Below, piece after piece: positions 1-62,636 of a stretch of DNA of 62,636 nt. Origin of the DNA: Bacteroidales bacterium (GTDB lineage Bacteria; Bacteroidota; Bacteroidia; Bacteroidales; UBA932); contig JAFSJK010000019.1 in assembly GCA_017439305.1 (NCBI GenBank), positions 1-62,636 of the forward strand. The letters run 5' to 3'. Position 1 is the stretch's first letter; each line of letters opens with the position of its first letter. Below the pieces are notes generated by a model. The model was not told where the DNA came from. It saw only the letters and a program-made list of their open reading frames with translations, and did not search any database. Position numbers and translations under genes: made by a program.

Positions 1-21
1 GGATCAAACTCTTCATTGTAT
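1..21 (-). rRNA. 16S ribosomal RNA, first bases only (partial, runs off the left edge)
   Basis: Read on the minus strand, bases 20 to 1 give TACAATGAAGAGTTTGATCC, the start of a Bacteroidales 16S rRNA including the universal 27F primer site. Only the 5' end is present; the rest of the rRNA operon lies beyond the window. The exact mature 5' end cannot be fixed to the base. A Bacteroidota-type promoter about 200 bases upstream supports the call. Confidence 0.85.
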
Positions 22-221
22 ATTCTTATATGATTCTAAGCTTGTCCTTGGCACTTCTTTTAAAAAAGAATCGACGCTCGTTTAAAGTTTGATATCTGTT
101 ACAATATCTCGGTACTTGCTTGTACTTTCCTTTCAGTCTTTTCAATGAACTCTTTTGAATTTTTACCGCCCGCCTTTCGGCCTCGGCCGTAAAAATTCCC
201 GCTCGTTTCCGAACGGGATTG
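22..221 (-). other. rRNA operon leader with hairpins
   Basis: This stretch lies between the rRNA promoter and the 16S 5' end and has no credible gene. It holds a 10-bp perfect stem (arms 157-166 and 189-198) and next to it a short C/G-rich hairpin around 198-217, close to the expected transcription start. These fit rRNA leader structures used in processing or antitermination, but no boxA was identified. Confidence 0.55.
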
Positions 222-252
222 CAAAGGTACACCTTTTTTTCGAACTGGCAAA
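222..252 (-). promoter_or_regulatory. rRNA operon promoter (Bacteroidota type)
   Basis: On the minus strand TTTG (249-252) is followed after exactly 19 bases by TACCTTTG (222-229), a full match to the Bacteroidota primary sigma consensus TTTG-N19-21-TAnnTTTG. Transcription would start near 215 and run left into the 16S gene. Confidence 0.8.
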
Positions 253-353
253 TTATTTTTCGACTTTTTTTGAAAAAAGTGAAGTTTTTCCTGGCGGCGG
301 AAAATCCTCAAAAAATAAACGGATTGATAGTGACACCGTTAGCAGAAAATGCG

Positions 354-361
354 TATTTTTG
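354..361 (+). promoter_or_regulatory. pyrG-purF promoter, -7 element
   Basis: TATTTTTG fits the TAnnTTTG consensus and lies 28 bases before the pyrG start codon. No good TTTG is seen at the expected upstream distance, so only the -7 element is supported. Confidence 0.5.
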
Positions 362-389
362 TGTCCGTTTTTTACAACGGACTAGACAA

Positions 390-1976
390 ATGAATACCCC
401 CAGATTCATTTTTGTTACGGGAGGTGTCGTATCCTCCCTCGGGAAGGGAATCATCTCTTCCAGCATCGGAAAACTCCTCCAATCCTGCGGCTACCGCGTC
501 ACCATCCAGAAGATGGATCCGTACATCAACATCGACCCGGGTACGCTCAACCCCTATGAGCACGGGGAATGTTACGTGACAGAGGACGGTATGGAAACGG
601 ACCTGGACCTTGGCCATTACGAACGCTTCACCGGGATTCGGACAACCCGGCGGAATTCCGTCACGACCGGCAAGATTTACCAGGCCGTCATCGAGAAAGA
701 GCGCCGGGGCGATTTCCTCGGGAAAACCATCCAGGTCGTCCCGCACATCACCGACGAAATCAAGCGGCGCATCACGGCAAACGCACAGGATGGCGATTTC
801 GACTTCATCATCACGGAGATCGGCGGAACCATCGGCGACATCGAGAGCGCCCCGTTCATGGAGGCTATCCGACAGTTACGCTGGGAGCTGGGCCGGAGCG
901 CCGTCTGTATCCATCTGACCTATGTCCCCTACCTCCGGGCGGCCGGCGAATTCAAGACCAAGCCCACGCAACACTCCGTCAAGGAACTCCAGAGTATGGG
1001 CATCCAGCCTGACATCCTGATCCTGAGGACAGAGATGCATCTGGAGCAGGGACTGTTGGACAAGGTCGCGGCTTTCTGCAACGTGGACCGGGGATGCGTC
1101 GTGCAGAGCGAGGATCTGCCAAGCATCTATGAAGTTCCCCTGAACATGCAGCGGCAGGGGCTGGACCGGGCTATCCTGGCCAAGGTGGGCATGGCCAGCC
1201 AGGCGCCTGCCCTGCAGGAATGGGAACGCTTCGTGGAACGGGAACGCAGCATCACTGCTTCCGTCACCGTGGGCCTGGTAGGCAAATACGACCTGCAGGA
1301 TGCCTATAAGAGCATCCGGGAGAGCTTGCATATCGCGGGCGTCCACATGGGAAAGAAAGTGAACCTCAGATTCGTAAACAGCGAAAACATCGATGCAGCC
1401 AATGCAGCAGCCGCTTTGGATGGACTGGATGGCATCGTCATCTGCCCGGGCTTCGGACAACGGGGTATCCAGGGAAAGATCGAAGCGGTCCGATACGCCA
1501 GGGAGCACGATATCCCGACGTTCGGCATCTGCCTCGGCATGCAGATGATGGTGGTGGAATTCGCCCGTGACGTCCTGGGTCTGGCCGATGCGGACAGCGC
1601 GGAAATGAGCCCCGGAACACTGCATAACGTCATCGACATGATGGAGGACCAGAAGAAACTCACCCAGCTCGGCGGTACCATGCGATTGGGCGCCTATGGC
1701 TGCGACCTCGTGGAAGGCAGCCGGGTACGGTCCATCTACGGCCAGGCCCATATCCAGGAACGGCACCGGCACCGTTACGAATTCAACAACCGGTACCGGG
1801 ACGCCTACGAAGCGGCCGGCATGCGATGCGTAGGACTCAACCCGGAAAGCGGTCTGGTGGAAATCGTGGAAATCCCCGGACTCCGGTGGTTCATCGGTAC
1901 GCAGTTCCATCCGGAATACGCCACTACCGTTTTGTCGCCGCATCCCCTCTTCATGGACTTCGTAAAGACCTTATAA
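390..1976 (+). CDS. pyrG: CTP synthase
   Basis: CTP synthase makes CTP from UTP, ATP and glutamine in the cytoplasm, the last step of de novo pyrimidine synthesis. The 528-residue product opens with the family hallmark FVTGGVVSSLGKG (synthetase domain with P-loop, about residues 1-270). It ends with a class I glutamine amidotransferase domain whose nucleophile is C381 in GICLGMQ, with the HPE motif near the C terminus. The ATG at 390 is chosen because homologues start right before IFVTGG; the frame is open upstream to 219, but that part crosses the promoter. Length is normal. purF follows after 2 bases, so the two are probably co-transcribed. Confidence 0.97.
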   Translation: MNTPRFIFVTGGVVSSLGKGIISSSIGKLLQSCGYRVTIQKMDPYINIDPGTLNPYEHGECYVTEDGMETDLDLGHYERFTGIRTTRRNSVTTGKIYQAVIEKERRGDFLGKTIQVVPHITDEIKRRITANAQDGDFDFIITEIGGTIGDIESAPFMEAIRQLRWELGRSAVCIHLTYVPYLRAAGEFKTKPTQHSVKELQSMGIQPDILILRTEMHLEQGLLDKVAAFCNVDRGCVVQSEDLPSIYEVPLNMQRQGLDRAILAKVGMASQAPALQEWERFVERERSITASVTVGLVGKYDLQDAYKSIRESLHIAGVHMGKKVNLRFVNSENIDAANAAAALDGLDGIVICPGFGQRGIQGKIEAVRYAREHDIPTFGICLGMQMMVVEFARDVLGLADADSAEMSPGTLHNVIDMMEDQKKLTQLGGTMRLGAYGCDLVEGSRVRSIYGQAHIQERHRHRYEFNNRYRDAYEAAGMRCVGLNPESGLVEIVEIPGLRWFIGTQFHPEYATTVLSPHPLFMDFVKTL

Positions 1977-1978
1977 GG

Positions 1979-3367
1979 ATGGACGGGAAGCCACTGCGCG
2001 AAGAATGCGGGGTGTTCGGGGTGTTCGGGGCTGAAAAAGCGGCCGAAAAGGTCCTTGTCGGCCTCAGCGCCCTGCAGCACCGGGGACAGGAAGGTTGCGG
2101 AGTGGCCACCCTGGAGCAATCGGGGCGGATCACCGTCCGGAAAGGGTTGGGGTTGGTCTCCCACGTCTTCCCGACGGAGGCCTACCGGGACCATCCCGGA
2201 CACTTTGCCATCGGCCATGTCCGGTACGGCACCTCCGGCGGTGGAGAACTGGACAACGTACAACCCTTCGTATTCCACCGGGATATCCATGATTTCGCCG
2301 TCGTCCACAACGGCAACATCGCCAATACCGAAGAACTGAAAATCCAGCTGGAGCGGATGGGCACCCTGTTCCGGTCTTCTTCCGACAGCGAGATCCTGGG
2401 GCATCTGGCCCATCACCTGTCGACCGGGAAGGAAGGCCTGACCGCCCATTCATTGAAGCGGGCACTGAACCTGATCGACGGCGCCTTCTCCTTCCTGGTC
2501 CTTACCCCCGACCGGCTCTTCGCCTGTCGGGACAAGTACGGATTCCGGCCGCTCTCCATCGGAAGGCTGGGAGACGGATATGCCGTAGGCAGCGAGACCT
2601 GCGCCCTGCACGCCATCGGAGCCCGGGTCCTCCGGGACATCCAACCCGGAGAAGTCGTGGAAATCGGTCCTGAAGGAATCACCTCTTCCTTCTTCGCCGC
2701 CGAGCACCGGAATACCCTCTGCGCAATGGAATACATCTATTTCGCGCGTCCTGACAGCGACATAGAGGGTGTCAATGTCCACACCTACCGCGTGGAATCC
2801 GGCAAGATCCTTTTCCGGGAGAGCCCCGTCGACGCCGACATGGTTTTCGGTGTTCCCGATTCCGGCATCAGCAGCGCAATCGGCTATTCCCGTGCGAGCG
2901 ACCTTCCCCTGGAGATGGGCCTCATCAAGAACTTCTATGTGGGCCGGACCTTCATCCAGCCCAATCAGGCTCTCCGCATGACCGGCGTCCGGATGAAACT
3001 GACACCCGTCTCGTCCGTCGTGAAAGGAAAACGCGTCGTGGTGATCGATGATTCCATCGTCCGCGGCACGACTTCGAAACAAATCGTCCGCATGCTCCGC
3101 GACGCCGGTGCAAAAGAAATCCACCTCCGCATCACCAGTGCCCCTTTGCGTCACCCCTGTTTCTACGGGGTCGACATTTCCACGGAAGCGGAACTCATCT
3201 CCGCCCGGATGGACGTGGACGAAGTATGCCGGTACATCGGCGCCGATTCCCTTGCCTTCCTCTCCGAAGCGGGTATGCTGGAAGCAGGCCGGCGCACGGA
3301 ACTGTGCATGGCCTGCTTCAATAACCGGTATCCTACCGCCCTATACTCCCATTCCGGGGAGCAGTAG
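1979..3367 (+). CDS. purF: Amidophosphoribosyltransferase
   Basis: PurF catalyses the first committed step of purine synthesis, making 5-phosphoribosylamine from PRPP and glutamine. The 462-residue product begins with a nine-residue propeptide before CGVFGVFG, so C10 would become the N-terminal nucleophile after cleavage, as in the Bacillus-type enzyme. The PRPP-binding motif VVVIDDSIVRGTTS is present. Cysteines in the CAMEYIYFARP, CFYGVDI and C-terminal CMACF contexts match the iron-sulfur ligands of that subgroup. The frame is open further upstream inside pyrG; the ATG at 1979 gives the expected propeptide. It converges on the next minus-strand gene with a 6-base gap. Confidence 0.96.
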   Translation: MDGKPLREECGVFGVFGAEKAAEKVLVGLSALQHRGQEGCGVATLEQSGRITVRKGLGLVSHVFPTEAYRDHPGHFAIGHVRYGTSGGGELDNVQPFVFHRDIHDFAVVHNGNIANTEELKIQLERMGTLFRSSSDSEILGHLAHHLSTGKEGLTAHSLKRALNLIDGAFSFLVLTPDRLFACRDKYGFRPLSIGRLGDGYAVGSETCALHAIGARVLRDIQPGEVVEIGPEGITSSFFAAEHRNTLCAMEYIYFARPDSDIEGVNVHTYRVESGKILFRESPVDADMVFGVPDSGISSAIGYSRASDLPLEMGLIKNFYVGRTFIQPNQALRMTGVRMKLTPVSSVVKGKRVVVIDDSIVRGTTSKQIVRMLRDAGAKEIHLRITSAPLRHPCFYGVDISTEAELISARMDVDEVCRYIGADSLAFLSEAGMLEAGRRTELCMACFNNRYPTALYSHSGEQ

Positions 3368-3373
3368 TGATTA

Positions 3374-4765
3374 TCACTTGCTGTTCAACGCAATCCGCGC
3401 ACGCAATTCCCAGGTGCGGATGCGGTCCTTGTAGAAGTTGTTCGCATTGACCTTCTCGATGGAGAGGTCGCTGTCGGAGTTGCCACCCCAGCGACGGCAG
3501 GTGTAGAGTACGTCGTACACCCGACCGATCTGGTATTCGCGGCTGATGCGCAGACCCACGGCGTAGTCCTCGCCATACTTGGTGGTCGGGAAGTTGAGCT
3601 TCCGCAGAAGCGGCGTCCAAAAGCCGCGCGGAGCACCCAGTCCATTGATCCGAAGGGCGTTGTTACGTCCGTTCTCCGGCGTCCATTCCCGATGCTCGAT
3701 CACATACGGCGGCAGCGGATTCAGTTCGAAATCCGTCATCTGGTAGCAGCCGACAACCATCGCGCAGCCCTGCTCGCGGAATGCGTCCACGAACTTCCGG
3801 ACCGTATTCTCATCATAATACAGGTCGTCCGAATCCAGCTGAAGCGCGAACCGGCCGCAGGCGGGATGGTGGATGGCGGCGTTCCAGTTGCCGCCGATGG
3901 CGTGCCAGGTAGGGTCCTGGGCGATGTAGACGAGTTTCGGGTCGCCGAGGAAGGACTTGATCACGTCCACGGTGCCGTCCGTGGAGTTGTCATCGACCAC
4001 GATCACGTTGTAAGGGAAATCCGTTTTCTGGGAAAGGGCCGACCGGAGCGCGTCCCCGATGGTCTTCACCCTGTTCTTGCAAGGGATGACGACGGATGCC
4101 TCGAATGCGAACTCCCCTTCCGTCAGGTCCACGGTCCTGAACGACGGCGCCAGATAGCCGCCAACGGCCTTGAGGTGGTCCGTCACGGCCTGCTCCATCT
4201 CGATCTGGGAACTGCGGTTCCGCGGATCAACGTAATCGAACTGTTTCTCCCCGGACCGACGGAGGTCCGTCTCGATCTCATAATAGAGGTATTCGCCGAT
4301 ATGTTCCAGCCTTCCCTGCTGCGAAACCTTCAGGCGAAGGTCATACAGGCCCGCCGCCTCATAGTCCGCAGTCATTCGGGAAGCGGCTTCCTTCAGGACT
4401 GTTGTCCGGAAAAGCAGCAGCCCGCCGAACTCGAAATCATCCCGCAGGGAACCTTCCTGATAGTCGATGACCGGAGCGGGAACCACCTCCCCGCCTTTGG
4501 AAATGAAGCGGTCGGAATAAAGCAATGCCGCACCGGTGTCATCGGCCACTTGTAGCATCCTCTCCAATGCGTAATGGACCAGGGAAAGGGACGTCGGGCG
4601 GGTATAGAGCAAGGTGAACTCGGCCGATGCCTCCCGGGCTGCGGCGCGAAGGGTGGAACTATGGCTGGCAGATGCCTCCAGGACATGCACGGAGGCAACT
4701 TCCGGTTCCGGAGAAAGCACTCCCGCCTGCTCGGGCAGGGTGACGAAACAGTCTATTCTTTTCAT
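3374..4765 (-). CDS. Glycosyltransferase family 2 protein with a degenerate N-terminal GT-like half
   Basis: A 463-residue cytoplasmic protein with no signal peptide or membrane segment. The C-terminal half (from about residue 215) is a clear GT-A family 2 domain: SVVIPCKNR strand, [10 protein letters not shown] nucleotide-binding loop and LDSDDLYYD as the DxD region. The N-terminal half resembles a GT fold but lacks these motifs, so it may be an inactive or accessory domain. It should transfer a sugar from a nucleotide donor; donor and acceptor cannot be read. It sits alone, convergent with purF and divergent from purC, with a -7 element 4 bases before its ATG. Confidence 0.82.
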
Positions 4766-4769
4766 ACCT

Positions 4770-4777
4770 CAAAGATA
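4770..4777 (-). promoter_or_regulatory. Glycosyltransferase promoter, -7 element
   Basis: Minus-strand TATCTTTG lies four bases before the ATG at 4765, so the transcript would be leaderless or nearly so. No strong -33 TTTG is visible. Confidence 0.55.
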
Positions 4778-4799
4778 CGATTTATTCTGCATTTTTTTC

Positions 4800-4830
4800 T
4801 TTCCGGACTGAAGAAAAATCCGTAACTTCG
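4800..4830 (+). promoter_or_regulatory. purCBA promoter, near consensus
   Basis: TTTC (4800-4803), a 19-base spacer and TAACTTCG (4823-4830) differ by one base in each element from the Bacteroidota consensus. The start codon of purC follows 21 bases later. Confidence 0.5.
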
Positions 4831-4851
4831 TAACTTCATAAAAAGACTGTT

Positions 4852-5796
4852 ATGAAAGCACTCACTCGTACAGATTTCCATTTCCCGGACCAGTTGTCCA
4901 AGTACACGGGCAAGGTCCGCGATGTCTACAGCATCGGTTCCGATTACCTGGTGATGGTTGCCACCGACCGCATCTCCGCCTTCGACGTGGTCCTGCCCGA
5001 AGGCATCCCTTTCAAGGGACAAGTACTCAATCAGATAGCCTCCCGTTTCCTCGATGCCACCGCCGATATCCTCCCCAACTGGAAGGTCGCCGAAGTGGAC
5101 CCGATGGTCACCCTGGGACTGCGCTGCGAGCCCTTCAAGGTGGAGATGGTCATCCGCGGTTATCTCACCGGACACGCCTGGCGTGAGTACAAAGCCGGCA
5201 AGCGCACCCTCTGCGGTGTCGCCCTCCCCGAAGGGATGGTGGAGAACCAGAAGTTCCCCGAGCCCATCATCACCCCCACCACCAAGGCGGCCGAAGGTCA
5301 CGACGAGGACATCTCCAAGGAGGAGATCATCGCCCAGGGAATCGTAGGAAAGGAAGACTACGAACAGCTCGAAGCCTATACCCGCGCCCTTTTCGCACGC
5401 GGTACGGAAATGGCGGCCCAGAAGGGCCTCATCCTCGTTGACACCAAATACGAGTTCGGCAAGCGCGACGGCAAGATCCTCCTGATGGACGAAATCCACA
5501 CACCGGATTCCTCCCGTTACTTCTATGCGGAGGGTTATGAGGAGCGCCTCGCCCGCGGCGAGCACCAGAAGCAGCTCTCCAAGGAGTTCGTCCGTGAATG
5601 GCTGATGGCCAATGGCTTCCAGGGCAAGGAAGGCCAGAAGATTCCCGACATGACCCCCGAAGTCGTCGCCGGCATCACCGACCGCTATATCGAACTGTAC
5701 GAGCATATCACCGGCGTACCCTTCGTGAAAGCGGAGGATGACGACCTCGCCGCCCGCATCGAAAAGAACATCTCCAACTTCCTCAAGAACCTATGA
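4852..5796 (+). CDS. purC: Phosphoribosylaminoimidazole-succinocarboxamide (SAICAR) synthase
   Basis: PurC joins CAIR and aspartate using ATP to give SAICAR in purine synthesis. The 314-residue protein has the family's N-terminal [12 protein letters not shown], the [16 protein letters not shown] stretch and the downstream LVDTKYEFG and [11 protein letters not shown] motifs. Length fits the longer bacterial and plant-like form. It is the first gene of purC-purB-purA, and its stop overlaps the purB start by four bases (ATGA), which implies translational coupling. Confidence 0.96.
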
Positions 5797-7088
5797 TCGA
5801 GCGCTATTCCCGCAAAGTAATGAGGGACATCTGGACGGAGGAGAACAAGTTCAGAGCCTACCTCGAAGTGGAAATCCTCTCCTGTGAAGCCTGGAGCGAA
5901 CTGGGCGTCATCCCCCGGGAGGACGTGGACAAGATCCGCGCCGCCGCCACCTTCAGCGTGGACCGCATCAAGGAGATCGAGGAAATCACCCGCCACGACG
6001 TGGTCGCCTTCACCCGGGCCGTCAGTGAAAGCCTGGGTCCGGAGCGCAAATGGGTCCACTACGGACTCACCTCCACGGACGTCGTCGACACGGCCAACGG
6101 CTATCTGCTCAAGCAGGCCAATGCCGTCCTGGAAAAAGACCTCCAGGACTTCCTCGCCGTCCTGAAGCGCCGCGCGCTCGAATTCAAGGACACGCCGTGC
6201 ATCGGCCGCACCCATGGCATCCATGCCGACATCACTTCCTTCGGCCTCAAATGGGCTCTTTGGTATGAGGAAATGAAGCGCAACATCGAGCGTTTCCAGT
6301 TTGCCCGCAAGGGCGTCGAGGCCGGCAAGATGAGCGGCGCCGTGGGCAATTTCGCCAACATCCCGCCTTCCATCCAGGACTATGTGTGCGAGCATCTGGG
6401 GATCGCATCGGCCGACATTTCAACGCAGGTGCTGCAGCGTGACCGTCACGCTTTCTACATCGCCACCCTCGCCATCATCGCCTCCACCCTGGAGCAGATG
6501 GCTTTCGAGGTACGGAACCTTCAGCGGACGGAAGTCCGTGAGGTGGAAGAAGCGTTCGGCAAGGGCCAGAAAGGCTCCAGCGCCATGCCGCACAAGCGCA
6601 ATCCCATTTCCAGTGAGAACATCTGCGGTTGCGCCCGCGTGATGCGCGGCTACATGTCGGCTTCCTGCGAGAACGTCGCCCTGTGGCACGAGCGGGACAT
6701 CTCCCATTCCTCCACCGAGCGCATCATCCTCCCGGATGCCACGGAACTCCTGGACTACATGCTCAACCGATTCAGGGGCATCCTGGACCATCTCGTGGCC
6801 TATCCCGAGAACATGATCCAGAACATCTGGCGCACCCGCGGCGTCATCTTCGCCCAGCGCGTGATGAACGCCCTTATCGGCAAGGGCCTTACCCGCGAGC
6901 AGGCCTACGACACCGTCCAGCCCATCGCCATGAAAGCCTGGACCGAGGGCCTGGACTACCGCACCCTCCTCAAGGAAAGCGACGCCGTGATGGGCAAGCT
7001 CACCGTCGACGAACTCGAGGGCTGCTTCACCCTGGATTATTATTTCAAGAACGTAGCGTATATCTATAAACGAACTGGTATTTTATGA
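5793..7088 (+). CDS. purB: Adenylosuccinate lyase
   Basis: PurB removes fumarate from SAICAR and from adenylosuccinate, acting twice in the AMP route. The 431-residue product carries the lyase superfamily signature [11 protein letters not shown] and the substrate-binding [12 protein letters not shown] and GRTHGIHAD segments. It is of normal length. It overlaps purC by four bases at its start and purA by four at its end, so three consecutive purine enzymes are translationally coupled; PurB acts both directly after PurC and directly after PurA. Confidence 0.97.
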
Positions 7089-8350
7089 AGAAGGTAGACG
7101 TAGTCCTCGGCCTCCAATGGGGCGACGAGGGCAAAGGCAAGGTGGTCGACGTCCTGACCCCGCACTACAAGGTCATCGCCCGTTTCCAGGGCGGTCCCAA
7201 CGCGGGCCATTCGCTCGTGTTCGACGGTGACGGTTTCGTCCTCCACACCGTTCCCTCCGGCATCTTCCGTCCGGATTCGGTGAACATCATCGGCAACGGC
7301 GTGGTCATCGACCCGGTCATCCTCAAGGAAGAGATCGACGCCATCGAGGCCAAGGGCGTGGACATCACCGGTAAGCTCCTGATTTCCAAGAAGGCCCATC
7401 TGATCCTCCCCACCCACCGGATGCTGGATGCCGCCAGCGAGAACGCCAAGGGCAAGGGAAAGATCGGCTCCACCCTCAAGGGGATCGGTCCCACCTATAT
7501 GGACAAGACCGGCCGCAACGGGCTCCGCGTGGGCGACATCCTCTCCCCCGAGTTCATCCAGCGGTACGAGGCCCTGAAATACAAGCATTTCGGCCTGCTC
7601 GCCCAGTACAAGTTCCCCTTCGACATCACGGATTATGAGGTCAAGTGGTTCCAGGCCGTGGAGTCCATGAAGCGCTTCACCTTCATAGACAGCGAGTTCG
7701 CCGTGAACCGGTACATCGAGCAGGACGTCCCCGTCCTGGCGGAAGGCGCACAAGGGTCCATGCTGGACATCGACTTCGGCACCTATCCCTTCGTCACCTC
7801 CTCCAACACGATGACGGCAGGCGTGTGCACCGGACTCGGCATCGCCCCCAACCGCGTGGGCAAGGTGATGGGCATCTTCAAGGCCTACTGCACCCGCGTG
7901 GGCAGCGGCCCGTTCCCGACGGAACTCTTCGACGCCACCGGCGAACGCCTGCGCCAGATCGGCCGTGAGTACGGCGCCACCACCGGACGTCCCCGCCGCT
8001 GCGGCTGGCTGGACCTCGTCGCCCTCAAGTATGCCGTGATGATGAACGGCGTGAGCGAACTCATCATGATGAAGGCCGATGTGATGAACACCTTCGACAC
8101 TGTCCGTGTGGCCACCGCCTACAAGATTGACGGGCAGGTAGTTACGGACTTCCCCTTCGAGTGTCCCGACCAGGTGGAACCGGTCTACACGGACTTCCCC
8201 GGCTGGAAAGAGGACATCACCAAGGTCCGCCGCTACGAGGATTTCCCGGAAGCCTTCAAGAACTACATCGACTTCATCGAGAAAGAGACGGGGTGCCCGG
8301 TCAAGATCATTTCCGTGGGCCCCGACCGCAGTGAAATCGTCATCCGATAA
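7085..8350 (+). CDS. purA: Adenylosuccinate synthetase
   Basis: PurA joins IMP and aspartate with GTP to make adenylosuccinate. The 421-residue protein begins with [17 protein letters not shown], the GTP-binding loop of the family, and continues with the conserved GPNAGHS and [15 protein letters not shown] blocks and the [10 protein letters not shown] region. Length is normal. The ATG overlaps the purB stop. The next gene starts 12 bases downstream. Confidence 0.97.
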
Positions 8351-8362
8351 AGAACAAGCCCT

Positions 8363-11300
8363 ATGAAACGCCTTCTCATTCCAGCCCTCGGGCTGATACT
8401 CTCCCTCCTTCCCCTCAGCGGACAGGAAACCGCTTCCTGGCTCCGCAAGAGCGCCATCTCCCCGGACGGAAAGACCGTGGCTTTCAGTTACAAGGGCGAT
8501 ATCTTTACCGTACCCGTGAGCGGCGGACAGGCTGTCCAGCTCACCTCGCACAGGGCTTATGAGTCCGACCCCGTCTGGACCCCGGACGGCAGCCGGATCG
8601 TCTTCACCTCCTACCGGGAAGACAGCCGCGACGTATATGTCATTCCCCAGGAAGGCGGTTATCCCCAGCGGCTGACCGACCTTCCCGGAAATGAGATCCC
8701 TCTCGCCGTCCTTCTGGACGGAAAAGTGCTCTTTACCTGGTACAACGCCGATATCCAGGGCCCCCGGTTCGACGGCTTCCCCGGCTCCCCCGCTCTCTAC
8801 GAGACGGACCTGAACGGGGCAGCCCCCCGGCTGGTCACCTCCCTTACCCTCTCCGCGATGAGTGTAAGCACCAAAGGCGACATCCTGTACGAGGACTACA
8901 AGGGCTATGAAGACGCGCTCCGCAAGCACCACACCTCGTCGGTGACGCGGGACATCTGGCTTTGCCGTCCCGCAAGCGGCCACGCCATCGACGAAAACGC
9001 CACATTCACCAAACTCAGTTCGTTCAAAGGCGAGGACCGCAACCCGGTCTTCACTGCCGACGGCGACACCTTCTACTACCTCAGCGAACAGGACGGCAAG
9101 AACTTCAACGTGTTCCGCAGTTCCCTCAGCAAGCCCGGTGAAAGCGTGCAGGTGACCCGTTTCGAGCAGAATCCCGTCCGGTTCCTGACCGTATCCAACG
9201 ATGGCACCCTCCTCTTCTCCCAGAATGGCGACCTCTACACCATGAGGGAAGGAAGCGCTCCCAAGAAGTTGGAAATCACCCTCTTCCGTGATGAGGACGA
9301 GAAGGAGATGAGCAAGCTCTCCCTCCGCAACGCCACCGCGATGGCCGTCTCCCCGAACGGCAAGGAAGTGGCTGTCGTGATCCGCGGCGACGTGTTCGTC
9401 ACCTCCGTGGACTACGCTACCACCCGCCGCATCACCAACACGGCGGAACAGGAGCGCGGCGTCTCATTCTCCAAGGACGGCCGCGAGCTCTATTACGCCG
9501 CCGAGCGCAATGGTTGCTGGAGCATCTACAAGACCTCCCTCACGGAGAAGAACGACAAGTACTTCACCTACGCCGTGAAGATGAAGGAGGAACAGGTGAG
9601 CACCCCGGGTGAGACCTGTTTCCAGATGGAAGTCTCCCCCGACGGCAAGTCCATCGCCTACCTGCGCGACCGTACCGAGCTGGTGGTCAAGGACCTCAAG
9701 TCCGGCAAGGAAAAGTCCCTCCACAAAGGGGTCAACTACTCCTATTCCGACGGCGACCAGTACTTCGCCTGGAGCCCGGACAGCCGCTACATCCTGTGCA
9801 ACTGGCAGGCCGGCGGCGGCTGGAACAATGAGGACGTCGCCCTCGTCGAAGTCGAGACCGGCAAGGTCACGGACCTGACGGAAAGCGGCTACTCCGACGG
9901 CAACTTCAAGTGGGCCCTGGACGGCAAGGCCATGACCTGGGAGTCCGACAAGAACGGCTACCGCAGCCACGGCAGCTGGGGCGCCGAGAGCGACATCTAC
10001 ATCATGTTCTTCGACGGCAAGGCCTACACGGATTTCGGCCGCAGCAAGGAGCAGCAGGAGATTGACAAGATGCTCCTGGGCGAAAAAGCGGTGGAAAAGG
10101 CCGAGAAGAAAGAAAAGAAGGACAGTCTGGCCGGCAAGGTGGAAAAGATCGATCCCGACCTGGAACACCGGGCGGACCGCATCCGCCGGCTGACCCGCTT
10201 CTCCAACAGCATGGGTGACCATTATCTTACCACCGACGGCAGCAAGCTCTACTTCACCCAGCGGCTCGAGAAAGGCTTCGACCTGTGCTGCCTGGACGTG
10301 GAGAAGGGCGACGTAACCATCGTCAAGAAAGGCGTTTCCGGACAAATCTACCCGTCCAACGACGGCAAGTACATCTTCTTGTTCTCCGGCAGCGCCATCA
10401 CCCGGATCACCCTCGCCGGAAACAAGTCCGACGCGGTCGCCTTCACCGGCGACTTCGAATTCAAGCCCCGCGCCGAACGCGACTATATCTTCTCCCACAT
10501 CTGGAAACAGGTCAAGGAGAAATTCTACGTCGCCGACCTGCACGGCGTGGACTGGGACTATTACCGTTCCAATTACGAGAAGTTCCTCCCCTACATCAAC
10601 AACTACTTTGATTTCCAAGACCTTCTGTCCGAGATGCTGGGCGAGCTGAACGGTTCGCACACCGGCGCCCGGTACCGTCCGGCCAGCTCCCGCAACATCG
10701 GTTATCTCGGTGTCCTGTATGACACGGCCTGGAACGGGGACGGCCTCAAGATCGCCGAAGTCCTGCCCGGCGGCGTCCTGAACAACGCCGACTCCGAGAT
10801 CAAGGCCGGCGACGTCATCACGGCCATCGAAGGACACGAGATCAAGGCCGGCGAGAACGCCCTGGCGTGCCTGTACGACCGTGCCGGCAAGAAAACCGTC
10901 CTCACCGTGAAGAAGGGCGGCAAGGAGACCGAACTCATCGTCACCCCGTCTGCCAGCGACGCCACCCTTCTGTATCGCCGCTGGGTCCGCCAGCGCGAGG
11001 AGATGGTCAAGAAACTTTCCGGCGGCAAGGTCGGCTATGTCCATATCGAAGGGATGGACTCCCCCAGTTACCGCGAGCTCTACTCCAAGGCGCTGGGCAA
11101 GTACCGGACCTGCGACGCCCTCATTGTGGACACGCGCCACAACGGCGGCGGCTGGCTGCATGACGACCTCGTCACCTTCCTGGGCGGCAAGGAATACTGC
11201 CTGTTCACCCCGCGCGGCCAGTACATCGGTCACGAACCGTTCAACAAATGGACGAAGCCTTCCTGCGTCCTGGTCGGCGAGGACAACTATTCCGATGCCT

Positions 11301-11584
11301 CCGGCTTCCCGTATGAATACCGGCTCCTCGGGCTGGGCAAGCTCATCGGCGCCCCGGTTCCCGGAACCATGACGGCCGTCTGGTGGGAAACCCAGATCCA
11401 TCCGAACATCGTCTTCGGCATTCCCCAGGTGGGCAACTGGAGCCTGGTGGACGAGCACTACATGGAGAACCTGCCCATCGAGCCGGATATCCTGGTCTAC
11501 AACGACCCTGCGTCCGTCCTTTCCGGACGGGACCTCCAGCTGGAAGCCGCCGTTCAAGAAATGTTGAAAGAGATTGAGAAATAA
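8363..11584 (+). CDS. Tricorn-like S41 family serine peptidase, exported
   Basis: A 1073-residue protein with an N-terminal signal peptide (hydrophobic residues about 4-20) and no lipobox, so probably periplasmic. In order it has a long beta-propeller region with repeated ISPDGKTVAFSY-type blades (about 25-700), a charged linker near 570-600, a PDZ domain (about 770-850) and an S41 protease domain (about 880-1060). The likely nucleophile is S977 in NYSDASGFPY. This order matches tricorn protease homologues common in Bacteroidota, thought to degrade peptides. It follows purA by 12 bases and overlaps the next gene by one base, so it may share the purine transcript though the functions look unrelated. 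Confidence 0.9.
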   Translation: MKRLLIPALGLILSLLPLSGQETASWLRKSAISPDGKTVAFSYKGDIFTVPVSGGQAVQLTSHRAYESDPVWTPDGSRIVFTSYREDSRDVYVIPQEGGYPQRLTDLPGNEIPLAVLLDGKVLFTWYNADIQGPRFDGFPGSPALYETDLNGAAPRLVTSLTLSAMSVSTKGDILYEDYKGYEDALRKHHTSSVTRDIWLCRPASGHAIDENATFTKLSSFKGEDRNPVFTADGDTFYYLSEQDGKNFNVFRSSLSKPGESVQVTRFEQNPVRFLTVSNDGTLLFSQNGDLYTMREGSAPKKLEITLFRDEDEKEMSKLSLRNATAMAVSPNGKEVAVVIRGDVFVTSVDYATTRRITNTAEQERGVSFSKDGRELYYAAERNGCWSIYKTSLTEKNDKYFTYAVKMKEEQVSTPGETCFQMEVSPDGKSIAYLRDRTELVVKDLKSGKEKSLHKGVNYSYSDGDQYFAWSPDSRYILCNWQAGGGWNNEDVALVEVETGKVTDLTESGYSDGNFKWALDGKAMTWESDKNGYRSHGSWGAESDIYIMFFDGKAYTDFGRSKEQQEIDKMLLGEKAVEKAEKKEKKDSLAGKVEKIDPDLEHRADRIRRLTRFSNSMGDHYLTTDGSKLYFTQRLEKGFDLCCLDVEKGDVTIVKKGVSGQIYPSNDGKYIFLFSGSAITRITLAGNKSDAVAFTGDFEFKPRAERDYIFSHIWKQVKEKFYVADLHGVDWDYYRSNYEKFLPYINNYFDFQDLLSEMLGELNGSHTGARYRPASSRNIGYLGVLYDTAWNGDGLKIAEVLPGGVLNNADSEIKAGDVITAIEGHEIKAGENALACLYDRAGKKTVLTVKKGGKETELIVTPSASDATLLYRRWVRQREEMVKKLSGGKVGYVHIEGMDSPSYRELYSKALGKYRTCDALIVDTRHNGGGWLHDDLVTFLGGKEYCLFTPRGQYIGHEPFNKWTKPSCVLVGEDNYSDASGFPYEYRLLGLGKLIGAPVPGTMTAVWWETQIHPNIVFGIPQVGNWSLVDEHYMENLPIEPDILVYNDPASVLSGRDLQLEAAVQEMLKEIEK

Positions 11585-12306
11585 TGGACCGGAAAAACGT
11601 CATCATCCCCACTTACAACGAGAAGGAGAACATCGAGGCCATCTGCCGGAAGGTGTTTTCCCTTCCCGGTGAGTTTGACATCCTCGTCATCGACGACGGC
11701 TCTCCCGACGGGACGGCGGCCATCGTCAAGAACCTGCAGGCCGAGTTCCCCGGACGGCTCAACCTGATTCAGCGGAGCGGGAAGCAAGGCCTTGGAACCG
11801 CCTATCTCACAGGTTTCCGCTGGTCGCTGGAGCAGGGTTACGACTACATCTTCGAAATGGACGCCGACTTTTCCCACAATCCGGACGACCTGCTCCGCCT
11901 GTACGCCGCCTGCGCGGAACAGGGCGGCGACCTTGCCGTGGGCTCCCGCTACTGCAACGGCGTCAGCGTCGTGAACTGGCCTATCGGCCGGATCATCATG
12001 TCCTACTATGCATCGGCCTACGTGCGGACCATCCTCCGGATGAAGGTGTTCGACACCACTGCAGGGTTCGTGTGCTACAAGAGGAAGGTGCTGGAAACCA
12101 TTGATTTGGATGCCGTCCAGATGAAAGGATACGGCTTCCAGATCGAGATGAAGTACACCGCTTTCCGGCTGGGATTCCAAATCCGGGAAGTCCCCATCAT
12201 CTTCATCAACCGGCAATTGGGTACGTCCAAGATGTCCAGCGGCATCTTCGGTGAAGCTTTCTGGGGCGTGATCAAGCTAAGATTCAGGAAGTTCCACAGG
12301 AAATAA
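11584..12306 (+). CDS. Polyprenol-phosphate mannosyltransferase-like glycosyltransferase
   Basis: A 240-residue family 2 glycosyltransferase of the DPM1 type with no membrane anchor. Motifs in order are IIPTYNEKENI, VIDDGSPDGT and FEMDADFSHNP (the DxD metal site). The family transfers mannose or a similar hexose from GDP-mannose to a polyprenyl phosphate carrier at the cytoplasmic face; the exact sugar cannot be told from sequence. Its ATG overlaps the stop of the peptidase gene by one base. It is followed at once by a strong hairpin terminator. Confidence 0.88.
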   Translation: MDRKNVIIPTYNEKENIEAICRKVFSLPGEFDILVIDDGSPDGTAAIVKNLQAEFPGRLNLIQRSGKQGLGTAYLTGFRWSLEQGYDYIFEMDADFSHNPDDLLRLYAACAEQGGDLAVGSRYCNGVSVVNWPIGRIIMSYYASAYVRTILRMKVFDTTAGFVCYKRKVLETIDLDAVQMKGYGFQIEMKYTAFRLGFQIREVPIIFINRQLGTSKMSSGIFGEAFWGVIKLRFRKFHRK

Positions 12307-12342
12307 AAAAAGAAGGTTCGGAAAATTCCGAACCTTCTTTTT
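12302..12342. terminator. Bidirectional intrinsic terminator
   Basis: Arms AAGGTTCGGAA (12313-12323) and TTCCGAACCTT (12326-12336) pair perfectly. A run of A lies on the left and a run of T on the right, so the hairpin can end the plus-strand series here and also the long minus-strand operon whose last stop is at 12345. Confidence 0.9.
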
Positions 12343-12344
12343 GT

Positions 12345-14321
12345 CTACTTGAGAACCAGGACCGCTCCGCCGCCGGAGGCCAGGTGGACCTTCCACACAG
12401 GACCGTGGATAGAGGTCTCCACCTTCCGGTAATCGCGGGCCGCCCGATGGGCATTGGCCCCGTCGACAAAGGCGATCCCTTCCGCATGCTGGATTCCCAG
12501 CGGGCTCAGGTCAACCTCCAGGTCGCGAGCATCCCAGTTTCCGAGGGCACCGACATACCATGTGGAGCCGCTGCGACGGGCAATCACCACATACTCGGCA
12601 ATCTTTCCATCCAGAGCCACCGTCTCATCCCATTCGGTCGGGATGGATGCGATGAAGTCCGTGCATTCCGGTTCCTGCATATAGTTCGACGGAGAATCAC
12701 AGAGCATCGTGAGCGGAGCGTCAAAGATGAGATATTCCGCCAACTGATGACAACGCGTGCCCTGGGACATCGGCTCCGAATTGGAAGGGAAATAGTTCCG
12801 CCGGGTGGCATTGCGCATCGCACCCTGGGTGTAGTCCGCCGGACCGGCGACGTACCGGGTGAAAGGAACCGTGACATCATAGGTCACCTGATCGACCGCT
12901 GCGGTAGACCATTTCATGTTCTCCAAGCCGTGGATTCCCTCGAAATTGAGCACGTTAGGATAGGTGCGCTGGATTCCGGCAGGCTTGAAGGCGCCGTGGA
13001 AGTCGCAGAGCATCTGGTATTTCGCAGCCGTAGCAGCCGCCTTCTCGTAGAACTGGACCATCGGCTGGTCGTCCCGGTCCATGAAGTCGATCTTCCAGCC
13101 CTTGATGCCCATCTGGGAATAGTGCCGGCAGACCCCTTCCATATCACGGTTGAAAGCCCAGTAGCCGGCCCAGAGGATCAGGCCCACGTTCTTCTGGTCG
13201 GCATAGCGGCAGAGGGCCGGCAGGTCAATCTCGGGAACGACCTGCATCAGGTCCGCCTGCAGGTTCACGGCCCAGCCTTCGTCCAGGATGACATACTCGA
13301 TCCCGTGCGCCGACGCAAAGTCGATGTAATACTTGTAAGTCTCGGTATTGATGCCGGCCTCGAAGTCCACACCGTACAGGTTCCAGTCGTTCCACCAGTC
13401 CCAAGCCACCTTGCCGGGCTTCACCCAGGACCAGTCTCCAGCCGCGGCCGGCCGACCCAGACGCCAGGTCATGTCGCTCTCAGCGAGCTGCTTGTCTTCC
13501 TTGGCAATGATGAGCGTACGCCATGGGAAAGCCCAGGAGGCGGGCCCCTTGGCGATGTAGTCCTTCCGGGTACGGACCAGGCCCTGGAGCATATTGTGTC
13601 CCCCCTGCTCCACCTTGTCGGGATAAGGGGCATAGACGCCCGTCAGGGTCGTGGAGCCATTCCCGTTGAACAGATACATGCCGGGATAGTCCAGCAGATC
13701 CGACTCCGTCACGCACACTTTGATGCCATTCGCGGCCTCTACCGTCAGCGGCAGGAAGGCAAGACGTCCCTTCTCCCACTTGGAAAGCGGATGATGGGAA
13801 TAGGTGCTTTCGAAAGAACTGAAGAACTGCGGTTCAAACGAGGAATTGTCCCGGCCGACATAGGGAACATACAGGTTCCAGTCCTCCGGGAAAGCGAATT
13901 CGGCCTGTTCGGACACGACAACCGTCTCTCCCTTCTTGCCTTTGGCGACGAAGCGGTAGGCGATGCCGTCGTCATAGGCACGGAAGATGATGTCGTACCG
14001 CTTGGCAGACAACGTAAGTTCGTTGAAACAATCCCGTACCCGGGCACGCTTGAAGTTCTGGACGGCATAGGATTCGTCCACACTGCGGCGGGAGACGGAG
14101 AACTTGTCCTTTCCTCCGAAAACCGTCCCGTCCTGGAGGGTCATCGAGATGAAGGAAGGTTCCAGAAGAACGACACCGTTGCAGTCCACCCAGTAGGAGA
14201 CCGCATCCCCGTCGGAAACGGTAACCGTGACGGACCCGTCAGGAGAGGTGACGACATAGTCCTTGGCCTGCAGGAGCACGCCCAGGGAAAGAAGGAAAAG
14301 AAGGATCAGGCTTTTTTTCAT
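12345..14321 (-). CDS. Glycoside hydrolase family 97, probably retaining alpha-glycosidase
   Basis: A 658-residue protein with a signal peptide (about 1-20), so periplasmic or outer-membrane facing. It has the GH97 layout: N-terminal beta-sandwich, central barrel with the VILDEGWAVN and GLILWAGYW strands, and a C-terminal beta domain. GH97 contains inverting alpha-glucosidases (SusB) and retaining alpha-galactosidases. D412 in GWKIDFMDRDD sits where retaining members carry the nucleophile, which favours a retaining enzyme; substrate is not known. No SusC or SusD gene is nearby. It is the last gene of a nine-gene operon, starting 8 bases after the tex stop, an unusual place for a polysaccharide enzyme. 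Confidence 0.9.
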   Translation of the reverse strand: MKKSLILLFLLSLGVLLQAKDYVVTSPDGSVTVTVSDGDAVSYWVDCNGVVLLEPSFISMTLQDGTVFGGKDKFSVSRRSVDESYAVQNFKRARVRDCFNELTLSAKRYDIIFRAYDDGIAYRFVAKGKKGETVVVSEQAEFAFPEDWNLYVPYVGRDNSSFEPQFFSSFESTYSHHPLSKWEKGRLAFLPLTVEAANGIKVCVTESDLLDYPGMYLFNGNGSTTLTGVYAPYPDKVEQGGHNMLQGLVRTRKDYIAKGPASWAFPWRTLIIAKEDKQLAESDMTWRLGRPAAAGDWSWVKPGKVAWDWWNDWNLYGVDFEAGINTETYKYYIDFASAHGIEYVILDEGWAVNLQADLMQVVPEIDLPALCRYADQKNVGLILWAGYWAFNRDMEGVCRHYSQMGIKGWKIDFMDRDDQPMVQFYEKAAATAAKYQMLCDFHGAFKPAGIQRTYPNVLNFEGIHGLENMKWSTAAVDQVTYDVTVPFTRYVAGPADYTQGAMRNATRRNYFPSNSEPMSQGTRCHQLAEYLIFDAPLTMLCDSPSNYMQEPECTDFIASIPTEWDETVALDGKIAEYVVIARRSGSTWYVGALGNWDARDLEVDLSPLGIQHAEGIAFVDGANAHRAARDYRKVETSIHGPVWKVHLASGGGAVLVLK

Positions 14322-14329
14322 ATTACACG

Positions 14330-16468
14330 TTACTTGATGAGTCTCAGTCCGATACGGTTGCGTTCCAAGTCCACGGACAGGACCTGGACCTTGACATGCT
14401 GGTGCAGCTTGAGCACCTTGGAAGGATCGGCCATCCCCCGAACCCCCATCTGGGAGGCATGGATGAGGCCATTGTCGTGCAGGCCGATGTCTACGAAGGC
14501 CCCGAAGGCCGTGAGATTCGTCACGATGCCCGGGAGTTCCATTCCGACCTTGAGGTCGTCGATCTCGTGGATATCGTCGGCGAAGGAGAACTCTTCCGCC
14601 TCGGCGCGCGGATCGCGTCCCGGCTTGGCGAGTTCCTTCAGGATGTCATTCACGGTAGGCAGGCCGAAATCGCCCTCCACATAGTCCTGGGCCTTGATTT
14701 TCTTGCACAGTTCCCCGTTCCCCACCAAGTCGCGGGTGGACACCTGGAGATCCGCCGCCATCCGGTCCACGATATGGTAGGCTTCCGGATGCACGGCGCT
14801 TCCGTCCAGCGGATTCTCCGCCCCCTGGATGCGCAGGAAACCGGCACACTGCTGGAAGGCCTTCTCCCCCAGCCGGGGAACTTCCATCAACTGGCCGCGG
14901 GATTTATAGCCACCCACCTTGGAACGGTAGGCGACGATATTGTCCGCCAGGGTAGGACCGATGCCGGACACATACTGCAGGAGATAAGGACTGGCCGTAT
15001 TCAGGTTCACGCCCACACTGTTCACGCAGCTTTCCACCGTGTTGTCCAGCTGCTCGTGCAGGAGCGTCTGGTCCACATCGTGCTGGTACTGGCCTACACC
15101 CAGGGATTTCGGGTCGATCTTCACCAGTTCAGCGAGCGGATCCATCAGCCGTCGGCCGATGGAAACCGCCCCCCGGACCGTCACATCGTACTCCGGGAAC
15201 TCCTCCCGGGCCACGTCGGAGGCCGAATAGACCGATGCCCCGTCCTCGCTGACGGAGAAGATGCGGACACTGTCGTCCAGGCCCACTTTCCGGATGAAAT
15301 CCTCCGTCTCGCGGCCGGCCGTTCCATTGCCGATGGCAATGACCTCGATCCGGTATTTTTCCACAAGGTCAGCCACTTCCGTGATGGCCTGGACCTTCTT
15401 CGCAGCGGGCGGATGCGGGAAAATGACCGTATGGTGCAGCAGGTTGCCGTGTTCGTCCAGGCACACCACCTTGCAGCCGGTCCGGAAGCCCGGGTCGATG
15501 GCCATCGTCCGCTTCTGCCCCACCGGGGCGGCGAGCAGCAGCTGCCGCAGGTTCTCGCCGAACACGCGGATGGATTCGACATCGGCTTTCTGCTTGGCTT
15601 CCTTCAGAACCTCGTTCGAAATCGAAGGCTCCAACAGGCGCTTGTAGGCATCGTCCACCGCCGCCCGGATCTCCAAACCGCATTCGCGGGAAGGATAGCC
15701 CTTCTCCTGGCAATAGTCGTAATACATCTTGTTGCCGCACTTCTCCGGATCGGCGTCCAGGGAGAGCTTCAGGAAACCCTCGTTCTCCGCCCGAAGCAGG
15801 GCCAACAGATTGTGGGAAGGGATTTTGGCAATGGGCTGCGAGAAGTTGAAATAGCTCCTGTACTTGCCGGCGGCCGGGTCGGTCTGCGCCGCCTTCGTCG
15901 CCTTGGACTGGATGCGCCGCGTCCGGAAGATGCCCCGGAGATTCTCGCGGACAATCGCCGTCTCCGACAGGCGTTCCGCGATGATGTCGCGCGCCCCGGC
16001 CAGGGCCTCGTCCACGGACGCGACCTCCCCTTTCACAAACTTCCGGGCATCAGCCTCCGGACTGCGGGATTTCCCGCTCCAGAGCAGGTCTGCCAGGGGT
16101 TCCAGTCCCTTGGCAATCGCGACCGTCGCCCGCGTCTTGCGCTTGGGCCGATAAGGAAGGTAAAGGTCCTCGAGCGTGCTGGCGCTCACGCAGTTCTCGA
16201 TTTCGCCGCGGAGTTCCGGTGTCAACTTTCCCTGCTCCTCGATGGTCCCCAGGATGGAGGCCTTTCGCTTCTCCATCTCCGTGAACACCTCGTTCCAATG
16301 CTTGATTTCGGCGACCTCGACATCGGTGAGTCCCCCGGTCCGCTCCTTCCGGTAACGGCTGATGAAAGGGATGGTACAGCCTTCCCCGAACAGTTCGACA
16401 CAATTCTCCACCTGCCAGGACTTAACGCCCAGCTCAGAGGAGATATGCCTGACGTATACGTCCTTCAT
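14330..16468 (-). CDS. tex: Tex family RNA-binding protein
   Basis: A 712-residue cytoplasmic protein with the complete Tex layout: N-terminal helical Tex domain with PFISRYRKERTGGL, a YqgF/RuvX-like RNase H fold around 320-450 (AIDPGFRTGCKV), a helix-hairpin-helix block near 490-560 (SPYLLQYVSGIGP) and a C-terminal S1 domain (VGMELPGIVTNLTAFGAFVDIG). Tex binds nucleic acid and affects transcription and translation; its exact role is not settled. It lies 3 bases after the STAS gene and 8 before GH97, inside the signalling operon. Confidence 0.95.
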   Translation of the reverse strand: MKDVYVRHISSELGVKSWQVENCVELFGEGCTIPFISRYRKERTGGLTDVEVAEIKHWNEVFTEMEKRKASILGTIEEQGKLTPELRGEIENCVSASTLEDLYLPYRPKRKTRATVAIAKGLEPLADLLWSGKSRSPEADARKFVKGEVASVDEALAGARDIIAERLSETAIVRENLRGIFRTRRIQSKATKAAQTDPAAGKYRSYFNFSQPIAKIPSHNLLALLRAENEGFLKLSLDADPEKCGNKMYYDYCQEKGYPSRECGLEIRAAVDDAYKRLLEPSISNEVLKEAKQKADVESIRVFGENLRQLLLAAPVGQKRTMAIDPGFRTGCKVVCLDEHGNLLHHTVIFPHPPAAKKVQAITEVADLVEKYRIEVIAIGNGTAGRETEDFIRKVGLDDSVRIFSVSEDGASVYSASDVAREEFPEYDVTVRGAVSIGRRLMDPLAELVKIDPKSLGVGQYQHDVDQTLLHEQLDNTVESCVNSVGVNLNTASPYLLQYVSGIGPTLADNIVAYRSKVGGYKSRGQLMEVPRLGEKAFQQCAGFLRIQGAENPLDGSAVHPEAYHIVDRMAADLQVSTRDLVGNGELCKKIKAQDYVEGDFGLPTVNDILKELAKPGRDPRAEAEEFSFADDIHEIDDLKVGMELPGIVTNLTAFGAFVDIGLHDNGLIHASQMGVRGMADPSKVLKLHQHVKVQVLSVDLERNRIGLRLIK

Positions 16469-16471
16469 CGG

Positions 16472-16774
16472 CTATACAATCTCGAACAGCTGCAGAAAGC
16501 CGGTCATCATGAAGACCTGCCGGATTTCGGTGGACAATCCCTCGATGACCACCTTTCCACCCTGGGCTACCGCCGCCTTGCGGATAGTCAGGAAGATACG
16601 GAGACCGGAACTGCTGATATAGGTCAGCTCCGAGCAGTCCAGGACGATGGTCTGGTCGGCATTGTCCAGAAGAGGCTGTACCTTCTGGGATACCTCGGCG
16701 GCGGCCGGCGTGTCCAGCCGTCCTACCAGGCGCGCGGTCATCGTGCCGTCGGATTGGGTGATGAAGATTTCCAT
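16472..16774 (-). CDS. STAS domain anti-sigma factor antagonist-like protein
   Basis: A 100-residue single STAS domain. The segment TYISSSGLRIF contains the phosphorylatable serine seen in SpoIIAA and RsbV proteins, and VLDCSELTY is the preceding core strand. In partner switching, a STAS protein is phosphorylated by an RsbW-type kinase and dephosphorylated by a PP2C phosphatase. Both activities appear to lie in the gene 4 bases upstream. No sigma factor or separate anti-sigma gene is in the window, so the downstream target is unknown. Confidence 0.88.
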   Translation of the reverse strand: MEIFITQSDGTMTARLVGRLDTPAAAEVSQKVQPLLDNADQTIVLDCSELTYISSSGLRIFLTIRKAAVAQGGKVVIEGLSTEIRQVFMMTGFLQLFEIV

Positions 16775-16778
16775 TCTG

Positions 16779-18971
16779 CTATAGTTTTTTAGTCATTGAT
16801 AATACATTCTTACCGTCCAACCGTTCATAGGCGACGGAATCCATGATGCTTCTCACAAGATAAATGCCAAGCCCGCCGATCGGACGCTCGGCGGCATCCA
16901 GGGTGAGGTCGGGCATATGGGCAAGCGTGGGATCGAAGGGAACGCCGCTGTCGGTCAGGGTGAAATCCAGCCGATCCTCTTTGATGACCGCCTTCACTTC
17001 CACCTGTCCTTCGGCACCCTGGGGATAGGCATACAGGATGATGTTGGATACGGCTTCCTCCATGGCCAGGTTCAGGCTCATCGCACGGGCCGGGTCCATC
17101 TTGGCTTCCTTGGCAATATCCTCGATGAAAGAGGCCAGTTTAGGAATCTGGGAGATATCGTTCTGGAGGACCAGGTGGCGCTCCGACCTGGAGAACGGAG
17201 TGGGATTCGTGAAGCGGACGATCAGCATCGTCAGGTCGTCGCTGGCATTGCAGTCGCGGGTATGTCCCTTGACGGAACTTGCCATCGACTTCAACTGGGT
17301 TTCCGCATTGTCCTCGCAATGCTTGGTGACGGCCTCGAGCATACGCTTGTCGCCAAACAGTTCATGGTTCGTATTCTCCGCCTCCGTCAATCCGTCGGTA
17401 TACAGGAAGAGGCCGTCGTTGGTAGCCAGGCTGGTTTCCTGTTCCTTATAGGAGAAACCACGCATAACACCCAGGGGCAGATTGGGGATCGTGTCCAGCA
17501 GGGCAGCCTTGCCAGAGGTCATCAGCACCGGCGCATTGTGTCCCGCGTTGCAATAGCGCAGATGGCCGGTATGGAGATCCAGGACGCCGACGAAGAAGGT
17601 GACGAACATATTGTTCTCGTTCGTCTCGGACATGGAATCGTTCATCTGCTTGACAATCCGCCGGGGACTGGTCTCACGGGACGAAACCGACCGGAAAAGG
17701 CTGCGGGTGACCGCCATCACAAGCGAAGCGGGAACGCCCTTTCCGCTCACGTCACCGATGCAGAAATAAAGCTTGTTCTCGCGGGTGAAGAAATCGTACA
17801 GGTCGCCGCCCACCTCCTTGGCGGGGACGATCTCTCCGGCCATGTCCACATCCTCCGATTCCGGATAGGTGGGGAAGGTCTTCGGAAGCATGGCCATCTG
17901 GATGTTCCGGGCGATGCGCAGTTCGCCCTCGATCCGTCCCTTCTTTTCCGTGATGTCCCGCAGGCGCATCTGGTTCGTGGCCGCCGCATACAGGATATAC
18001 AGGAGCAGCAGGATACCCAGGATCTGGAGGGCGATGATCAGGGCCCTAACAAACCGGAAATTCCCGTAAATCTCATCCATGGGGATGATGATCGCCATCG
18101 ACCAGCCCGTCCTTTCCACCGGCGCATAGAAAGCATACAGCTTCTCGCCATGGTAAAGGATCCTCTGGTTTCCCCTCTCGCCGGACAACATGGCCTGGGC
18201 GATATGCTGGATGGCCTCCGCATCTTCGGAAATGTTGGCTACCGCTTCCTGCACCGTGTTCTGCATGACCAGCGAAGGAACCGGGCACACCATGAACTGA
18301 CCCTTCCGGCTGATCAGAATGCTGACAGCGCCCGGGTAGGCATCGATGCCGCTCACCAGTCCGGTCAGCCAGTCCAGCGAGACGTCGGCCGTCAGCACGG
18401 CCACGACCTTACCGTCATTGTCCGTGAGCGGGACGGAATAGGTCGTCATGAAGAGTTTGCCGCCACCGCTGTCGAAATAAGGTTCGGACCAATAGCCCGC
18501 ATTCAATTCCAGCGGTTTGACGAACCACTCCTTTTCCAGGTAGTTATAGGACTCCGTACCCAACTGGGTAGCGAACACCTCATCGTTCTCCCGGTAGGAG
18601 TAGGGAGCGAACATCCGCCCCTTCCCAGGGTAATGGTTCTCGACGAAAGCGACGGCGGATCCCGAGATGAAGTCATTGGTTTCCACGATCCTGCCGGTCA
18701 GGAAAGCCAGGGTGTCGGGATAATCCAGGACCTTCCGGACCGCCCAGATACTGTTGTTGACCACCGTCTCAACCTGATTCATCACGTCAGTGATCCGGAG
18801 GCTGGTCGATTCCAGGTGGGCCTCCGCCCGTCGCGTCGCCTCCTCCCGGATGGTCCGCCGGAGGAGATAATGCTGAATCAGGGATGTCGCCTCCAACAGG
18901 ACGATGGCAAGGATCACGAGGGCCAATGCCCGCGTCACCGCCTTCCAGTTCTCATTTCTCAGTTTTCTCAT
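16779..18971 (-). CDS. Membrane sensor with SpoIIE phosphatase fused to RsbW-type ATPase domain
   Basis: A 730-residue protein with a membrane helix at about 14-33, an extracytoplasmic dCache-like sensor (about 40-310) and a second helix near 312-332. A PP2C/SpoIIE phosphatase domain follows (about 380-570, with KEVGGDLYDFF and GDVSGKGVPASLVM), then a HATPase_c domain (about 600-730, with EEAVSNIILYAY, DSGVPFDP and GGLGIYLVRS). The phosphatase and the anti-sigma-type kinase, usually separate partner-switch proteins, are therefore one polypeptide behind one sensor. It should act on the STAS protein encoded next. The ligand is unknown. It lies 4 bases after the phosphotransferase gene. Confidence 0.88.
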   Translation of the reverse strand: MRKLRNENWKAVTRALALVILAIVLLEATSLIQHYLLRRTIREEATRRAEAHLESTSLRITDVMNQVETVVNNSIWAVRKVLDYPDTLAFLTGRIVETNDFISGSAVAFVENHYPGKGRMFAPYSYRENDEVFATQLGTESYNYLEKEWFVKPLELNAGYWSEPYFDSGGGKLFMTTYSVPLTDNDGKVVAVLTADVSLDWLTGLVSGIDAYPGAVSILISRKGQFMVCPVPSLVMQNTVQEAVANISEDAEAIQHIAQAMLSGERGNQRILYHGEKLYAFYAPVERTGWSMAIIIPMDEIYGNFRFVRALIIALQILGILLLLYILYAAATNQMRLRDITEKKGRIEGELRIARNIQMAMLPKTFPTYPESEDVDMAGEIVPAKEVGGDLYDFFTRENKLYFCIGDVSGKGVPASLVMAVTRSLFRSVSSRETSPRRIVKQMNDSMSETNENNMFVTFFVGVLDLHTGHLRYCNAGHNAPVLMTSGKAALLDTIPNLPLGVMRGFSYKEQETSLATNDGLFLYTDGLTEAENTNHELFGDKRMLEAVTKHCEDNAETQLKSMASSVKGHTRDCNASDDLTMLIVRFTNPTPFSRSERHLVLQNDISQIPKLASFIEDIAKEAKMDPARAMSLNLAMEEAVSNIILYAYPQGAEGQVEVKAVIKEDRLDFTLTDSGVPFDPTLAHMPDLTLDAAERPIGGLGIYLVRSIMDSVAYERLDGKNVLSMTKKL

Positions 18972-18975
18972 ACGG

Positions 18976-19818
18976 TCAGGGTTTGAGAATGGATTTCAGG
19001 GCCTCCCGGAAAGCAGGCATCGGACAGCCCGTATCCCGTTCGATGATGATGGTCTTCAGGCCGGCGAAAGGCCGGACCTCCGCCTCGATGTCACGGAGCG
19101 GACGGTCTGTCCCGAAGTAAACGGGCGCAAAGGCCTGCCAGAAGCGGACGGCCGTCTCCGGCTCCATATGGAAAGCTTCGCGGACAAAAGGCGCGTCGCT
19201 CAGATAAGCCGTGGAATACACCATCCCAATATCGAAGAGCGGGTATCCGTAGCAGAAATCGCCCAGGTCGATGAAATACCGCTTGTCGCCGGCAAAGATG
19301 ACATTGCCGAACTGGAGGTCGCCATGGATGGCCGTGTCCGTATCCGGCGCATCGGAAATGAAACGGGCCAGCCGGTCCTTTTCCGCGGGGGTGAAGAATG
19401 GATTGTCCCCGAGTTGGCGGAGATACCGGGCCTTCGCACTCTCGAAAACCGATGTATCTACGTGTGTATTATGCAATTGCAGGCACATTTCGGCAAACTC
19501 ACCTGCATAGCGGTCCACCCGTTCGGGGTGGTCGCCGACCGCCCGCGCATAGGAAACCTTGTCCCGGATCCGGCGGAAACGGATGCCGTAGCGCACCCCG
19601 TCCGTGACATAATCGCCCGGTTCGGGCGTAGGGATGCCGGCCGCATACACTTTCCGGGCGATGCGCATCTCGTCCAGAGGCTGCTGCACCTTGCCCGGGT
19701 TGTAAAGCTTGAGCATTACCTCCGGGTCGGAACGATGGTTAAAGCTCTCCCCGTTGGCCCCTTCGCCGGCATGGACATAGTCGGCCAGGTCGATCCGTAT
19801 CGCTTTTTCCGTATTCAT
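18976..19818 (-). CDS. APH/choline-kinase-like phosphotransferase
   Basis: A 280-residue protein of the aminoglycoside phosphotransferase fold. The catalytic loop is HGDLQFGNVIF and the metal-binding motif is IDLGDFCYGYPLFDIG. It resembles paralogous Bacteroidota and Fibrobacter proteins found beside regulators more than true resistance enzymes, and I would not call it an antibiotic resistance gene. Substrate unknown. It overlaps the HD gene by 4 bases and precedes the SpoIIE gene by 4, so it is firmly inside the operon. Confidence 0.8.
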   Translation of the reverse strand: MNTEKAIRIDLADYVHAGEGANGESFNHRSDPEVMLKLYNPGKVQQPLDEMRIARKVYAAGIPTPEPGDYVTDGVRYGIRFRRIRDKVSYARAVGDHPERVDRYAGEFAEMCLQLHNTHVDTSVFESAKARYLRQLGDNPFFTPAEKDRLARFISDAPDTDTAIHGDLQFGNVIFAGDKRYFIDLGDFCYGYPLFDIGMVYSTAYLSDAPFVREAFHMEPETAVRFWQAFAPVYFGTDRPLRDIEAEVRPFAGLKTIIIERDTGCPMPAFREALKSILKP

Positions 19819-20393
19819 AGCATTTCTTCCGGGAAAATGGAGTTTACCAGGTAGCGGAATTCCTGATATGCATAGGTGTCCGCCAGGGAGGACAAAGCAT
19901 CCACCAAGGCATGATAGCGCCAGGAATGGACCGACTTTTCCTTGATATGGAACAACTCCCAGAAGGAATCGTCCCCTCTGGTCGTGTAGTCCCGGGCGAT
20001 GGCCCGCATATTCGACAGTTTGTCACCCAGAGCGACAATCTTCTCCTCCCTGGAGGCAAAAGACAGCCGCTTCAAAGATTCCTCCTTGCGCGCCCGCCAA
20101 TCCACAAGTTCCAGCTTCCGGTCGCTTTCCGAATCCACCAGCCGGGCAACCCGGTCACCGAACTCGGTGCGGATCTCGTCGATGGTGATGTCGGTATCCT
20201 CCACCACATCGTGCAGGACGGCGGCGGCAAGGATTTCCTGGTCCGCAGTCATCGTCGCCACGATGGCCATCGCCTCCAGGGGATGGATGACGTACGGGAA
20301 TCCCTTCCCCCGCCTTTCGGTGCCGGCATGGGCGTGGACGGCATACTCGATGGCACGGTCCAGGAACTGGGTGTCTAAAGGTCTATTTCCCAC
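19815..20393 (-). CDS. HD domain (p)ppGpp hydrolase-like protein (SpoT/MESH1 type)
   Basis: A 192-residue protein made of one HD hydrolase domain. It has the motif set of SpoT and MESH1 alarmone hydrolases: FPYVIHPLEAM, VLHDVVEDTD (HD and ED), and LGDKLSNMR (the D...N motif). No synthetase or ACT/TGS domain is attached. The expected reaction is removal of the 3' pyrophosphate from (p)ppGpp or a related nucleotide. The start is a GTG that overlaps the preceding gene by 11 bases; no better start exists. The same operon encodes an alarmone synthetase two genes upstream. Confidence 0.85.
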   Translation of the reverse strand: MGNRPLDTQFLDRAIEYAVHAHAGTERRGKGFPYVIHPLEAMAIVATMTADQEILAAAVLHDVVEDTDITIDEIRTEFGDRVARLVDSESDRKLELVDWRARKEESLKRLSFASREEKIVALGDKLSNMRAIARDYTTRGDDSFWELFHIKEKSVHSWRYHALVDALSSLADTYAYQEFRYLVNSIFPEEML

Positions 20394-21027
20394 TTTTTTC
20401 GATATAAGCCATAATGATTTCGACGGCGTCCTCCTCGCTCAGGGAATCCATATTGAGCACCAGGTCATAGTTCCGGACATCATACCGGCTCGTTCCCGTG
20501 TAATGCTTCACATAGTTCTCCCGCGCCTCGTCCACCTTCCGGATGGCCTCGGCAGCCTCCGCCTCGGTCAGGTGCTGCCGATCCATTACCCGCTGGACAC
20601 GGTGTTCCGCCGAAGCCCGGAGGCATACCCGGAGCATATTCGGATGGCTCCGCAGTACGTAAAAGCCGGCACGGCCGGCGACGACGCAGGATTCCTCGGC
20701 GGCGATATCCCCGAGAATCCGCGTCTCGGCCATATACAGGGCATCCGGCGTGGCCTCATCCTCCGCCGAATCCAGGCTGTAGCGGTACGGATCCGAGCCG
20801 GCGGTCCGGGTCAGCTTATTGCAGAACTCGGACCACCAGCCCTGCTTCGTCCCTTTCAGTTTCTCGATTGCCTTCTCGTCCAGATCGAACTCCTTAACGA
20901 GACGCTGGAGGAGGTATTTGTCATAGAATTTCACGCCGAGGCGATCGGCGAGCAGCCGGCCCACCGTCCGTCCGCCGGAACCCAGTTCACGGCTGATGGT
21001 GACAAGGAATCGTTCGTTTGTTTTCAT
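20383..21027 (-). CDS. Cytidylate kinase-like family protein
   Basis: A 214-residue P-loop protein of the AAA_26 / cytidylate kinase-like family. The nucleotide-binding loop is the family's modified form ISRELGSGGRTVGRLLA near the N terminus, followed by YDKYLLQRL. True housekeeping cytidylate kinase has a GPAGSGKST loop, so this is a paralogue of uncertain substrate. It lies between the alarmone synthetase (15 bases upstream) and the hydrolase (11-base overlap), which makes a nucleotide substrate plausible but unproven. Confidence 0.8.
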   Translation of the reverse strand: MKTNERFLVTISRELGSGGRTVGRLLADRLGVKFYDKYLLQRLVKEFDLDEKAIEKLKGTKQGWWSEFCNKLTRTAGSDPYRYSLDSAEDEATPDALYMAETRILGDIAAEESCVVAGRAGFYVLRSHPNMLRVCLRASAEHRVQRVMDRQHLTEAEAAEAIRKVDEARENYVKHYTGTSRYDVRNYDLVLNMDSLSEEDAVEIIMAYIEKSGK

Positions 21028-21042
21028 ATATCAGTCTGTTTC

Positions 21043-22113
21043 TCAGTCAATATCGTGCATGAAGGGAAGGTCCCTGGTCTGGTCCAGGATGATTTCCGCC
21101 ATCAGGTCGTTGCTGTCGGAAGGCCCGTTGAGCGTATCCAGCATCAGGCGGATGCCGGCACGTCCGCTCCCCCTCCTCAGCAGATAGGCGATACACAGGT
21201 TCTGCGGGCCCACGGAGGAAGCCAGGATGTCCAGGTCGGTCATGCTGATCTGATGGCAGGCAATCTGGTAAGCGGCTTCGGAGTTCTCGCGGATCAGTTG
21301 GGCGAGGTCACCCAACGTCTTGAACCCCAGCGCCTTGAATACCTGCAGGAACGGCATCAGAGTCACTTCCTGGATCTCGGCCTGGTTCACGGAGGCAATC
21401 TTCCGGTTCAGGACATCGAAAGGTCCCACGTTGAGGAAACTGCGGAAACTGTCCGCATCCAGGGAGACCTCTTCCAGGCGGCCGGAGGCGACCAGCGACT
21501 GGACCTGGCGGCGGTAATCATTGATATCCCGGCGGATGGAGCTGAACTGCTCGTCCACCAGTTCCAGCATGCCGGCCAGACGGTTCATGTTGCGCAGATA
21601 TTCCTTCGGGACCTCCACGCCGGTCTTGTAGCCGATGTCGTGGTTCATGTTGGCCCAGGCGTGCTGGAGGATGGTCCGCATCTGGACTTCAAAGGCGTAC
21701 GGGATGTCCGGGACACGGCAGATATAATGGAGGGAGAGATAGCCGAAACTGTCAATCTCGTGGAGTTTGCGCTTGTCCACGGAATTCTCCCAGTCCACAT
21801 CGAACAGGCGGTCCACCACCGAGGCGACCTTGTCCACGTCGTCGGTGTAGAAGGTGATGATCCGGATGCCGAAGATATCGGTAATGTCGGAAAGCGACTG
21901 GTATTTCGCCCCTTTGAGTTCCAGTTTGCCGGCCAGGGAGCGTTCTTCCTTGATCCGGTGTTCGATGGATGCGACGACAATGCCCGCCTCCTCGAAGACG
22001 GCGCGGATCTGCGCAGGAATCGTCTCCTGCATTTTCCTGAATACGGGAAGCTCCTTCCTGTATTCCTGAAGGATGGCCTCCGAGTGGGGGTCCAGTTTAT
22101 ACTTGTTTTCCAT
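21043..22113 (-). CDS. RelA/SpoT domain small alarmone synthetase
   Basis: A 356-residue protein with a RelA/SpoT nucleotidyltransferase domain in the N-terminal half and no HD, TGS or ACT domain. Catalytic blocks look intact: SIEHRIKEERSLAGKLEL, DITDIFGIRII, FGYLSLHYICR and FEVQMRTILQHAWANMNHDIGYK. The C-terminal 150 residues are helical and of unknown function, making it longer than RelQ or RelP. Expected product is (p)ppGpp or a similar pyrophosphorylated nucleotide. It starts 2 bases after the membrane protein gene, and the matching hydrolase is in the same operon. Confidence 0.87.
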   Translation of the reverse strand: MENKYKLDPHSEAILQEYRKELPVFRKMQETIPAQIRAVFEEAGIVVASIEHRIKEERSLAGKLELKGAKYQSLSDITDIFGIRIITFYTDDVDKVASVVDRLFDVDWENSVDKRKLHEIDSFGYLSLHYICRVPDIPYAFEVQMRTILQHAWANMNHDIGYKTGVEVPKEYLRNMNRLAGMLELVDEQFSSIRRDINDYRRQVQSLVASGRLEEVSLDADSFRSFLNVGPFDVLNRKIASVNQAEIQEVTLMPFLQVFKALGFKTLGDLAQLIRENSEAAYQIACHQISMTDLDILASSVGPQNLCIAYLLRRGSGRAGIRLMLDTLNGPSDSNDLMAEIILDQTRDLPFMHDID

Positions 22114-22115
22114 GC

Positions 22116-24173
22116 TTATTCATCCATTTTCCCGGTCAGGGCGGTCTTGACGACAACCCAGTTGAAATGCTGCTCTACCGGATCAAGGTTCCCGTACGGG
22201 CACAGGTCATTCCGCCGCATCAGGAGTTCGTCCGGATCCCCGGGCTCATAGCCGGAAGCCCGCAGCGAAGCGCACTGGCGCAGGTGCTCCTGAACGGCCA
22301 GGTATTCCAGCCGGGTGGCTTCCGCACCCTTTTCCGGATAATGCATGCCATCGAAGACCGCCGGAATCCGGGCGGCCGCTTCTTCCAGCCCCTGGCCGGC
22401 CAGGGCATGCAACGTAGGCAGGAAGGCCGACCGGGAAAGGTCCTGTCCCTGCTCACGCATCAGGGCCAGCCGGTTGCGCAACCGGGCACCCGACTTCGAA
22501 GAGAGCCGCAGATGACGGGATTCCCAGGTATCCTCCCCGCCCACGGCGCGCTGATACGCCATATAGAACCGGGAAGCGCTATCTTTGAGCAAGTTCCCGG
22601 AGATAGATGCCAGATTCCAGATGTCCTGGTCCACACCGATCGGCCGGATGACCGGCTCACCGCCGGGATGATAGGTCGAATTGAAGAAATCCAGGATGCC
22701 ACGCGTCCGGTTGTCCAGCGTGGCCACCCGCACCAGGATGACGAATCGGGACAGGTCCTTGTCCGCCCGGGCCGCCGTCCGGAGAAGGCGGATGGCAAAG
22801 TCGACATTCCGCTCAGGAATGCCCGTCGCCACCACGACATAATTCAGAGAACCGAGCAGGCTGGCATAGCGCTCCCAGAAGCGGTCCGAACCGATGGTTC
22901 CTTCGTTCCAAACCAGGGAAGGATCCCCCTTCATACCCGGGAAACGATTGAGAAAATCGCCCCGGTAGCGGTCCAGGTCATCGTCGAAGATATCAAAGGA
23001 GGTTGGGACCTGTTTCAGGTCCTTGCCTACGAAAGCACCGAACTCATACAGGAAACGCAGGTATTCCTGACCCGTTTCCTGGAACCCCGCGTACAGGACG
23101 TGGAAACCCGACGAAACATAGCCGAGCGGGGTTCCGTCCTTGTCCTTCGCCACATCCACGAAATGGATGGGATGCAGTCCGGGCTGCTGGAATTTAACCC
23201 GCTGGACGGAAAGGAGATGGGTATCTATCATCCGGACCCGGCTGAAAGAAGCCGTGTACACCGACTGGGGCCCGTTGACGTCGTTCACGAGGCAGAACAC
23301 TTTCGCCCGGACCCCGGAATCCGCCCGGAGGCGCTCCAACAGGGCCAGGTTCTCCTCCTCCTTTCCCAGGACATAAACGCTGTTGCGCTCATTGTGGAGC
23401 CAGGTACGCAAGTACTTGAGGCCCAGCACATCGGCCAGGTCGCCCCCGTGATGCACGTCGGGGTACCGGCCTTTCAGGAGGACGAACCGGTCACTGCCCA
23501 GTTCCTCGTCCAGGCTCACTTCCTTCCGGCGGCTGACGATGCTTGTGAAAATGTCCCCGAAGGAAAGCTCTGTGCGCATCCCTTCCGCTTCAGGGATGTC
23601 AATGAAAACCAGGTACCCCTGATCCCTGCGCCTGCCCTTCTGCTGCTCTTCCAGGATGGACTTGGCCAGGAGCTTCGCGCTGGGGGTGACCCCGATGAAG
23701 AGATGGTTCTTCCGGTTGGCCATCGCACTCCGGGCATGGCTCCGGAGCCACAGCCGGTCACGGAGGCGGCGCGGCAGGATCTGGAACACCATCACGAAAC
23801 TGAACGTCAGGACCAGGACGAAGATCGTCAGGTAGGCCAGGAGCAATCCCGGTTCGTGGAACACGACCGCCGCGATAATGTCGTCAAAGATGACGGTATG
23901 CCCGATAAACATTTCCAACCCGGCCACCAGGGAGACCAGGACGAGCTGGACCCAGTTCCCGTCCGTGACGGTGTGGGTGGACTGGGAGAGGATGATGACA
24001 TGGATGGCCGCCCCGGCTATGAGCAGGATCGAGAACGACAGCAGCAGGAGTTCCCTCCGGTTCTTGCGGAGCAGATAATTGAGGAGCCGCACGAAGAAGA
24101 ACGCCGCGACAGCCAGGCAGATCGCCCAGACAATCATCAGCGGAGTGGAAACCGGAAAGTCGCTCGTGTGCAT
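22116..24173 (-). CDS. Membrane protein with Rossmann-like domains and a possible RyR-like C terminus
   Basis: A 685-residue protein that I cannot place in a named family with confidence. The first 140 residues contain four hydrophobic helices (about 10-30, 40-62, 76-100, 110-132). Two cytoplasmic segments follow that look like TrkA-N/RCK-type Rossmann folds (HLFIGVTPSAKLLAKSIL near 150, NYVVVATGIPERNVDFAI near 435). The C-terminal part, with EHLRQCASLRASGY and LCPYGNLDPVEQHF, resembles bacterial RyR domains. The layout suggests a ligand-gated membrane effector or channel. It is the first gene of the nine-gene operon, directly before the alarmone synthetase, which makes a nucleotide ligand a testable idea. 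Confidence 0.6.
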   Translation of the reverse strand: MHTSDFPVSTPLMIVWAICLAVAAFFFVRLLNYLLRKNRRELLLLSFSILLIAGAAIHVIILSQSTHTVTDGNWVQLVLVSLVAGLEMFIGHTVIFDDIIAAVVFHEPGLLLAYLTIFVLVLTFSFVMVFQILPRRLRDRLWLRSHARSAMANRKNHLFIGVTPSAKLLAKSILEEQQKGRRRDQGYLVFIDIPEAEGMRTELSFGDIFTSIVSRRKEVSLDEELGSDRFVLLKGRYPDVHHGGDLADVLGLKYLRTWLHNERNSVYVLGKEEENLALLERLRADSGVRAKVFCLVNDVNGPQSVYTASFSRVRMIDTHLLSVQRVKFQQPGLHPIHFVDVAKDKDGTPLGYVSSGFHVLYAGFQETGQEYLRFLYEFGAFVGKDLKQVPTSFDIFDDDLDRYRGDFLNRFPGMKGDPSLVWNEGTIGSDRFWERYASLLGSLNYVVVATGIPERNVDFAIRLLRTAARADKDLSRFVILVRVATLDNRTRGILDFFNSTYHPGGEPVIRPIGVDQDIWNLASISGNLLKDSASRFYMAYQRAVGGEDTWESRHLRLSSKSGARLRNRLALMREQGQDLSRSAFLPTLHALAGQGLEEAAARIPAVFDGMHYPEKGAEATRLEYLAVQEHLRQCASLRASGYEPGDPDELLMRRNDLCPYGNLDPVEQHFNWVVVKTALTGKMDE

Positions 24174-24194
24174 TGGCCGTGGTCTTTAATTCTA

Positions 24195-24225
24195 CAAAGA
24201 TAAGAAAAAAAACGGCTTGGGCAAC
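24195..24225 (-). promoter_or_regulatory. Promoter of the nine-gene alarmone/partner-switch operon
   Basis: Minus-strand TATCTTTG (24195-24202) fits the -7 consensus, with GTTG at 24222-24225, 19 bases upstream. The ATG at 24173 follows about 15 bases after the expected start of transcription. No other promoter of this form was seen between the nine genes. Confidence 0.7.
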
Positions 24226-24245
24226 CCTGCCGGAAAGCACCGGAA

Positions 24246-25976
24246 TCAATCCTGGGAAAATACTCGGAGCTCCTCCCGGTAAGCGTTGAATATCTTTGAC
24301 TTGGAGACGAATCCGATATAGCGCCGTTCGCGGTCTACGACCGGCAGGTTCCACGCCCCGGTCCGCTCGAACTTGCGCATCACGCTGTCCATCGGCTCGT
24401 CCGGATACACATACTCAGGCGCGGAGCGCATATAGTTGTACACTTTGGCCGTCTGGTACAGGTCCGTCCGGAACATGTCCCGCCGGATGTCGGTCAGGTC
24501 CACATATCCCTGCAGCCGATTCTTGGAATCCAGGACCGGGAAAATGTTCCGGCTGGACACGGCCACCGCATCCACGAGCGCACCCAGGTCATCGTCAATC
24601 CGGACCGGCGTAAAGTCCTTTTCCACCAGGGATTCCGTCCGCAGCAGGGTCAGCACGGCCTGGTCGGAATCGTGCGTAAGGAGTTCTCCCGTCTGCGCGA
24701 TACGCTTGGTGTAGATGGAATACTTTTCAAACAGCCGGGTAGTCCCGTACGCGAGCGCCGAAGTCAGGATCAGCGGCACAAAGAGCTGGTAACCGCCTGA
24801 TATTTCGGCAATCAGGAAGATGGCTGTCATCGGGGCCTGCATCACGCCCGCCATCAGGCCGGCCATACCCACGAGCACGAAGTTGGGAACCGGCACCTGG
24901 CCGGGCCAGATCAGGTTCAAGACCGATGCGACCACGTACCCGGCGATGGCCCCGACAAACAGGGTGGGACCGAAAGTACCGCCCACTCCCCCGCCGGCAT
25001 TGGTGAAAGTCATCGCGAACACCTTCAGAAGCAGGATCAGCAGGAAGAACCAGACCGGACCGCTGCTCTGGCCTTTCAGGAGCAGTCCCACGTCCTCATA
25101 ACCTTCGCCGTACAGCGGAGGGAACAGGAAGATGAGAAGACCCAGCCCCATCGCACAAAGCGCCCAACGCAGATAAGGGTTCCGCATTTTGCCCAGCAAA
25201 TCCTCCATGAAGAGCGTCGTCCGCAGGAAATACAGGGAGCAGAAGCCGCAAAACACGCCCAGGACCGCATAGAAAGGGATATTCCGCATCGCGAACTCCA
25301 CGACGGTGCAGGCGAACTGCGTCTCCCGCCCCAGCAACAGATAGGACACCATCGTCGCCGACACCGTGGAAAGGAGCAGCGGCAGGATGGAACTCATCGA
25401 CAGGTTGAAGAGGAGGATTTCCAGCGTGAACAGGACACCGGCCAACGGAGCATTGAAAATGCCCGCCACGGCTCCCGCAGCGCCGCATCCCAGCAGCAGG
25501 GTCATTCCCCGGTAGGAAAGGCCCATATACCGGCCCAGATTGGAGCCGATCGCCGCCCCCGTATACACGATGGGCGCCTCGGCACCCACGGAACCGCCGA
25601 ATCCGATGGTCAGCGCGCTGGTGATGAGGGACGAAACGGTATTGTGCCTTTTGATCTTGGACTCGTTCTTGGACACGGCAATCAGGACCTTCGTGACGCC
25701 ATGGCCGATGTTGTCCTTGACGATATATTTGACAATCAGCAGACTAAGGAGCATTCCAACGCCGGGAAGCAGGAGGAACAGCCACGTAGACCCGCCCACC
25801 AGCTGATGCAGGCCATGGCCGAGGAAACGGATCGTCGTCTTCAGAAGGACGGCGGCCAGGCCGCACAGGATCCCCGTGACCACGGACAGGACCAGCAGCC
25901 GGCTACGCTCCGGCCACTTACGCAAAAGGGCCCGCATCGGGCCCCATACATATTTCACGCCTTGGTTCGTGGCCAT
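24246..25976 (-). CDS. CLC family chloride channel/transporter with CBS domain pair
   Basis: A 576-residue integral membrane protein of the CLC family (about residues 25-440) followed by two CBS domains (about 450-576). The gating glutamate is present as E133 in GAEAP, and GGTFGP matches the third anion-site motif. The first motif reads GHGVT (91-95) instead of GSGIP. The position of the proton glutamate, next to E186, is I187, as in channel-type CLCs, so it may be a channel and not a proton antiporter. The longer open frame would start inside the preceding gene; the ATG at 25976, 7 bases after that gene's stop, is chosen. Last gene of its operon. Confidence 0.88.
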   Translation of the reverse strand: MATNQGVKYVWGPMRALLRKWPERSRLLVLSVVTGILCGLAAVLLKTTIRFLGHGLHQLVGGSTWLFLLLPGVGMLLSLLIVKYIVKDNIGHGVTKVLIAVSKNESKIKRHNTVSSLITSALTIGFGGSVGAEAPIVYTGAAIGSNLGRYMGLSYRGMTLLLGCGAAGAVAGIFNAPLAGVLFTLEILLFNLSMSSILPLLLSTVSATMVSYLLLGRETQFACTVVEFAMRNIPFYAVLGVFCGFCSLYFLRTTLFMEDLLGKMRNPYLRWALCAMGLGLLIFLFPPLYGEGYEDVGLLLKGQSSGPVWFFLLILLLKVFAMTFTNAGGGVGGTFGPTLFVGAIAGYVVASVLNLIWPGQVPVPNFVLVGMAGLMAGVMQAPMTAIFLIAEISGGYQLFVPLILTSALAYGTTRLFEKYSIYTKRIAQTGELLTHDSDQAVLTLLRTESLVEKDFTPVRIDDDLGALVDAVAVSSRNIFPVLDSKNRLQGYVDLTDIRRDMFRTDLYQTAKVYNYMRSAPEYVYPDEPMDSVMRKFERTGAWNLPVVDRERRYIGFVSKSKIFNAYREELRVFSQD

Positions 25977-25983
25977 CTTTTCC

Positions 25984-26352
25984 TTATTCGTCGTCCGAGC
26001 CGCCTGCGTACTGGGCGATGTTGTCGTCGGGAAGCGTCTCGCCCGCCGCATCGGAGGCGTCGGCGCTGCCGCCGGCCACGGCCTCGTTCTCGGCGTCTTC
26101 CTCGCCTTCGAGCCAGCGCTCGACATCCTCGAGGTCGTCGGTCTTCACGTTGATCTTCACCAGATAGATGGCATCGGGAATCTCCACGGTGACAGCATAG
26201 AAAGTGGTGCCGTCCGGCTTCGGATATTTCACGAGGTCAGTCAGGTAGTCGCTGAATCCACGGGGATACTTTTCGGCGAAAGCCGCCGCCAGTTCCGGAT
26301 TCAGGGCCATCTTTTCATAGCTCACCACATGTCTTTTCTTGTTGTCTGCCAT
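25984..26352 (-). CDS. Small acidic conserved hypothetical protein
   Basis: A 122-residue soluble protein with no signal peptide. The first 85 residues look folded (strand-rich, with FYAVTVEIPDAIYLVKINV), while the last 40 are an acidic, alanine/glycine-rich tail likely to be disordered. I do not recognise a characterised family. It sits 34 bases after ygiQ and 7 before the CLC gene, so it is co-transcribed; a partner or regulatory role for the CLC protein is possible but unsupported. Confidence 0.7.
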   Translation of the reverse strand: MADNKKRHVVSYEKMALNPELAAAFAEKYPRGFSDYLTDLVKYPKPDGTTFYAVTVEIPDAIYLVKINVKTDDLEDVERWLEGEEDAENEAVAGGSADASDAAGETLPDDNIAQYAGGSDDE

Positions 26353-26386
26353 CTTGATTCAGGTTAATAGGTTTTGCGGTGCAATA

Positions 26387-28150
26387 TTAACGTCTTTTTT
26401 TGGATTTGGAAATACCCTGTATGTTTTTTTTCGAGGAATTCTTGAAGAAAAACGATTTCTGTTCCTGTTTCCGCTGCGGATCGTGCTCGCAGAACACCGG
26501 TTTGAGGTCCCTGGGATCGTAGCCGGACCAGAACATCACGGACGACGTAGTCATCGGCGTAGGCGTAAAATCCTGCACCTGGTCCATCCAGATGCCCCTC
26601 AGCGCCGGATGGTTCGCCAGCCGCTCCATGTCCCGCATCGTGCAGCCCGGATGCGACGAGATGAAATACGGGACCAGCCCCACGTGCGTCCCCGCCTCCC
26701 GGTTCACCTGGTCGAATTCCTTTCGGAGCCTTTCGAAATACCGGAACGAAGGTTTCCCCATCTTCTGGAGCACGTGATCCTCCGTATGCTCCGGCGCCAC
26801 CTTCAGCCGTCCGGACGTATGGTCCAGGACCAATTCCCTGAGATAAGGCTTCGAACTCTTGTCCACGAACCCGTCCTCCGTCAGGAACAGGTCATACCGG
26901 ATGCCGCTGCCGATATAGGAGTGGCGTATCCCCTTGGTAGAATCGATCTTATGGTAGAGATTCAACAGCCGCGTATGGTCACAGTCCAGATTCGGACAGC
27001 GGGCCGGGAACAGGCACGAACGCCGCTTGCACTTGGCGCAGATCTCCTGGTTCTTCCCATGCATCCCGTACATATTCGCCGTCGGCGCCCCCACGTCTGA
27101 AATATTGCCCGCAAAGTCCGGCAGATCATTCAGCGCACGCACCTCCTTGAGGATGGATTCCTCGCTCCGCGACGAAATGAACTTCCCCTGATGCGCCGCG
27201 ATCGTGCAGAAATTGCACCCCCCGAAGCACCCCCGGTGCGTACATACCGAGAACTTGATCATATCGTACGCCGGAATCCTTTTCCCCTTGTACCGCGGAT
27301 GTGGCAGCTTCGTGAACGGCAGATCCCAGAACGAATCCATCTCCTCCGTCGTCGCCGTCGGATACGGCGGATTGATCTGCACATACCCGTCCCCCACCGG
27401 CTCGATGATCGTATCCGGATGCATCATATTCGCGTGCTGCTCAATCCAATGGAAATTCTCCGCAAACTTGAACTTATCCTTCTGGCATTCCTCGTAACTA
27501 TGCAGAAGCAGTTTTCCGGAGGGGAGACTCCCCTTCACAAAGAACGCAATCTGCGGAATCTGCTGCATCTGATGCCGCGACCAGTTGTTCTCGATTCCCC
27601 TCGTGAGTGCCAGCATCGGCCGTTCGCCCATGCCGTAGCACAGGTAATCAGCCCCGGAAGTGACCAGGACAGAGGGCATCAGGCAGTCCTTCCAGTAGTC
27701 GTAATGCGTGAGGCGGCGGAGGGAGGCCTCGATGCCGCCGATGATGATAGGGACATCGGGATACAGTTCCTTCAGGATCTTCGTATACACCGTAACCGCG
27801 TAGTCCGGCCGTGCGCCCGCCTTGCCGTCGGGCGTGTAAGCGTCGTCATGGCGGAGCCGCTTGGAGGCCGTATAGTGGTTCACCATCGAATCCATCGCTC
27901 CCGAATTCAGCCCGAAATACAGCCGCGGCGCCCCCAGCTTGCGGAAATCGCGGAGGTCATCCCGCCAGTTGGGCTGCGGGACCACCGCCACCCGGTAACC
28001 CCATTTCTGGAGCCACCGCGCAATTACCGCCGTCCCGAACGACGGATGGTCCACGAACGCATCCCCCGTAAAGAGGATGATGTCGATGTAATCCCATCCC
28101 AGCGCCTGGACCTCCTTCACGGAAGTCGGAAACATGTAGTTCTCGCTCAT
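26387..28150 (-). CDS. ygiQ: YgiQ family radical SAM protein
   Basis: A 587-residue radical SAM protein. The cluster-binding cysteines are in the CFGGCNFC segment (CxxxCxxC) of the central domain, after an N-terminal cobalamin-like region with FTGDAFVDHPSFG. A second cysteine group, CAKCKRRSCLFPARCPNLDC, lies further on. The family is widespread and its reaction is unknown. It is shorter than the E. coli protein, as in other Bacteroidota. Its ATG overlaps the helicase stop by 4 bases. Confidence 0.93.
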   Translation of the reverse strand: MSENYMFPTSVKEVQALGWDYIDIILFTGDAFVDHPSFGTAVIARWLQKWGYRVAVVPQPNWRDDLRDFRKLGAPRLYFGLNSGAMDSMVNHYTASKRLRHDDAYTPDGKAGARPDYAVTVYTKILKELYPDVPIIIGGIEASLRRLTHYDYWKDCLMPSVLVTSGADYLCYGMGERPMLALTRGIENNWSRHQMQQIPQIAFFVKGSLPSGKLLLHSYEECQKDKFKFAENFHWIEQHANMMHPDTIIEPVGDGYVQINPPYPTATTEEMDSFWDLPFTKLPHPRYKGKRIPAYDMIKFSVCTHRGCFGGCNFCTIAAHQGKFISSRSEESILKEVRALNDLPDFAGNISDVGAPTANMYGMHGKNQEICAKCKRRSCLFPARCPNLDCDHTRLLNLYHKIDSTKGIRHSYIGSGIRYDLFLTEDGFVDKSSKPYLRELVLDHTSGRLKVAPEHTEDHVLQKMGKPSFRYFERLRKEFDQVNREAGTHVGLVPYFISSHPGCTMRDMERLANHPALRGIWMDQVQDFTPTPMTTSSVMFWSGYDPRDLKPVFCEHDPQRKQEQKSFFFKNSSKKNIQGISKSKKRR

Positions 28151-29589
28151 CCTTGCAAACTATGAAACAATTCGTCCTTGAAATTCACCAGATAGACCTT
28201 CTCCACCGCCCGTGTCAGGGCCGTATACAGCCACTTCAGGTCGTCCGGCGTGAGGAAATCCTGCCAGAAAGGATTGTCGATGAAGACGCATTTCCACTGG
28301 CCGCCCTGTGACTTGTGGCAAGTAATGGCATCGGCATACTTGAGCTGCAGGGCGTTGAAGAAAGGATCCTCCCGCACGGCGTCGTAACGTTTCTTCTTGG
28401 TAGTCAGGTGGGAATAGTCCGCACTGACCCCCTGGTACAGGGCATTGGACTGCTCATAAGTCAGAGAGGCGGATTCCGATTCCAGCGTGTCCAGCAGGAC
28501 CTTCGCCACGATTTCCTGGTCGCCATAATCCGGAAAAGCCAGCCGCGCCTGGGCGAAATGCAGCCCGTACCGCTCCTCATAGCCGCCGATGCGCACCAGC
28601 TTGCAGATGTCGCCGTTGGCGATGTAGTCCGTCCCCTCCAGCTCATCCGCGAAATGGTAGCAGTTTTTCACGATCATGAGCTTGTCCTCCCGGACCAGCC
28701 GCTCCTCCCGGTACAGGACCTGGGCGCGGATGCCCGCATTGTAGCGGTTCGCCCGCTTGTTGGACCGGCATAGGACGATGGTCTCGTCCTCCCCGTACCG
28801 GCCATACGCATCCGACAGCGTCTCAATCAGTTCCCCGCCGGAAACACGCACCACGTCATCGAACCCCTTGACTGTCAGGCCCAGTTCGTCCAGCGGAATC
28901 TCGCAATCCTCCTCCAGCATCTCCCGCAGGTGCGTTGCATTCACGAGGATGCCCGAACCCTCCTGCTGGCGGACGACCGTCCGGAGCTCGGAGAAGCGCA
29001 CGCCGCCAGCGCCGGACATATATTCCGGAGACAAGGCCGGGGAACGGTCCAGGCCCACGGGAGGCAGCTGCGCGGCATCGCCGACCAGGATCATCCGGCA
29101 GTCCACCCCCTTGCGCATATACAGAATCAGGTCCTCCAGAAGGTTTCCGGAGCCGAAAACGGTCGTGGACTGCCGCTCTCCCGCCTCAATGCCGATGAGC
29201 GACACCTCGTCCACGATAAAGAGCGTGTTCTTCGCCTTGTTCGGCGCCAGCGAGAATTGTCCGAAGCCGTCTTCGCCGTGGCTTTTCTGCCGGTAGATCT
29301 GCTTGTGGACGGTCGATGCCGGCCGCCCGGTATAGTTCGACAGCACCTTCGCCGCCCGGCCCGTCGGAGCCATCAGCACGCAAGGCGTCTTGAAGTCGGT
29401 AAAAGTGGAAACCACGGCCGCCAGGGCCGTCGTCTTGCCCGTTCCGGCATAGCCGTTGACCACCAGGATGTCGGCATCGTCCCCAGTCGCAAACGATGCG
29501 ATATCCTGCATCAGGCGGTCCTGGCAGGGCGTCGGTTCATAGGGAAACCGCCGCAGGAACTCGGTGTACAGGAACCCCGTCCGGTCCAT
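28147..29589 (-). CDS. RecD/Dda-like SF1 DNA helicase
   Basis: A 480-residue helicase of the SF1B type. Walker A is NGYAGTGKTT (about residues 44-53), Walker B is FIVDEVSLI, motif III is LVGDAAQLPPVG, and the C-terminal UvrD_C_2-like motifs include ADAITCHKSQGGQW and LYTALTRAVEKVYLV. It lacks the long N-terminal region of RecD2 and is not next to recB or recC, so it is a stand-alone 5'-3' helicase used in repair or replication. It begins 3 bases after the trkH stop. Confidence 0.9.
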   Translation of the reverse strand: MDRTGFLYTEFLRRFPYEPTPCQDRLMQDIASFATGDDADILVVNGYAGTGKTTALAAVVSTFTDFKTPCVLMAPTGRAAKVLSNYTGRPASTVHKQIYRQKSHGEDGFGQFSLAPNKAKNTLFIVDEVSLIGIEAGERQSTTVFGSGNLLEDLILYMRKGVDCRMILVGDAAQLPPVGLDRSPALSPEYMSGAGGVRFSELRTVVRQQEGSGILVNATHLREMLEEDCEIPLDELGLTVKGFDDVVRVSGGELIETLSDAYGRYGEDETIVLCRSNKRANRYNAGIRAQVLYREERLVREDKLMIVKNCYHFADELEGTDYIANGDICKLVRIGGYEERYGLHFAQARLAFPDYGDQEIVAKVLLDTLESESASLTYEQSNALYQGVSADYSHLTTKKKRYDAVREDPFFNALQLKYADAITCHKSQGGQWKCVFIDNPFWQDFLTPDDLKWLYTALTRAVEKVYLVNFKDELFHSLQG

Positions 29590-29592
29590 CGG

Positions 29593-31041
29593 CTACCTCC
29601 GGTGGATGAAAGCCGCGAAAACGGCGAAAACAGGATAGATCTCGACACGGCCCAGGAACATGTCGAACGTGAAGATCAGTTTGATGGCGTTCGGCTCGGC
29701 GTTGAAATTCCCGAGGGAGCCGATGGTGCCCAGGGAAGGCCCCACATTGGTCAGCGAGGCGATCGACCCCAGCAGGGCATGCTGGTTCGGGTCCCCGATG
29801 ATGACGCACAGGATGGAGGAAATGCCGATCATCAGGAAGAAAAGGGCGATATACAGGATCTGCGGATACACTTCCTCATCGCGGAGGATCCGCTTTCCGA
29901 ACTTGACCTCGAACACGGAAGAAGGATACAGCGTCTTGACCACCTGCATCCGGATGGCCCGGAACAGGACGATCACGCGGTCCGACTTCAGGCCGCCCGT
30001 GGTGGACCCCGCACAGCCGCACACCAGGCTGCCCACGATCAGGATGAAACACGGCAGCATGGGCCAGTTGGAGTTGTCGCTGATAGCAAGACCCGTAGTG
30101 GAAGTGTAGCTCACCACATGGAAAGTCCCGTCCAGGAAAGCGCGCCCCCACGTGCTGTCCACCCCCTGCAGCTTCAGGGAGAGGGAGGTCAGGATGGATC
30201 CGCCGATCAGGCTCAGGGTATAGAACCGCAGGACCGGATTCTTCAAAGGCCGCAGTGACCGGGTCGCCAGCGTCATGAAAATCAATCCAAAATGGATGGA
30301 CGCCAGGTACATGAAGACAATCGTCAGGGAGGAGATCAACTCCGACCGGAAGTGGCCGATGGACAGGTTCCGGTTGGAGAAACCGCCTGTGGCACAGACG
30401 CTGAAGGCGTGGTTGATGGCATCGAAGGGAGACATCCCCGCCAGCAGATAACTCACGAACGCCAGCGCGCAGATGCCCAGATAGACCCAAGCGAAAATGA
30501 AGACTGTCTTATTGGCCTGGGAGCGGTAATCCTCCCGCGACAAGGAGGAAAGTTCCATGTTGGTGAGCCGCAGGCGCACCGGCGACGAATTCGGAATGAT
30601 CAGCAGCAGGAAAACGACGACTCCCAAGCCGCCGATGAAGTGCGTCGATGAGCGCCAGAACAGCAGGCTCCTGGGCAGGGCCTCCACGTCTTCCAGGATG
30701 GTCGCCCCCGTGGTCGTAAATCCGGAAACACTTTCGAACCAAGCATTTACAAGGGAGAACGGCCCGCCCCAAAGGGCATACGGAAGCATTCCGAACACGA
30801 AAGAGAGCAGCCAGGACAGGAAGATGATCATATACCCGTCGCGCAGGGAAATCTGATCCGATTTCCGGACAAAGATGAACGGGAAGATACCCACGGTAAA
30901 GGTGAGCGAGAAGCTGATCAGCAGCGGTGCCAGCGCGCTGTCCCCGCCGTCCAGCATAGACACGAAGACCGACAGAAGCATGAACAGCGAGCTCACGAGG
31001 AGTGCCGTTCCCACATTCCGCGATATGACCTTCAGGTTCAT
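29593..31041 (-). CDS. trkH: TrkH family potassium uptake protein
   Basis: A 482-residue polytopic membrane protein with the four pore loops of TrkH: SGFTTTGAT, VCATGGFSN, SYTSTTGLA and LTNVGPSLG. It forms the K+-conducting subunit and normally pairs with the NAD-binding regulator TrkA. No trkA is next to it or elsewhere in the window; the neighbour upstream is a two-helix membrane protein that overlaps it by 4 bases. The same operon ends with an anion channel gene, giving cation and anion permeases in one transcript. Confidence 0.93.
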   Translation of the reverse strand: MNLKVISRNVGTALLVSSLFMLLSVFVSMLDGGDSALAPLLISFSLTFTVGIFPFIFVRKSDQISLRDGYMIIFLSWLLSFVFGMLPYALWGGPFSLVNAWFESVSGFTTTGATILEDVEALPRSLLFWRSSTHFIGGLGVVVFLLLIIPNSSPVRLRLTNMELSSLSREDYRSQANKTVFIFAWVYLGICALAFVSYLLAGMSPFDAINHAFSVCATGGFSNRNLSIGHFRSELISSLTIVFMYLASIHFGLIFMTLATRSLRPLKNPVLRFYTLSLIGGSILTSLSLKLQGVDSTWGRAFLDGTFHVVSYTSTTGLAISDNSNWPMLPCFILIVGSLVCGCAGSTTGGLKSDRVIVLFRAIRMQVVKTLYPSSVFEVKFGKRILRDEEVYPQILYIALFFLMIGISSILCVIIGDPNQHALLGSIASLTNVGPSLGTIGSLGNFNAEPNAIKLIFTFDMFLGRVEIYPVFAVFAAFIHRR

Positions 31042-31871
31042 TCCTTGGGCTGGGTTTCACGCATCAGCTTGATCCGCCGGCGCAGCTGGCGGTTCTCTTC
31101 CGTCAGCTCGGTGATGCCCTCGTTCAGATCGCTGAGCTGGTCGTCCCCGTCGAAGGTGTAATTGTATTTCCGGCCCATCGACTGGTAGTCATGGAGACCT
31201 CCCAGCATCTTGTTCAGCGGGTTCACATAGTACGCGATGATGAAGAACATCAGCAGGAGTACCAGGATCACCCCCACGGACACCGCGACGAAACCGGGGA
31301 TGATGCTCCGGTAGAAACCGCGGTCGAAATTCTCGGAATTCCGCTGGAGGTCGTCGTACATCGCCTGGCTCAGGCGGTCCAGATAGTCGTCCAGCCGGTG
31401 GAAAGGAGGCTGCAGCCGGTCGAAATACCAGGTCCGGGAGTCGATGAAGTCCGACTTGAGGACCTCCTCCAGCTCCAGGGAGGTGAGCATATAGGCCGAA
31501 TAGGCGTACAGGACCGAATCCGTGAGCGGAATCATCTGCTTTTCCGCAAAGGAGGAGCGGAGCGAATCGCAGTAAAAGACGAATTTCTGCTGGTCGAAGT
31601 CGGGCAGGGAGTTGATGGACTCGTCCCCGATGACCGTCAGGATCTGGAGATTGTAGTTGTCGGTGACGTTCGACAGCTTCTGGGCGACATTGATGCCGTT
31701 GATGTTATCGGCAATCATTTCCGACACATAGCTGGACATCCGCCGGTACTCCAGGATGGAGATGATGCTGGAAAGCACGAGCACGACGACGATGGAACTC
31801 AGGGCGAGCACCATCTTCATCTTCAGCGAAAGCCGGAAATTATTCCGCCACGTCTTGAGCTTTGCGAACAT
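31038..31871 (-). CDS. Two-helix membrane sensor-like protein (4HB/MCP-like), no output domain
   Basis: A 277-residue protein with membrane helices at about 18-40 and 195-220. Between them is a helical extracytoplasmic domain of about 150 residues resembling four-helix-bundle sensors. After the second helix come a HAMP-like stretch and a coiled coil, but no kinase, cyclase or methyl-accepting domain. An ATG at 31898 also opens this frame but lies inside the -7 promoter element, so translation must begin at 31871. It is the first gene of an operon with trkH and could relay a signal to the transporter; that is inference. Confidence 0.7.
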   Translation of the reverse strand: MFAKLKTWRNNFRLSLKMKMVLALSSIVVVLVLSSIISILEYRRMSSYVSEMIADNINGINVAQKLSNVTDNYNLQILTVIGDESINSLPDFDQQKFVFYCDSLRSSFAEKQMIPLTDSVLYAYSAYMLTSLELEEVLKSDFIDSRTWYFDRLQPPFHRLDDYLDRLSQAMYDDLQRNSENFDRGFYRSIIPGFVAVSVGVILVLLLMFFIIAYYVNPLNKMLGGLHDYQSMGRKYNYTFDGDDQLSDLNEGITELTEENRQLRRRIKLMRETQPKE

Positions 31872-31895
31872 AGCCAAACCATTATCTTCAACTGA

Positions 31896-31927
31896 CAAAG
31901 ATAGCTTTTTTCTCCATACTTTTCAAG
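31896..31927 (-). promoter_or_regulatory. Promoter of the sensor-trkH-helicase-ygiQ-CLC operon
   Basis: Minus-strand CTTG (31924-31927), a 20-base spacer and TATCTTTG (31896-31903). It decides the start of the downstream gene, because the upstream ATG would not be in the mRNA. Confidence 0.7.
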
Positions 31928-31996
31928 GTCGGCCCGAAGAATCAAATTATATTAAAGATTTTTCAAAAAAATCGTACGAAAAATAAAAAATATGAG

Positions 31997-32004
31997 TATA
32001 TTTG
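31997..32004 (+). promoter_or_regulatory. ROK gene promoter, -7 element
   Basis: TATATTTG matches TAnnTTTG and lies 23 bases before the ATG at 32028. An ATG at 31992 in the same frame falls upstream of this element and is excluded. No clear -33 box is visible in the A/T-rich DNA upstream. Confidence 0.55.
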
Positions 32005-32027
32005 TCTTGTATAAACTAAAAACGGAC

Positions 32028-33230
32028 ATGAGAAACACATTCCTGGACAAGAAAGACAACAAGAATTCTCTCTTGAAGAAAACCATACTCCACCTTTGCA
32101 TCCAGAACGGAGAATACAGCATCGCTTCCCTGAGTGAACAGATCAATTCCAGCGTCCCCACCGTCACCAAACTGATCGGGGAACTGATGGACGAAGGCTT
32201 CATGATCGAGCTCGGCAAGTCCGGCACCTCGGGCGGACGCCGCCCCAGCATCTACGGACTCAACCCGGATGCGGGCATGTTCGTCGGCCTGGACATCCGG
32301 CACTCCCACGCCAGCATCGCCGTCACCGACTTCAAGGGCGGACTCATTTCCTTCCAGGACAACATTCCCTTCACCTTCGAACCGGACGAGAACTGCATCC
32401 ACCGCGTCGCCCACAGCCTCCGCGCCTTCTTCTCCGAGAAGGACCTGGACTGGAACAAGGTCCTGGGGATGGGCATCAGCGTGGCCGGCCGCGTGAATCC
32501 CAAGACAGGTTACAGCAACCTGTATTCCTTCGACCCCGAAAGGCCCATCAACAAGATCCTCTCCGAGGACCTGGACATCCCGGTGGTCATCGAGAACGAC
32601 TCCCGCGCCATGACCTACGGCGAATACCTCGCCGGGGCTGTCAAGAAAGAGAAGAACGTCCTCTTCATCAACGTGAGCTGGGGCCTTGGAATGGGCATGA
32701 TCCTGGACGGTCACCTGTACTACGGCACCTCCGGATTCTCCGGTGAATTCGGCCACTTCCCCCTGCTGGACAACGACCAGATCTGCCGATGCGGCAAGAT
32801 CGGCTGCCTGGAGACCGGCGCCTCCGGTTCCGCCCTCGTCCGGCTGATCACGGAACAGCTCCGCGCCGGGCGCGCCTCTTCCCTCTCCCAGACCTTCAAG
32901 AAGGAAGGGAAAGTGAACCTCAACGATATCTTCAAGGCGATCCAGGAAGAAGACATCCTCACCATCGAGAGCATCGAGAAAATCGGCAGCAACCTCGGAC
33001 GCGGTCTCGCGGGCCTGATCAACGTGTTCAACCCGCAGCTCGTCGTCATCGGCGGAAAGCTCTCACTGGCAGGCGATTACCTCATCCTCCCCATCCGCAG
33101 CGCCGTCAAGCGCCACGCCCAGACCATCGCGAATCAGGATACCGCCATCCGCTTCACGAAACTGCGCAACGAAGCCGCACCCATCGGCGCCTGCATGCTG
33201 TCCCGCAGCCATCTGCTCGGAATCGTATAG
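32028..33230 (+). CDS. ROK family transcriptional regulator / sugar kinase-like protein
   Basis: A 400-residue protein with an N-terminal winged helix (about 10-70, IASLSEQINSSVPTVTKLI) and a ROK sugar-kinase fold. GFSGEFGHFPL and the zinc motif CRCGKIGCLETGASG are intact. This layout is that of NagC/XylR-type repressors, which respond to a sugar or sugar phosphate. No sugar operon adjoins it, so its target and effector are unknown. It stands alone, divergent from the trkH operon and convergent with the next gene. Confidence 0.9.
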   Translation: MRNTFLDKKDNKNSLLKKTILHLCIQNGEYSIASLSEQINSSVPTVTKLIGELMDEGFMIELGKSGTSGGRRPSIYGLNPDAGMFVGLDIRHSHASIAVTDFKGGLISFQDNIPFTFEPDENCIHRVAHSLRAFFSEKDLDWNKVLGMGISVAGRVNPKTGYSNLYSFDPERPINKILSEDLDIPVVIENDSRAMTYGEYLAGAVKKEKNVLFINVSWGLGMGMILDGHLYYGTSGFSGEFGHFPLLDNDQICRCGKIGCLETGASGSALVRLITEQLRAGRASSLSQTFKKEGKVNLNDIFKAIQEEDILTIESIEKIGSNLGRGLAGLINVFNPQLVVIGGKLSLAGDYLILPIRSAVKRHAQTIANQDTAIRFTKLRNEAAPIGACMLSRSHLLGIV

Positions 33231-33244
33231 GATAAGGGAAGTTC

Positions 33245-35149
33245 CTACCGGTTGTCATCCAGGATCGAGTACCTGGAATTCAAACTCTTGAATTCGGGTA
33301 CGAGATCCTTCATCTGTCCTACCGTCCGCATCGGGTCGAACTGGTAGCTGTCCTGGATGAGAGTTTCGATTTCCACATTCACGTCTTCGTAGTCATATTC
33401 CCGCACGGAGGCGATCATGATCTTGTCGTGGGAAGTGGGTTTGGTGTTCTCCTTGGTCGCCAGGAGCTCCTCGTACAACTTCTCGCCGTGACGGAGGCCA
33501 GTGAATTCGATCTTTACGTCGTTGCGGCCGGAAAGCTGGATCATCCGCTTGGCAAGGTCCACGATCTTCACGGGCTTGCCCATGTCGAAGATATAGATCT
33601 CGCCGCTCTTGCCCATGCTGCCGGCTTCCAGCACCAGCTGGCAGGCCTCCGGGATGGTCATGAAATACCGGATGATTTCCGGATGGGTGACCGTGACCGG
33701 ACCGCCCGCCGCGATCTGCTTCCGGAACAGCGGAATCACGGAACCATTGGAACCCAGCACGTTGCCGAAACGGGTCGTGATAAACTGGGTCGGGGCCGAC
33801 TTGTCTTTCTGGATCTTGCGGGCCAGCGCCTGGACATAGATCTCGCAGATACGCTTGGAGCAGCCCATCACGTTGGAAGGATTCACCGCCTTGTCCGTGG
33901 AAATCATTACGAACCGGTTCACCCGGTACTCGACAGCCAGGTCGGCAAGGACCTTCGTCCCCAAGACATTGTTCTGGATAGCCTCCGACACATTGTCCTC
34001 CATCATCGGCACATGCTTGTACGCTGCGGCGTGGAACACATATTCAGGCCGGTATTCGTCGAAGATCGCCCGCATCCGGGCCTTGTTCGTGATATTGGCG
34101 ACAATCGTGGGCGCATCGATCTCCTGCCATCTCTTCTTCAGTTCCAGCCGGATGTCGTGCAGGGGCGTTTCCGCGTCGTCAATGAGGATCATCTGGTAAG
34201 GATTGAACATCGCCACCTGGCGCATGATCTCGCTGCCGATGGAACCGGCCGCGCCGGTGATGAGCACCCGCTTCCCTTCCAGATGGGAGGCGATTTCCCG
34301 CATGTTCAGCTTGATCGGGTCGCGGCCGAGAAGGTCCTCGATCTGGACCTCCTTGACGGTCGCCCGGTGACCGCTTTTCTGCCAGTCGTCCGACACCTCG
34401 GGGGCCAGGAAGATCTGGACATTCTCCTTGAGCAGAAGGTCGGCGAAACGGGTGTCTTTCAGGCTCTCGGCCTTCACCGGGGAAACGATGAACGCATCCA
34501 CCCGGTCACGCCGGATCCGATCGATCAGCGTTTCGTCATTGGGGTACACGTTCACGCCCATCAGCACCTTCCCGAACATGTCGGGATTGTCGGCCACAAA
34601 GCCCACGATCCGGAACCGGTTGCCCGCCTCGGCACGCAGTGACTTAGCGATGTCCACGCCTACCTGCGTTCCGTAGATGTACGTGTTCAGCAGTTCCTTC
34701 CCGCTCTGGTTGAAATGGTCGTTGAGCATCTTGATGATCATCCGCGAGGTCGCCAGGACCATGAAACAGATGACGTAGGAGATCATCAGGACGGACAGGG
34801 ATGCGAAGGTCGAGGTGAACAGGATCGGCCAAAGGAGCGAAACACCCGCCGCAAAGAAATAGGACAGGGTCAGCGCGACGAAGATGTGCATCACATCCAC
34901 GAAGGATGAGAGGCGCAAAATGTTCGAATAGGTATGGAAGACCCTGAAGAACAGCAGGTTAAGCGGAATGACGACCAGGAAAGTCGAGCGCATCTCCGCA
35001 CCCATTGTCACGGCCGATGACAGGCCGAACCGGATGATATAGGCCAGTACGACGGAGATGACGACAATAATCAGGTCGAACAACAAAATCGTCCAGGAAG
35101 GAAGGATCCTGGACGAGAATATTTTGCGAAAGAAACCGTTTTCCTTCAT
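33245..35149 (-). CDS. Membrane-bound nucleoside-diphosphate-sugar 4,6-dehydratase (CapD/PglF/WbpM type)
   Basis: A 634-residue protein with four N-terminal membrane helices (about 20-140), a CoA-binding-like Rossmann domain (about 145-270) and an extended SDR domain (about 290-580). The NAD loop is ITGAAGSIGSE and the catalytic segment is ISTDKAVNPSNVMGCSK, where methionine replaces the usual tyrosine, as in PglF and WbpM. The family converts UDP-GlcNAc to the 4-keto-6-deoxy sugar for glycan synthesis. The frame is open to 35209, but that part lies inside the promoter, so the ATG at 35149 is chosen. Confidence 0.9.
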   Translation of the reverse strand: MKENGFFRKIFSSRILPSWTILLFDLIIVVISVVLAYIIRFGLSSAVTMGAEMRSTFLVVIPLNLLFFRVFHTYSNILRLSSFVDVMHIFVALTLSYFFAAGVSLLWPILFTSTFASLSVLMISYVICFMVLATSRMIIKMLNDHFNQSGKELLNTYIYGTQVGVDIAKSLRAEAGNRFRIVGFVADNPDMFGKVLMGVNVYPNDETLIDRIRRDRVDAFIVSPVKAESLKDTRFADLLLKENVQIFLAPEVSDDWQKSGHRATVKEVQIEDLLGRDPIKLNMREIASHLEGKRVLITGAAGSIGSEIMRQVAMFNPYQMILIDDAETPLHDIRLELKKRWQEIDAPTIVANITNKARMRAIFDEYRPEYVFHAAAYKHVPMMEDNVSEAIQNNVLGTKVLADLAVEYRVNRFVMISTDKAVNPSNVMGCSKRICEIYVQALARKIQKDKSAPTQFITTRFGNVLGSNGSVIPLFRKQIAAGGPVTVTHPEIIRYFMTIPEACQLVLEAGSMGKSGEIYIFDMGKPVKIVDLAKRMIQLSGRNDVKIEFTGLRHGEKLYEELLATKENTKPTSHDKIMIASVREYDYEDVNVEIETLIQDSYQFDPMRTVGQMKDLVPEFKSLNSRYSILDDNR

Positions 35150-35179
35150 ATCAAGTGCAGCATCAATCTGTGGGAAAGA

Positions 35180-35210
35180 CAAAGATAGGACTTTTCCCTG
35201 AATAATCAAA
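35180..35210 (-). promoter_or_regulatory. Promoter of the CapD/PglF-like gene
   Basis: A full consensus match on the minus strand: TTTG (35207-35210), a 19-base spacer and TATCTTTG (35180-35187). The -33 element overlaps the stop codon of the upstream DUF4954 gene, so this gene has its own start within a same-strand series. Confidence 0.8.
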
Positions 35211-37185
35211 ACCGGAGCCGCCCAAGCAGCTCATCCCCCAGTGCCTCCTTCACCCGGATATGCTCCAGGACGGCCTGCACGAAGGAATTCGACTCGAAAT
35301 CGCCCCGCACCTGCTCGAAGTCCATCTCCTTCACCTCCCGGGAACCGTCGGCCCCGAAGCCGGTCATCGACGCCAGGTTGAATTCCTTCTTCGCGTCCTC
35401 GTACAGCATCCGGTCCAGGCCGATGACCGCTTCCTTCCACTTCACCACGATCTCCCGCACCTCAAAAGCCGTAATCCGCTCGAGAGGATAGCCGAAGAAA
35501 TCGGCGAACTTGTCATAGGCCCAGGTCCATTCCAGCCGGTAGTAGTCCGCGTGCATCTGCCGGAAAGCCGCATCCACCTCCTCCAGGTCCTTCACCTCGC
35601 CCGACTCGATCCGGTCCAAAAGGGCGCTCACCAGCCCCATCGGGGCGATGAGGCCGCCCAGGTCGGTCCATTTTCCCTTTCCGCCTTCGATCTCCGGCTG
35701 CAACATCGCACGGATTTCCTCATCCGACGCCTCTGCAGGCAGGTTTTCCAGCTTCTTGATGATAGAATTCCCGAGGAATTTGGTAATGGCCGTCCGGTAC
35801 AGTTCGATGCCTTTCCGGAGCGAACTGTTCTTGATCTTCGCGCTGTGGAAAGAGTACACGTCGGAGAGTTCGCCGGAGGAATACTGCAGGTTCTGGAGCA
35901 GCTTGATACCCTTGAACATCTTCTGGATCGTATACGGGCTCAGCAGGTTGTAGTTGATGCAGTCCAGGCGGTCCGGATCCTTGCGGGCATCGCGCTTGGG
36001 CCACTTCTGGGCGTCGCGGATCGTGCCCACACTGCGGAGATTTACGCCCGGGACCAGATAGGTAGTGTTCTGCTGCTCAATGAGATAGGAGAACGGAAGC
36101 GACGTCGTGTCCGAATGGTTCACGTGCCGGCCCATCACCAGCGAGAAAGCGCCCACGCGGGAAGGCCAGAGGATGTAGGAGTCGGAGGAAGTCTTCGAGC
36201 CCCGCTCCAGGATGCCCTGGTGGATCGGTCCCAGTTTGTACATATGGTTCGACTGGTTGGACCCGCTGCCCGTGTTCATGAAAGAGAACTGCCCGGCGAT
36301 GAGGAGGGACGACTTGTGATGCGTCACCGTGAAAGGTCCGGCGAAGATGGCGCAGGCCTCCCCGTTCTCCCCCTGGCAATTGGAGAAGAACAGTGAATCC
36401 GACGCACTGTAGCTGTGGCCGAAATGGCACGCCTGGCCGATAAAGCATCGTGTAAGTGACGTATTATCAGTAATATGCGAGCCGCTGCAGATGATGAAAT
36501 CGTCGGCAATCACCCCGTGGCTGATGGTCACGGGAGCCGCCTCGTTACTGTTCACGCTACCATTGCGAAGCCGGTTCACGCCGCTGAGGACCGCATAATC
36601 CCCCACCCGCACCCCGCAGAGGAAGCGGGTATTCCGGATCGTGACATAATTGCCGATGGTGCCCACGGAAGACTCCAGCTTCGCGGCATAATCGTCCACC
36701 AAAGCATCCAGGGCCTTCACCAGTTCCGGCCGGTGGCGGTACATCGCCATCACATAGGCCACCTGGGCGCTCAGCCGGTCGTAGATCTTCACCTCCCGGC
36801 CGCCCGTCTCGTTCATCACGGACACCTCCACCCCGTTGCCGAACCGGCAAGGGCCGTCGGTCAGCACCAAGTCCACATTCTCCAAGATGGTATCGTGGCC
36901 GATGTTGTAATTGGCGATATAATTGGAAATATTCTCTATCAAGCAGTTATCCCCTATCGTCACATTGTGGAGCGTCGCGTCGCGAAGCCCAGCGTGCTTC
37001 TTGAGGCCACCAGGGAACTCGAACATCCGGTCGAACCGGCCGAAACGCACCGTCCCGGAAAAACGCACCCGGCAGATGTGGTCTACCTCCGGCGCGTCCG
37101 TGAACACCGTCCCCCAATCGTCCGCCTCGCAGCCGGCGGCCACGAGTTTCTCAATCTCCTTCTGCGTAAGATTCCTGTAAGTCAT
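35206..37185 (-). CDS. DUF4954 family protein
   Basis: A 659-residue soluble protein of the Bacteroidota family DUF4954. The middle part holds irregular left-handed beta-helix (hexapeptide) repeats such as HNVTIGDNCLIENISNYIANYNIGHDT and HGVIADDFIICSGSHITDNTSL. The C-terminal 200 residues are helical. The hexapeptide region looks like that of sugar nucleotide or acyl transferases, but activity is not known. It begins 1 base after the ABC transporter gene. Confidence 0.85.
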   Translation of the reverse strand: MTYRNLTQKEIEKLVAAGCEADDWGTVFTDAPEVDHICRVRFSGTVRFGRFDRMFEFPGGLKKHAGLRDATLHNVTIGDNCLIENISNYIANYNIGHDTILENVDLVLTDGPCRFGNGVEVSVMNETGGREVKIYDRLSAQVAYVMAMYRHRPELVKALDALVDDYAAKLESSVGTIGNYVTIRNTRFLCGVRVGDYAVLSGVNRLRNGSVNSNEAAPVTISHGVIADDFIICSGSHITDNTSLTRCFIGQACHFGHSYSASDSLFFSNCQGENGEACAIFAGPFTVTHHKSSLLIAGQFSFMNTGSGSNQSNHMYKLGPIHQGILERGSKTSSDSYILWPSRVGAFSLVMGRHVNHSDTTSLPFSYLIEQQNTTYLVPGVNLRSVGTIRDAQKWPKRDARKDPDRLDCINYNLLSPYTIQKMFKGIKLLQNLQYSSGELSDVYSFHSAKIKNSSLRKGIELYRTAITKFLGNSIIKKLENLPAEASDEEIRAMLQPEIEGGKGKWTDLGGLIAPMGLVSALLDRIESGEVKDLEEVDAAFRQMHADYYRLEWTWAYDKFADFFGYPLERITAFEVREIVVKWKEAVIGLDRMLYEDAKKEFNLASMTGFGADGSREVKEMDFEQVRGDFESNSFVQAVLEHIRVKEALGDELLGRLRF

Positions 37186-37186
37186 T

Positions 37187-39067
37187 CTATGTTATTTGGT
37201 TACCTGTATACAATTCATAATACTTGCCCTTCTGCTCCAGGAGTTCGAAGTGCTTGCCGCGCTCGATGATTCGGCCGTGGTCCATCACCGCGATGTAGTC
37301 CGCGTTCTGGACCGTGGACAACCGGTGGGCAATCACAAAAGTCGTACGTCCTTTCATCAGGGAATCCATCCCCTGCTGGATGAGCCGCTCCGTACGGGTA
37401 TCGATGGAGGAAGTTGCCTCGTCCAGGATGAGCACCGGCGGGTCGGCCACGGCGGCGCGGGCGATGGCGAGCAGCTGCCGCTCGCCCTGCGAGAGGTTGC
37501 CGCCATCGGCGTCCAGCACCGTGTCATACCCGTTGGGCAGACGACGGATGAACGAATCGGCATGCACCAGTCGCGCGGCGTCGCGGCATTCCTCGTCCGT
37601 GGCGTCCAGGCGACCGTAGCGAATGTTGTCCAGCACCGAGCCGCTGAAAAGTTTCGTCTCCTGGAGGACAATGCCGAGGGACCTTCTGAGGTCCGCTTTC
37701 TTGATGCCCGCCACGCTGAAACCGTCGTACGTAATGGTCCCGTCCTGGATCTCATAGAACCGGTTGATCAGGTTCGTGATGGTGGTCTTTCCCGCACCGG
37801 TTCCGCCCACGAAGGCAATCTTCTGACCTGGATAAGCGGTTAAGGTGATATCGTAAAGCACCTGTTTTTCAGGAACATAGCTAAAGTCGACATCCTTCAA
37901 CTCCACCAAACCTTCCAGCTTCCTCTGTGCACCATTCTCCTCCTTCCAGGCCCAGCTGTCTTTCCCTTCCTTCTTCAGCGTCACCGTGCCCTCGTCCACC
38001 TCGGACGTCTCGTCCAGAACGGCGTATACACGGTCGCTACCGGCAGTCGCCATCACGATGGAGTTGATTTCGTTGGATATCTGCGTCACCGGGCGGGTGA
38101 AGTTGCGCTGGAGCGTCAGGAACGACACCAGCGTACCCAGCGTGAGCGTCGCAAAGGGAACATGCCCAAGGGCGATCAAGGAGCCGACGATGGCCAGCAG
38201 CACGTACATGAAGTTGCCGATGTTGGAGTTGATCGGCATGATGATATTGCCGATCTTGTTGGCATTGTACACGCTGGCACGGAGCTTCTCATTCAGTTCC
38301 CCGAACTGCTCCAGGGCCTTCTCCTCGTGGCAATATACCTTCACGACCTTCTGGCCGGAGACCATCTCCTCGATGAAGCCGTTCACCTTGCCCAGGTTCT
38401 GCTGTCTTTCCACGAAATACTTTTTCGACAGCTTCCCGAGACCGGTCGTGACCTTGTACATCAGGAAGGCCATCAAAACAGAAACGACGGTGAGCGGAAC
38501 GCTCAGCACGAGCATGCTCACGAAGGTCGCCAGAATGGTCACCACCGACCGGAACAGGCTCGGGATGCTGTTCCCGATCACCTGCCGCAAGGTGTCTACA
38601 TCATTGGTATACACCGACATGATGTCGCCGTGGGAATGGTTGTCAAAGTACTTGAGCGGCAGCGTCTCCATATGGGAGAACAGGTCCTTGCGGATGCTTA
38701 GCATCGTCCCCTGCCCCACGTGGATCATGATGAGCGACTGCACGTAACCGGCGATGATGCCCACGAGGATGATGGCGCCCAACTTCACGAGCGCCACGGC
38801 CAGGGGCGCGTAGTCCGGCGCCGCGGCGGCCGTCATCGGCGTGATATAGTCGTCGATAAGGCTGCGCGTGAACAGCGACGACGCGAGAGAGGTCAGCGAA
38901 GACACCACGATGCACAGGAGCACCACGATGAAATTGACCTTGTAGTTCTTGAATATGTACCGGAACAGCCGGAACACACTCGAATCCTTCTTGAGGTCCT
39001 TGAGGGTGGCGCCGGCCCGCGGTCCGCGGTCCCCGCCTCCTCCACGCATATTGAATCCAGGGGGCAT
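37187..39067 (-). CDS. ABC exporter half-transporter, catalytically complete NBD
   Basis: A 626-residue ABC half-transporter: a glycine-rich N-terminal tail, six membrane helices (about 40-340) and a nucleotide-binding domain (about 370-610). Walker A is GGTGAGKTT, the signature is LSQGERQLL and Walker B is LILDEATSSID with the catalytic glutamate. It starts 3 bases after the stop of a second half-transporter whose Walker B lacks that glutamate. The two therefore look like the unequal halves of a heterodimeric exporter of the LmrCD/TM287-288 type. Substrate unknown; drug or lipid export are the usual roles. Confidence 0.9.
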   Translation of the reverse strand: MPPGFNMRGGGGDRGPRAGATLKDLKKDSSVFRLFRYIFKNYKVNFIVVLLCIVVSSLTSLASSLFTRSLIDDYITPMTAAAAPDYAPLAVALVKLGAIILVGIIAGYVQSLIMIHVGQGTMLSIRKDLFSHMETLPLKYFDNHSHGDIMSVYTNDVDTLRQVIGNSIPSLFRSVVTILATFVSMLVLSVPLTVVSVLMAFLMYKVTTGLGKLSKKYFVERQQNLGKVNGFIEEMVSGQKVVKVYCHEEKALEQFGELNEKLRASVYNANKIGNIIMPINSNIGNFMYVLLAIVGSLIALGHVPFATLTLGTLVSFLTLQRNFTRPVTQISNEINSIVMATAGSDRVYAVLDETSEVDEGTVTLKKEGKDSWAWKEENGAQRKLEGLVELKDVDFSYVPEKQVLYDITLTAYPGQKIAFVGGTGAGKTTITNLINRFYEIQDGTITYDGFSVAGIKKADLRRSLGIVLQETKLFSGSVLDNIRYGRLDATDEECRDAARLVHADSFIRRLPNGYDTVLDADGGNLSQGERQLLAIARAAVADPPVLILDEATSSIDTRTERLIQQGMDSLMKGRTTFVIAHRLSTVQNADYIAVMDHGRIIERGKHFELLEQKGKYYELYTGNQIT

Positions 39068-39070
39068 AGG

Positions 39071-40816
39071 CTATACGTTCGGTTGGTCGAAATCGCCCGA
39101 GCCGCCGCTCGTCTGCATTTCGTTGATTTCCTGATAGATCTTGTTGGTCCTGAGGAGGTTCTCGTGGGTGTCGAAAGCGTCCACGCGGCCGTTGTCCATC
39201 ACGATGATCCGGTCGGCCTCCCGGATGGAGAGGATGCGCTGGGAGATGATCAGCTTCGTCGTCCCGGGGATGCGCGCGTTGAAAGTGGAGCGGATGGCGG
39301 CGTCGGTCGCCGTGTCCACCGCGCTCGTGGAATCGTCCAGCACGAGTACCTTCGGATGCTTCAGCAGCGCACGTGCGATGCACAGGCGCTGCCGCTGGCC
39401 GCCGGAAACGTTGGTACCGCCCTGGTCGATGACCGTGTCGTACTTGTCGGGGAAGCTCTCGATGAACTCATCGGCACAAGCCTGCCGGCAAGCCTCCTGG
39501 CACTCCTCCAGCGTCGCGTCCTCCTTGCCCCAGCGGAGATTGTCGAGGATGGTCCCGGAGAAGAGCGTACTCTTCTGGAGCACCATCGCGACCTCATTCC
39601 GGAGCGTCTTTATGTCATATTTCCGCACGTCGATACCGCCTACCTCCACGGAGCCCTCGCTGACATCGTACAGGCGCGCCACCAGGTTCGCAAGCGACGA
39701 TTTACCGCTGCCGGTACCACCGATGATACCGATGGTTTCTCCCGCGTTGATATGGAGGTCGATGTCCTCGAGCGCATAATCACCGCCCCGCTTGTAAGAG
39801 AAGTAGACGTGGTTGAAGTCGATGCGGCCGTCAGGCACCGTCGTGATGGGCTCCTCCGGATTGTCCATGTCCGGTTCCTCATCGATCACCTCGGCGATAC
39901 GGGCCGCGCTGGCCGCGCTCTGCGTGAGCTGGACGAAGATCATCGACAGCATCATCAGTGAAGTCAGGACCGTCATGATATAGCTGAAGAGCGACGTGAG
40001 CTGACCGGTCGTAAGACTCCCTTCCACAATGAAATGCGCACCCCACCAGCTCAGGGCGATGATGCACGCGTTCACGATCAGGTTCATCACCGGCCCATTC
40101 AGCGCCATCAGCGTTTCCGCCTTGACATTCAGGGTAAACAGGCCGAGGGCCGCCTTGTCAAACTTGCTCATCTCGTGGTCCTCCCGCACGAAAGCCTTTA
40201 CCACCCGGATGGCATCGACATTCTCCTGCACGACCCCGTTCAAGGCATCCACCTGCAGCAGGATCTTCTTGAACAGCTTCGCCGCCCGCGTGATCAGGAC
40301 GGCCAGGAATGCACTGAGGATGACCATCGCCACCAGGAAGATGATACTCAGCTTCTTATGGATCAGGAAACACATCGCCAGGGCCGACACCATATTGAGC
40401 GGCGCCCGGAACGACGTCCGCAGCAGCATCTGGAACGCATTCTGGATGCTGGACACATCCGTCGTCATCCGCGTCACCAGCCCCGCCGTCGAAAACTTGT
40501 CGATGTCGGAGAACGAGAAACGCTGGATGTTGGTATACATCGCATTACGCAGATTCGCCGCCAGCCCGGTGCTGCTATAGGCGGCAAACCTTCCCGCCAG
40601 AATGCCGAAAATGAGGCTCAGGCACGCAATCCCGATCATCATCGCCCCATACTTGTACACATCCGGCAAGCTTCCCGCCCCGATTCCCTTGTCGATGATG
40701 GACGCCGTCACATACGGAATCAGCACCCCCATGATCACCTCCAAAGTCGTCCACACCGGCGTCAGTAACGCTGCTGCCTTATACTGCTTGACTTGCTTGA
40801 GTATCGTCTTGAACAT
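39071..40816 (-). CDS. ABC exporter half-transporter, degenerate-site partner
   Basis: A 581-residue ABC half-transporter with six membrane helices (about 15-300) and a C-terminal ATPase domain. Walker A is GGTGSGKSS and the signature is VSGGQRQRL. Walker B reads LVLDDSTSAVD, where aspartate stands in for the catalytic glutamate, the mark of the non-hydrolysing site in heterodimeric exporters. It pairs with the next gene 3 bases away. Its ATG is 5 bases after a -7 promoter element, so the mRNA may be leaderless. Confidence 0.9.
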   Translation of the reverse strand: MFKTILKQVKQYKAAALLTPVWTTLEVIMGVLIPYVTASIIDKGIGAGSLPDVYKYGAMMIGIACLSLIFGILAGRFAAYSSTGLAANLRNAMYTNIQRFSFSDIDKFSTAGLVTRMTTDVSSIQNAFQMLLRTSFRAPLNMVSALAMCFLIHKKLSIIFLVAMVILSAFLAVLITRAAKLFKKILLQVDALNGVVQENVDAIRVVKAFVREDHEMSKFDKAALGLFTLNVKAETLMALNGPVMNLIVNACIIALSWWGAHFIVEGSLTTGQLTSLFSYIMTVLTSLMMLSMIFVQLTQSAASAARIAEVIDEEPDMDNPEEPITTVPDGRIDFNHVYFSYKRGGDYALEDIDLHINAGETIGIIGGTGSGKSSLANLVARLYDVSEGSVEVGGIDVRKYDIKTLRNEVAMVLQKSTLFSGTILDNLRWGKEDATLEECQEACRQACADEFIESFPDKYDTVIDQGGTNVSGGQRQRLCIARALLKHPKVLVLDDSTSAVDTATDAAIRSTFNARIPGTTKLIISQRILSIREADRIIVMDNGRVDAFDTHENLLRTNKIYQEINEMQTSGGSGDFDQPNV

Positions 40817-40821
40817 GAATG

Positions 40822-40829
40822 CAAAGATA
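40822..40829 (-). promoter_or_regulatory. ABC exporter operon promoter, -7 element
   Basis: Minus-strand TATCTTTG five bases before the ATG at 40816. No clear -33 element was found. Confidence 0.55.
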
Positions 40830-40927
40830 ATAAAATTCTTGATGTTTCGCCCTGTTTCGTTTCCACCTTCTCACCTTCCCCTCCGCCCGTCATCGATCCC
40901 CCGCCTCTACCCACTTCCTCTGCTGCT

Positions 40928-41069
40928 CGCCAAACTGCCGCACGATACCCTCGTGTACCGCATCTCGGACCGCTATTTCCGTGCGCCACATGCCCATTTG
41001 GGCTATCTGAGCACCGTGGCATAGCCCCCAATAGTATAGAATCAAGTTCCGCGTGCGGCTATTTGGCAG
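40928..41069. repeat. REPIN-like repeat, left copy (142 bp)
   Basis: The unit begins with CGCCAAACTGCCGCAC (40928-40943) and ends with its imperfect inverse GTGCGGCTATTTGGCAG (41053-41069). A second unit of the same length lies on the other side of the transposase gene. The last 49 bases of the two copies align without gaps. The arrangement matches REPINs, pairs of inverted REP sequences mobilised by RAYT proteins. Confidence 0.75.
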
Positions 41070-41189
41070 GAGAGCAGAAAAAGAGAAAAACGCTTGGACT
41101 TTTCCCTGAAAACTCCGATTTTTACATCCGGACGTATCATCCAATGTCATCGCATCGGTGGCGGGAGTATGAGGCGTGAGAGTCAAGTG

Positions 41190-42095
41190 ATGAATAAAGA
41201 GTATTTCCATGTGTGCGCCAACGGCGCTGATTCCCGAAACTTCATTGTGTGCGAAACGGACTATTATGCCGCGTTTAATCTGATTGGGGTCTGCGCAGCC
41301 AATACACAGGTCGTTGTCGTTTCCTTTTCCATTGAGGACAGTCATCCGCATTTCCTTTTGTGGGGAACCAGGGAAGAGTGTTCCCGTTTCAAGGTACTCT
41401 ATGAGACACTGTATGGCCATTATGCTGCCGCGACACGAAAAGGCGGAGCGGAGTTGTCTCTTCGATGTGAGTTATATGATATTGGGGACGACGAGGAGTA
41501 TCTGCTCAATGTGGCAGTATACACGGTCATTCAGGCCACGAAAGACGGAAAGGCCGTTATGCCGTATGATTATCGTTGGGGAACGGGATCCATGGTCTTC
41601 CGAAAAGGGTTTTATGTTCCCGTTTGGTTATTTGACGAGAAAGGAACTATCTGTCAGCCCGTTCCATTCAGTTCGCTGGGAGCCCGTGAACGGAGGACAT
41701 TACTCCATACGCGGAGTATGTCAATTCCCGATCACTGGCTCGTATGCAATGGCGTGATTCTACCGTCCAATTACGTGGATGTAGCACGGTTTGAGTCCAT
41801 TTACGGGACACACAACCGTTTCCGTGTGTTTTTATCCAGTCCCCGAAAAAGGGAAGAAATGATGTTGACACGGATGGCAGAACAGAGAGGTGTTTCCATG
41901 GAAGATCTGGAAGCCAGGAAATACTGTGGAGATGTGTGCAAGCAATTGTTTGGGACCCGTGATCCGCGCCGGTTAGATACCCGGAGGCGGATCGAATTGG
42001 CTAGGCAATTACGGAACCGGTATCGGTTGACCTTTCGCCAGTTAGCAACCTTAGTCCGGCTGCCGGAAACCGAGGTTCGATCCTTTGTTCGATGA
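41190..42095 (+). CDS. RAYT-like HUH (Y1) transposase
   Basis: A 301-residue protein of the Y1 transposase superfamily (IS200/REP-associated type). The HUH metal motif is H52-P-H54 and the likely catalytic tyrosine is Y111 in NVAVYTV, followed by a DYRWGTGS segment like the DYPWSS motif of RAYTs. The C-terminal 80 residues form a helix-turn-helix-like region with LTFRQLATLVRLPETEVRSF. It is flanked at 120 and 15 bases by two 142-bp repeats ending in inverted 16-17-mers, probably its substrates. ATGs at 41169 and 41190 are both possible; the later one starts just before the conserved strand. Base composition is lower in GC than the neighbours. Confidence 0.78.
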   Translation: MNKEYFHVCANGADSRNFIVCETDYYAAFNLIGVCAANTQVVVVSFSIEDSHPHFLLWGTREECSRFKVLYETLYGHYAAATRKGGAELSLRCELYDIGDDEEYLLNVAVYTVIQATKDGKAVMPYDYRWGTGSMVFRKGFYVPVWLFDEKGTICQPVPFSSLGARERRTLLHTRSMSIPDHWLVCNGVILPSNYVDVARFESIYGTHNRFRVFLSSPRKREEMMLTRMAEQRGVSMEDLEARKYCGDVCKQLFGTRDPRRLDTRRRIELARQLRNRYRLTFRQLATLVRLPETEVRSFVR

Positions 42096-42109
42096 GAATT
42101 GCTGGTTTT

Positions 42110-42251
42110 CGCCAAACAGCCGCACACGAACCCCATTCCTGTGCACCTTATTGAAGGGTTCGGTGCTCAAACGCTTGATATCGGCCTATGGAGCACGTGA
42201 ATATAGCCTCAAAGCGTCTCAAAGCAAGATTCCGGTGCGGCAGTTTGGCAG
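42110..42251. repeat. REPIN-like repeat, right copy (142 bp)
   Basis: Begins with CGCCAAACAGCCGCAC (42110-42125) and ends with GTGCGGCAGTTTGGCAG (42235-42251). It is the same length and orientation as the left copy and shares internal blocks (GAGCAC, ATAGCC, CAAG before the right arm). It begins 15 bases after the transposase stop and ends 17 before the fcl stop. Confidence 0.75.
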
Positions 42252-42268
42252 CCACACCGATGCCCCCC

Positions 42269-43213
42269 CTACCGCTCGGCGCGGATGGGGTTGTTCAGGA
42301 AGTCGGCGTAGGCGAGGCGGATGCCGTCCTCGAGCTCGGTGCGGTAGGTCCAGCCGAGGGCGGTGGCCTTGGAGACGTCGAGGAGCTTGCGCGGGGTGCC
42401 GTTGGGGCGGGAGGTGTCCCAGCAGATGGTGCCGGTGTAGCCGACAACCCGGGCGACAAGCTCTGTCAAAGCCTTGATACTCAATTCCTTTCCCGTGCCC
42501 GCGTTCACAGTTTCGTTCCCGCTGTAGTTATTCATCAGGAACACGCACAGGTTCGCGAGATCGTCGACATAAAGGAACTCGCGCAAGGGGGAACCGTCGC
42601 CCCAGCAAGTCACCGACGGCAGCCCGGCGACCTTCGCTTCGTGGAAGCGACGGATCAGGGCGGGCAGCACGTGGGAATGCTCGGGGTGATAGTTGTCGTT
42701 AGGCCCATACAGGTTCGTCGGCATCACGGAAATGTAGTCCGTGCCATACTGCCTATTCAAAAACTCGCAGTACTTCAACCCCGAAATCTTCGCCAATGCA
42801 TACGCCTCGTTCGTCTTCTCCAGCGCACCCGTCAGGAGGCAGTCCTCCTTCATCGGCTGGGGAGCCAGACGCGGGTAGATGCAGGACGATCCCAGGAACT
42901 CGAGCTTCCGGCAGCCATTCTTCCATGCCGCATGTATCACGTTCATTTCCAGGATCATATTCTCGTACATGAAGTCCGCGAGAGCGCTTTGGTTGGCAAC
43001 AATGCCGCCCACCTTGGCCGCCGCGAGGAACACGTACTCCGGCTTCTCGGCGGCGAAAAACGCCTCCACATCGGCCTGGCGAGTCAAATCCAATTCCTTG
43101 TGCGTGCGCAGGACCAGGTTCGTGTACCCCTGGCGCTGCAGTTCGCGCACGATGGCCGAGCCCACCATCCCCCGGTGGCCCGCCACATAAATCTTAGCGT
43201 TCAAATCCATCAT
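42269..43213 (-). CDS. fcl: GDP-L-fucose synthase
   Basis: A 314-residue SDR enzyme (also called WcaG) that epimerises and reduces GDP-4-keto-6-deoxymannose to GDP-L-fucose with NADPH. The Rossmann loop is [12 protein letters not shown], the active-site serine and cysteine lie in FLGSSCIYP, and the YALAK segment supplies Y and K. Length is normal. The ATG at 43213 overlaps the stop of the preceding gene by 4 bases. With gmd two genes upstream it completes the GDP-fucose route. The frame extends further upstream inside the neighbour, but that is not needed. Confidence 0.95.
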
Positions 43214-44373
43214 AATGCTCCTCTCCTTCTGATATGCAGTTCGATAGCCCCTTCCGGGAAATGCGCCCGGTCGGCGCAGACAAGGGCGAGATACCCCCCG
43301 CCCCCGGCGCCCGGCATCTTCCATGCCAGGACACCGTCCATCGAACCATACTTGTCAATATACTCAGGTACCCCCGGCTGGATCATCGCCTGGAACATGG
43401 CGACCTGGGCCTCGAACGAGGCCTTGTACGCCGCCGCAAATCCGGCCAGATCACGGGCCAGAATCGCATTCCAGCACGCCTCGGCTGCAGCCGCCAACGC
43501 CTCGACCTTCGGCTTCGTGATATCCTTCCCCTCCACCACCGAGCAGCCCGGCCGGCGCGGGAACATCGGAATCATGCACAGGTGGTCCTCCAGCCAGCAC
43601 AACACCGCCTCATCGTGGCAGGACTCAATCTTTTCCGGCCAAAAACGCCCTCTGTACCAATGCCTTACAAGCCCCGGCATGCAAATGCCGATGGAATCCT
43701 GCGCCCCGGAAATGATCCCGTCGGACCGCTCCGGATCATTCTCGAAGCAGAAAACCAGCTTCGCCAGCGTCTCCGGATCCATGTTCGGCAGCTGGAAAGG
43801 CCAGATCTTCCGGATCATGTTCCGGGTCGATGTGGACAGCCCGCACCGCTCCCGCACCTCGAAAGTCGGCTCCAGGGAGATAGTCAAGGCCCATCCCGGC
43901 GCGAAGCACGACACATACGGCTGGTCGATCCAGGTGCCCGCGAGGTCCAGACGCGTCGGGATCTGGCAGGGCGTCTGCTTCAGCGCCGTGCTGGAGCGGG
44001 CTTCCAGCCCCTCCTGCGGCGTGCGCTGCAGCACGACATACTTGATCCCTCGCTCCTCGCACAGCCGACGCTTCTCCTCGCTGCCTCCATCCTCGTTCAC
44101 GACGAAAATATCCGGCTTCACGATATCCAGCGTCGGCACAAAGTCCATCACCCCGTCCCCCGCATTGATGAACGCATCCTTCACATACCGGATCGCCTTC
44201 ACCATGAACAGCCGCTCGTTCTCGCTGTAAATCGTCTTGTGATGCTTATAATGCAGGATCGTCTCGTCCGAGCCAATCCCGACATATAAGTCCCCGAACT
44301 GCGCCGCCTGCCGGAAAAATTCCACATGCCCGCTGTGCAGCAGGTCATAACAACCTGATACGAAAACCTTCAT
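43210..44373 (-). CDS. Cytidylyltransferase-like protein fused to a GHMP kinase-like domain
   Basis: A 387-residue two-domain protein. Residues 1-130 are a nucleotidyltransferase with [13 protein letters not shown] (the HxGH motif) and GSDETI. The rest resembles GHMP kinases of the heptose type: [12 protein letters not shown] at the start, [13 protein letters not shown] in the middle and [13 protein letters not shown] near the end. The glycine/serine-rich phosphate loop PxxxGLGSS typical of GHMP kinases is not visible, so kinase activity is doubtful. It lies between gmd and fcl and should work on a fucose-related sugar, yet neither step of the standard route needs it. The ATG at 44373 is preferred to a TTG two codons upstream. 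Confidence 0.72.
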
Positions 44374-44392
44374 TATCAATGTTTTACGTTAC

Positions 44393-44420
44393 GGTCTCTG
44401 TTCCAAAAAGGACACAGACC
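44393..44420. repeat. Intergenic hairpin between gmd and the kinase-like gene
   Basis: Arms around 44393-44404 (GGTCTCTGTTCC) and 44410-44420 (GGACACAGACC) pair with minor bulges around an A5 loop. It resembles the TGTCC-A5-GGACAC type hairpin at 49442. It could reduce read-through between gmd and the next gene, or be a small palindromic repeat. Confidence 0.5.
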
Positions 44421-44438
44421 CAAACCTAATTGCCTGAT

Positions 44439-45746
44439 TTACTTCACGATACCTTTTTCAAGGTACTCTGCCAAATTCATCCGCACCTTCTCCGCAGCAC
44501 CCTCACCGGCGACCTTCGCCATGTCGTGCTCGACCATCAGCTTCACGAGCTGCTCGAAGGAGGTCTTCTGCGGATTCCAGCCCAGCTTCGCCCGGGCCTT
44601 GGTCGGGTCGCCCCACAGGTTCACGACATCGGTGGGCCGATAGAAGTCGGGACTCACCTCCACGAGAGTCTTGCCGACCAGGTCGGCAGGACCGGCGATG
44701 CAGACGCCCTTCTCATCGGCACCCTCCCCTACGAACTCCAGCTCAATGCCCACATGATGGAAAGCCAGCCGGCAGAAGTCCCGCACGCTGTGCTGCACGC
44801 CCGTCGCGATCACGAAGTCCTCCGCCTTCTTCTGCTGAAGGATCAGCCACATACACTCCACGTAGTCCTTCGCGTACCCCCAGTCGCGGAGGCTGGAAAG
44901 ATTGCCGAGGAACAGCTTCTCCTGCTTGCCCTGGGCGATACGCGCGGCCGCCAAAGTAATCTTCCGCGTCACGAAAGTCTCGCCCCGGCGCTCGGACTCA
45001 TGATTGAACAGGATACCCGAGCAGCAGTACATCCCGTACGCCTCGCGATACTCCTTCACAATCCAGAAACCATAGAGCTTAGCCACCGCGTAAGGGCTGT
45101 ACGGATGGAACGGAGTGTTCTCATTCTGAGGCACTTCCTCCACCTTTCCATAGAGCTCCGAGGTCGATGCCTGATACACCCGGCAAGTCGCGCCAAGCCC
45201 GCACTGCCGCACGGCCTCCAGCACGCGGAGGACGCCGGTCGCATCGACATTCGCCGTATACTCCGGCGAGTCGAAGCTCACCTGCACATGGCTCTGCGCC
45301 GCCAGATTGTAGATCTCGTCCGGCCGGACCTTCGCCACCACCTGCACGAGGCTCATGGAGTCGTTCATATCGGCATAATGCAGATGGAAATGCGGCCGCC
45401 CCTCCAGATGGGCGATGCGCTCGCGGAAGTCCACCGAACTCCGGCGGATGATCCCGTGCACGTCATACCCCTTCTCCAGCAGGAACTCCGACAGGTACGA
45501 ACCGTCCTGGCCCGTCACGCCCGTAATCAATGCAGTCTTCATAGGATGATGTCTATCTTTTGTCAAGTTGATGCCCAAGGCCGATTCAATCTGCCGCAGG
45601 CTCTGCGCGCCGATGCCCACCTTTCCGGCCAACCACCGGCTCACCGCGGTCTCGTCCTTGCCGATCCTTTCGGCCAATTCCCGCTGCGAAACGCCCTTCC
45701 CGGCCAGTGCAGCCTTGATTTTGCTGATAATCTCGTAATCTACCAT
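44439..45746 (-). CDS. gmd: GDP-mannose 4,6-dehydratase with N-terminal XRE helix-turn-helix domain
   Basis: GMD converts GDP-mannose to GDP-4-keto-6-deoxymannose. Residues 69-435 are a full-length [15 protein letters not shown], the TSELYG serine site and [11 protein letters not shown] with catalytic Y and K. Residues 1-68 are an XRE/Cro-type helix-turn-helix ([23 protein letters not shown]). No stop or frameshift separates them. The promoter places the start at the GTA-preceded ATG at 45746, five bases after the -7 element, so the fused protein should be made; internal initiation at the GMD methionine (45542) is also possible. TTGAC-type inverted repeats upstream look like operators for the HTH, which suggests the enzyme represses its own operon. 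Confidence 0.88.
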
Positions 45747-45751
45747 ACCCA

Positions 45752-45782
45752 CAAAGTTACACCATTCGCACGACTTGACAAA
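45752..45782 (-). promoter_or_regulatory. Promoter of the XRE-gmd / fcl operon
   Basis: Full consensus on the minus strand: TTTG (45779-45782), a 19-base spacer and TAACTTTG (45752-45759), with ATG five bases further on. The -33 box is part of a TTGACAAAATTTT element, so a protein bound there would block transcription. Confidence 0.8.
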
Positions 45783-45824
45783 ATTTTCCATCATAAAAAT
45801 AACGATTGACAAAATTTTAGTCAA
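45775..45824. promoter_or_regulatory. Candidate operators for the XRE-GMD protein
   Basis: TTGACAAAATTTT occurs twice, at 45775-45787 and 45806-45818. The second copy continues to give the inverted repeat TTGAC-N9-GTCAA (45806-45824). The first overlaps the -33 element. A third half-site, CTTGACAAAA on the minus strand, lies at about 45558-45567 at the end of the HTH-coding part. Binding by the fused XRE domain is inferred. Confidence 0.5.
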
Positions 45825-45841
45825 GCATTCCGTTCATTATT

Positions 45842-45902
45842 GGACATCGAACAGGGGGATGGGCCTCCGAAAAAAGTCGGCCCATCCCCCTGTCCGATGT
45901 CC
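45842..45902. terminator. Long near-perfect hairpin downstream of the aspartokinase-like gene
   Basis: Two 24-base arms (45842-45865 and 45879-45902) pair with one mismatch around a 13-base loop containing six A. It starts 19 bases after the stop at 45921 as read on the minus strand. No T-run follows, so it is either a factor-assisted terminator or a palindromic repeat that insulates the aspartokinase-like gene from the gmd promoter. Confidence 0.45.
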
Positions 45903-45920
45903 TTCCCCGCCGGGAAATGT

Positions 45921-47183
45921 TTACAGGATCGACAGCGCCTCCTCGGCGGCGGCGCGGTCGGAGTTGCGGATCACGAAGGAGATCGTGAGTTCGTCACCGC
46001 CCTGGGCGGCGGAGATGATGTTCACGCCGTAGGCGCCGAGGGCCGAGTAGATGCGGCCGGAGGTGCCGGGAACTTCCCGCATGCCATTGCCGCAGACCGA
46101 CAGCAGGCACACATCCTCCACGATGTCGGTCGCATCGTCCAGGGATACCTGGCCGTCCTTGTACAGGCCGGAAAGGGCCTCGCGGGCGACCGGCAGGTCC
46201 GCCGCGGTAACCGCAACGGTGATGCAGAATTCGGAAGAAGGCTGGGAGATAAAGCGGATGTTCACGCCAGCGCGGGCCAAAGCGCCGAAGATGGACGATG
46301 ACACGCCCACCTTGCCCACCAGGCCGGTGCCGCGGACATTGATGAGGGCGAAACCCTCCTCCACGACATAGCCCGTGACCGCGTGGTCGGAGGCCGGCTT
46401 CCGGTCAGAGACGATGGTCATCCAGGACGGGTTCGCCAGGTCCTTGAACAGGATGGGCAAGCCAGCCTTCATCATCGGCAGGAGCGCGGCCGGAGCCATC
46501 GAACCATCCTCGACCGAGCAGAACACGGCAGCCTCCTCATAGGTCAGGGCCGGCATCTCCAAGATCTTGTCATTCAGGACATAAACCTCGACAGGCTCAT
46601 GCTCCTCGGAGGCGATGGTCATGGCCATCAGGTCCTCTCCCCTGCGGCCCAGACGGATGCTGTAGCCGAAGGCATTGTGCCCATAGCCGCTGGACAGGAC
46701 ATACAGTCCCGGAGCGGACGTACGCGCACGCAGGCGTTCCATCGACGTCTCCCAATCCACGCGAAGAGCGCCCTGATCCTCCTCGCACACCATGATTTCG
46801 GCGCCGTCGACAAAGGTGCCGCCCACGACGGCATGGACCGTCTCCGCGCAAAGACGTGCGCACTTGCCCAGCACATAATCGCGGATGGTCGTAAAGGCAG
46901 GCCGATAAACCAGGCCCTCGTCCACATAGTGGCGAAGCGCATCCAGTTCGCCATCGACCTTCACGCCGAAGGCCGCATCCGGCACCATCCCCTTGAAGTA
47001 GTCGCCGATGGCATCGAAGGCCGGCTTCGTGTCCGCCCGCTCATACAGTGCCTGTTCCAGCACGTCGATGAACATCTGACGCACCTTGTGTTCGGATTTC
47101 ACGACCAGGATGGCATCCTCCTTGGGAAGGTTGCCCAGATATTTTGCCGACGCCTCGGTCAGCTTGAAAATGCGCGTGATCAT
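45921..47183 (-). CDS. Degenerate aspartokinase-like protein with ACT domains
   Basis: A 420-residue protein that aligns in outline with monofunctional aspartate kinases: an amino-acid-kinase-like domain (about 1-275) and two ACT domains (about 290-420, with GLVGKVGVSSSIFGALARAGVNI and the GMREVPGTSGRIYSALGAYGVNI block). The key N-terminal KFGGTSV motif is absent, and the nucleotide-binding GRGGSD-type loop reads LGRRGEDLMAM. YEEAAVFCSVEDGSMAPAALLPMMKAGLPI does match the aspartokinase hinge. It is therefore probably not an active kinase; an amino-acid-sensing or regulatory role is possible. A weak TAACTTTA element lies 26 bases upstream. It stands alone between the rhaM-like gene and gmd. Confidence 0.75.
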   Translation of the reverse strand: MITRIFKLTEASAKYLGNLPKEDAILVVKSEHKVRQMFIDVLEQALYERADTKPAFDAIGDYFKGMVPDAAFGVKVDGELDALRHYVDEGLVYRPAFTTIRDYVLGKCARLCAETVHAVVGGTFVDGAEIMVCEEDQGALRVDWETSMERLRARTSAPGLYVLSSGYGHNAFGYSIRLGRRGEDLMAMTIASEEHEPVEVYVLNDKILEMPALTYEEAAVFCSVEDGSMAPAALLPMMKAGLPILFKDLANPSWMTIVSDRKPASDHAVTGYVVEEGFALINVRGTGLVGKVGVSSSIFGALARAGVNIRFISQPSSEFCITVAVTAADLPVAREALSGLYKDGQVSLDDATDIVEDVCLLSVCGNGMREVPGTSGRIYSALGAYGVNIISAAQGGDELTISFVIRNSDRAAAEEALSIL

Positions 47184-47220
47184 AGCTTCCAGGTTTTATT
47201 TCGAAGCATAAAGTTAACAA

Positions 47221-47568
47221 TTATTTTTGATTCGGAACCTCCAGCTTGAAAAACCTTTCCATCAGTTTCCATTTGTCGGTGCTGGGCGCCGAAGGGTCAC
47301 ACCCCTGGAACTGAGCCACATAGGCCTCCCATTCGGCCTGACGCGGCAGCGTCGCGAGGCGGGCATTGTCGGCCACGAAATCAAAGTCGTCCACTGTGTC
47401 CATGATCATGAACAGCCGCGTCCCCAGGCGGTAGATCTGCATGTCCAGGATCCCCACCTCCCGGATGCCGGCCTGGATCTCCGGCCACACGTGGGCATGG
47501 GCCTCGCAGTATTTCTCGATCATCTCCGGATCGTCCCGGAGCTCGAGGGTCTGGCAATAGCGTTTCAC
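47221..47568 (-). CDS. L-rhamnose mutarotase family protein
   Basis: A 115-residue protein of the RhaM/YiiL family of dimeric alpha-beta barrel sugar mutarotases. Characteristic parts are CEAHAHVWPEI, FMIMDTVDDFDF and the FQGCDP segment near the end. Family members interconvert anomers of L-rhamnose or L-fucose. No rhamnose catabolic genes are present, while a GDP-fucose cassette lies nearby, so either sugar is possible. The start is GTG at 47568, four bases after the lipoprotein stop. Confidence 0.85.
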   Translation of the reverse strand: MKRYCQTLELRDDPEMIEKYCEAHAHVWPEIQAGIREVGILDMQIYRLGTRLFMIMDTVDDFDFVADNARLATLPRQAEWEAYVAQFQGCDPSAPSTDKWKLMERFFKLEVPNQK

Positions 47569-47572
47569 GCTC

Positions 47573-47917
47573 CTACTCCTTGTCCTCGTAAAGGTTCACC
47601 GTATACTTGTCGTAGTCCTTGCCGTGGAAATTGATGACCACATAGCGATAGTACATCGTGCTGTCCACCTGGACCGAGCCATCCTCGGCCGTCGTGCTGG
47701 TGAATTCGGTGATCTTGCAGCTGCCGGTATAGCTCAAGTCGCTCGGATGCTCATCCAGCGTATACCGGTCCATACGATGCGTCACACCCTCCGTGTCAAG
47801 TTCCTGAACAAGCTGTTCCACAAGCGGTTCGGAATCATCCCGGAGACTGTCCATATCCGGCGCGCTGGAGCATCCCGCCACCAGCAGCGCAAGGGGTAAA
47901 AGGTAAAAGAGTTTCAT
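47573..47917 (-). CDS. Small lipoprotein (paralogue of the one at 60334)
   Basis: A 114-residue protein with a lipoprotein signal (LLVAGC, lipidated cysteine at 16). The mature part is small, acidic and ends in NFHGKDYDKYTVNLYEDKE. A second copy about 12.8 kb downstream shares most of this sequence, including DRYTLD, TTAEDG and DYDKYTVN. No characterised family is recognised. It is probably anchored in a membrane facing the periplasm or outside. It starts 4 bases before the rhaM-like GTG and may be co-transcribed. Confidence 0.75.
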   Translation of the reverse strand: MKLFYLLPLALLVAGCSSAPDMDSLRDDSEPLVEQLVQELDTEGVTHRMDRYTLDEHPSDLSYTGSCKITEFTSTTAEDGSVQVDSTMYYRYVVINFHGKDYDKYTVNLYEDKE

Positions 47918-48002
47918 GTTTAAATAGTTAATAGTTCAATCTGTAACATTAGTATTCCCACGTTTTGGATAATGTGCTTCCAAAAACGCTTCATCCTTCG
48001 AA

Positions 48003-48893
48003 TCAAGCTTTTTTCTCCTTGAGGAACCGCCCCAATCGCATAATCCCCCACATAAGCAGGGCAATGAGTGCCAATCCTACAAGAATTTCCAAAATCCTCC
48101 ACATCCATGAGAACAGGGCCGAATGATCACGGTCCGATGAGCGGCCACCCGTCTCTTCGGCTTCTTCGATCTCTTCGGCCTCTTGAACTTCTTCCCGGGC
48201 GCTCTCTTTCAGCGCATATATGTTAAACACTTTTTCCCGGTCGACTTCGGCAAGGAGCCGTTTCCCAAACGATTTGAATTCCTGTCTGGTGAGACATCCA
48301 AAACCGCCGTAACCTTCATCCGCATCCTCCTGGGACAAATAATGCTGGCGGGAATAATCGCCCAACATATTACTGCGCTCATTGATCTCGAGTGTCTCAT
48401 CAAATCCAGCCAATGTCTCTTCGGTCCAAGTAGGGATAAACCGGATTTCGTTATTCTGCATGATATACACGCCATGGGACGTTTCATCATCATACCCCCA
48501 AACGAAAGTACCGTTGTCAAATACCATCAGGATACTACCGTTATAATCCCATATACCCTCGACCCAGTTTACATCCACGTTCCCCGTATAGGCCAATGTC
48601 GGCGCAGTTTGAATATACTTTACAGGGACCCATCCGACAGATGAGCCCACTTCAACCTGTTTCCAATCCTCACCTCGTTCGCCGACAACCTTCGCACGCT
48701 CTCCATTGTAAAACTTTCCCACTTTCCCTGCCGAGTAAGAAGGCTCTTGGCGCATATTGACGAAGCCATCATAACCACAACTATACACATAGTCTCCAAT
48801 CCCCACCGGTACCGCAGAAACCACGTTGGAGAATAACAAAGAAAAGATGAATAGGATAACCGTTAGTACGGCTGACGAAACGCGTTTATTCAT
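48003..48893 (-). CDS. SH3b domain protein with signal peptide and C-terminal membrane helix
   Basis: A 296-residue protein: signal peptide or first membrane helix (about 6-27), bacterial SH3 domain (about 30-95; FVNMRQEPSYSAGKVGKF, GWVPVKYI), a middle domain of unknown type with tryptophan- and tyrosine-rich strands, an acidic stretch (EVQEAEEIEEAEE) and a membrane helix at about 265-288 followed by a basic tail. SH3b domains often bind cell-wall peptides. The gene is noticeably richer in A and T than the core genes, which suggests it came by transfer. Function unknown. Confidence 0.7.
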   Translation of the reverse strand: MNKRVSSAVLTVILFIFSLLFSNVVSAVPVGIGDYVYSCGYDGFVNMRQEPSYSAGKVGKFYNGERAKVVGERGEDWKQVEVGSSVGWVPVKYIQTAPTLAYTGNVDVNWVEGIWDYNGSILMVFDNGTFVWGYDDETSHGVYIMQNNEIRFIPTWTEETLAGFDETLEINERSNMLGDYSRQHYLSQEDADEGYGGFGCLTRQEFKSFGKRLLAEVDREKVFNIYALKESAREEVQEAEEIEEAEETGGRSSDRDHSALFSWMWRILEILVGLALIALLMWGIMRLGRFLKEKKA

Positions 48894-48925
48894 TTGGTTA
48901 TTAGTTTAAAGTTGTTTCAGTTGGA

Positions 48926-49387
48926 TTACTCTCCTACGCTCACCAGCACCTTCATCACCACCTTCTTCACCGGAGCGCAGATACCGCCGACGGCGAGGCC
49001 GGGCTCGTGGGCATCGTCCGGGAAGACGACGAGGAAGTAGCCTTCGCCGATGACCATGTCGGCACCGGGGCAATCGGCATAGCGGGCGGCGTCCTTGGCC
49101 TCATCGTACGGGATGGTCTCCTCCACCTGCGGAAGTGGCTTGCAGCGAATGAGTTCCGTGCCGACGACGGCGAGCTGGATGTCGGCATACCGCCGATGCG
49201 CCTCGTACCCCTTCGGGTTCACGAGGCTGGTCTCGTACGCGCTCACCACCGCCTTGACCCCAAGGTCCAGCGGGTGCGTCCCCACTTCCACCTCCGCGGT
49301 CACAGTCCTAATGTACTCCAACGCCTCATCCAGCGCCGGAGAAAGGCCTTTGTAAAGGTCGATGTTTTTGATGTGGTCGTAAATCAT
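48926..49387 (-). CDS. YhcH/YjgK/YiaL family protein
   Basis: A 153-residue protein of the YhcH/YjgK/YiaL (EbgC-like) family, a cupin-like fold with metal-binding residues in HRRYADIQL and the E and H of FPDDAHEPGL. Homologues are encoded with sialic-acid and beta-galactoside catabolic genes and are thought to act on sugar anomers or intermediates. Here it stands alone, upstream of an intergenic hairpin array, with no sugar operon around it. Confidence 0.88.
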   Translation of the reverse strand: MIYDHIKNIDLYKGLSPALDEALEYIRTVTAEVEVGTHPLDLGVKAVVSAYETSLVNPKGYEAHRRYADIQLAVVGTELIRCKPLPQVEETIPYDEAKDAARYADCPGADMVIGEGYFLVVFPDDAHEPGLAVGGICAPVKKVVMKVLVSVGE

Positions 49388-49441
49388 AGTTAATTGTCTA
49401 TTGATGGTCGCAATTCTAACCTGAAACTTAACCTAGTGATC

Positions 49442-49685
49442 GAGGTGTCCCAAAAACACGGACACCTCCAACGATTTCCCTATCTAAATGACCGAGGTGT
49501 CTCACTTTTCGGGACACCTACGACACTTTTCCGGTCCCGGGCCCCTAAGTCGACGACAAAATCGGGCGAAACCGTCTTCGAGACGGCCATTTCACGTACC
49601 TCGACAACAATAACAGGGAATTTTGTCTTCGAGGATGCCGTCTTAGAATGTCTCGACGACAAAATCGGGCAAAAACGTCTTCGAG
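49442..49685. repeat. Array of five hairpins with about 52-nt period
   Basis: The 316-base gap between two minus-strand genes is filled by evenly spaced hairpins starting at 49442, 49494, 49550, 49601 and 49653. The first two are of one type (arms GAGGTGTCC / GGACACCTC, second copy with one mismatch). The last three are 33-base repeats with arms like TCGACGAC and GTCTTCGA around an AAAATCGGGC-type loop. The intervals between hairpin starts are 52, 56, 51 and 52 bases. A 75-codon open frame covers part of it but is only repeat sequence. Confidence 0.75.
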
Positions 49686-49703
49686 CCCCCGTCACGTGGG
49701 TCT

Positions 49704-50930
49704 TCACCCATTATACCTCTCCAGCGCCTTCGCGAGAATGAAGAGCGAGCGCTGGATGTCGTGCTTGTTGAGGACGTAGGCCAGGCGGACCTGGTTCTTG
49801 CCCATGCCGGGCGTCGAGTAGAAGCCAGCGGCGGGGGCCATCATGATGGTCTCGCCGGCGCAGTCGGCCGGAGTCTTCTCGTCCTTCCACGAGAAGTCGG
49901 TGAGACACCAGGCGCAGAAGTCCTCGGCATCCTCGACAGGAAGCTGCGCGACCGTGTAGAACGCGCCCATCGGCACGGGGGTGTAGCAACCGGGGATGCG
50001 GTTCACGCCGTCAATCAAGCTCTTACGGCGCTCAACATACTCGTCGTAGACCTCGCGGGAGTATTGCTCCGTACCTTCGATGGAGGCCTCGGCGATCATC
50101 TGGCCGATGAGCGGCGGCGACAGGCGGGCCTGGCAGAACTTCATCACCGTCTTCCGGACCTCGGCATTCTTGGTGATGAGCGCGCCGATGCGGATGCCGC
50201 ACTCGGAATAGCGCTTGGACACCGAGTCGATGAGGACCACGTTCTGCTCGATCCCCTCCAGGTGCATCGCCGAGATATACGGCGACCCCGTGTAGATGAA
50301 CTCGCGGTACACCTCGTCCGAGAACAGGTACAGGTTGTACTTCTTCACCAGGTCCCGGATCCGGTTCATCTCCTTCTGCGTATAGAGATACCCGGTCGGA
50401 TTGTTCGGATTGCAGATCAGGATAGCCTTCGTGCGCTCGTTGATCAGTTCCTCGAACTTCTCCACCTTCGGCAGGCAAAAACCTTCCTCGATGGTCGTTG
50501 TCACGGTCCTAATCACGGCGCCGGCCGAGATCGCGAAGGACATGTAGTTGGCATAGGCCGGTTCCGGGACGATGATCTCATCCCCCGGATTCAGGCAGCT
50601 CAGGAACGCGAACAGCACGGCCTCGCTACCGCCGCTGGTGATGATGATCTCGTCGGCCCGGAGCTTGATCTGGTACCGGTCGTAGTAGCCCACCAGCGCC
50701 TGCCGCAGCGAGCGATACCCCTGCGACGGGCTGTATTCCAAAGTCTTACGGTCAATGTGCTTGAGCACGTCCAACGCCTTCTGCGGCGTGGGCAAATCCG
50801 GCTGGCCAATGTTCAGCCGATAAATCTTCATCCCCCGGTCCTGTGCCGCATAAGCGAGGGGAGCCAACTTCCGGATCGGGGATTCGGGCATTTCCATGCC
50901 GCGTAGGGATATTCTAAGTTCGTTGTTCAT
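49704..50930 (-). CDS. Class I PLP-dependent aminotransferase
   Basis: A 408-residue fold-type I aminotransferase of the aspartate aminotransferase group. The lysine that binds PLP is in SVSKRYSECGIRIG; other hallmarks are NIGQPDLPTP, NPNNPTGYLY and the C-terminal QVRLAY arginine. The amino-acid substrate cannot be stated. Several in-frame ATGs exist: the one at 50966 is inside the promoter and excluded, 50954 would be almost leaderless, and 50930 follows an A-rich stretch and starts nearest the conserved region. Confidence 0.9.
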   Translation of the reverse strand: MNNELRISLRGMEMPESPIRKLAPLAYAAQDRGMKIYRLNIGQPDLPTPQKALDVLKHIDRKTLEYSPSQGYRSLRQALVGYYDRYQIKLRADEIIITSGGSEAVLFAFLSCLNPGDEIIVPEPAYANYMSFAISAGAVIRTVTTTIEEGFCLPKVEKFEELINERTKAILICNPNNPTGYLYTQKEMNRIRDLVKKYNLYLFSDEVYREFIYTGSPYISAMHLEGIEQNVVLIDSVSKRYSECGIRIGALITKNAEVRKTVMKFCQARLSPPLIGQMIAEASIEGTEQYSREVYDEYVERRKSLIDGVNRIPGCYTPVPMGAFYTVAQLPVEDAEDFCAWCLTDFSWKDEKTPADCAGETIMMAPAAGFYSTPGMGKNQVRLAYVLNKHDIQRSLFILAKALERYNG

Positions 50931-50963
50931 ATTCTCATTTTTTTGCGCATCCATGCGGAGGCG

Positions 50964-50995
50964 CAAAAGTAATCAAATAATTGCTGTCAAACAAG
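50964..50995 (-). promoter_or_regulatory. Aminotransferase promoter
   Basis: Minus-strand CTTG (50992-50995), a 20-base spacer and TACTTTTG (50964-50971), close to consensus. It excludes the most upstream start codon of the gene. Confidence 0.6.
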
Positions 50996-51009
50996 GCTCA
51001 CTCAATTCT

Positions 51010-51115
51010 GTCTGCCGCGAAAATGCCCATCAACGCTTCCAACTGCGGCAGATGCCAGTTTGCTATCTGGGGTCTGCTGCAGTTCAGGTCACCAGAGGCC
51101 GATAATGCGGCAGAC
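51010..51115. repeat. Nested inverted repeat (106 bp)
   Basis: Outer arms GTCTGCCGC (51010-51018) and GCGGCAGAC (51107-51115) are perfect inverses. Inside, AACTGCGGCAGA (51041-51052) pairs with TCTGCTGCAGTT (51073-51084) with one mismatch. The element lies between the aminotransferase promoter and the toxin gene end and codes for nothing visible. It resembles a small palindromic mobile repeat, perhaps distantly like the REPIN units at 40928 and 42110. Confidence 0.55.
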
Positions 51116-51138
51116 CACATTGGCCCAAACGCCTTCCT

Positions 51139-51585
51139 CTATCTTTTCTTCAAATTGTATTTTTTAAGAATGTATGGTTTGACATCCGGAGAATCACATA
51201 CATGATTAATGGCTTCTTGTAAATCTTCCCTTTCGATTGAACCCAGATATTTTGCGGAACTCATAACCCTTTGTATATCAAATTCCCGAAGAGAATAACC
51301 GTCAATATAACTGGTATGGTCCAAGAAATCGTACTTTTCCCTTGATATCTCATGTTGGAAAGGGCCTATCCTTAAAAATAGATTTGAATTGATTTGGGAA
51401 TTAATCAAGAGTGCTGCGACCAACTTGTCTTTATTCTTGCCAATGATAACAAAGCGCTTTTCTTTGTGACAATATCCTTTCTTGGGTACAACTCGGTCCG
51501 ATGGAAACATATCCATCTTCAAAACATGCCCTATCTCCACCACCTGTTTTCTGATTTCCTCAGGAAACACGTCCAACTCCATCAT
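51139..51585 (-). CDS. Probable toxin of a Panacea toxin-antitoxin pair
   Basis: A 148-residue protein encoded 1 base after a Panacea-domain gene, the usual place for the toxin. The first 100 residues are strand-rich and start GHVLKMDMFPSDRVVPKKG, then RFVIIGKNKDKLVAALLINSQ, which looks like an SH3-like barrel of the PemK/MazF sort, though I cannot identify catalytic residues. The C-terminal part is helical and basic. Toxic activity is inferred from context only. Confidence 0.55.
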   Translation of the reverse strand: MMELDVFPEEIRKQVVEIGHVLKMDMFPSDRVVPKKGYCHKEKRFVIIGKNKDKLVAALLINSQINSNLFLRIGPFQHEISREKYDFLDHTSYIDGYSLREFDIQRVMSSAKYLGSIEREDLQEAINHVCDSPDVKPYILKKYNLKKR

Positions 51586-51586
51586 A

Positions 51587-52156
51587 TTACCCCAGGGCTT
51601 TTTCCAATTCGATAAACTCTTTTAGATATGCAAGCGTAGATTCATCTGCCCCACCTTCCTCGGCGATTTTGACAATATCCATGACCTTCTTACCTTTCTT
51701 GCTATTGAAAGCCCGTTCCCACTCGTTGCCATGGGTATCCGTATAGATATCATCAAAACTCATTTTGGAAACGCGTGCAATAGCCTCCTCCAAAGACTGA
51801 ATGTCAGACTCCGAAAGGAAATCCATATCCGGATCTTCCTTCGCGAAGAAGCGTTCATCTTTCCACCCAATCGAATTAGAAACTTCCCGAAGGCCGTCAT
51901 TCACATGAAAAACAATTTCCCGTTCATCCCCACGGGCCATTTTCAGGATATCATACATGCTAGAGGGGACCGGACCGAAAGGGAGGGCGCAGATCTCATC
52001 ACGAAACAGAGGACTTCCAGACTTCGCCAAATGAATCTGTTGGGCGTAAAATGCCGTTTTGACGATTCCGTACACATCACGACGATTCGCCTCACTTTTC
52101 TTAATAATATAAAGCAAGGCAGCCTTCAGAATCATGATGTCATCTCTGTTCATCAT
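51587..52156 (-). CDS. Panacea (SocA-like, DUF4065) antitoxin
   Basis: A 189-residue protein with the Panacea/SocA fold: N-terminal helices with KAALLYIIKKS and VYGIVKTAFYAQQIHLAKSG, then the conserved ICALPFGPVPSSMYDILK segment. Panacea proteins are antitoxins that can neutralise many unrelated toxins. It is the first gene of a two-gene operon under a consensus promoter, with the partner following after 1 base. Two adjacent ATGs (52156, 52153) are equally good. Confidence 0.82.
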   Translation of the reverse strand: MMNRDDIMILKAALLYIIKKSEANRRDVYGIVKTAFYAQQIHLAKSGSPLFRDEICALPFGPVPSSMYDILKMARGDEREIVFHVNDGLREVSNSIGWKDERFFAKEDPDMDFLSESDIQSLEEAIARVSKMSFDDIYTDTHGNEWERAFNSKKGKKVMDIVKIAEEGGADESTLAYLKEFIELEKALG

Positions 52157-52163
52157 AGTCCTG

Positions 52164-52194
52164 CAAAATTAAACATTTATCCAGAATACACAAA
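52164..52194 (-). promoter_or_regulatory. Promoter of the Panacea toxin-antitoxin pair
   Basis: Full consensus on the minus strand: TTTG (52191-52194), a 19-base spacer and TAATTTTG (52164-52171). The first ATG follows 7 bases later, giving a nearly leaderless mRNA. Confidence 0.8.
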
Positions 52195-52214
52195 AAGTAT
52201 TATAAAAATGCCCT

Positions 52215-52643
52215 CTACAAACTCATTTTATACACATTCGTATCCCGCTGCACAAACCCGAGCGCCTGATAGAGCGCGTTGGCCTCCGTGCGAGTGGGTT
52301 GCGAGGTGAGGTGAAGGTCGATGGGAGAGAGTTTGCTGCCGGCAAAGTCGATGATGCGCTGCAGGAGGGTGCGGCCGATCCCCTGGCCCCGATATGCCTT
52401 AAGGACCACGACGTCCTCGACACTCGCCTTCCGTCCCGTGGGCGATTCATAAACACACAGCGTGGCGCAGCCAACAATATGCTTTTCATCGTTCTCCGCG
52501 ATGAAAATCCGCGTTCCAGGCGACGCTACCGCACGCTGTTGCATCAGCGGAGTGACCGTCAATTCGGAATTCAGTTCCTTCATAAGTCCAAGCAGATCAG
52601 CGATCTGGGAATCGGTCAAAGTACAAAGTTCAAGAAATCTCAT
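52215..52643 (-). CDS. GNAT family N-acetyltransferase (copy 1)
   Basis: A 142-residue GNAT protein. The acetyl-CoA loop is YRGQGIGRTLLQRI, and the C-terminal NALYQALGFVQRDTNVYKM completes the fold. A near twin (about 85% identical by eye, same length) is at 60699 and a broken third copy at 60124. The substrate is unknown; such stand-alone GNATs acetylate small molecules or proteins. No promoter of the usual form is visible. The 216-base gap downstream as read on the plus strand (52644-52859) shows no gene. Confidence 0.88.
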   Translation of the reverse strand: MRFLELCTLTDSQIADLLGLMKELNSELTVTPLMQQRAVASPGTRIFIAENDEKHIVGCATLCVYESPTGRKASVEDVVVLKAYRGQGIGRTLLQRIIDFAGSKLSPIDLHLTSQPTRTEANALYQALGFVQRDTNVYKMSL

Positions 52644-52859
52644 AGTATTTGAAAAATGGTTTTACGTGTAAAGTCAAGTTGCCTAGTTCTGTCAATGTCG
52701 ATATGCGGCCGCTGCCGCCGTCGAATGTAATCGACTCAATATCAATCCAATACGTATTATTGCCCGGTCAAAATTGCGCAGGCAAATGATAGTAACACAC
52801 AGTCAATCAACAACTTCCATTCGACGTAATAAGAAAAACGACTTGCAATCCTCCCCTAC

Positions 52860-53075
52860 CTACTTATAACAATACCCACAGGGTCTCCGACGCATCTCCT
52901 TGGCCTCGTCCAACGAAATCTTCTTGATGTCGCCGGAGCATTTCTTTAGCCCACGACAGGTCGATGTCTTGTGATAGCATTCGCTTTTCGGGCCGGTGCA
53001 GATATAGACCATGGGCCCGGATGCCGACAGAGTCAGCGAAAAGGTCAATAGTAATATGGGGAAAAATGGTTTCAT
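52860..53075 (-). CDS. Small exported cysteine-rich protein
   Basis: A 71-residue protein with a signal peptide (about 1-20) and a compact C-terminal part containing YHKTSTCRGLKKC and ending PCGYCYK. The spacing of histidine and cysteines suggests a small zinc- or disulfide-stabilised domain seen in many short Bacteroidota proteins. The frame is open to 53141, but the ATG at 53075 directly precedes the hydrophobic signal. It lies 58 bases after the AT-rich lipoprotein gene. Function unknown. Confidence 0.6.
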   Translation of the reverse strand: MKPFFPILLLTFSLTLSASGPMVYICTGPKSECYHKTSTCRGLKKCSGDIKKISLDEAKEMRRRPCGYCYK

Positions 53076-53133
53076 ATGAAGATGATCGAAAAAAACATAA
53101 GTATATTCCGGTCGACATTGATAACTGTAAAAA

Positions 53134-56118
53134 CTATTCACGACGCATCACCCACGGCATAAGAATAGCTCCCGATTCCGGATCAGACTCTCCATACCAC
53201 CCCACTCCGCTACAAGTATAACCTTTACACCACCGCTGTGATTCATCCATAAAACTATAATACAGATACTTAGGATCATAGTTCGAAATATAATACAGGG
53301 TATTTCCAGTTAGTGAAAGGCTATCAATCCAGAATAGACTCGCCCATTTTTGGGGTATTTGTTGGGTAATCAGATTATCTATACAATCAAAATCCATATA
53401 ATGAGACAAATTACAATTAGTCGGAAGATCAAGATGCCTCAATTGATTATGACTACAAGATAAATGCCCAAGGGAAGAGCACCCAGTTAAGGACAAGCTA
53501 GTTAAGCTATTATAAGAACAGTCTACAATCCTAAGATACTTAAGGCCGGATAAATCCAGAAAACCAAGATTAAAGTTTTCATTAATACTAATAGAAACAA
53601 GATGCTGAAAACCAGAAGCATCCAAGGCCGAAAGGCCTGTATTCCATATCGTAATATCCTTCACATTTGAACACCCACTATAACTAATACTAGAAAGAGA
53701 TGGCGCTTCTGAAACACCAAATCCCTCCAAAGCTTCCAAGCCATTAAGTTCTAACCGCTGCAGTGATTCACATTCAGAAGCCCCAAAAGTCGACAAAGAA
53801 GAGCATCCTCTTATATTCAAATCCCTTATTCTTTTTCCATGGACATCCAAACTTCCAATAGTTTTGCAGTTATAAAACTCTAAATACTCAAGTAGGTCAC
53901 TCTTAATCGTAATATATTCTAATGCATAATGATTACAGTTTCTTAGTGAAAAGCCCTTTACACTTATATCAAGAGTTGTATCACCTCCTGATCCGAGCAA
54001 AGATGAATTAACGAAATTGTCACAATTATCAATAACCAACTCTAATTCTGGCTCAGAAAAATGACAACTTATTAACTCAGGTATATCCTCTAAATAACCT
54101 TTTCCATTAAGACCATTGTTCTGTAAATTGATAGTCAATTCATGAAATACTTCCTCATAAGCAACACCATACCAAGTCTGCAAGGGATTCTCAGTACACC
54201 AATTGTCTTGGCGAAGCCAATGCGGACCATCCGTATCATAAAAGAACTTAATCAACTTTTCTCGAAGAGCCGCTTCGGCCGGGTCATCAACTTTAAAATA
54301 AATCCACCCTCCGTTAAGCTTCGTATTACCATCAGAATCAATAAGATAACAAGTAACACGATAATCTTCATTCGACTCCAAATGGCCACAGTCAACATCA
54401 AAGTTCAACAAAGAAATATAATCCCTTTGTTCTTCAGAATAGTTCAAAATGGTTGATGAACTATACGGGATAAATAAACAGTTGTGAGTTGATAACTGTT
54501 CAAGGAAAATACCTTTGTTAAGAAGATAATCACTTATTTCTGATTGACTACTCCTTGTATAGTATGAAGTCGGGAAGGAGCCGATAATCCTCACAGATGT
54601 ATTTCCTTCAAATAAATCGACTTGACGAGGAGCTTGAAAGGCATAGTAGACATCTTTAGTTCCACGTCTACAATAGTTGTACTTTCGTTTTACCAACTTA
54701 TTATCCTCTCTTATTGCTGTATATGGAACTTCAACACTTTGTTTACCATCTTCAGTCAAACAATCTTTGGAAGCCCTACCTGTGGCGAATCTCGAAATAA
54801 AACCCGAAAAAAGATTGCTCGGCCCGTCGGCTGTACATTTATTATCTGCTCCGAAAAAATCCGCACAGTTTAACTGTTCTGCCGCGGCTAAAAGATGAGA
54901 TTCTGACTTTCCTCCATTGCACACAACCGTCCACAGAATAGTATGGGAAAGATCTTTCGGTAAAAACAGTAACATATCATCTTTATTGACATCATAACCC
55001 GTAATGCAATAATAGGAGGTTTTTCCCGTTTTATCTTTATACGATCTCCTAATACAACCCGGCCGAAGCTTTATCCCATTATTTTCTAGGATATTTTTTT
55101 GTTCTAATGGTATAACTAACTCTCCATCAGAAGATCCATGACATACAATTATTACGATGTCATATAAATCAAAATCGGACATCTTTCGGACATCTCTACC
55201 ACTATGAAACAACAGTTCATGACACTTAGTAGCAATCGAGAACTCCTTTTCTTTCTCATCAGGTTCATGCCATGGCGCCCAAAAGTAGACTGCATGTTTA
55301 GTAAGTTCTATCCTTCCCGCTGTATTCCTTGGGCCATACATGGATCTACGGGCGTTATTCTTCAATTGATCGAAACCTTCAAATAAACCAATACTGTCTA
55401 TCGGTATTCCGAGACTGACATCTATTGAGTCCAAAAGATGCTTGATCGTCAAGGTGTCAATCCGGAAGTCTAACTCTCCTTCAATCTCCAAGTCAGAATA
55501 CTCATAGGTAAACACTTCCTCCTTTTCATCATCGAAATACAAACGGACATAATTGTCTTTATACTCATATGATTTATATTCTGGAATGGTAGATGCAAAT
55601 GAAATTAAACTCTCACAATCAGGATCTGCGACAGAAATAAAAGCAAAGATATTCTCCGAAATACTTTTATTCTTATCATATCGGAAAACATCTGCCTGGA
55701 TATTTGATTTAATAAAAACATGGTCAGCATTCTTTTGCAGAGTAGCATTAATCACATTCTTTATATAGATATCCACCAGGAACTCATCCTCCACCTCCGG
55801 CAAATTAAGAAGTGAAATGCTAATACTAGTAGAAACCTTCCCCGCATCGAGAATAACGGTATTGGGTATATTGATGCATGATGCAGGAATTGTACGGATA
55901 TCTGTTTCTATCTCTTCCCGGATGCCTAACGATATTATCACCTCTTTATCTGTGGGAGATGACAATGAGAAGAAAAGAGTAGCAATACCATCTTGAGAAA
56001 AAACCGAATCAGCCGAAAAAGAAAGTATTGGTAATTCAGAACCATCTATTCTTTCAGACTCTACACATGATGACACCAAAAGTAACATCATTACAACAGA
56101 AGGGAGCAAGAATCTCAT
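53134..56118 (-). CDS. Large lipoprotein with caspase/CHAT-like domain and leucine-rich repeats
   Basis: A 994-residue lipoprotein (LLLVSSC, lipid on C18). In order: a Calx-beta or Ig-like region (about 25-150), an unidentified domain, a caspase/CHAT-like block with H327 in VCHGSSDG and C400 in TVVCNGGKS, a further domain, then from about residue 640 the FYDTDGPHWLRQDNWC and WYGVAYEE lead-in typical of Bacteroidota leucine-rich-repeat proteins, and irregular repeats to about 930. The His/Cys pair fits a clan CD cysteine protease but has not been proved. The gene is markedly AT-rich compared with its surroundings, which points to horizontal acquisition. Surface exposure is likely. Confidence 0.65.
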   Translation of the reverse strand: MRFLLPSVVMMLLLVSSCVESERIDGSELPILSFSADSVFSQDGIATLFFSLSSPTDKEVIISLGIREEIETDIRTIPASCINIPNTVILDAGKVSTSISISLLNLPEVEDEFLVDIYIKNVINATLQKNADHVFIKSNIQADVFRYDKNKSISENIFAFISVADPDCESLISFASTIPEYKSYEYKDNYVRLYFDDEKEEVFTYEYSDLEIEGELDFRIDTLTIKHLLDSIDVSLGIPIDSIGLFEGFDQLKNNARRSMYGPRNTAGRIELTKHAVYFWAPWHEPDEKEKEFSIATKCHELLFHSGRDVRKMSDFDLYDIVIIVCHGSSDGELVIPLEQKNILENNGIKLRPGCIRRSYKDKTGKTSYYCITGYDVNKDDMLLFLPKDLSHTILWTVVCNGGKSESHLLAAAEQLNCADFFGADNKCTADGPSNLFSGFISRFATGRASKDCLTEDGKQSVEVPYTAIREDNKLVKRKYNYCRRGTKDVYYAFQAPRQVDLFEGNTSVRIIGSFPTSYYTRSSQSEISDYLLNKGIFLEQLSTHNCLFIPYSSSTILNYSEEQRDYISLLNFDVDCGHLESNEDYRVTCYLIDSDGNTKLNGGWIYFKVDDPAEAALREKLIKFFYDTDGPHWLRQDNWCTENPLQTWYGVAYEEVFHELTINLQNNGLNGKGYLEDIPELISCHFSEPELELVIDNCDNFVNSSLLGSGGDTTLDISVKGFSLRNCNHYALEYITIKSDLLEYLEFYNCKTIGSLDVHGKRIRDLNIRGCSSLSTFGASECESLQRLELNGLEALEGFGVSEAPSLSSISYSGCSNVKDITIWNTGLSALDASGFQHLVSISINENFNLGFLDLSGLKYLRIVDCSYNSLTSLSLTGCSSLGHLSCSHNQLRHLDLPTNCNLSHYMDFDCIDNLITQQIPQKWASLFWIDSLSLTGNTLYYISNYDPKYLYYSFMDESQRWCKGYTCSGVGWYGESDPESGAILMPWVMRRE

Positions 56119-56241
56119 ATAAGTTTATATATTATGAAAGAATAAAATCTCAATTATGATCTCAGCAAAAAAACAGGCGCATAATTGATTAATGTCTGAT
56201 AATTAAGGATCTCTCATTCAAATATACTATCCAACGCCCCC

Positions 56242-56634
56242 TCACCCCATCACATCCTCCTCCCCCAATGGCTCATACCCCCCATCCTTACACTCCAAAA
56301 TCACCGTACCGCTCTCCAGGACCTCCACCGTATGCCACTGGCCGATGGGGATGTTGAGTGCGACACATTCGCTGTCGGGGGCCAGGTCGATGATTTCCGT
56401 CACCTGCCGGTCATTGTCATAGAAAATCTCCCGCAGACGCCCACGCAGACAGACCACCGTTTCCGATGAATGCCGATGCCGATGGATAGGCAGCGGACTC
56501 CCCGGTTCGATGGCATTGAGCATCCGCTGGGAGCCGTCGGCAGGAGAATTCCGCAGATCCAGGTTCATCCGGAGACGGGGTGAGGCCTTGGCCTGGGAGG
56601 TAAGGTCATCCAGAATGTGTTGGTCGATAATCAT
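56242..56634 (-). CDS. wbuC: WbuC family cupin fold metalloprotein
   Basis: A 130-residue single cupin protein with HRHRHSSETVVCLRG and the later GQWHTVEV supplying metal ligands. WbuC proteins are encoded in O-antigen and capsule clusters, in E. coli O26 beside the fnl genes for L-FucNAc, the same company as here. Its reaction is not established. It starts 3 bases after the capG stop. Confidence 0.87.
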   Translation of the reverse strand: MIIDQHILDDLTSQAKASPRLRMNLDLRNSPADGSQRMLNAIEPGSPLPIHRHRHSSETVVCLRGRLREIFYDNDRQVTEIIDLAPDSECVALNIPIGQWHTVEVLESGTVILECKDGGYEPLGEEDVMG

Positions 56635-56637
56635 AAA

Positions 56638-57798
56638 TCAGAACTTCCGCCAGACCATCTTGTTCACCACGCCCGTATAGGACTGGATGATGCGGACGAC
56701 CTTGGTGGAGACGTTTTCGTCTACGTAGTCCGGCACGGGGATACCCGGGTGGCCGTCGCGGATGAGGGAGACGGCGACGTCCACGCTCTGGAGCAGGCCC
56801 TGCGTGTCGATGCCGCTGAGGACGAAGCAGCCTTTGTCCAGGGCCTCGGGGCGCTCGGTGCTGGTCCGGATGCAGACGGCCGGGAAAGGATGGCCGATGG
56901 AAGTAAAGAAGGAACTCTCCTCCGGCAGGGTTCCACTATCCGACACCACAGCGAAAGCATTCATCTGCAAGCAGTTATAGTCATGGAAACCCAACGGCTC
57001 GTGCTGGATGACGCGCGGATCAAGCTTGAATCCGGAAGCCTCCAGGCGCTTGCGAGAGCGCGGGTGACAGGAGTACAGAATCGGCATATCATACTTCGCC
57101 GCCATCTCGTTGATGGCATTGAAGAGGCTCAGGAAGTTCTTTTCCGTGTCGATGTTCTCCTCGCGATGGGCGCTCAGGAGGATGTACTTGCCCTTCTCCA
57201 GCCCCAGGCGCTGATGGATATCGCTCGCCTCGATCTCGGCCAGGTTGTTGTGCAGGACCTCCGCCATCGGCGAACCGGTCACATAGGTGCGCTCCTTGGG
57301 CAGCCCCGTGTCGGCCAGGTAGCGGCGCGCATGCTCGGAATAGGCCATGTTCACATCGGAGATGATATCGACAATCCGGCGATTCGTCTCCTCCGGCAGG
57401 CACTCGTCCTTGCAACGGTTCCCCGCCTCCATGTGGAAGATCGGGATGTGCAACCGCTTCGCGCCGATGACACTGAGGCAGCTGTTGGTATCCCCCAGCA
57501 CCAGGACGGCATCTGGCTTGATCTCCACCATCAGCTGGTAGCTATTGGCAATGATATTGCCCATCGTCTCGCCCAGGTCCTTGCCCACGGCCTCCATATA
57601 CACGTCCGGATCGGCCAACTTCAAATCCTTGAAGAACACACCGTTAAGGTTATAGTCGTAATTCTGGCCCGTATGCGCCAGAATCGTGTCGAAGTAATCC
57701 CGACACTTGTTGATCACGGCCGCCAGCCGGATAATCTCCGGCCGCGTCCCGACGATGATCAGAAGCTTCAGCTTCCCGTTATTCTTAAAACTTGCCAT
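56638..57798 (-). CDS. capG: UDP-N-acetyl-L-fucosamine synthase (2-epimerase)
   Basis: A 386-residue protein of the UDP-GlcNAc 2-epimerase family. VGTRPEIIRLAAVI opens the Rossmann-like fold, and HMEAGNRCKDECLPEETNRR carries the EAGNRC form found in CapG/FnlC/WbjD, where housekeeping WecB has EAGLRT. It performs the last step to UDP-L-FucNAc. Together with CapF upstream (115 bases away) and CapE at 61162 it completes the pathway. A palindromic repeat lies between capF and this gene. Confidence 0.9.
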   Translation of the reverse strand: MASFKNNGKLKLLIIVGTRPEIIRLAAVINKCRDYFDTILAHTGQNYDYNLNGVFFKDLKLADPDVYMEAVGKDLGETMGNIIANSYQLMVEIKPDAVLVLGDTNSCLSVIGAKRLHIPIFHMEAGNRCKDECLPEETNRRIVDIISDVNMAYSEHARRYLADTGLPKERTYVTGSPMAEVLHNNLAEIEASDIHQRLGLEKGKYILLSAHREENIDTEKNFLSLFNAINEMAAKYDMPILYSCHPRSRKRLEASGFKLDPRVIQHEPLGFHDYNCLQMNAFAVVSDSGTLPEESSFFTSIGHPFPAVCIRTSTERPEALDKGCFVLSGIDTQGLLQSVDVAVSLIRDGHPGIPVPDYVDENVSTKVVRIIQSYTGVVNKMVWRKF

Positions 57799-57837
57799 AG
57801 TCTATTCCGTTATTCTATTTGCAGATCTCTCCACGCG

Positions 57838-57911
57838 GTCCTTCGGACCTTGGTCGAGATGATAAGTCGCTTGTCATTTCGAGCGGAGCCGGAGGCGGAG
57901 TCGAGAAATCT
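57838..57911. repeat. Small palindromic repeats between capF and capG
   Basis: A tight hairpin GGTCCTTCGGACC (57838-57850) is followed by TTGTCATTTCGAGCGGAGCC and its near inverse through TCGAGAAATC (57870-57911). The second element is of the widespread bacterial ATTTCGAGCGnAG...GAGAAAT hairpin type. The pair separates capF from capG on the same strand. Confidence 0.55.
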
Positions 57912-57912
57912 A

Positions 57913-59118
57913 TTATTTCACAGGTTCAAAGTATGTATCCGGCTTATCCGGATTAAACACCTCGTTACAATACATCACCGTCACGAGATCCTCCGTCTCC
58001 GAAAGGTTGATAATATTATGCGTATATCCCGGAAGCATGTGGACGGCTTCGATCCTGTCCCCGGAAACCTCCCATTCCAGGATCTTACCTTCTGGATCAT
58101 TGAGGTTCCGCTGCTGGATGAGGCCGTGGCCCTTGACCACGATGAACTGCTCGAACTTGGTGTTATGCCAATGCTGTCCCTTCGTGATGCCCGGCTTGGA
58201 AATGTTGATGGAAACCTGGCCGGAGTTGTGCGTATGGACCAACTCCGTGAAGGAGCCGCGGTCGTCAACATTCATCTTCAGGGGGAAGGCCACCTTCTCC
58301 TTGGGGAGATAACTTAAGTAGGTGGAATACAGTTTCTTGGCGAAGCTTCCTGCCGGGATTTCGGGGATCATCAGCGTCTTCGGCTGCTCCGCGAAAGAGT
58401 GCAGCAGGTCCACGATCTCGCCCAGGGTGGCCCGGTGCGTCGTGGGCACATAGCAGTACTTGCCGTCCTTGAGCGGGAACACCCCCAGACCGTCGAAGTC
58501 GCAGCGGTGCTCCTCCCCACGCAGGCAGGCGATCATCTCGTCCACCAGGTCGTCGATATACAGCAGCTCCAGCTCGACCGACGGGTCATTGACCGTATAC
58601 GGCAGGTCGTTGGCTATGGCATTGCAGAAGGTCGCGACGGCGCTATTGTAGTTCGGACGGCACCACTTGCCGAACAAATTCGGGAAGCGGTACACCAGCA
58701 CTTTTGCGCCCGTGTCCTCGCCGTACTTAAGGAACAGGTCCTCCCCCGCCTTCTTGCTGCGACCGTACTCGGAGTTTCCGAAACGGCCCGCCAACGACGC
58801 CTGCTGAGAGCTCGACAGCATCACCGGGCAGGTGTTCCCATGCTTCTTGAGCGTATCCAGCAAGGTTGATGCGAACCCGAAATTCCCCGCCATGAACTCA
58901 GCCGTATCCTTCGGCCGATTCACCCCCGCGAGATTGAACACAAAGTCCGCCTCCGCGCACCAGCGGTCCAACTCCTCGGGCGTGGAATCGAGGTCGTATT
59001 CAAATACTTCCGTGACGGTGACACCGTAATTTCGGGCCTTGCCGTCCTTGATGTTCTTCAGTTGTGCGCACACGTTTCGACCTACGAATCCTTTGGCGCC
59101 GGTAACAAGTATCTTCAT
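57913..59118 (-). CDS. capF: Bifunctional epimerase/reductase of UDP-L-FucNAc synthesis
   Basis: A 401-residue protein of the CapF/FnlB/WbjC family: an N-terminal SDR domain (about 1-250; VTGAKGFVGRNV, SEYGRSKKAGE with Y and K) and a C-terminal cupin domain (about 280-395; KGQHWHNTKFEQF). The cupin part epimerises C3 and the SDR part reduces C4 of the intermediate made by CapE. Length and domain order are normal. It is followed by a palindromic repeat and capG. Upstream, where capE would be expected, an AbiH gene intervenes. Confidence 0.93.
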   Translation of the reverse strand: MKILVTGAKGFVGRNVCAQLKNIKDGKARNYGVTVTEVFEYDLDSTPEELDRWCAEADFVFNLAGVNRPKDTAEFMAGNFGFASTLLDTLKKHGNTCPVMLSSSQQASLAGRFGNSEYGRSKKAGEDLFLKYGEDTGAKVLVYRFPNLFGKWCRPNYNSAVATFCNAIANDLPYTVNDPSVELELLYIDDLVDEMIACLRGEEHRCDFDGLGVFPLKDGKYCYVPTTHRATLGEIVDLLHSFAEQPKTLMIPEIPAGSFAKKLYSTYLSYLPKEKVAFPLKMNVDDRGSFTELVHTHNSGQVSINISKPGITKGQHWHNTKFEQFIVVKGHGLIQQRNLNDPEGKILEWEVSGDRIEAVHMLPGYTHNIINLSETEDLVTVMYCNEVFNPDKPDTYFEPVK

Positions 59119-59147
59119 TGTATTAGTTAATCCTACAGAAACGATGA

Positions 59148-60101
59148 CTAAACATCCAGTTCAGCACGAACCTTAAGATGATTGATAACATCCTGAACCT
59201 TCTCATGATCCACGTCATCCTTCGTTCTGATGATATCGAAATCTGAATATCCTCTCAATTTTATCAGTCCGCTATTCATCCCTCTCAAGTTATCAAGTAT
59301 CTCCAACCTCGCCTTTTCGTCGTACGTAAAGATTCTGATATATTTCTTTTTGTCTCCCATGTACTTTCTTGATGCGACATCTCTGAAAAAGTCTTCGAAG
59401 TAAGGGTAATCAACCTTCGATAAGGACAAGCCAAAAATAATAATACTATCATAAGCCTCGAAAGCATCGAGAATTCCATGAGAATCGTATCCGTGGCTTG
59501 ATGTTTTGTGAAGATACGAGACGTTTGGGCCAAGCTTTACATACTCTCCAACGCCAAGAACTATATCCTTATTCTTTAGACTCCCATGTACATAATGAGC
59601 ATTTGAATATCCAATTCCAAGAGACCTCGATATCACATCAAAATCAGTATAGTTGAATGTGTAAATTGCAGGAGGAAGAAGAGGGTCATCTGCGGCACGA
59701 AGAACATTCGCCGCGATTGAATCCTCTTGTGGTGTCCTAATATCAATCGAATCAAGGTAGTTTTCTAAACCTTGAATTAGATTCTGGTAATCAAATTTAT
59801 CTCCTGCAATTTCTTCATCTGTTTGGGTTCCGACACTACTCCCATATTCGGCAAGAATATCCTCAAGATTATACCATTTATCTAGAAGACCTTTTTCGAA
59901 TACGAAGTGCCCGAGCGCATGACAATAAGGATCATGTATAACAAAAGGGAAGTAATCACTCAAAAAGAAGTCTTCGTATTTTGTGGGAAATCCGAGATTA
60001 ATGTCTAATCCATTTCCAAAGACAAAAAGAGTACTGCCTGTATTTTCAGCAAAAACATATTCTGCCGGAACAACAGCTGATTGTCTCCTCGAGTCAAACA
60101 T
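59148..60101 (-). CDS. AbiH family phage-resistance protein
   Basis: A 317-residue protein of the AbiH abortive-infection family. Hallmarks are FVFGNGLDINLGFPTKYEDF at the start, YTFNYTD in the middle and HYVHGSL following. The mechanism of AbiH is not known. The gene is clearly more AT-rich than the cap genes around it and has been inserted between capE and capF, typical of a defence gene carried in a variable polysaccharide locus. It lies 29 bases before capF. Confidence 0.87.
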   Translation of the reverse strand: MFDSRRQSAVVPAEYVFAENTGSTLFVFGNGLDINLGFPTKYEDFFLSDYFPFVIHDPYCHALGHFVFEKGLLDKWYNLEDILAEYGSSVGTQTDEEIAGDKFDYQNLIQGLENYLDSIDIRTPQEDSIAANVLRAADDPLLPPAIYTFNYTDFDVISRSLGIGYSNAHYVHGSLKNKDIVLGVGEYVKLGPNVSYLHKTSSHGYDSHGILDAFEAYDSIIIFGLSLSKVDYPYFEDFFRDVASRKYMGDKKKYIRIFTYDEKARLEILDNLRGMNSGLIKLRGYSDFDIIRTKDDVDHEKVQDVINHLKVRAELDV

Positions 60102-60123
60102 AATCTGTTAATTTAGTCTTCTC

Positions 60124-60333
60124 CTCACCCTCATTCTATATACATTCGTCCCCCTACTCTCCCCTCAACCTCCTGTACATCTAATACGCCACAACCCGTT
60201 TCGACCAGAAGGTCAGATTGAAGTCTACCGGAGCCAAATCGCGCCGCGCGAACCCGATGATGTGCTCCATCAGTGCCCTTCCGATTCCCTGACTCAGGGA
60301 CCCGGAACCCGCCACGACACCAATTCTGCTCCC
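60124..60333 (-). pseudogene. GNAT acetyltransferase remnant (copy 2, broken)
   Basis: Read on the minus strand, this gap encodes SQGIGRALMEHIIGFARRDL and APVDFNLT, matching the acetyl-CoA loop and next strand of the two intact GNAT copies. A stop codon follows, and then, in another frame, GTNVYRM, the C-terminal end of the family. The N-terminal half is missing, cut off at the stop of the adjacent lipoprotein gene. It is a truncated and frameshifted third copy. Confidence 0.8.
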
Positions 60334-60678
60334 CTACTCGTCCTTATACACATTCACCGTGTACTTGTCGTAATCGGTGCCGTGGAAGTTGATCTCGACG
60401 TCGACATAGTACTTCGTGCTGTCGACCTTCACGGTGCCGTCCTCGGCGGTCGTTTTCTTGAACTCGGTGACTTTGGCGGTGCCGGTGTAGGTCAATTCAT
60501 CAGGGTGCTTGTCCAGGGTGTAGCGATCCAGACGATGAGACAAAGCATCGGTGTCATCCTCCGTGAGCACCTGCTCCACCAGCGGGTAGGAATCCTCTTT
60601 CAGGTCATCGATGCTCGGCGCCTCATTACCACACGCCGCCACCAGCAATGCAATAGGAAGAAGGTAAAAAGCTTTCAT
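60334..60678 (-). CDS. Small lipoprotein (paralogue of the one at 47573)
   Basis: A 114-residue lipoprotein (LLVAAC, cysteine at 16). It matches the protein at 47573 over nearly its full length, with DRYTLDKHP, TTAEDGTVKVDS and FHGTDYDKYTVN shared or nearly so, roughly 60% by eye. No known family. It follows the GNAT gene by 20 bases on the same strand and is probably co-transcribed with it. Confidence 0.75.
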   Translation of the reverse strand: MKAFYLLPIALLVAACGNEAPSIDDLKEDSYPLVEQVLTEDDTDALSHRLDRYTLDKHPDELTYTGTAKVTEFKKTTAEDGTVKVDSTKYYVDVEINFHGTDYDKYTVNVYKDE

Positions 60679-60698
60679 AATTGTGTTTGGTTAAACAA

Positions 60699-61127
60699 CT
60701 ACAATTTCATCATATACACATTTGTATCCCTCTTCTCAAACCCCAGCGCCTGATACATTGCGTTGGCCTCGGTGCGGGTGGGGTTAGAGGTGAGGCGAAG
60801 GTCGATGGGAGCGAGCTTGGTCTTGGCAAAGTCGATGATCCGCTGCAGGAGGGTGCGGCCGATCCCCTGGCCCCGATAGGCCGGCAGGACCACGACATCC
60901 TCGACACTCGCCTTGCGCCCGGTCGGGGACTCGAAGACACACAGCGTGGCGCATCCGACAATGTGCTTCTCATCGTTCTCCGCGATGAAAATCCGCGTTC
61001 CCGGCGCCGCCACCGAACGCTGCTGTTGCAGCGCAGTGACCTTCAGCTCAGCGTTCAACTCCTTCATCAGTCCCAACAGATCGTCGATCTGGGACTCGGT
61101 CAAAGTACAAAGTTCAAGATATCTCAT
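60699..61127 (-). CDS. GNAT family N-acetyltransferase (copy 3)
   Basis: A 142-residue GNAT protein almost identical in layout to the one at 52215, with YRGQGIGRTLLQRI and the NAMYQALGFEKRDTNVYMM end. An ATG seven codons upstream is possible, but starting at 61127 gives exactly the length and N terminus (MRYLELCTLT) of the paralogue (MRFLELCTLT). It sits between capE and the lipoprotein gene, inside the split capsule cassette. Substrate unknown. Confidence 0.87.
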   Translation of the reverse strand: MRYLELCTLTESQIDDLLGLMKELNAELKVTALQQQRSVAAPGTRIFIAENDEKHIVGCATLCVFESPTGRKASVEDVVVLPAYRGQGIGRTLLQRIIDFAKTKLAPIDLRLTSNPTRTEANAMYQALGFEKRDTNVYMMKL

Positions 61128-61161
61128 AGCCTTTTGAGAATTGGTCAATAATCAAAACCTA

Positions 61162-62211
61162 TTATTTCACGATATTCGGAATCCCGTTCAGCTCATTCTG
61201 GATGTACTCCAGGGAGGCAATCTTCGCCTTGGTCTCTTCGAGATTCAGGCGATAAGTATTATCCGAGTTGAACTCCTCGATCGTCGCCCGCTTCACATCA
61301 CCTTCGACAAAGTACTTGTCGTAGTTGAGGTCGCGGTTGTCGGCAGGGACGGCGTAGAAGTTGCCCATGTCGATGGCCTTCGCCGCCTCCTCCTTCGTCA
61401 GGAGCGTCTCGTACATCTTTTCGCCGTGGCGGATGCCGATCACTTTGATGTCCTCCTTCTTGCCGCCGAAGAGCTCGCACACGGCCTCTGCCTGGGTCTG
61501 GATGGTACAGGCGGGGGCTTTCTGGACCAGGATGTCGCCGTTCTTGCCATGCTCAAAGGCAAAGAGCACGAGATCGACAGCCTCCTCCAGGCTCATAATG
61601 AACCGCGTCATCTTAGGCTCCGTCAGCGTGATTGGATTCCCCTTCCGGATCTGGTCGATCCAAAGCGGAATCACGGACCCGCGGCTGCACATCACATTGC
61701 CGTAGCGCGTGCAGCAGATCTTCGTATCGCCGGAGAGGCGGCTCTTCGCCACAGCAATTTTCTCCTCGATCGCCTTGGAAATGCCCATCGCATTGATGGG
61801 ATACGCCGCCTTGTCGGTGGAGAGGCAGATCACGCACTTGACGCCGGCATCGATGGCCGCATCCAGCGTGTTGTCCGTGCCGATGACATTGGTCTTCACG
61901 GCCTCCATCGGGAAGAACTCGCAGCTCGGAACCTGCTTCAGCGCCGCCGCATGGAAGACGTAATCCACGCCCTTCATCGCATACTTCAGCGTGCTCTTGT
62001 TCCGCACATCGCCGATATAGAACTTGATCTTATTCGCCACCTCCGGCATCCGTGCCTGGAAGTCGTGCCGCATGTCATCCTGCTTCTTCTCGTCGCGGGA
62101 GAAGATGCGGATTTCGCCGATGTCCGTACGAAGGAAACGGTTCAGGACAGCGTTGCCGAAGGAGCCGGTGCCGCCGGTAATTAATAGTGTTTTGTCTTTG
62201 AATAAACTCAT
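61162..62211 (-). CDS. capE: UDP-GlcNAc 4,6-dehydratase/5-epimerase of the L-FucNAc pathway
   Basis: A 349-residue extended SDR of the CapE/FnlA/WbjB family. The NAD loop is LITGGTGSFGNAV. The catalytic region STDKAAYPINAMGISK has methionine in place of the usual tyrosine, as in CapE. It starts UDP-L-FucNAc synthesis by inverting 4,6-dehydration of UDP-GlcNAc. CapF and CapG lie downstream on the same strand but about 2 kb away, separated by GNAT, lipoprotein and AbiH genes. Confidence 0.93.
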   Translation of the reverse strand: MSLFKDKTLLITGGTGSFGNAVLNRFLRTDIGEIRIFSRDEKKQDDMRHDFQARMPEVANKIKFYIGDVRNKSTLKYAMKGVDYVFHAAALKQVPSCEFFPMEAVKTNVIGTDNTLDAAIDAGVKCVICLSTDKAAYPINAMGISKAIEEKIAVAKSRLSGDTKICCTRYGNVMCSRGSVIPLWIDQIRKGNPITLTEPKMTRFIMSLEEAVDLVLFAFEHGKNGDILVQKAPACTIQTQAEAVCELFGGKKEDIKVIGIRHGEKMYETLLTKEEAAKAIDMGNFYAVPADNRDLNYDKYFVEGDVKRATIEEFNSDNTYRLNLEETKAKIASLEYIQNELNGIPNIVK

Positions 62212-62261
62212 GGTTACTTATTTACTATTACTGATTAAACAACATAGAATGGCAGCATCCG

Positions 62262-62636
62262 TCAAATAATCTTATGGGACATCATCACCCCCAAGCCTGC
62301 CATCACGGCAATGAAGATACTCAGCAGTGTTCCCGCCAATACATACTCGGACTTATTCGTCTGCGAGTCACCGAAGCGGATAATCGATTTTGCTGCTATC
62401 AACAAGCCCAGCGCATCATATCTTTGCAGACAGACAAATATCAAAATGAGCCAACGCTCTATCGTGCCAATCAATGCCCCAGCGTTGAATCCGCCATCTT
62501 TCTCCTGAGGCATATTCACGCTATAATGCTTCAGGACCAACTTGATAAAGATATTGGCAGGTTTCCAGCATATCAGGACAGCAATAGCCGCGGCAATCCA
62601 CCAAGCCTCAAGGCCAAAAGGAACGTGCCATTCATA
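62262..62636 (-). CDS. DUF3307-like membrane protein, C-terminal part (partial, runs off the right edge)
   Basis: The frame is open from the stop at 62262 to the last base of the window (124 residues seen), so the true start lies outside. The visible part has three hydrophobic segments and the DUF3307 C-terminal pattern GALIGTIERWLILIF, LLIAAKSIIRFGD and EYVLAGTLLSIFIAV. DUF3307 proteins are membrane proteins often encoded with satD; function unknown. It is upstream of capE on the same strand with a 50-base gap. Confidence 0.75.
   Translation of the reverse strand, partial: YEWHVPFGLEAWWIAAAIAVLICWKPANIFIKLVLKHYSVNMPQEKDGGFNAGALIGTIERWLILIFVCLQRYDALGLLIAAKSIIRFGDSQTNKSEYVLAGTLLSIFIAVMAGLGVMMSHKII

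Follow-up and report, generated by a model that had tools for sequence, protein, structure and literature searches.

An XRE-type helix-turn-helix fused in frame to GDP-mannose 4,6-dehydratase, with candidate operators at its own promoter, in Bacteroidales

The xre-gmd gene, its neighbours and its occurrence

Within the window (the whole stretch of DNA analysed, 62,636 nucleotides), one open frame on the (−) strand at 44439..45746, with its ATG at 45746 and its stop at 44439, encodes a protein of 435 aa in which an XRE/Cro-CI helix-turn-helix (HTH) and linker (residues 1–68; 45543..45746, (−) strand; recognition helix KDETAVSRW) precede a GDP-mannose 4,6-dehydratase (GMD) domain (residues 69–435; 44439..45542, (−) strand). 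The first-pass annotation had described an HTH of about 68 residues in frame with a complete GMD, and this description is borne out: the junction is free of stops, and Pfam HTH_3, GDP_Man_Dehyd and TIGR01472 all match. The gene end that it gave, 45824, is a far-upstream TTG lying within the promoter, and we take the ATG at 45746 as the likely start; for the relatives, the start was set at whichever in-frame Met came last in the stretch 12 to 30 residues ahead of the HTH core, and 20 of 20 have such a Met. In the numbering of P0001, which is the fusion protein with one additional N-terminal residue, HTH_3 covers residues 11–63 (E 2.1e-9; 37.7 bits against a gathering cut-off of 23), GDP_Man_Dehyd covers residues 74–405 (E 2.9e-140), and Escherichia coli Gmd (1DB3) aligns to residues 71–411. 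The NCBIfam model gmd (TIGR01472) gives a full-length match to the fusion with 503.4 bits (cut-off 415). The catalytic motifs of GMD are TxE and YxxxK, and both are retained in the segments STSELYG and SPYAVAK, which align with 1DB3. The GMD part thus appears to be a complete GDP-mannose 4,6-dehydratase domain, for which catalysis is predicted.

We read the operon as xre-gmd followed by a cytidylyltransferase-like gene (43210..44373, (−) strand, named by family search) and fcl (42269..43210, (−) strand), predicted to encode a GDP-L-fucose synthase of 313 aa. The best family for the latter is NF047922 at 476 bits. Against the GDP-L-fucose synthase model, whose cut-off is 500, the window's fcl and those of L247 and L249 reach 476–480 bits and so fall short; in L247 and L249 the fcl-like gene lies directly behind xre-gmd. 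The C-terminal half of the 43210–44373 product weakly matches the end of fucokinase/fucose-1-phosphate guanylyltransferase (E 5.9e-5). On the other side of the gene, a hairpin with a 24-bp stem (45842..45902, (−) strand; −55.8 kcal/mol, z −10.3), situated between an aspartokinase-like gene and the putative operator, is probably a terminator. The aspartokinase-like protein (45921–47183) carries ACT domains and scores under the cut-off of all aspartokinase models; a similar gene is found ahead of xre-gmd in L062 and L247.

A whole-protein search of 400 same-genus genomes detected GMD (E ≤ 1e-120) in 101 and, in 17 of these (the window's own genome included), a match that extends stop-free into the HTH; the HTH is therefore dispensable. 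One match, in G250, starts only at residue 102 and was left out of the fused/unfused call. The fused protein is the sole GMD at this threshold in all 17 fused genomes, with the best four candidates per genome scored, and its identity to the window protein is 98% in G359 and 89–93% in eight others. Among the best 80 of at least 592 relatives, three more named MAGs carry the fusion, Candidatus Colivivens equi (L063), RGIG6563 (L064) and Candidatus Colimorpha pelethequi (L065). The 142 GMD rows, with L001 and L062 left out as second copies of L005 and L035, amount to 20 distinct loci with in-frame XRE-GMD (the 17 genus genomes and the three MAGs) and 120 loci without the HTH, a few of which are near-duplicates. 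The search for such fusions in other genomes that the first-pass annotation had proposed is thereby answered positively.

Since 20 distinct loci keep the junction in frame, an assembly or frameshift error at this point is ruled out. Translation of GMD solely from an internal Met draws some support from the window itself, which has an ATG at residue 69 and a TTG eight codons earlier, and from the presence of ATG at the GMD boundary codon in 11 of the 20 fused loci. The boundary codon of the remaining nine is neither ATG nor GTG nor TTG; a TTG or GTG occurs no more than 12 codons before it in five of them and in none of the other four (L065, L142–L144). We therefore reject internal-start-only translation as a general rule and regard an explanation by artefact or by exclusive internal initiation as exceedingly improbable, whilst an internal GMD start may operate in the window itself. 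When the surroundings of GMD were searched for this HTH as a frame of its own, which would represent a split form, the profile matched fused frames only across the 142 GMD rows, the search reaching up to 3 kb upstream and up to 4.5 kb downstream, with about 1.5 kb of flank at many loci. In the unfused locus L086, the 330 nt ahead of the GMD start (~4177) contain a LuxR-type HTH-like frame that ends with a stop just short of that start, so that a different DNA-binding protein adjoins GMD there as a separate frame.

Candidate operators at the promoter and within the gene

The presumed promoter of xre-gmd consists of a −33 box, TTTG (45779..45782, (−) strand), and 19 nt further on a −7 box, TAACTTTG (45752..45759, (−) strand), which together we take to be of the Bacteroidetes type. 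The −7 box ends 5 nt ahead of the ATG, and the mRNA would therefore be nearly leaderless. Two putative operators accompany these boxes: a distal CTTGAC-N9-GTCAA palindrome (45806..45825, (−) strand), proposed on its sequence and its conservation in relatives, and a proximal half-site, GTCAAG (45774..45779, (−) strand), which overlaps the −33 box and lies 31 bp from the distal GTCAA. TTGACAAAATTTT, noted twice around the promoter at first pass, occurs exactly twice in the window (45775–45787 and 45806–45818), one copy forming part of TTGAC-N9-GTCAA (45806–45824) and the other overlapping the −33 box. When two mismatches are permitted, three matches are found where 0.94 would be expected, and shuffling yields at least three in 10 of 100 trials. 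The two copies alone are within chance; the case for the sites rests on their conservation in relatives.

This conservation separates fused from unfused GMD loci when the two are compared as raw locus counts that ignore kinship. Within 140 nt upstream, CTTGAC is present in 19/20 fused versus 4/120 unfused loci, and in two or more copies in 15/20 versus 1/120. A GTCAA pair spaced by 30–32 bp within 160 nt occurs in 14/20 versus 0/120, and the exact inverted pair in 9/20 versus 0/120. Moreover, the spacing between the sites is preserved although the sites are shifted relative to the ATG in L064 and L142–L144. The exceptions are L063 and L065, in which only the proximal site is intact, and L046, which has no sites of the CTTGAC type; L142 lacks the −7 consensus. 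The fusion is apparently encoded, then, behind operator-like, conserved sites at the promoter of its own operon.

A third putative operator copy, AACTTGACA (45561..45569, (−) strand), which was absent from the first-pass annotation, lies inside the gene at the HTH/GMD junction, with CTTGAC at 45562–45567 and spanning codons N60, L61 and T62. Here 12 of 13 near relatives keep AAC TTG ACA intact, and in these 13 sequences only 7 of 206 conserved degenerate columns use a single codon, Leu61 being alone among 32 conserved Leu columns and Thr62 alone among 16 for Thr. L142 and L143, with just 68% identity in GMD, carry CTTGAC-N9-GTCAAG at the same junction in other codons and with another amino-acid sequence, and L144 has two copies of GTCAAG at the junction. 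CTTGAC falls within the first 240 coding nt of 17/20 fused genes (L063, L064 and L046 being without it) compared with 18/120 unfused genes. Since the Leu61 and Thr62 codons are invariant and the site recurs in other codons in L142 and L143, the DNA itself seems to be conserved at the junction. The invariant Leu TTG could alternatively be a retained internal start codon. We disfavour this reading because L065 and L142–L144 lack any start codon among the 12 codons nearest the boundary; it also leaves the Thr codon unexplained, as it does L142 and L143, because the site there is in another frame.

The window genome G000 (3 Mb, 92.6% complete) contains one instance of the GTCAAG-plus-(−7) layout, the xre-gmd promoter, compared with two for the reversed control, and two sites of the palindrome pattern (one of them the xre-gmd promoter) compared with three for its reversed control. 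Considering that the reversed controls are at least as common, the pattern is too frequent to be conclusive by itself. No second promoter of the half-site plus −7 layout was detected in G000, nor any sign of a large regulon.

Selection on the HTH, its relatives and operator–helix covariation

The HTH is under purifying selection: dN/dS is about 0.03–0.22 in all 11 pairs of fused genes chosen for comparison, with GMD under tighter constraint than the HTH in every pair, and across 19 sequences ten HTH columns never vary, not counting the chosen Met. In an HTH tree of 68 columns, whose bootstrap is unsettled and for which fused HTHs were the search seeds, 23 enzyme-fused HTHs and three stand-alone proteins (one of which, L182, is flagged as a long branch) form a group that excludes the other 65 stand-alone XRE proteins (100/99). 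This grouping might suggest that the fusion arose once, with which a quick GMD tree (87 of 136 usable sequences) fits poorly: seven changes of the fused label are needed, at least three of them forced by starred branches. Recurrent joining, domain swap and repeated loss all fit the distribution of the HTH equally; by the sequences, the HTH and its candidate sites have been joined to, or retained on, quite different GMD lineages.

In a PDB search the HTH profile matches HigA structures and the controller protein C.BclI (2b5a, E 1.6e-5), and its nearest stand-alone relatives are small XRE proteins, several of them encoded next to a small ORF. In the stand-alone relatives L154, L157, L159, L162 and L163 (107–155 aa) the adjoining ORF has 130–165 aa, a toxin–antitoxin-like layout; none of these five partner ORFs has a Pfam match, and an identity as a known toxin is not supported. 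No toxin gene is paired with xre-gmd in the manner of a HigA-type antitoxin, its neighbours being aspartokinase-like, cytidylyltransferase-like and fcl. These relatives would be in keeping with a chance union of two independent functions, a small XRE protein having been fused through a lost stop and persisting as a vestige or acting solely on DNA elsewhere. We consider this very improbable, given the purifying selection, the retention of the sites at the gene's own promoter in diverged loci, and the fact that no other promoter of such a layout is present in the genome.

An HTH-only profile search of the 400 genus genomes revealed that this HTH subfamily has been joined in frame to enzymes other than GMD: to an IspD-like cytidylyltransferase in L198, with a GlpT-like transporter gene downstream, and to Gfo/Idh/MocA oxidoreductases in L199 and L200; L046/L201 is a divergent XRE-GMD. 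Helices with A, S or P at residue 33 (L198, L199, L200 and L046/L201) have CTTAAC and no CTTGAC before the gene in 4/4 cases, which represent at most three or four lineages, and those with T33 have CTTGAC in 19/19, with CTTAAC as well in three (L041, L044 and L063), these counts ignoring kinship. Shuffled controls give 0.00–0.22 sites of either kind per locus, and CTTAAC precedes 7/120 unfused GMD genes. At the level of sequence, therefore, the change in the candidate operator tracks recognition-helix residue 33.

The surroundings of these other fusions were also inspected. At L241:5737-8752 an XRE-IspD/TarI-like cytidylyltransferase gene is preceded by CTTAAC in both orientations and followed by a GlpT-like transporter gene. 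At L242:6831-13815 and L243:4850-8182 an XRE-Gfo/Idh/MocA gene stands first in a run with permease-like and nucleotidyltransferase-like genes, named by family search in L242 and by likeness of the protein starts in L243. The L242 run also encodes PEP mutase, phosphonopyruvate decarboxylase and 2-aminoethylphosphonate aminotransferase, each scoring over its cut-off. Beyond those fusions, no further enzyme fusion was recognized by frame length in 393 order (E 1e-9), 345 phylum (E 1e-10) and 393 family genomes (E 1e-13; a set overlapping the genus genomes), with up to 17 candidates per genome scored and frames >200 aa opened in the profile searches. Several candidates were rejected as enzyme fusions: L203 is a small XRE ending a long frame without a recognisable enzyme, L182 and L277 are repressor-like with a longer C-terminal part, L232 has two HTHs, and L276 is an XRE protein.

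Proposed autoregulation and relation to known systems

Taking these features together, we suggest, with a probability of roughly 0.8, that the xre-gmd product is bifunctional, acting both as an enzyme and as an autogenous regulator of the GDP-fucose operon. The XRE domain would bind its own promoter and control the xre-gmd/cytidylyltransferase-like/fcl operon, an oligomer occupying the palindrome, the half-site and the in-gene site. Occupancy of the half-site would cover the −33 box and so lower transcription of the GDP-fucose operon. The promoter sites may cooperate with the in-gene site some 210–245 bp away, possibly with the enzyme oligomer holding the intervening DNA in a loop. In its simplest form this would be feedback through the amount of enzyme, and GDP-mannose, GDP-fucose or NADP(H) on the GMD part might modulate the regulation. 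The first-pass proposal that the protein represses its own operon is accordingly kept in part: autoregulation is strongly favoured at the level of sequence by the conserved operator, the in-gene site, the covariation and the purifying selection, and the sole pointer to repression is the position of the proximal site.

The main rival is a switch like that of the C proteins, in which early binding at the distal palindrome would activate and later binding at the proximal half-site would repress, making the fusion an activator-repressor homeostat and not a plain repressor. A palindrome far upstream combined with a half-site over the −33 box would suit such a switch, as would the match of the HTH profile to C.BclI. 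However, the distal site lies about 60–80 bp before the start, farther out than in known C-protein operators, and L063 and L065 retain only the proximal site intact; we judge this switch to be unlikely.

A stronger form of our preferred reading would have the GMD part switch DNA binding in response to GDP-mannose or GDP-fucose, as the first-pass annotation had envisaged. This draws on the complete GMD domain, encoded in an operon with a GDP-fucose synthase-like gene, and on human GMD, which has an allosteric site through which a GDP-fucose analogue inhibits it (PMC12569712). On the other hand, the short linker is variable and coupling between the domains is not indicated by the sequence, and plain concentration feedback would yield an identical pattern; ligand gating is thus a real possibility at rather under even odds. 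More speculatively, and somewhat doubtfully, the XRE subfamily might be a portable feedback module on early surface-glycan enzymes (GMD, IspD-like and Gfo/Idh/MocA), its operator co-changing and the active or allosteric site of the enzyme serving as sensor; the GMD oligomer would then bridge the promoter and in-gene sites, with the level of GDP-fucose setting a repression loop.

To our knowledge, the control of sugar-nucleotide supply in gut Bacteroidales is poorly known. The conserved fusion with its mapped candidate operators offers a directly testable case of a putative self-controlling enzyme, for which a natural series of operator–helix pairs is available. Three enzyme classes on one HTH subfamily suggest a general route to metabolite-aware regulators of surface glycans, such glycans bearing fucose and, in L242, perhaps aminoethylphosphonate decoration.

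Fusions of enzyme and regulator are already known, and XRE-GMD is a new case among them; no report of an XRE-GMD or HTH-GMD fusion was found in open-licence papers. Ordinary GMDs (E. coli Gmd, 1DB3; human GMDS) share the catalytic domain and have no DNA-binding domain, and 120 of the 140 GMD loci examined are without the HTH. C proteins of restriction–modification systems, such as C.BclI, and HigA antitoxins control their own promoters through paired sites; the xre-gmd HTH is similar to theirs in sequence, according to the PDB search, whereas both are stand-alone proteins without an enzyme domain. NadR, PutA and archaeal RbkR each unite enzyme and regulator in one chain, but their folds and pathways differ from those of xre-gmd. 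BirA joins an HTH to biotin protein ligase and controls its pathway; xre-gmd likewise places an HTH and a whole enzyme in one chain, although the type of HTH and the enzyme differ. BirA is described as ligase and transcriptional repressor in one protein (PMC6391492). Finally, BzdR is described as an XRE HTH fused to a shikimate-kinase-like domain, with separate DNA-binding and effector-binding domains; it controls the genes of benzoate degradation, and loss of enzyme activity from its domain is reported to be essential (PMC3602430). Like BzdR, xre-gmd has an N-terminal XRE HTH on an enzyme-derived domain; unlike BzdR, its enzyme domain appears complete and is encoded in the very operon that the fusion would control.
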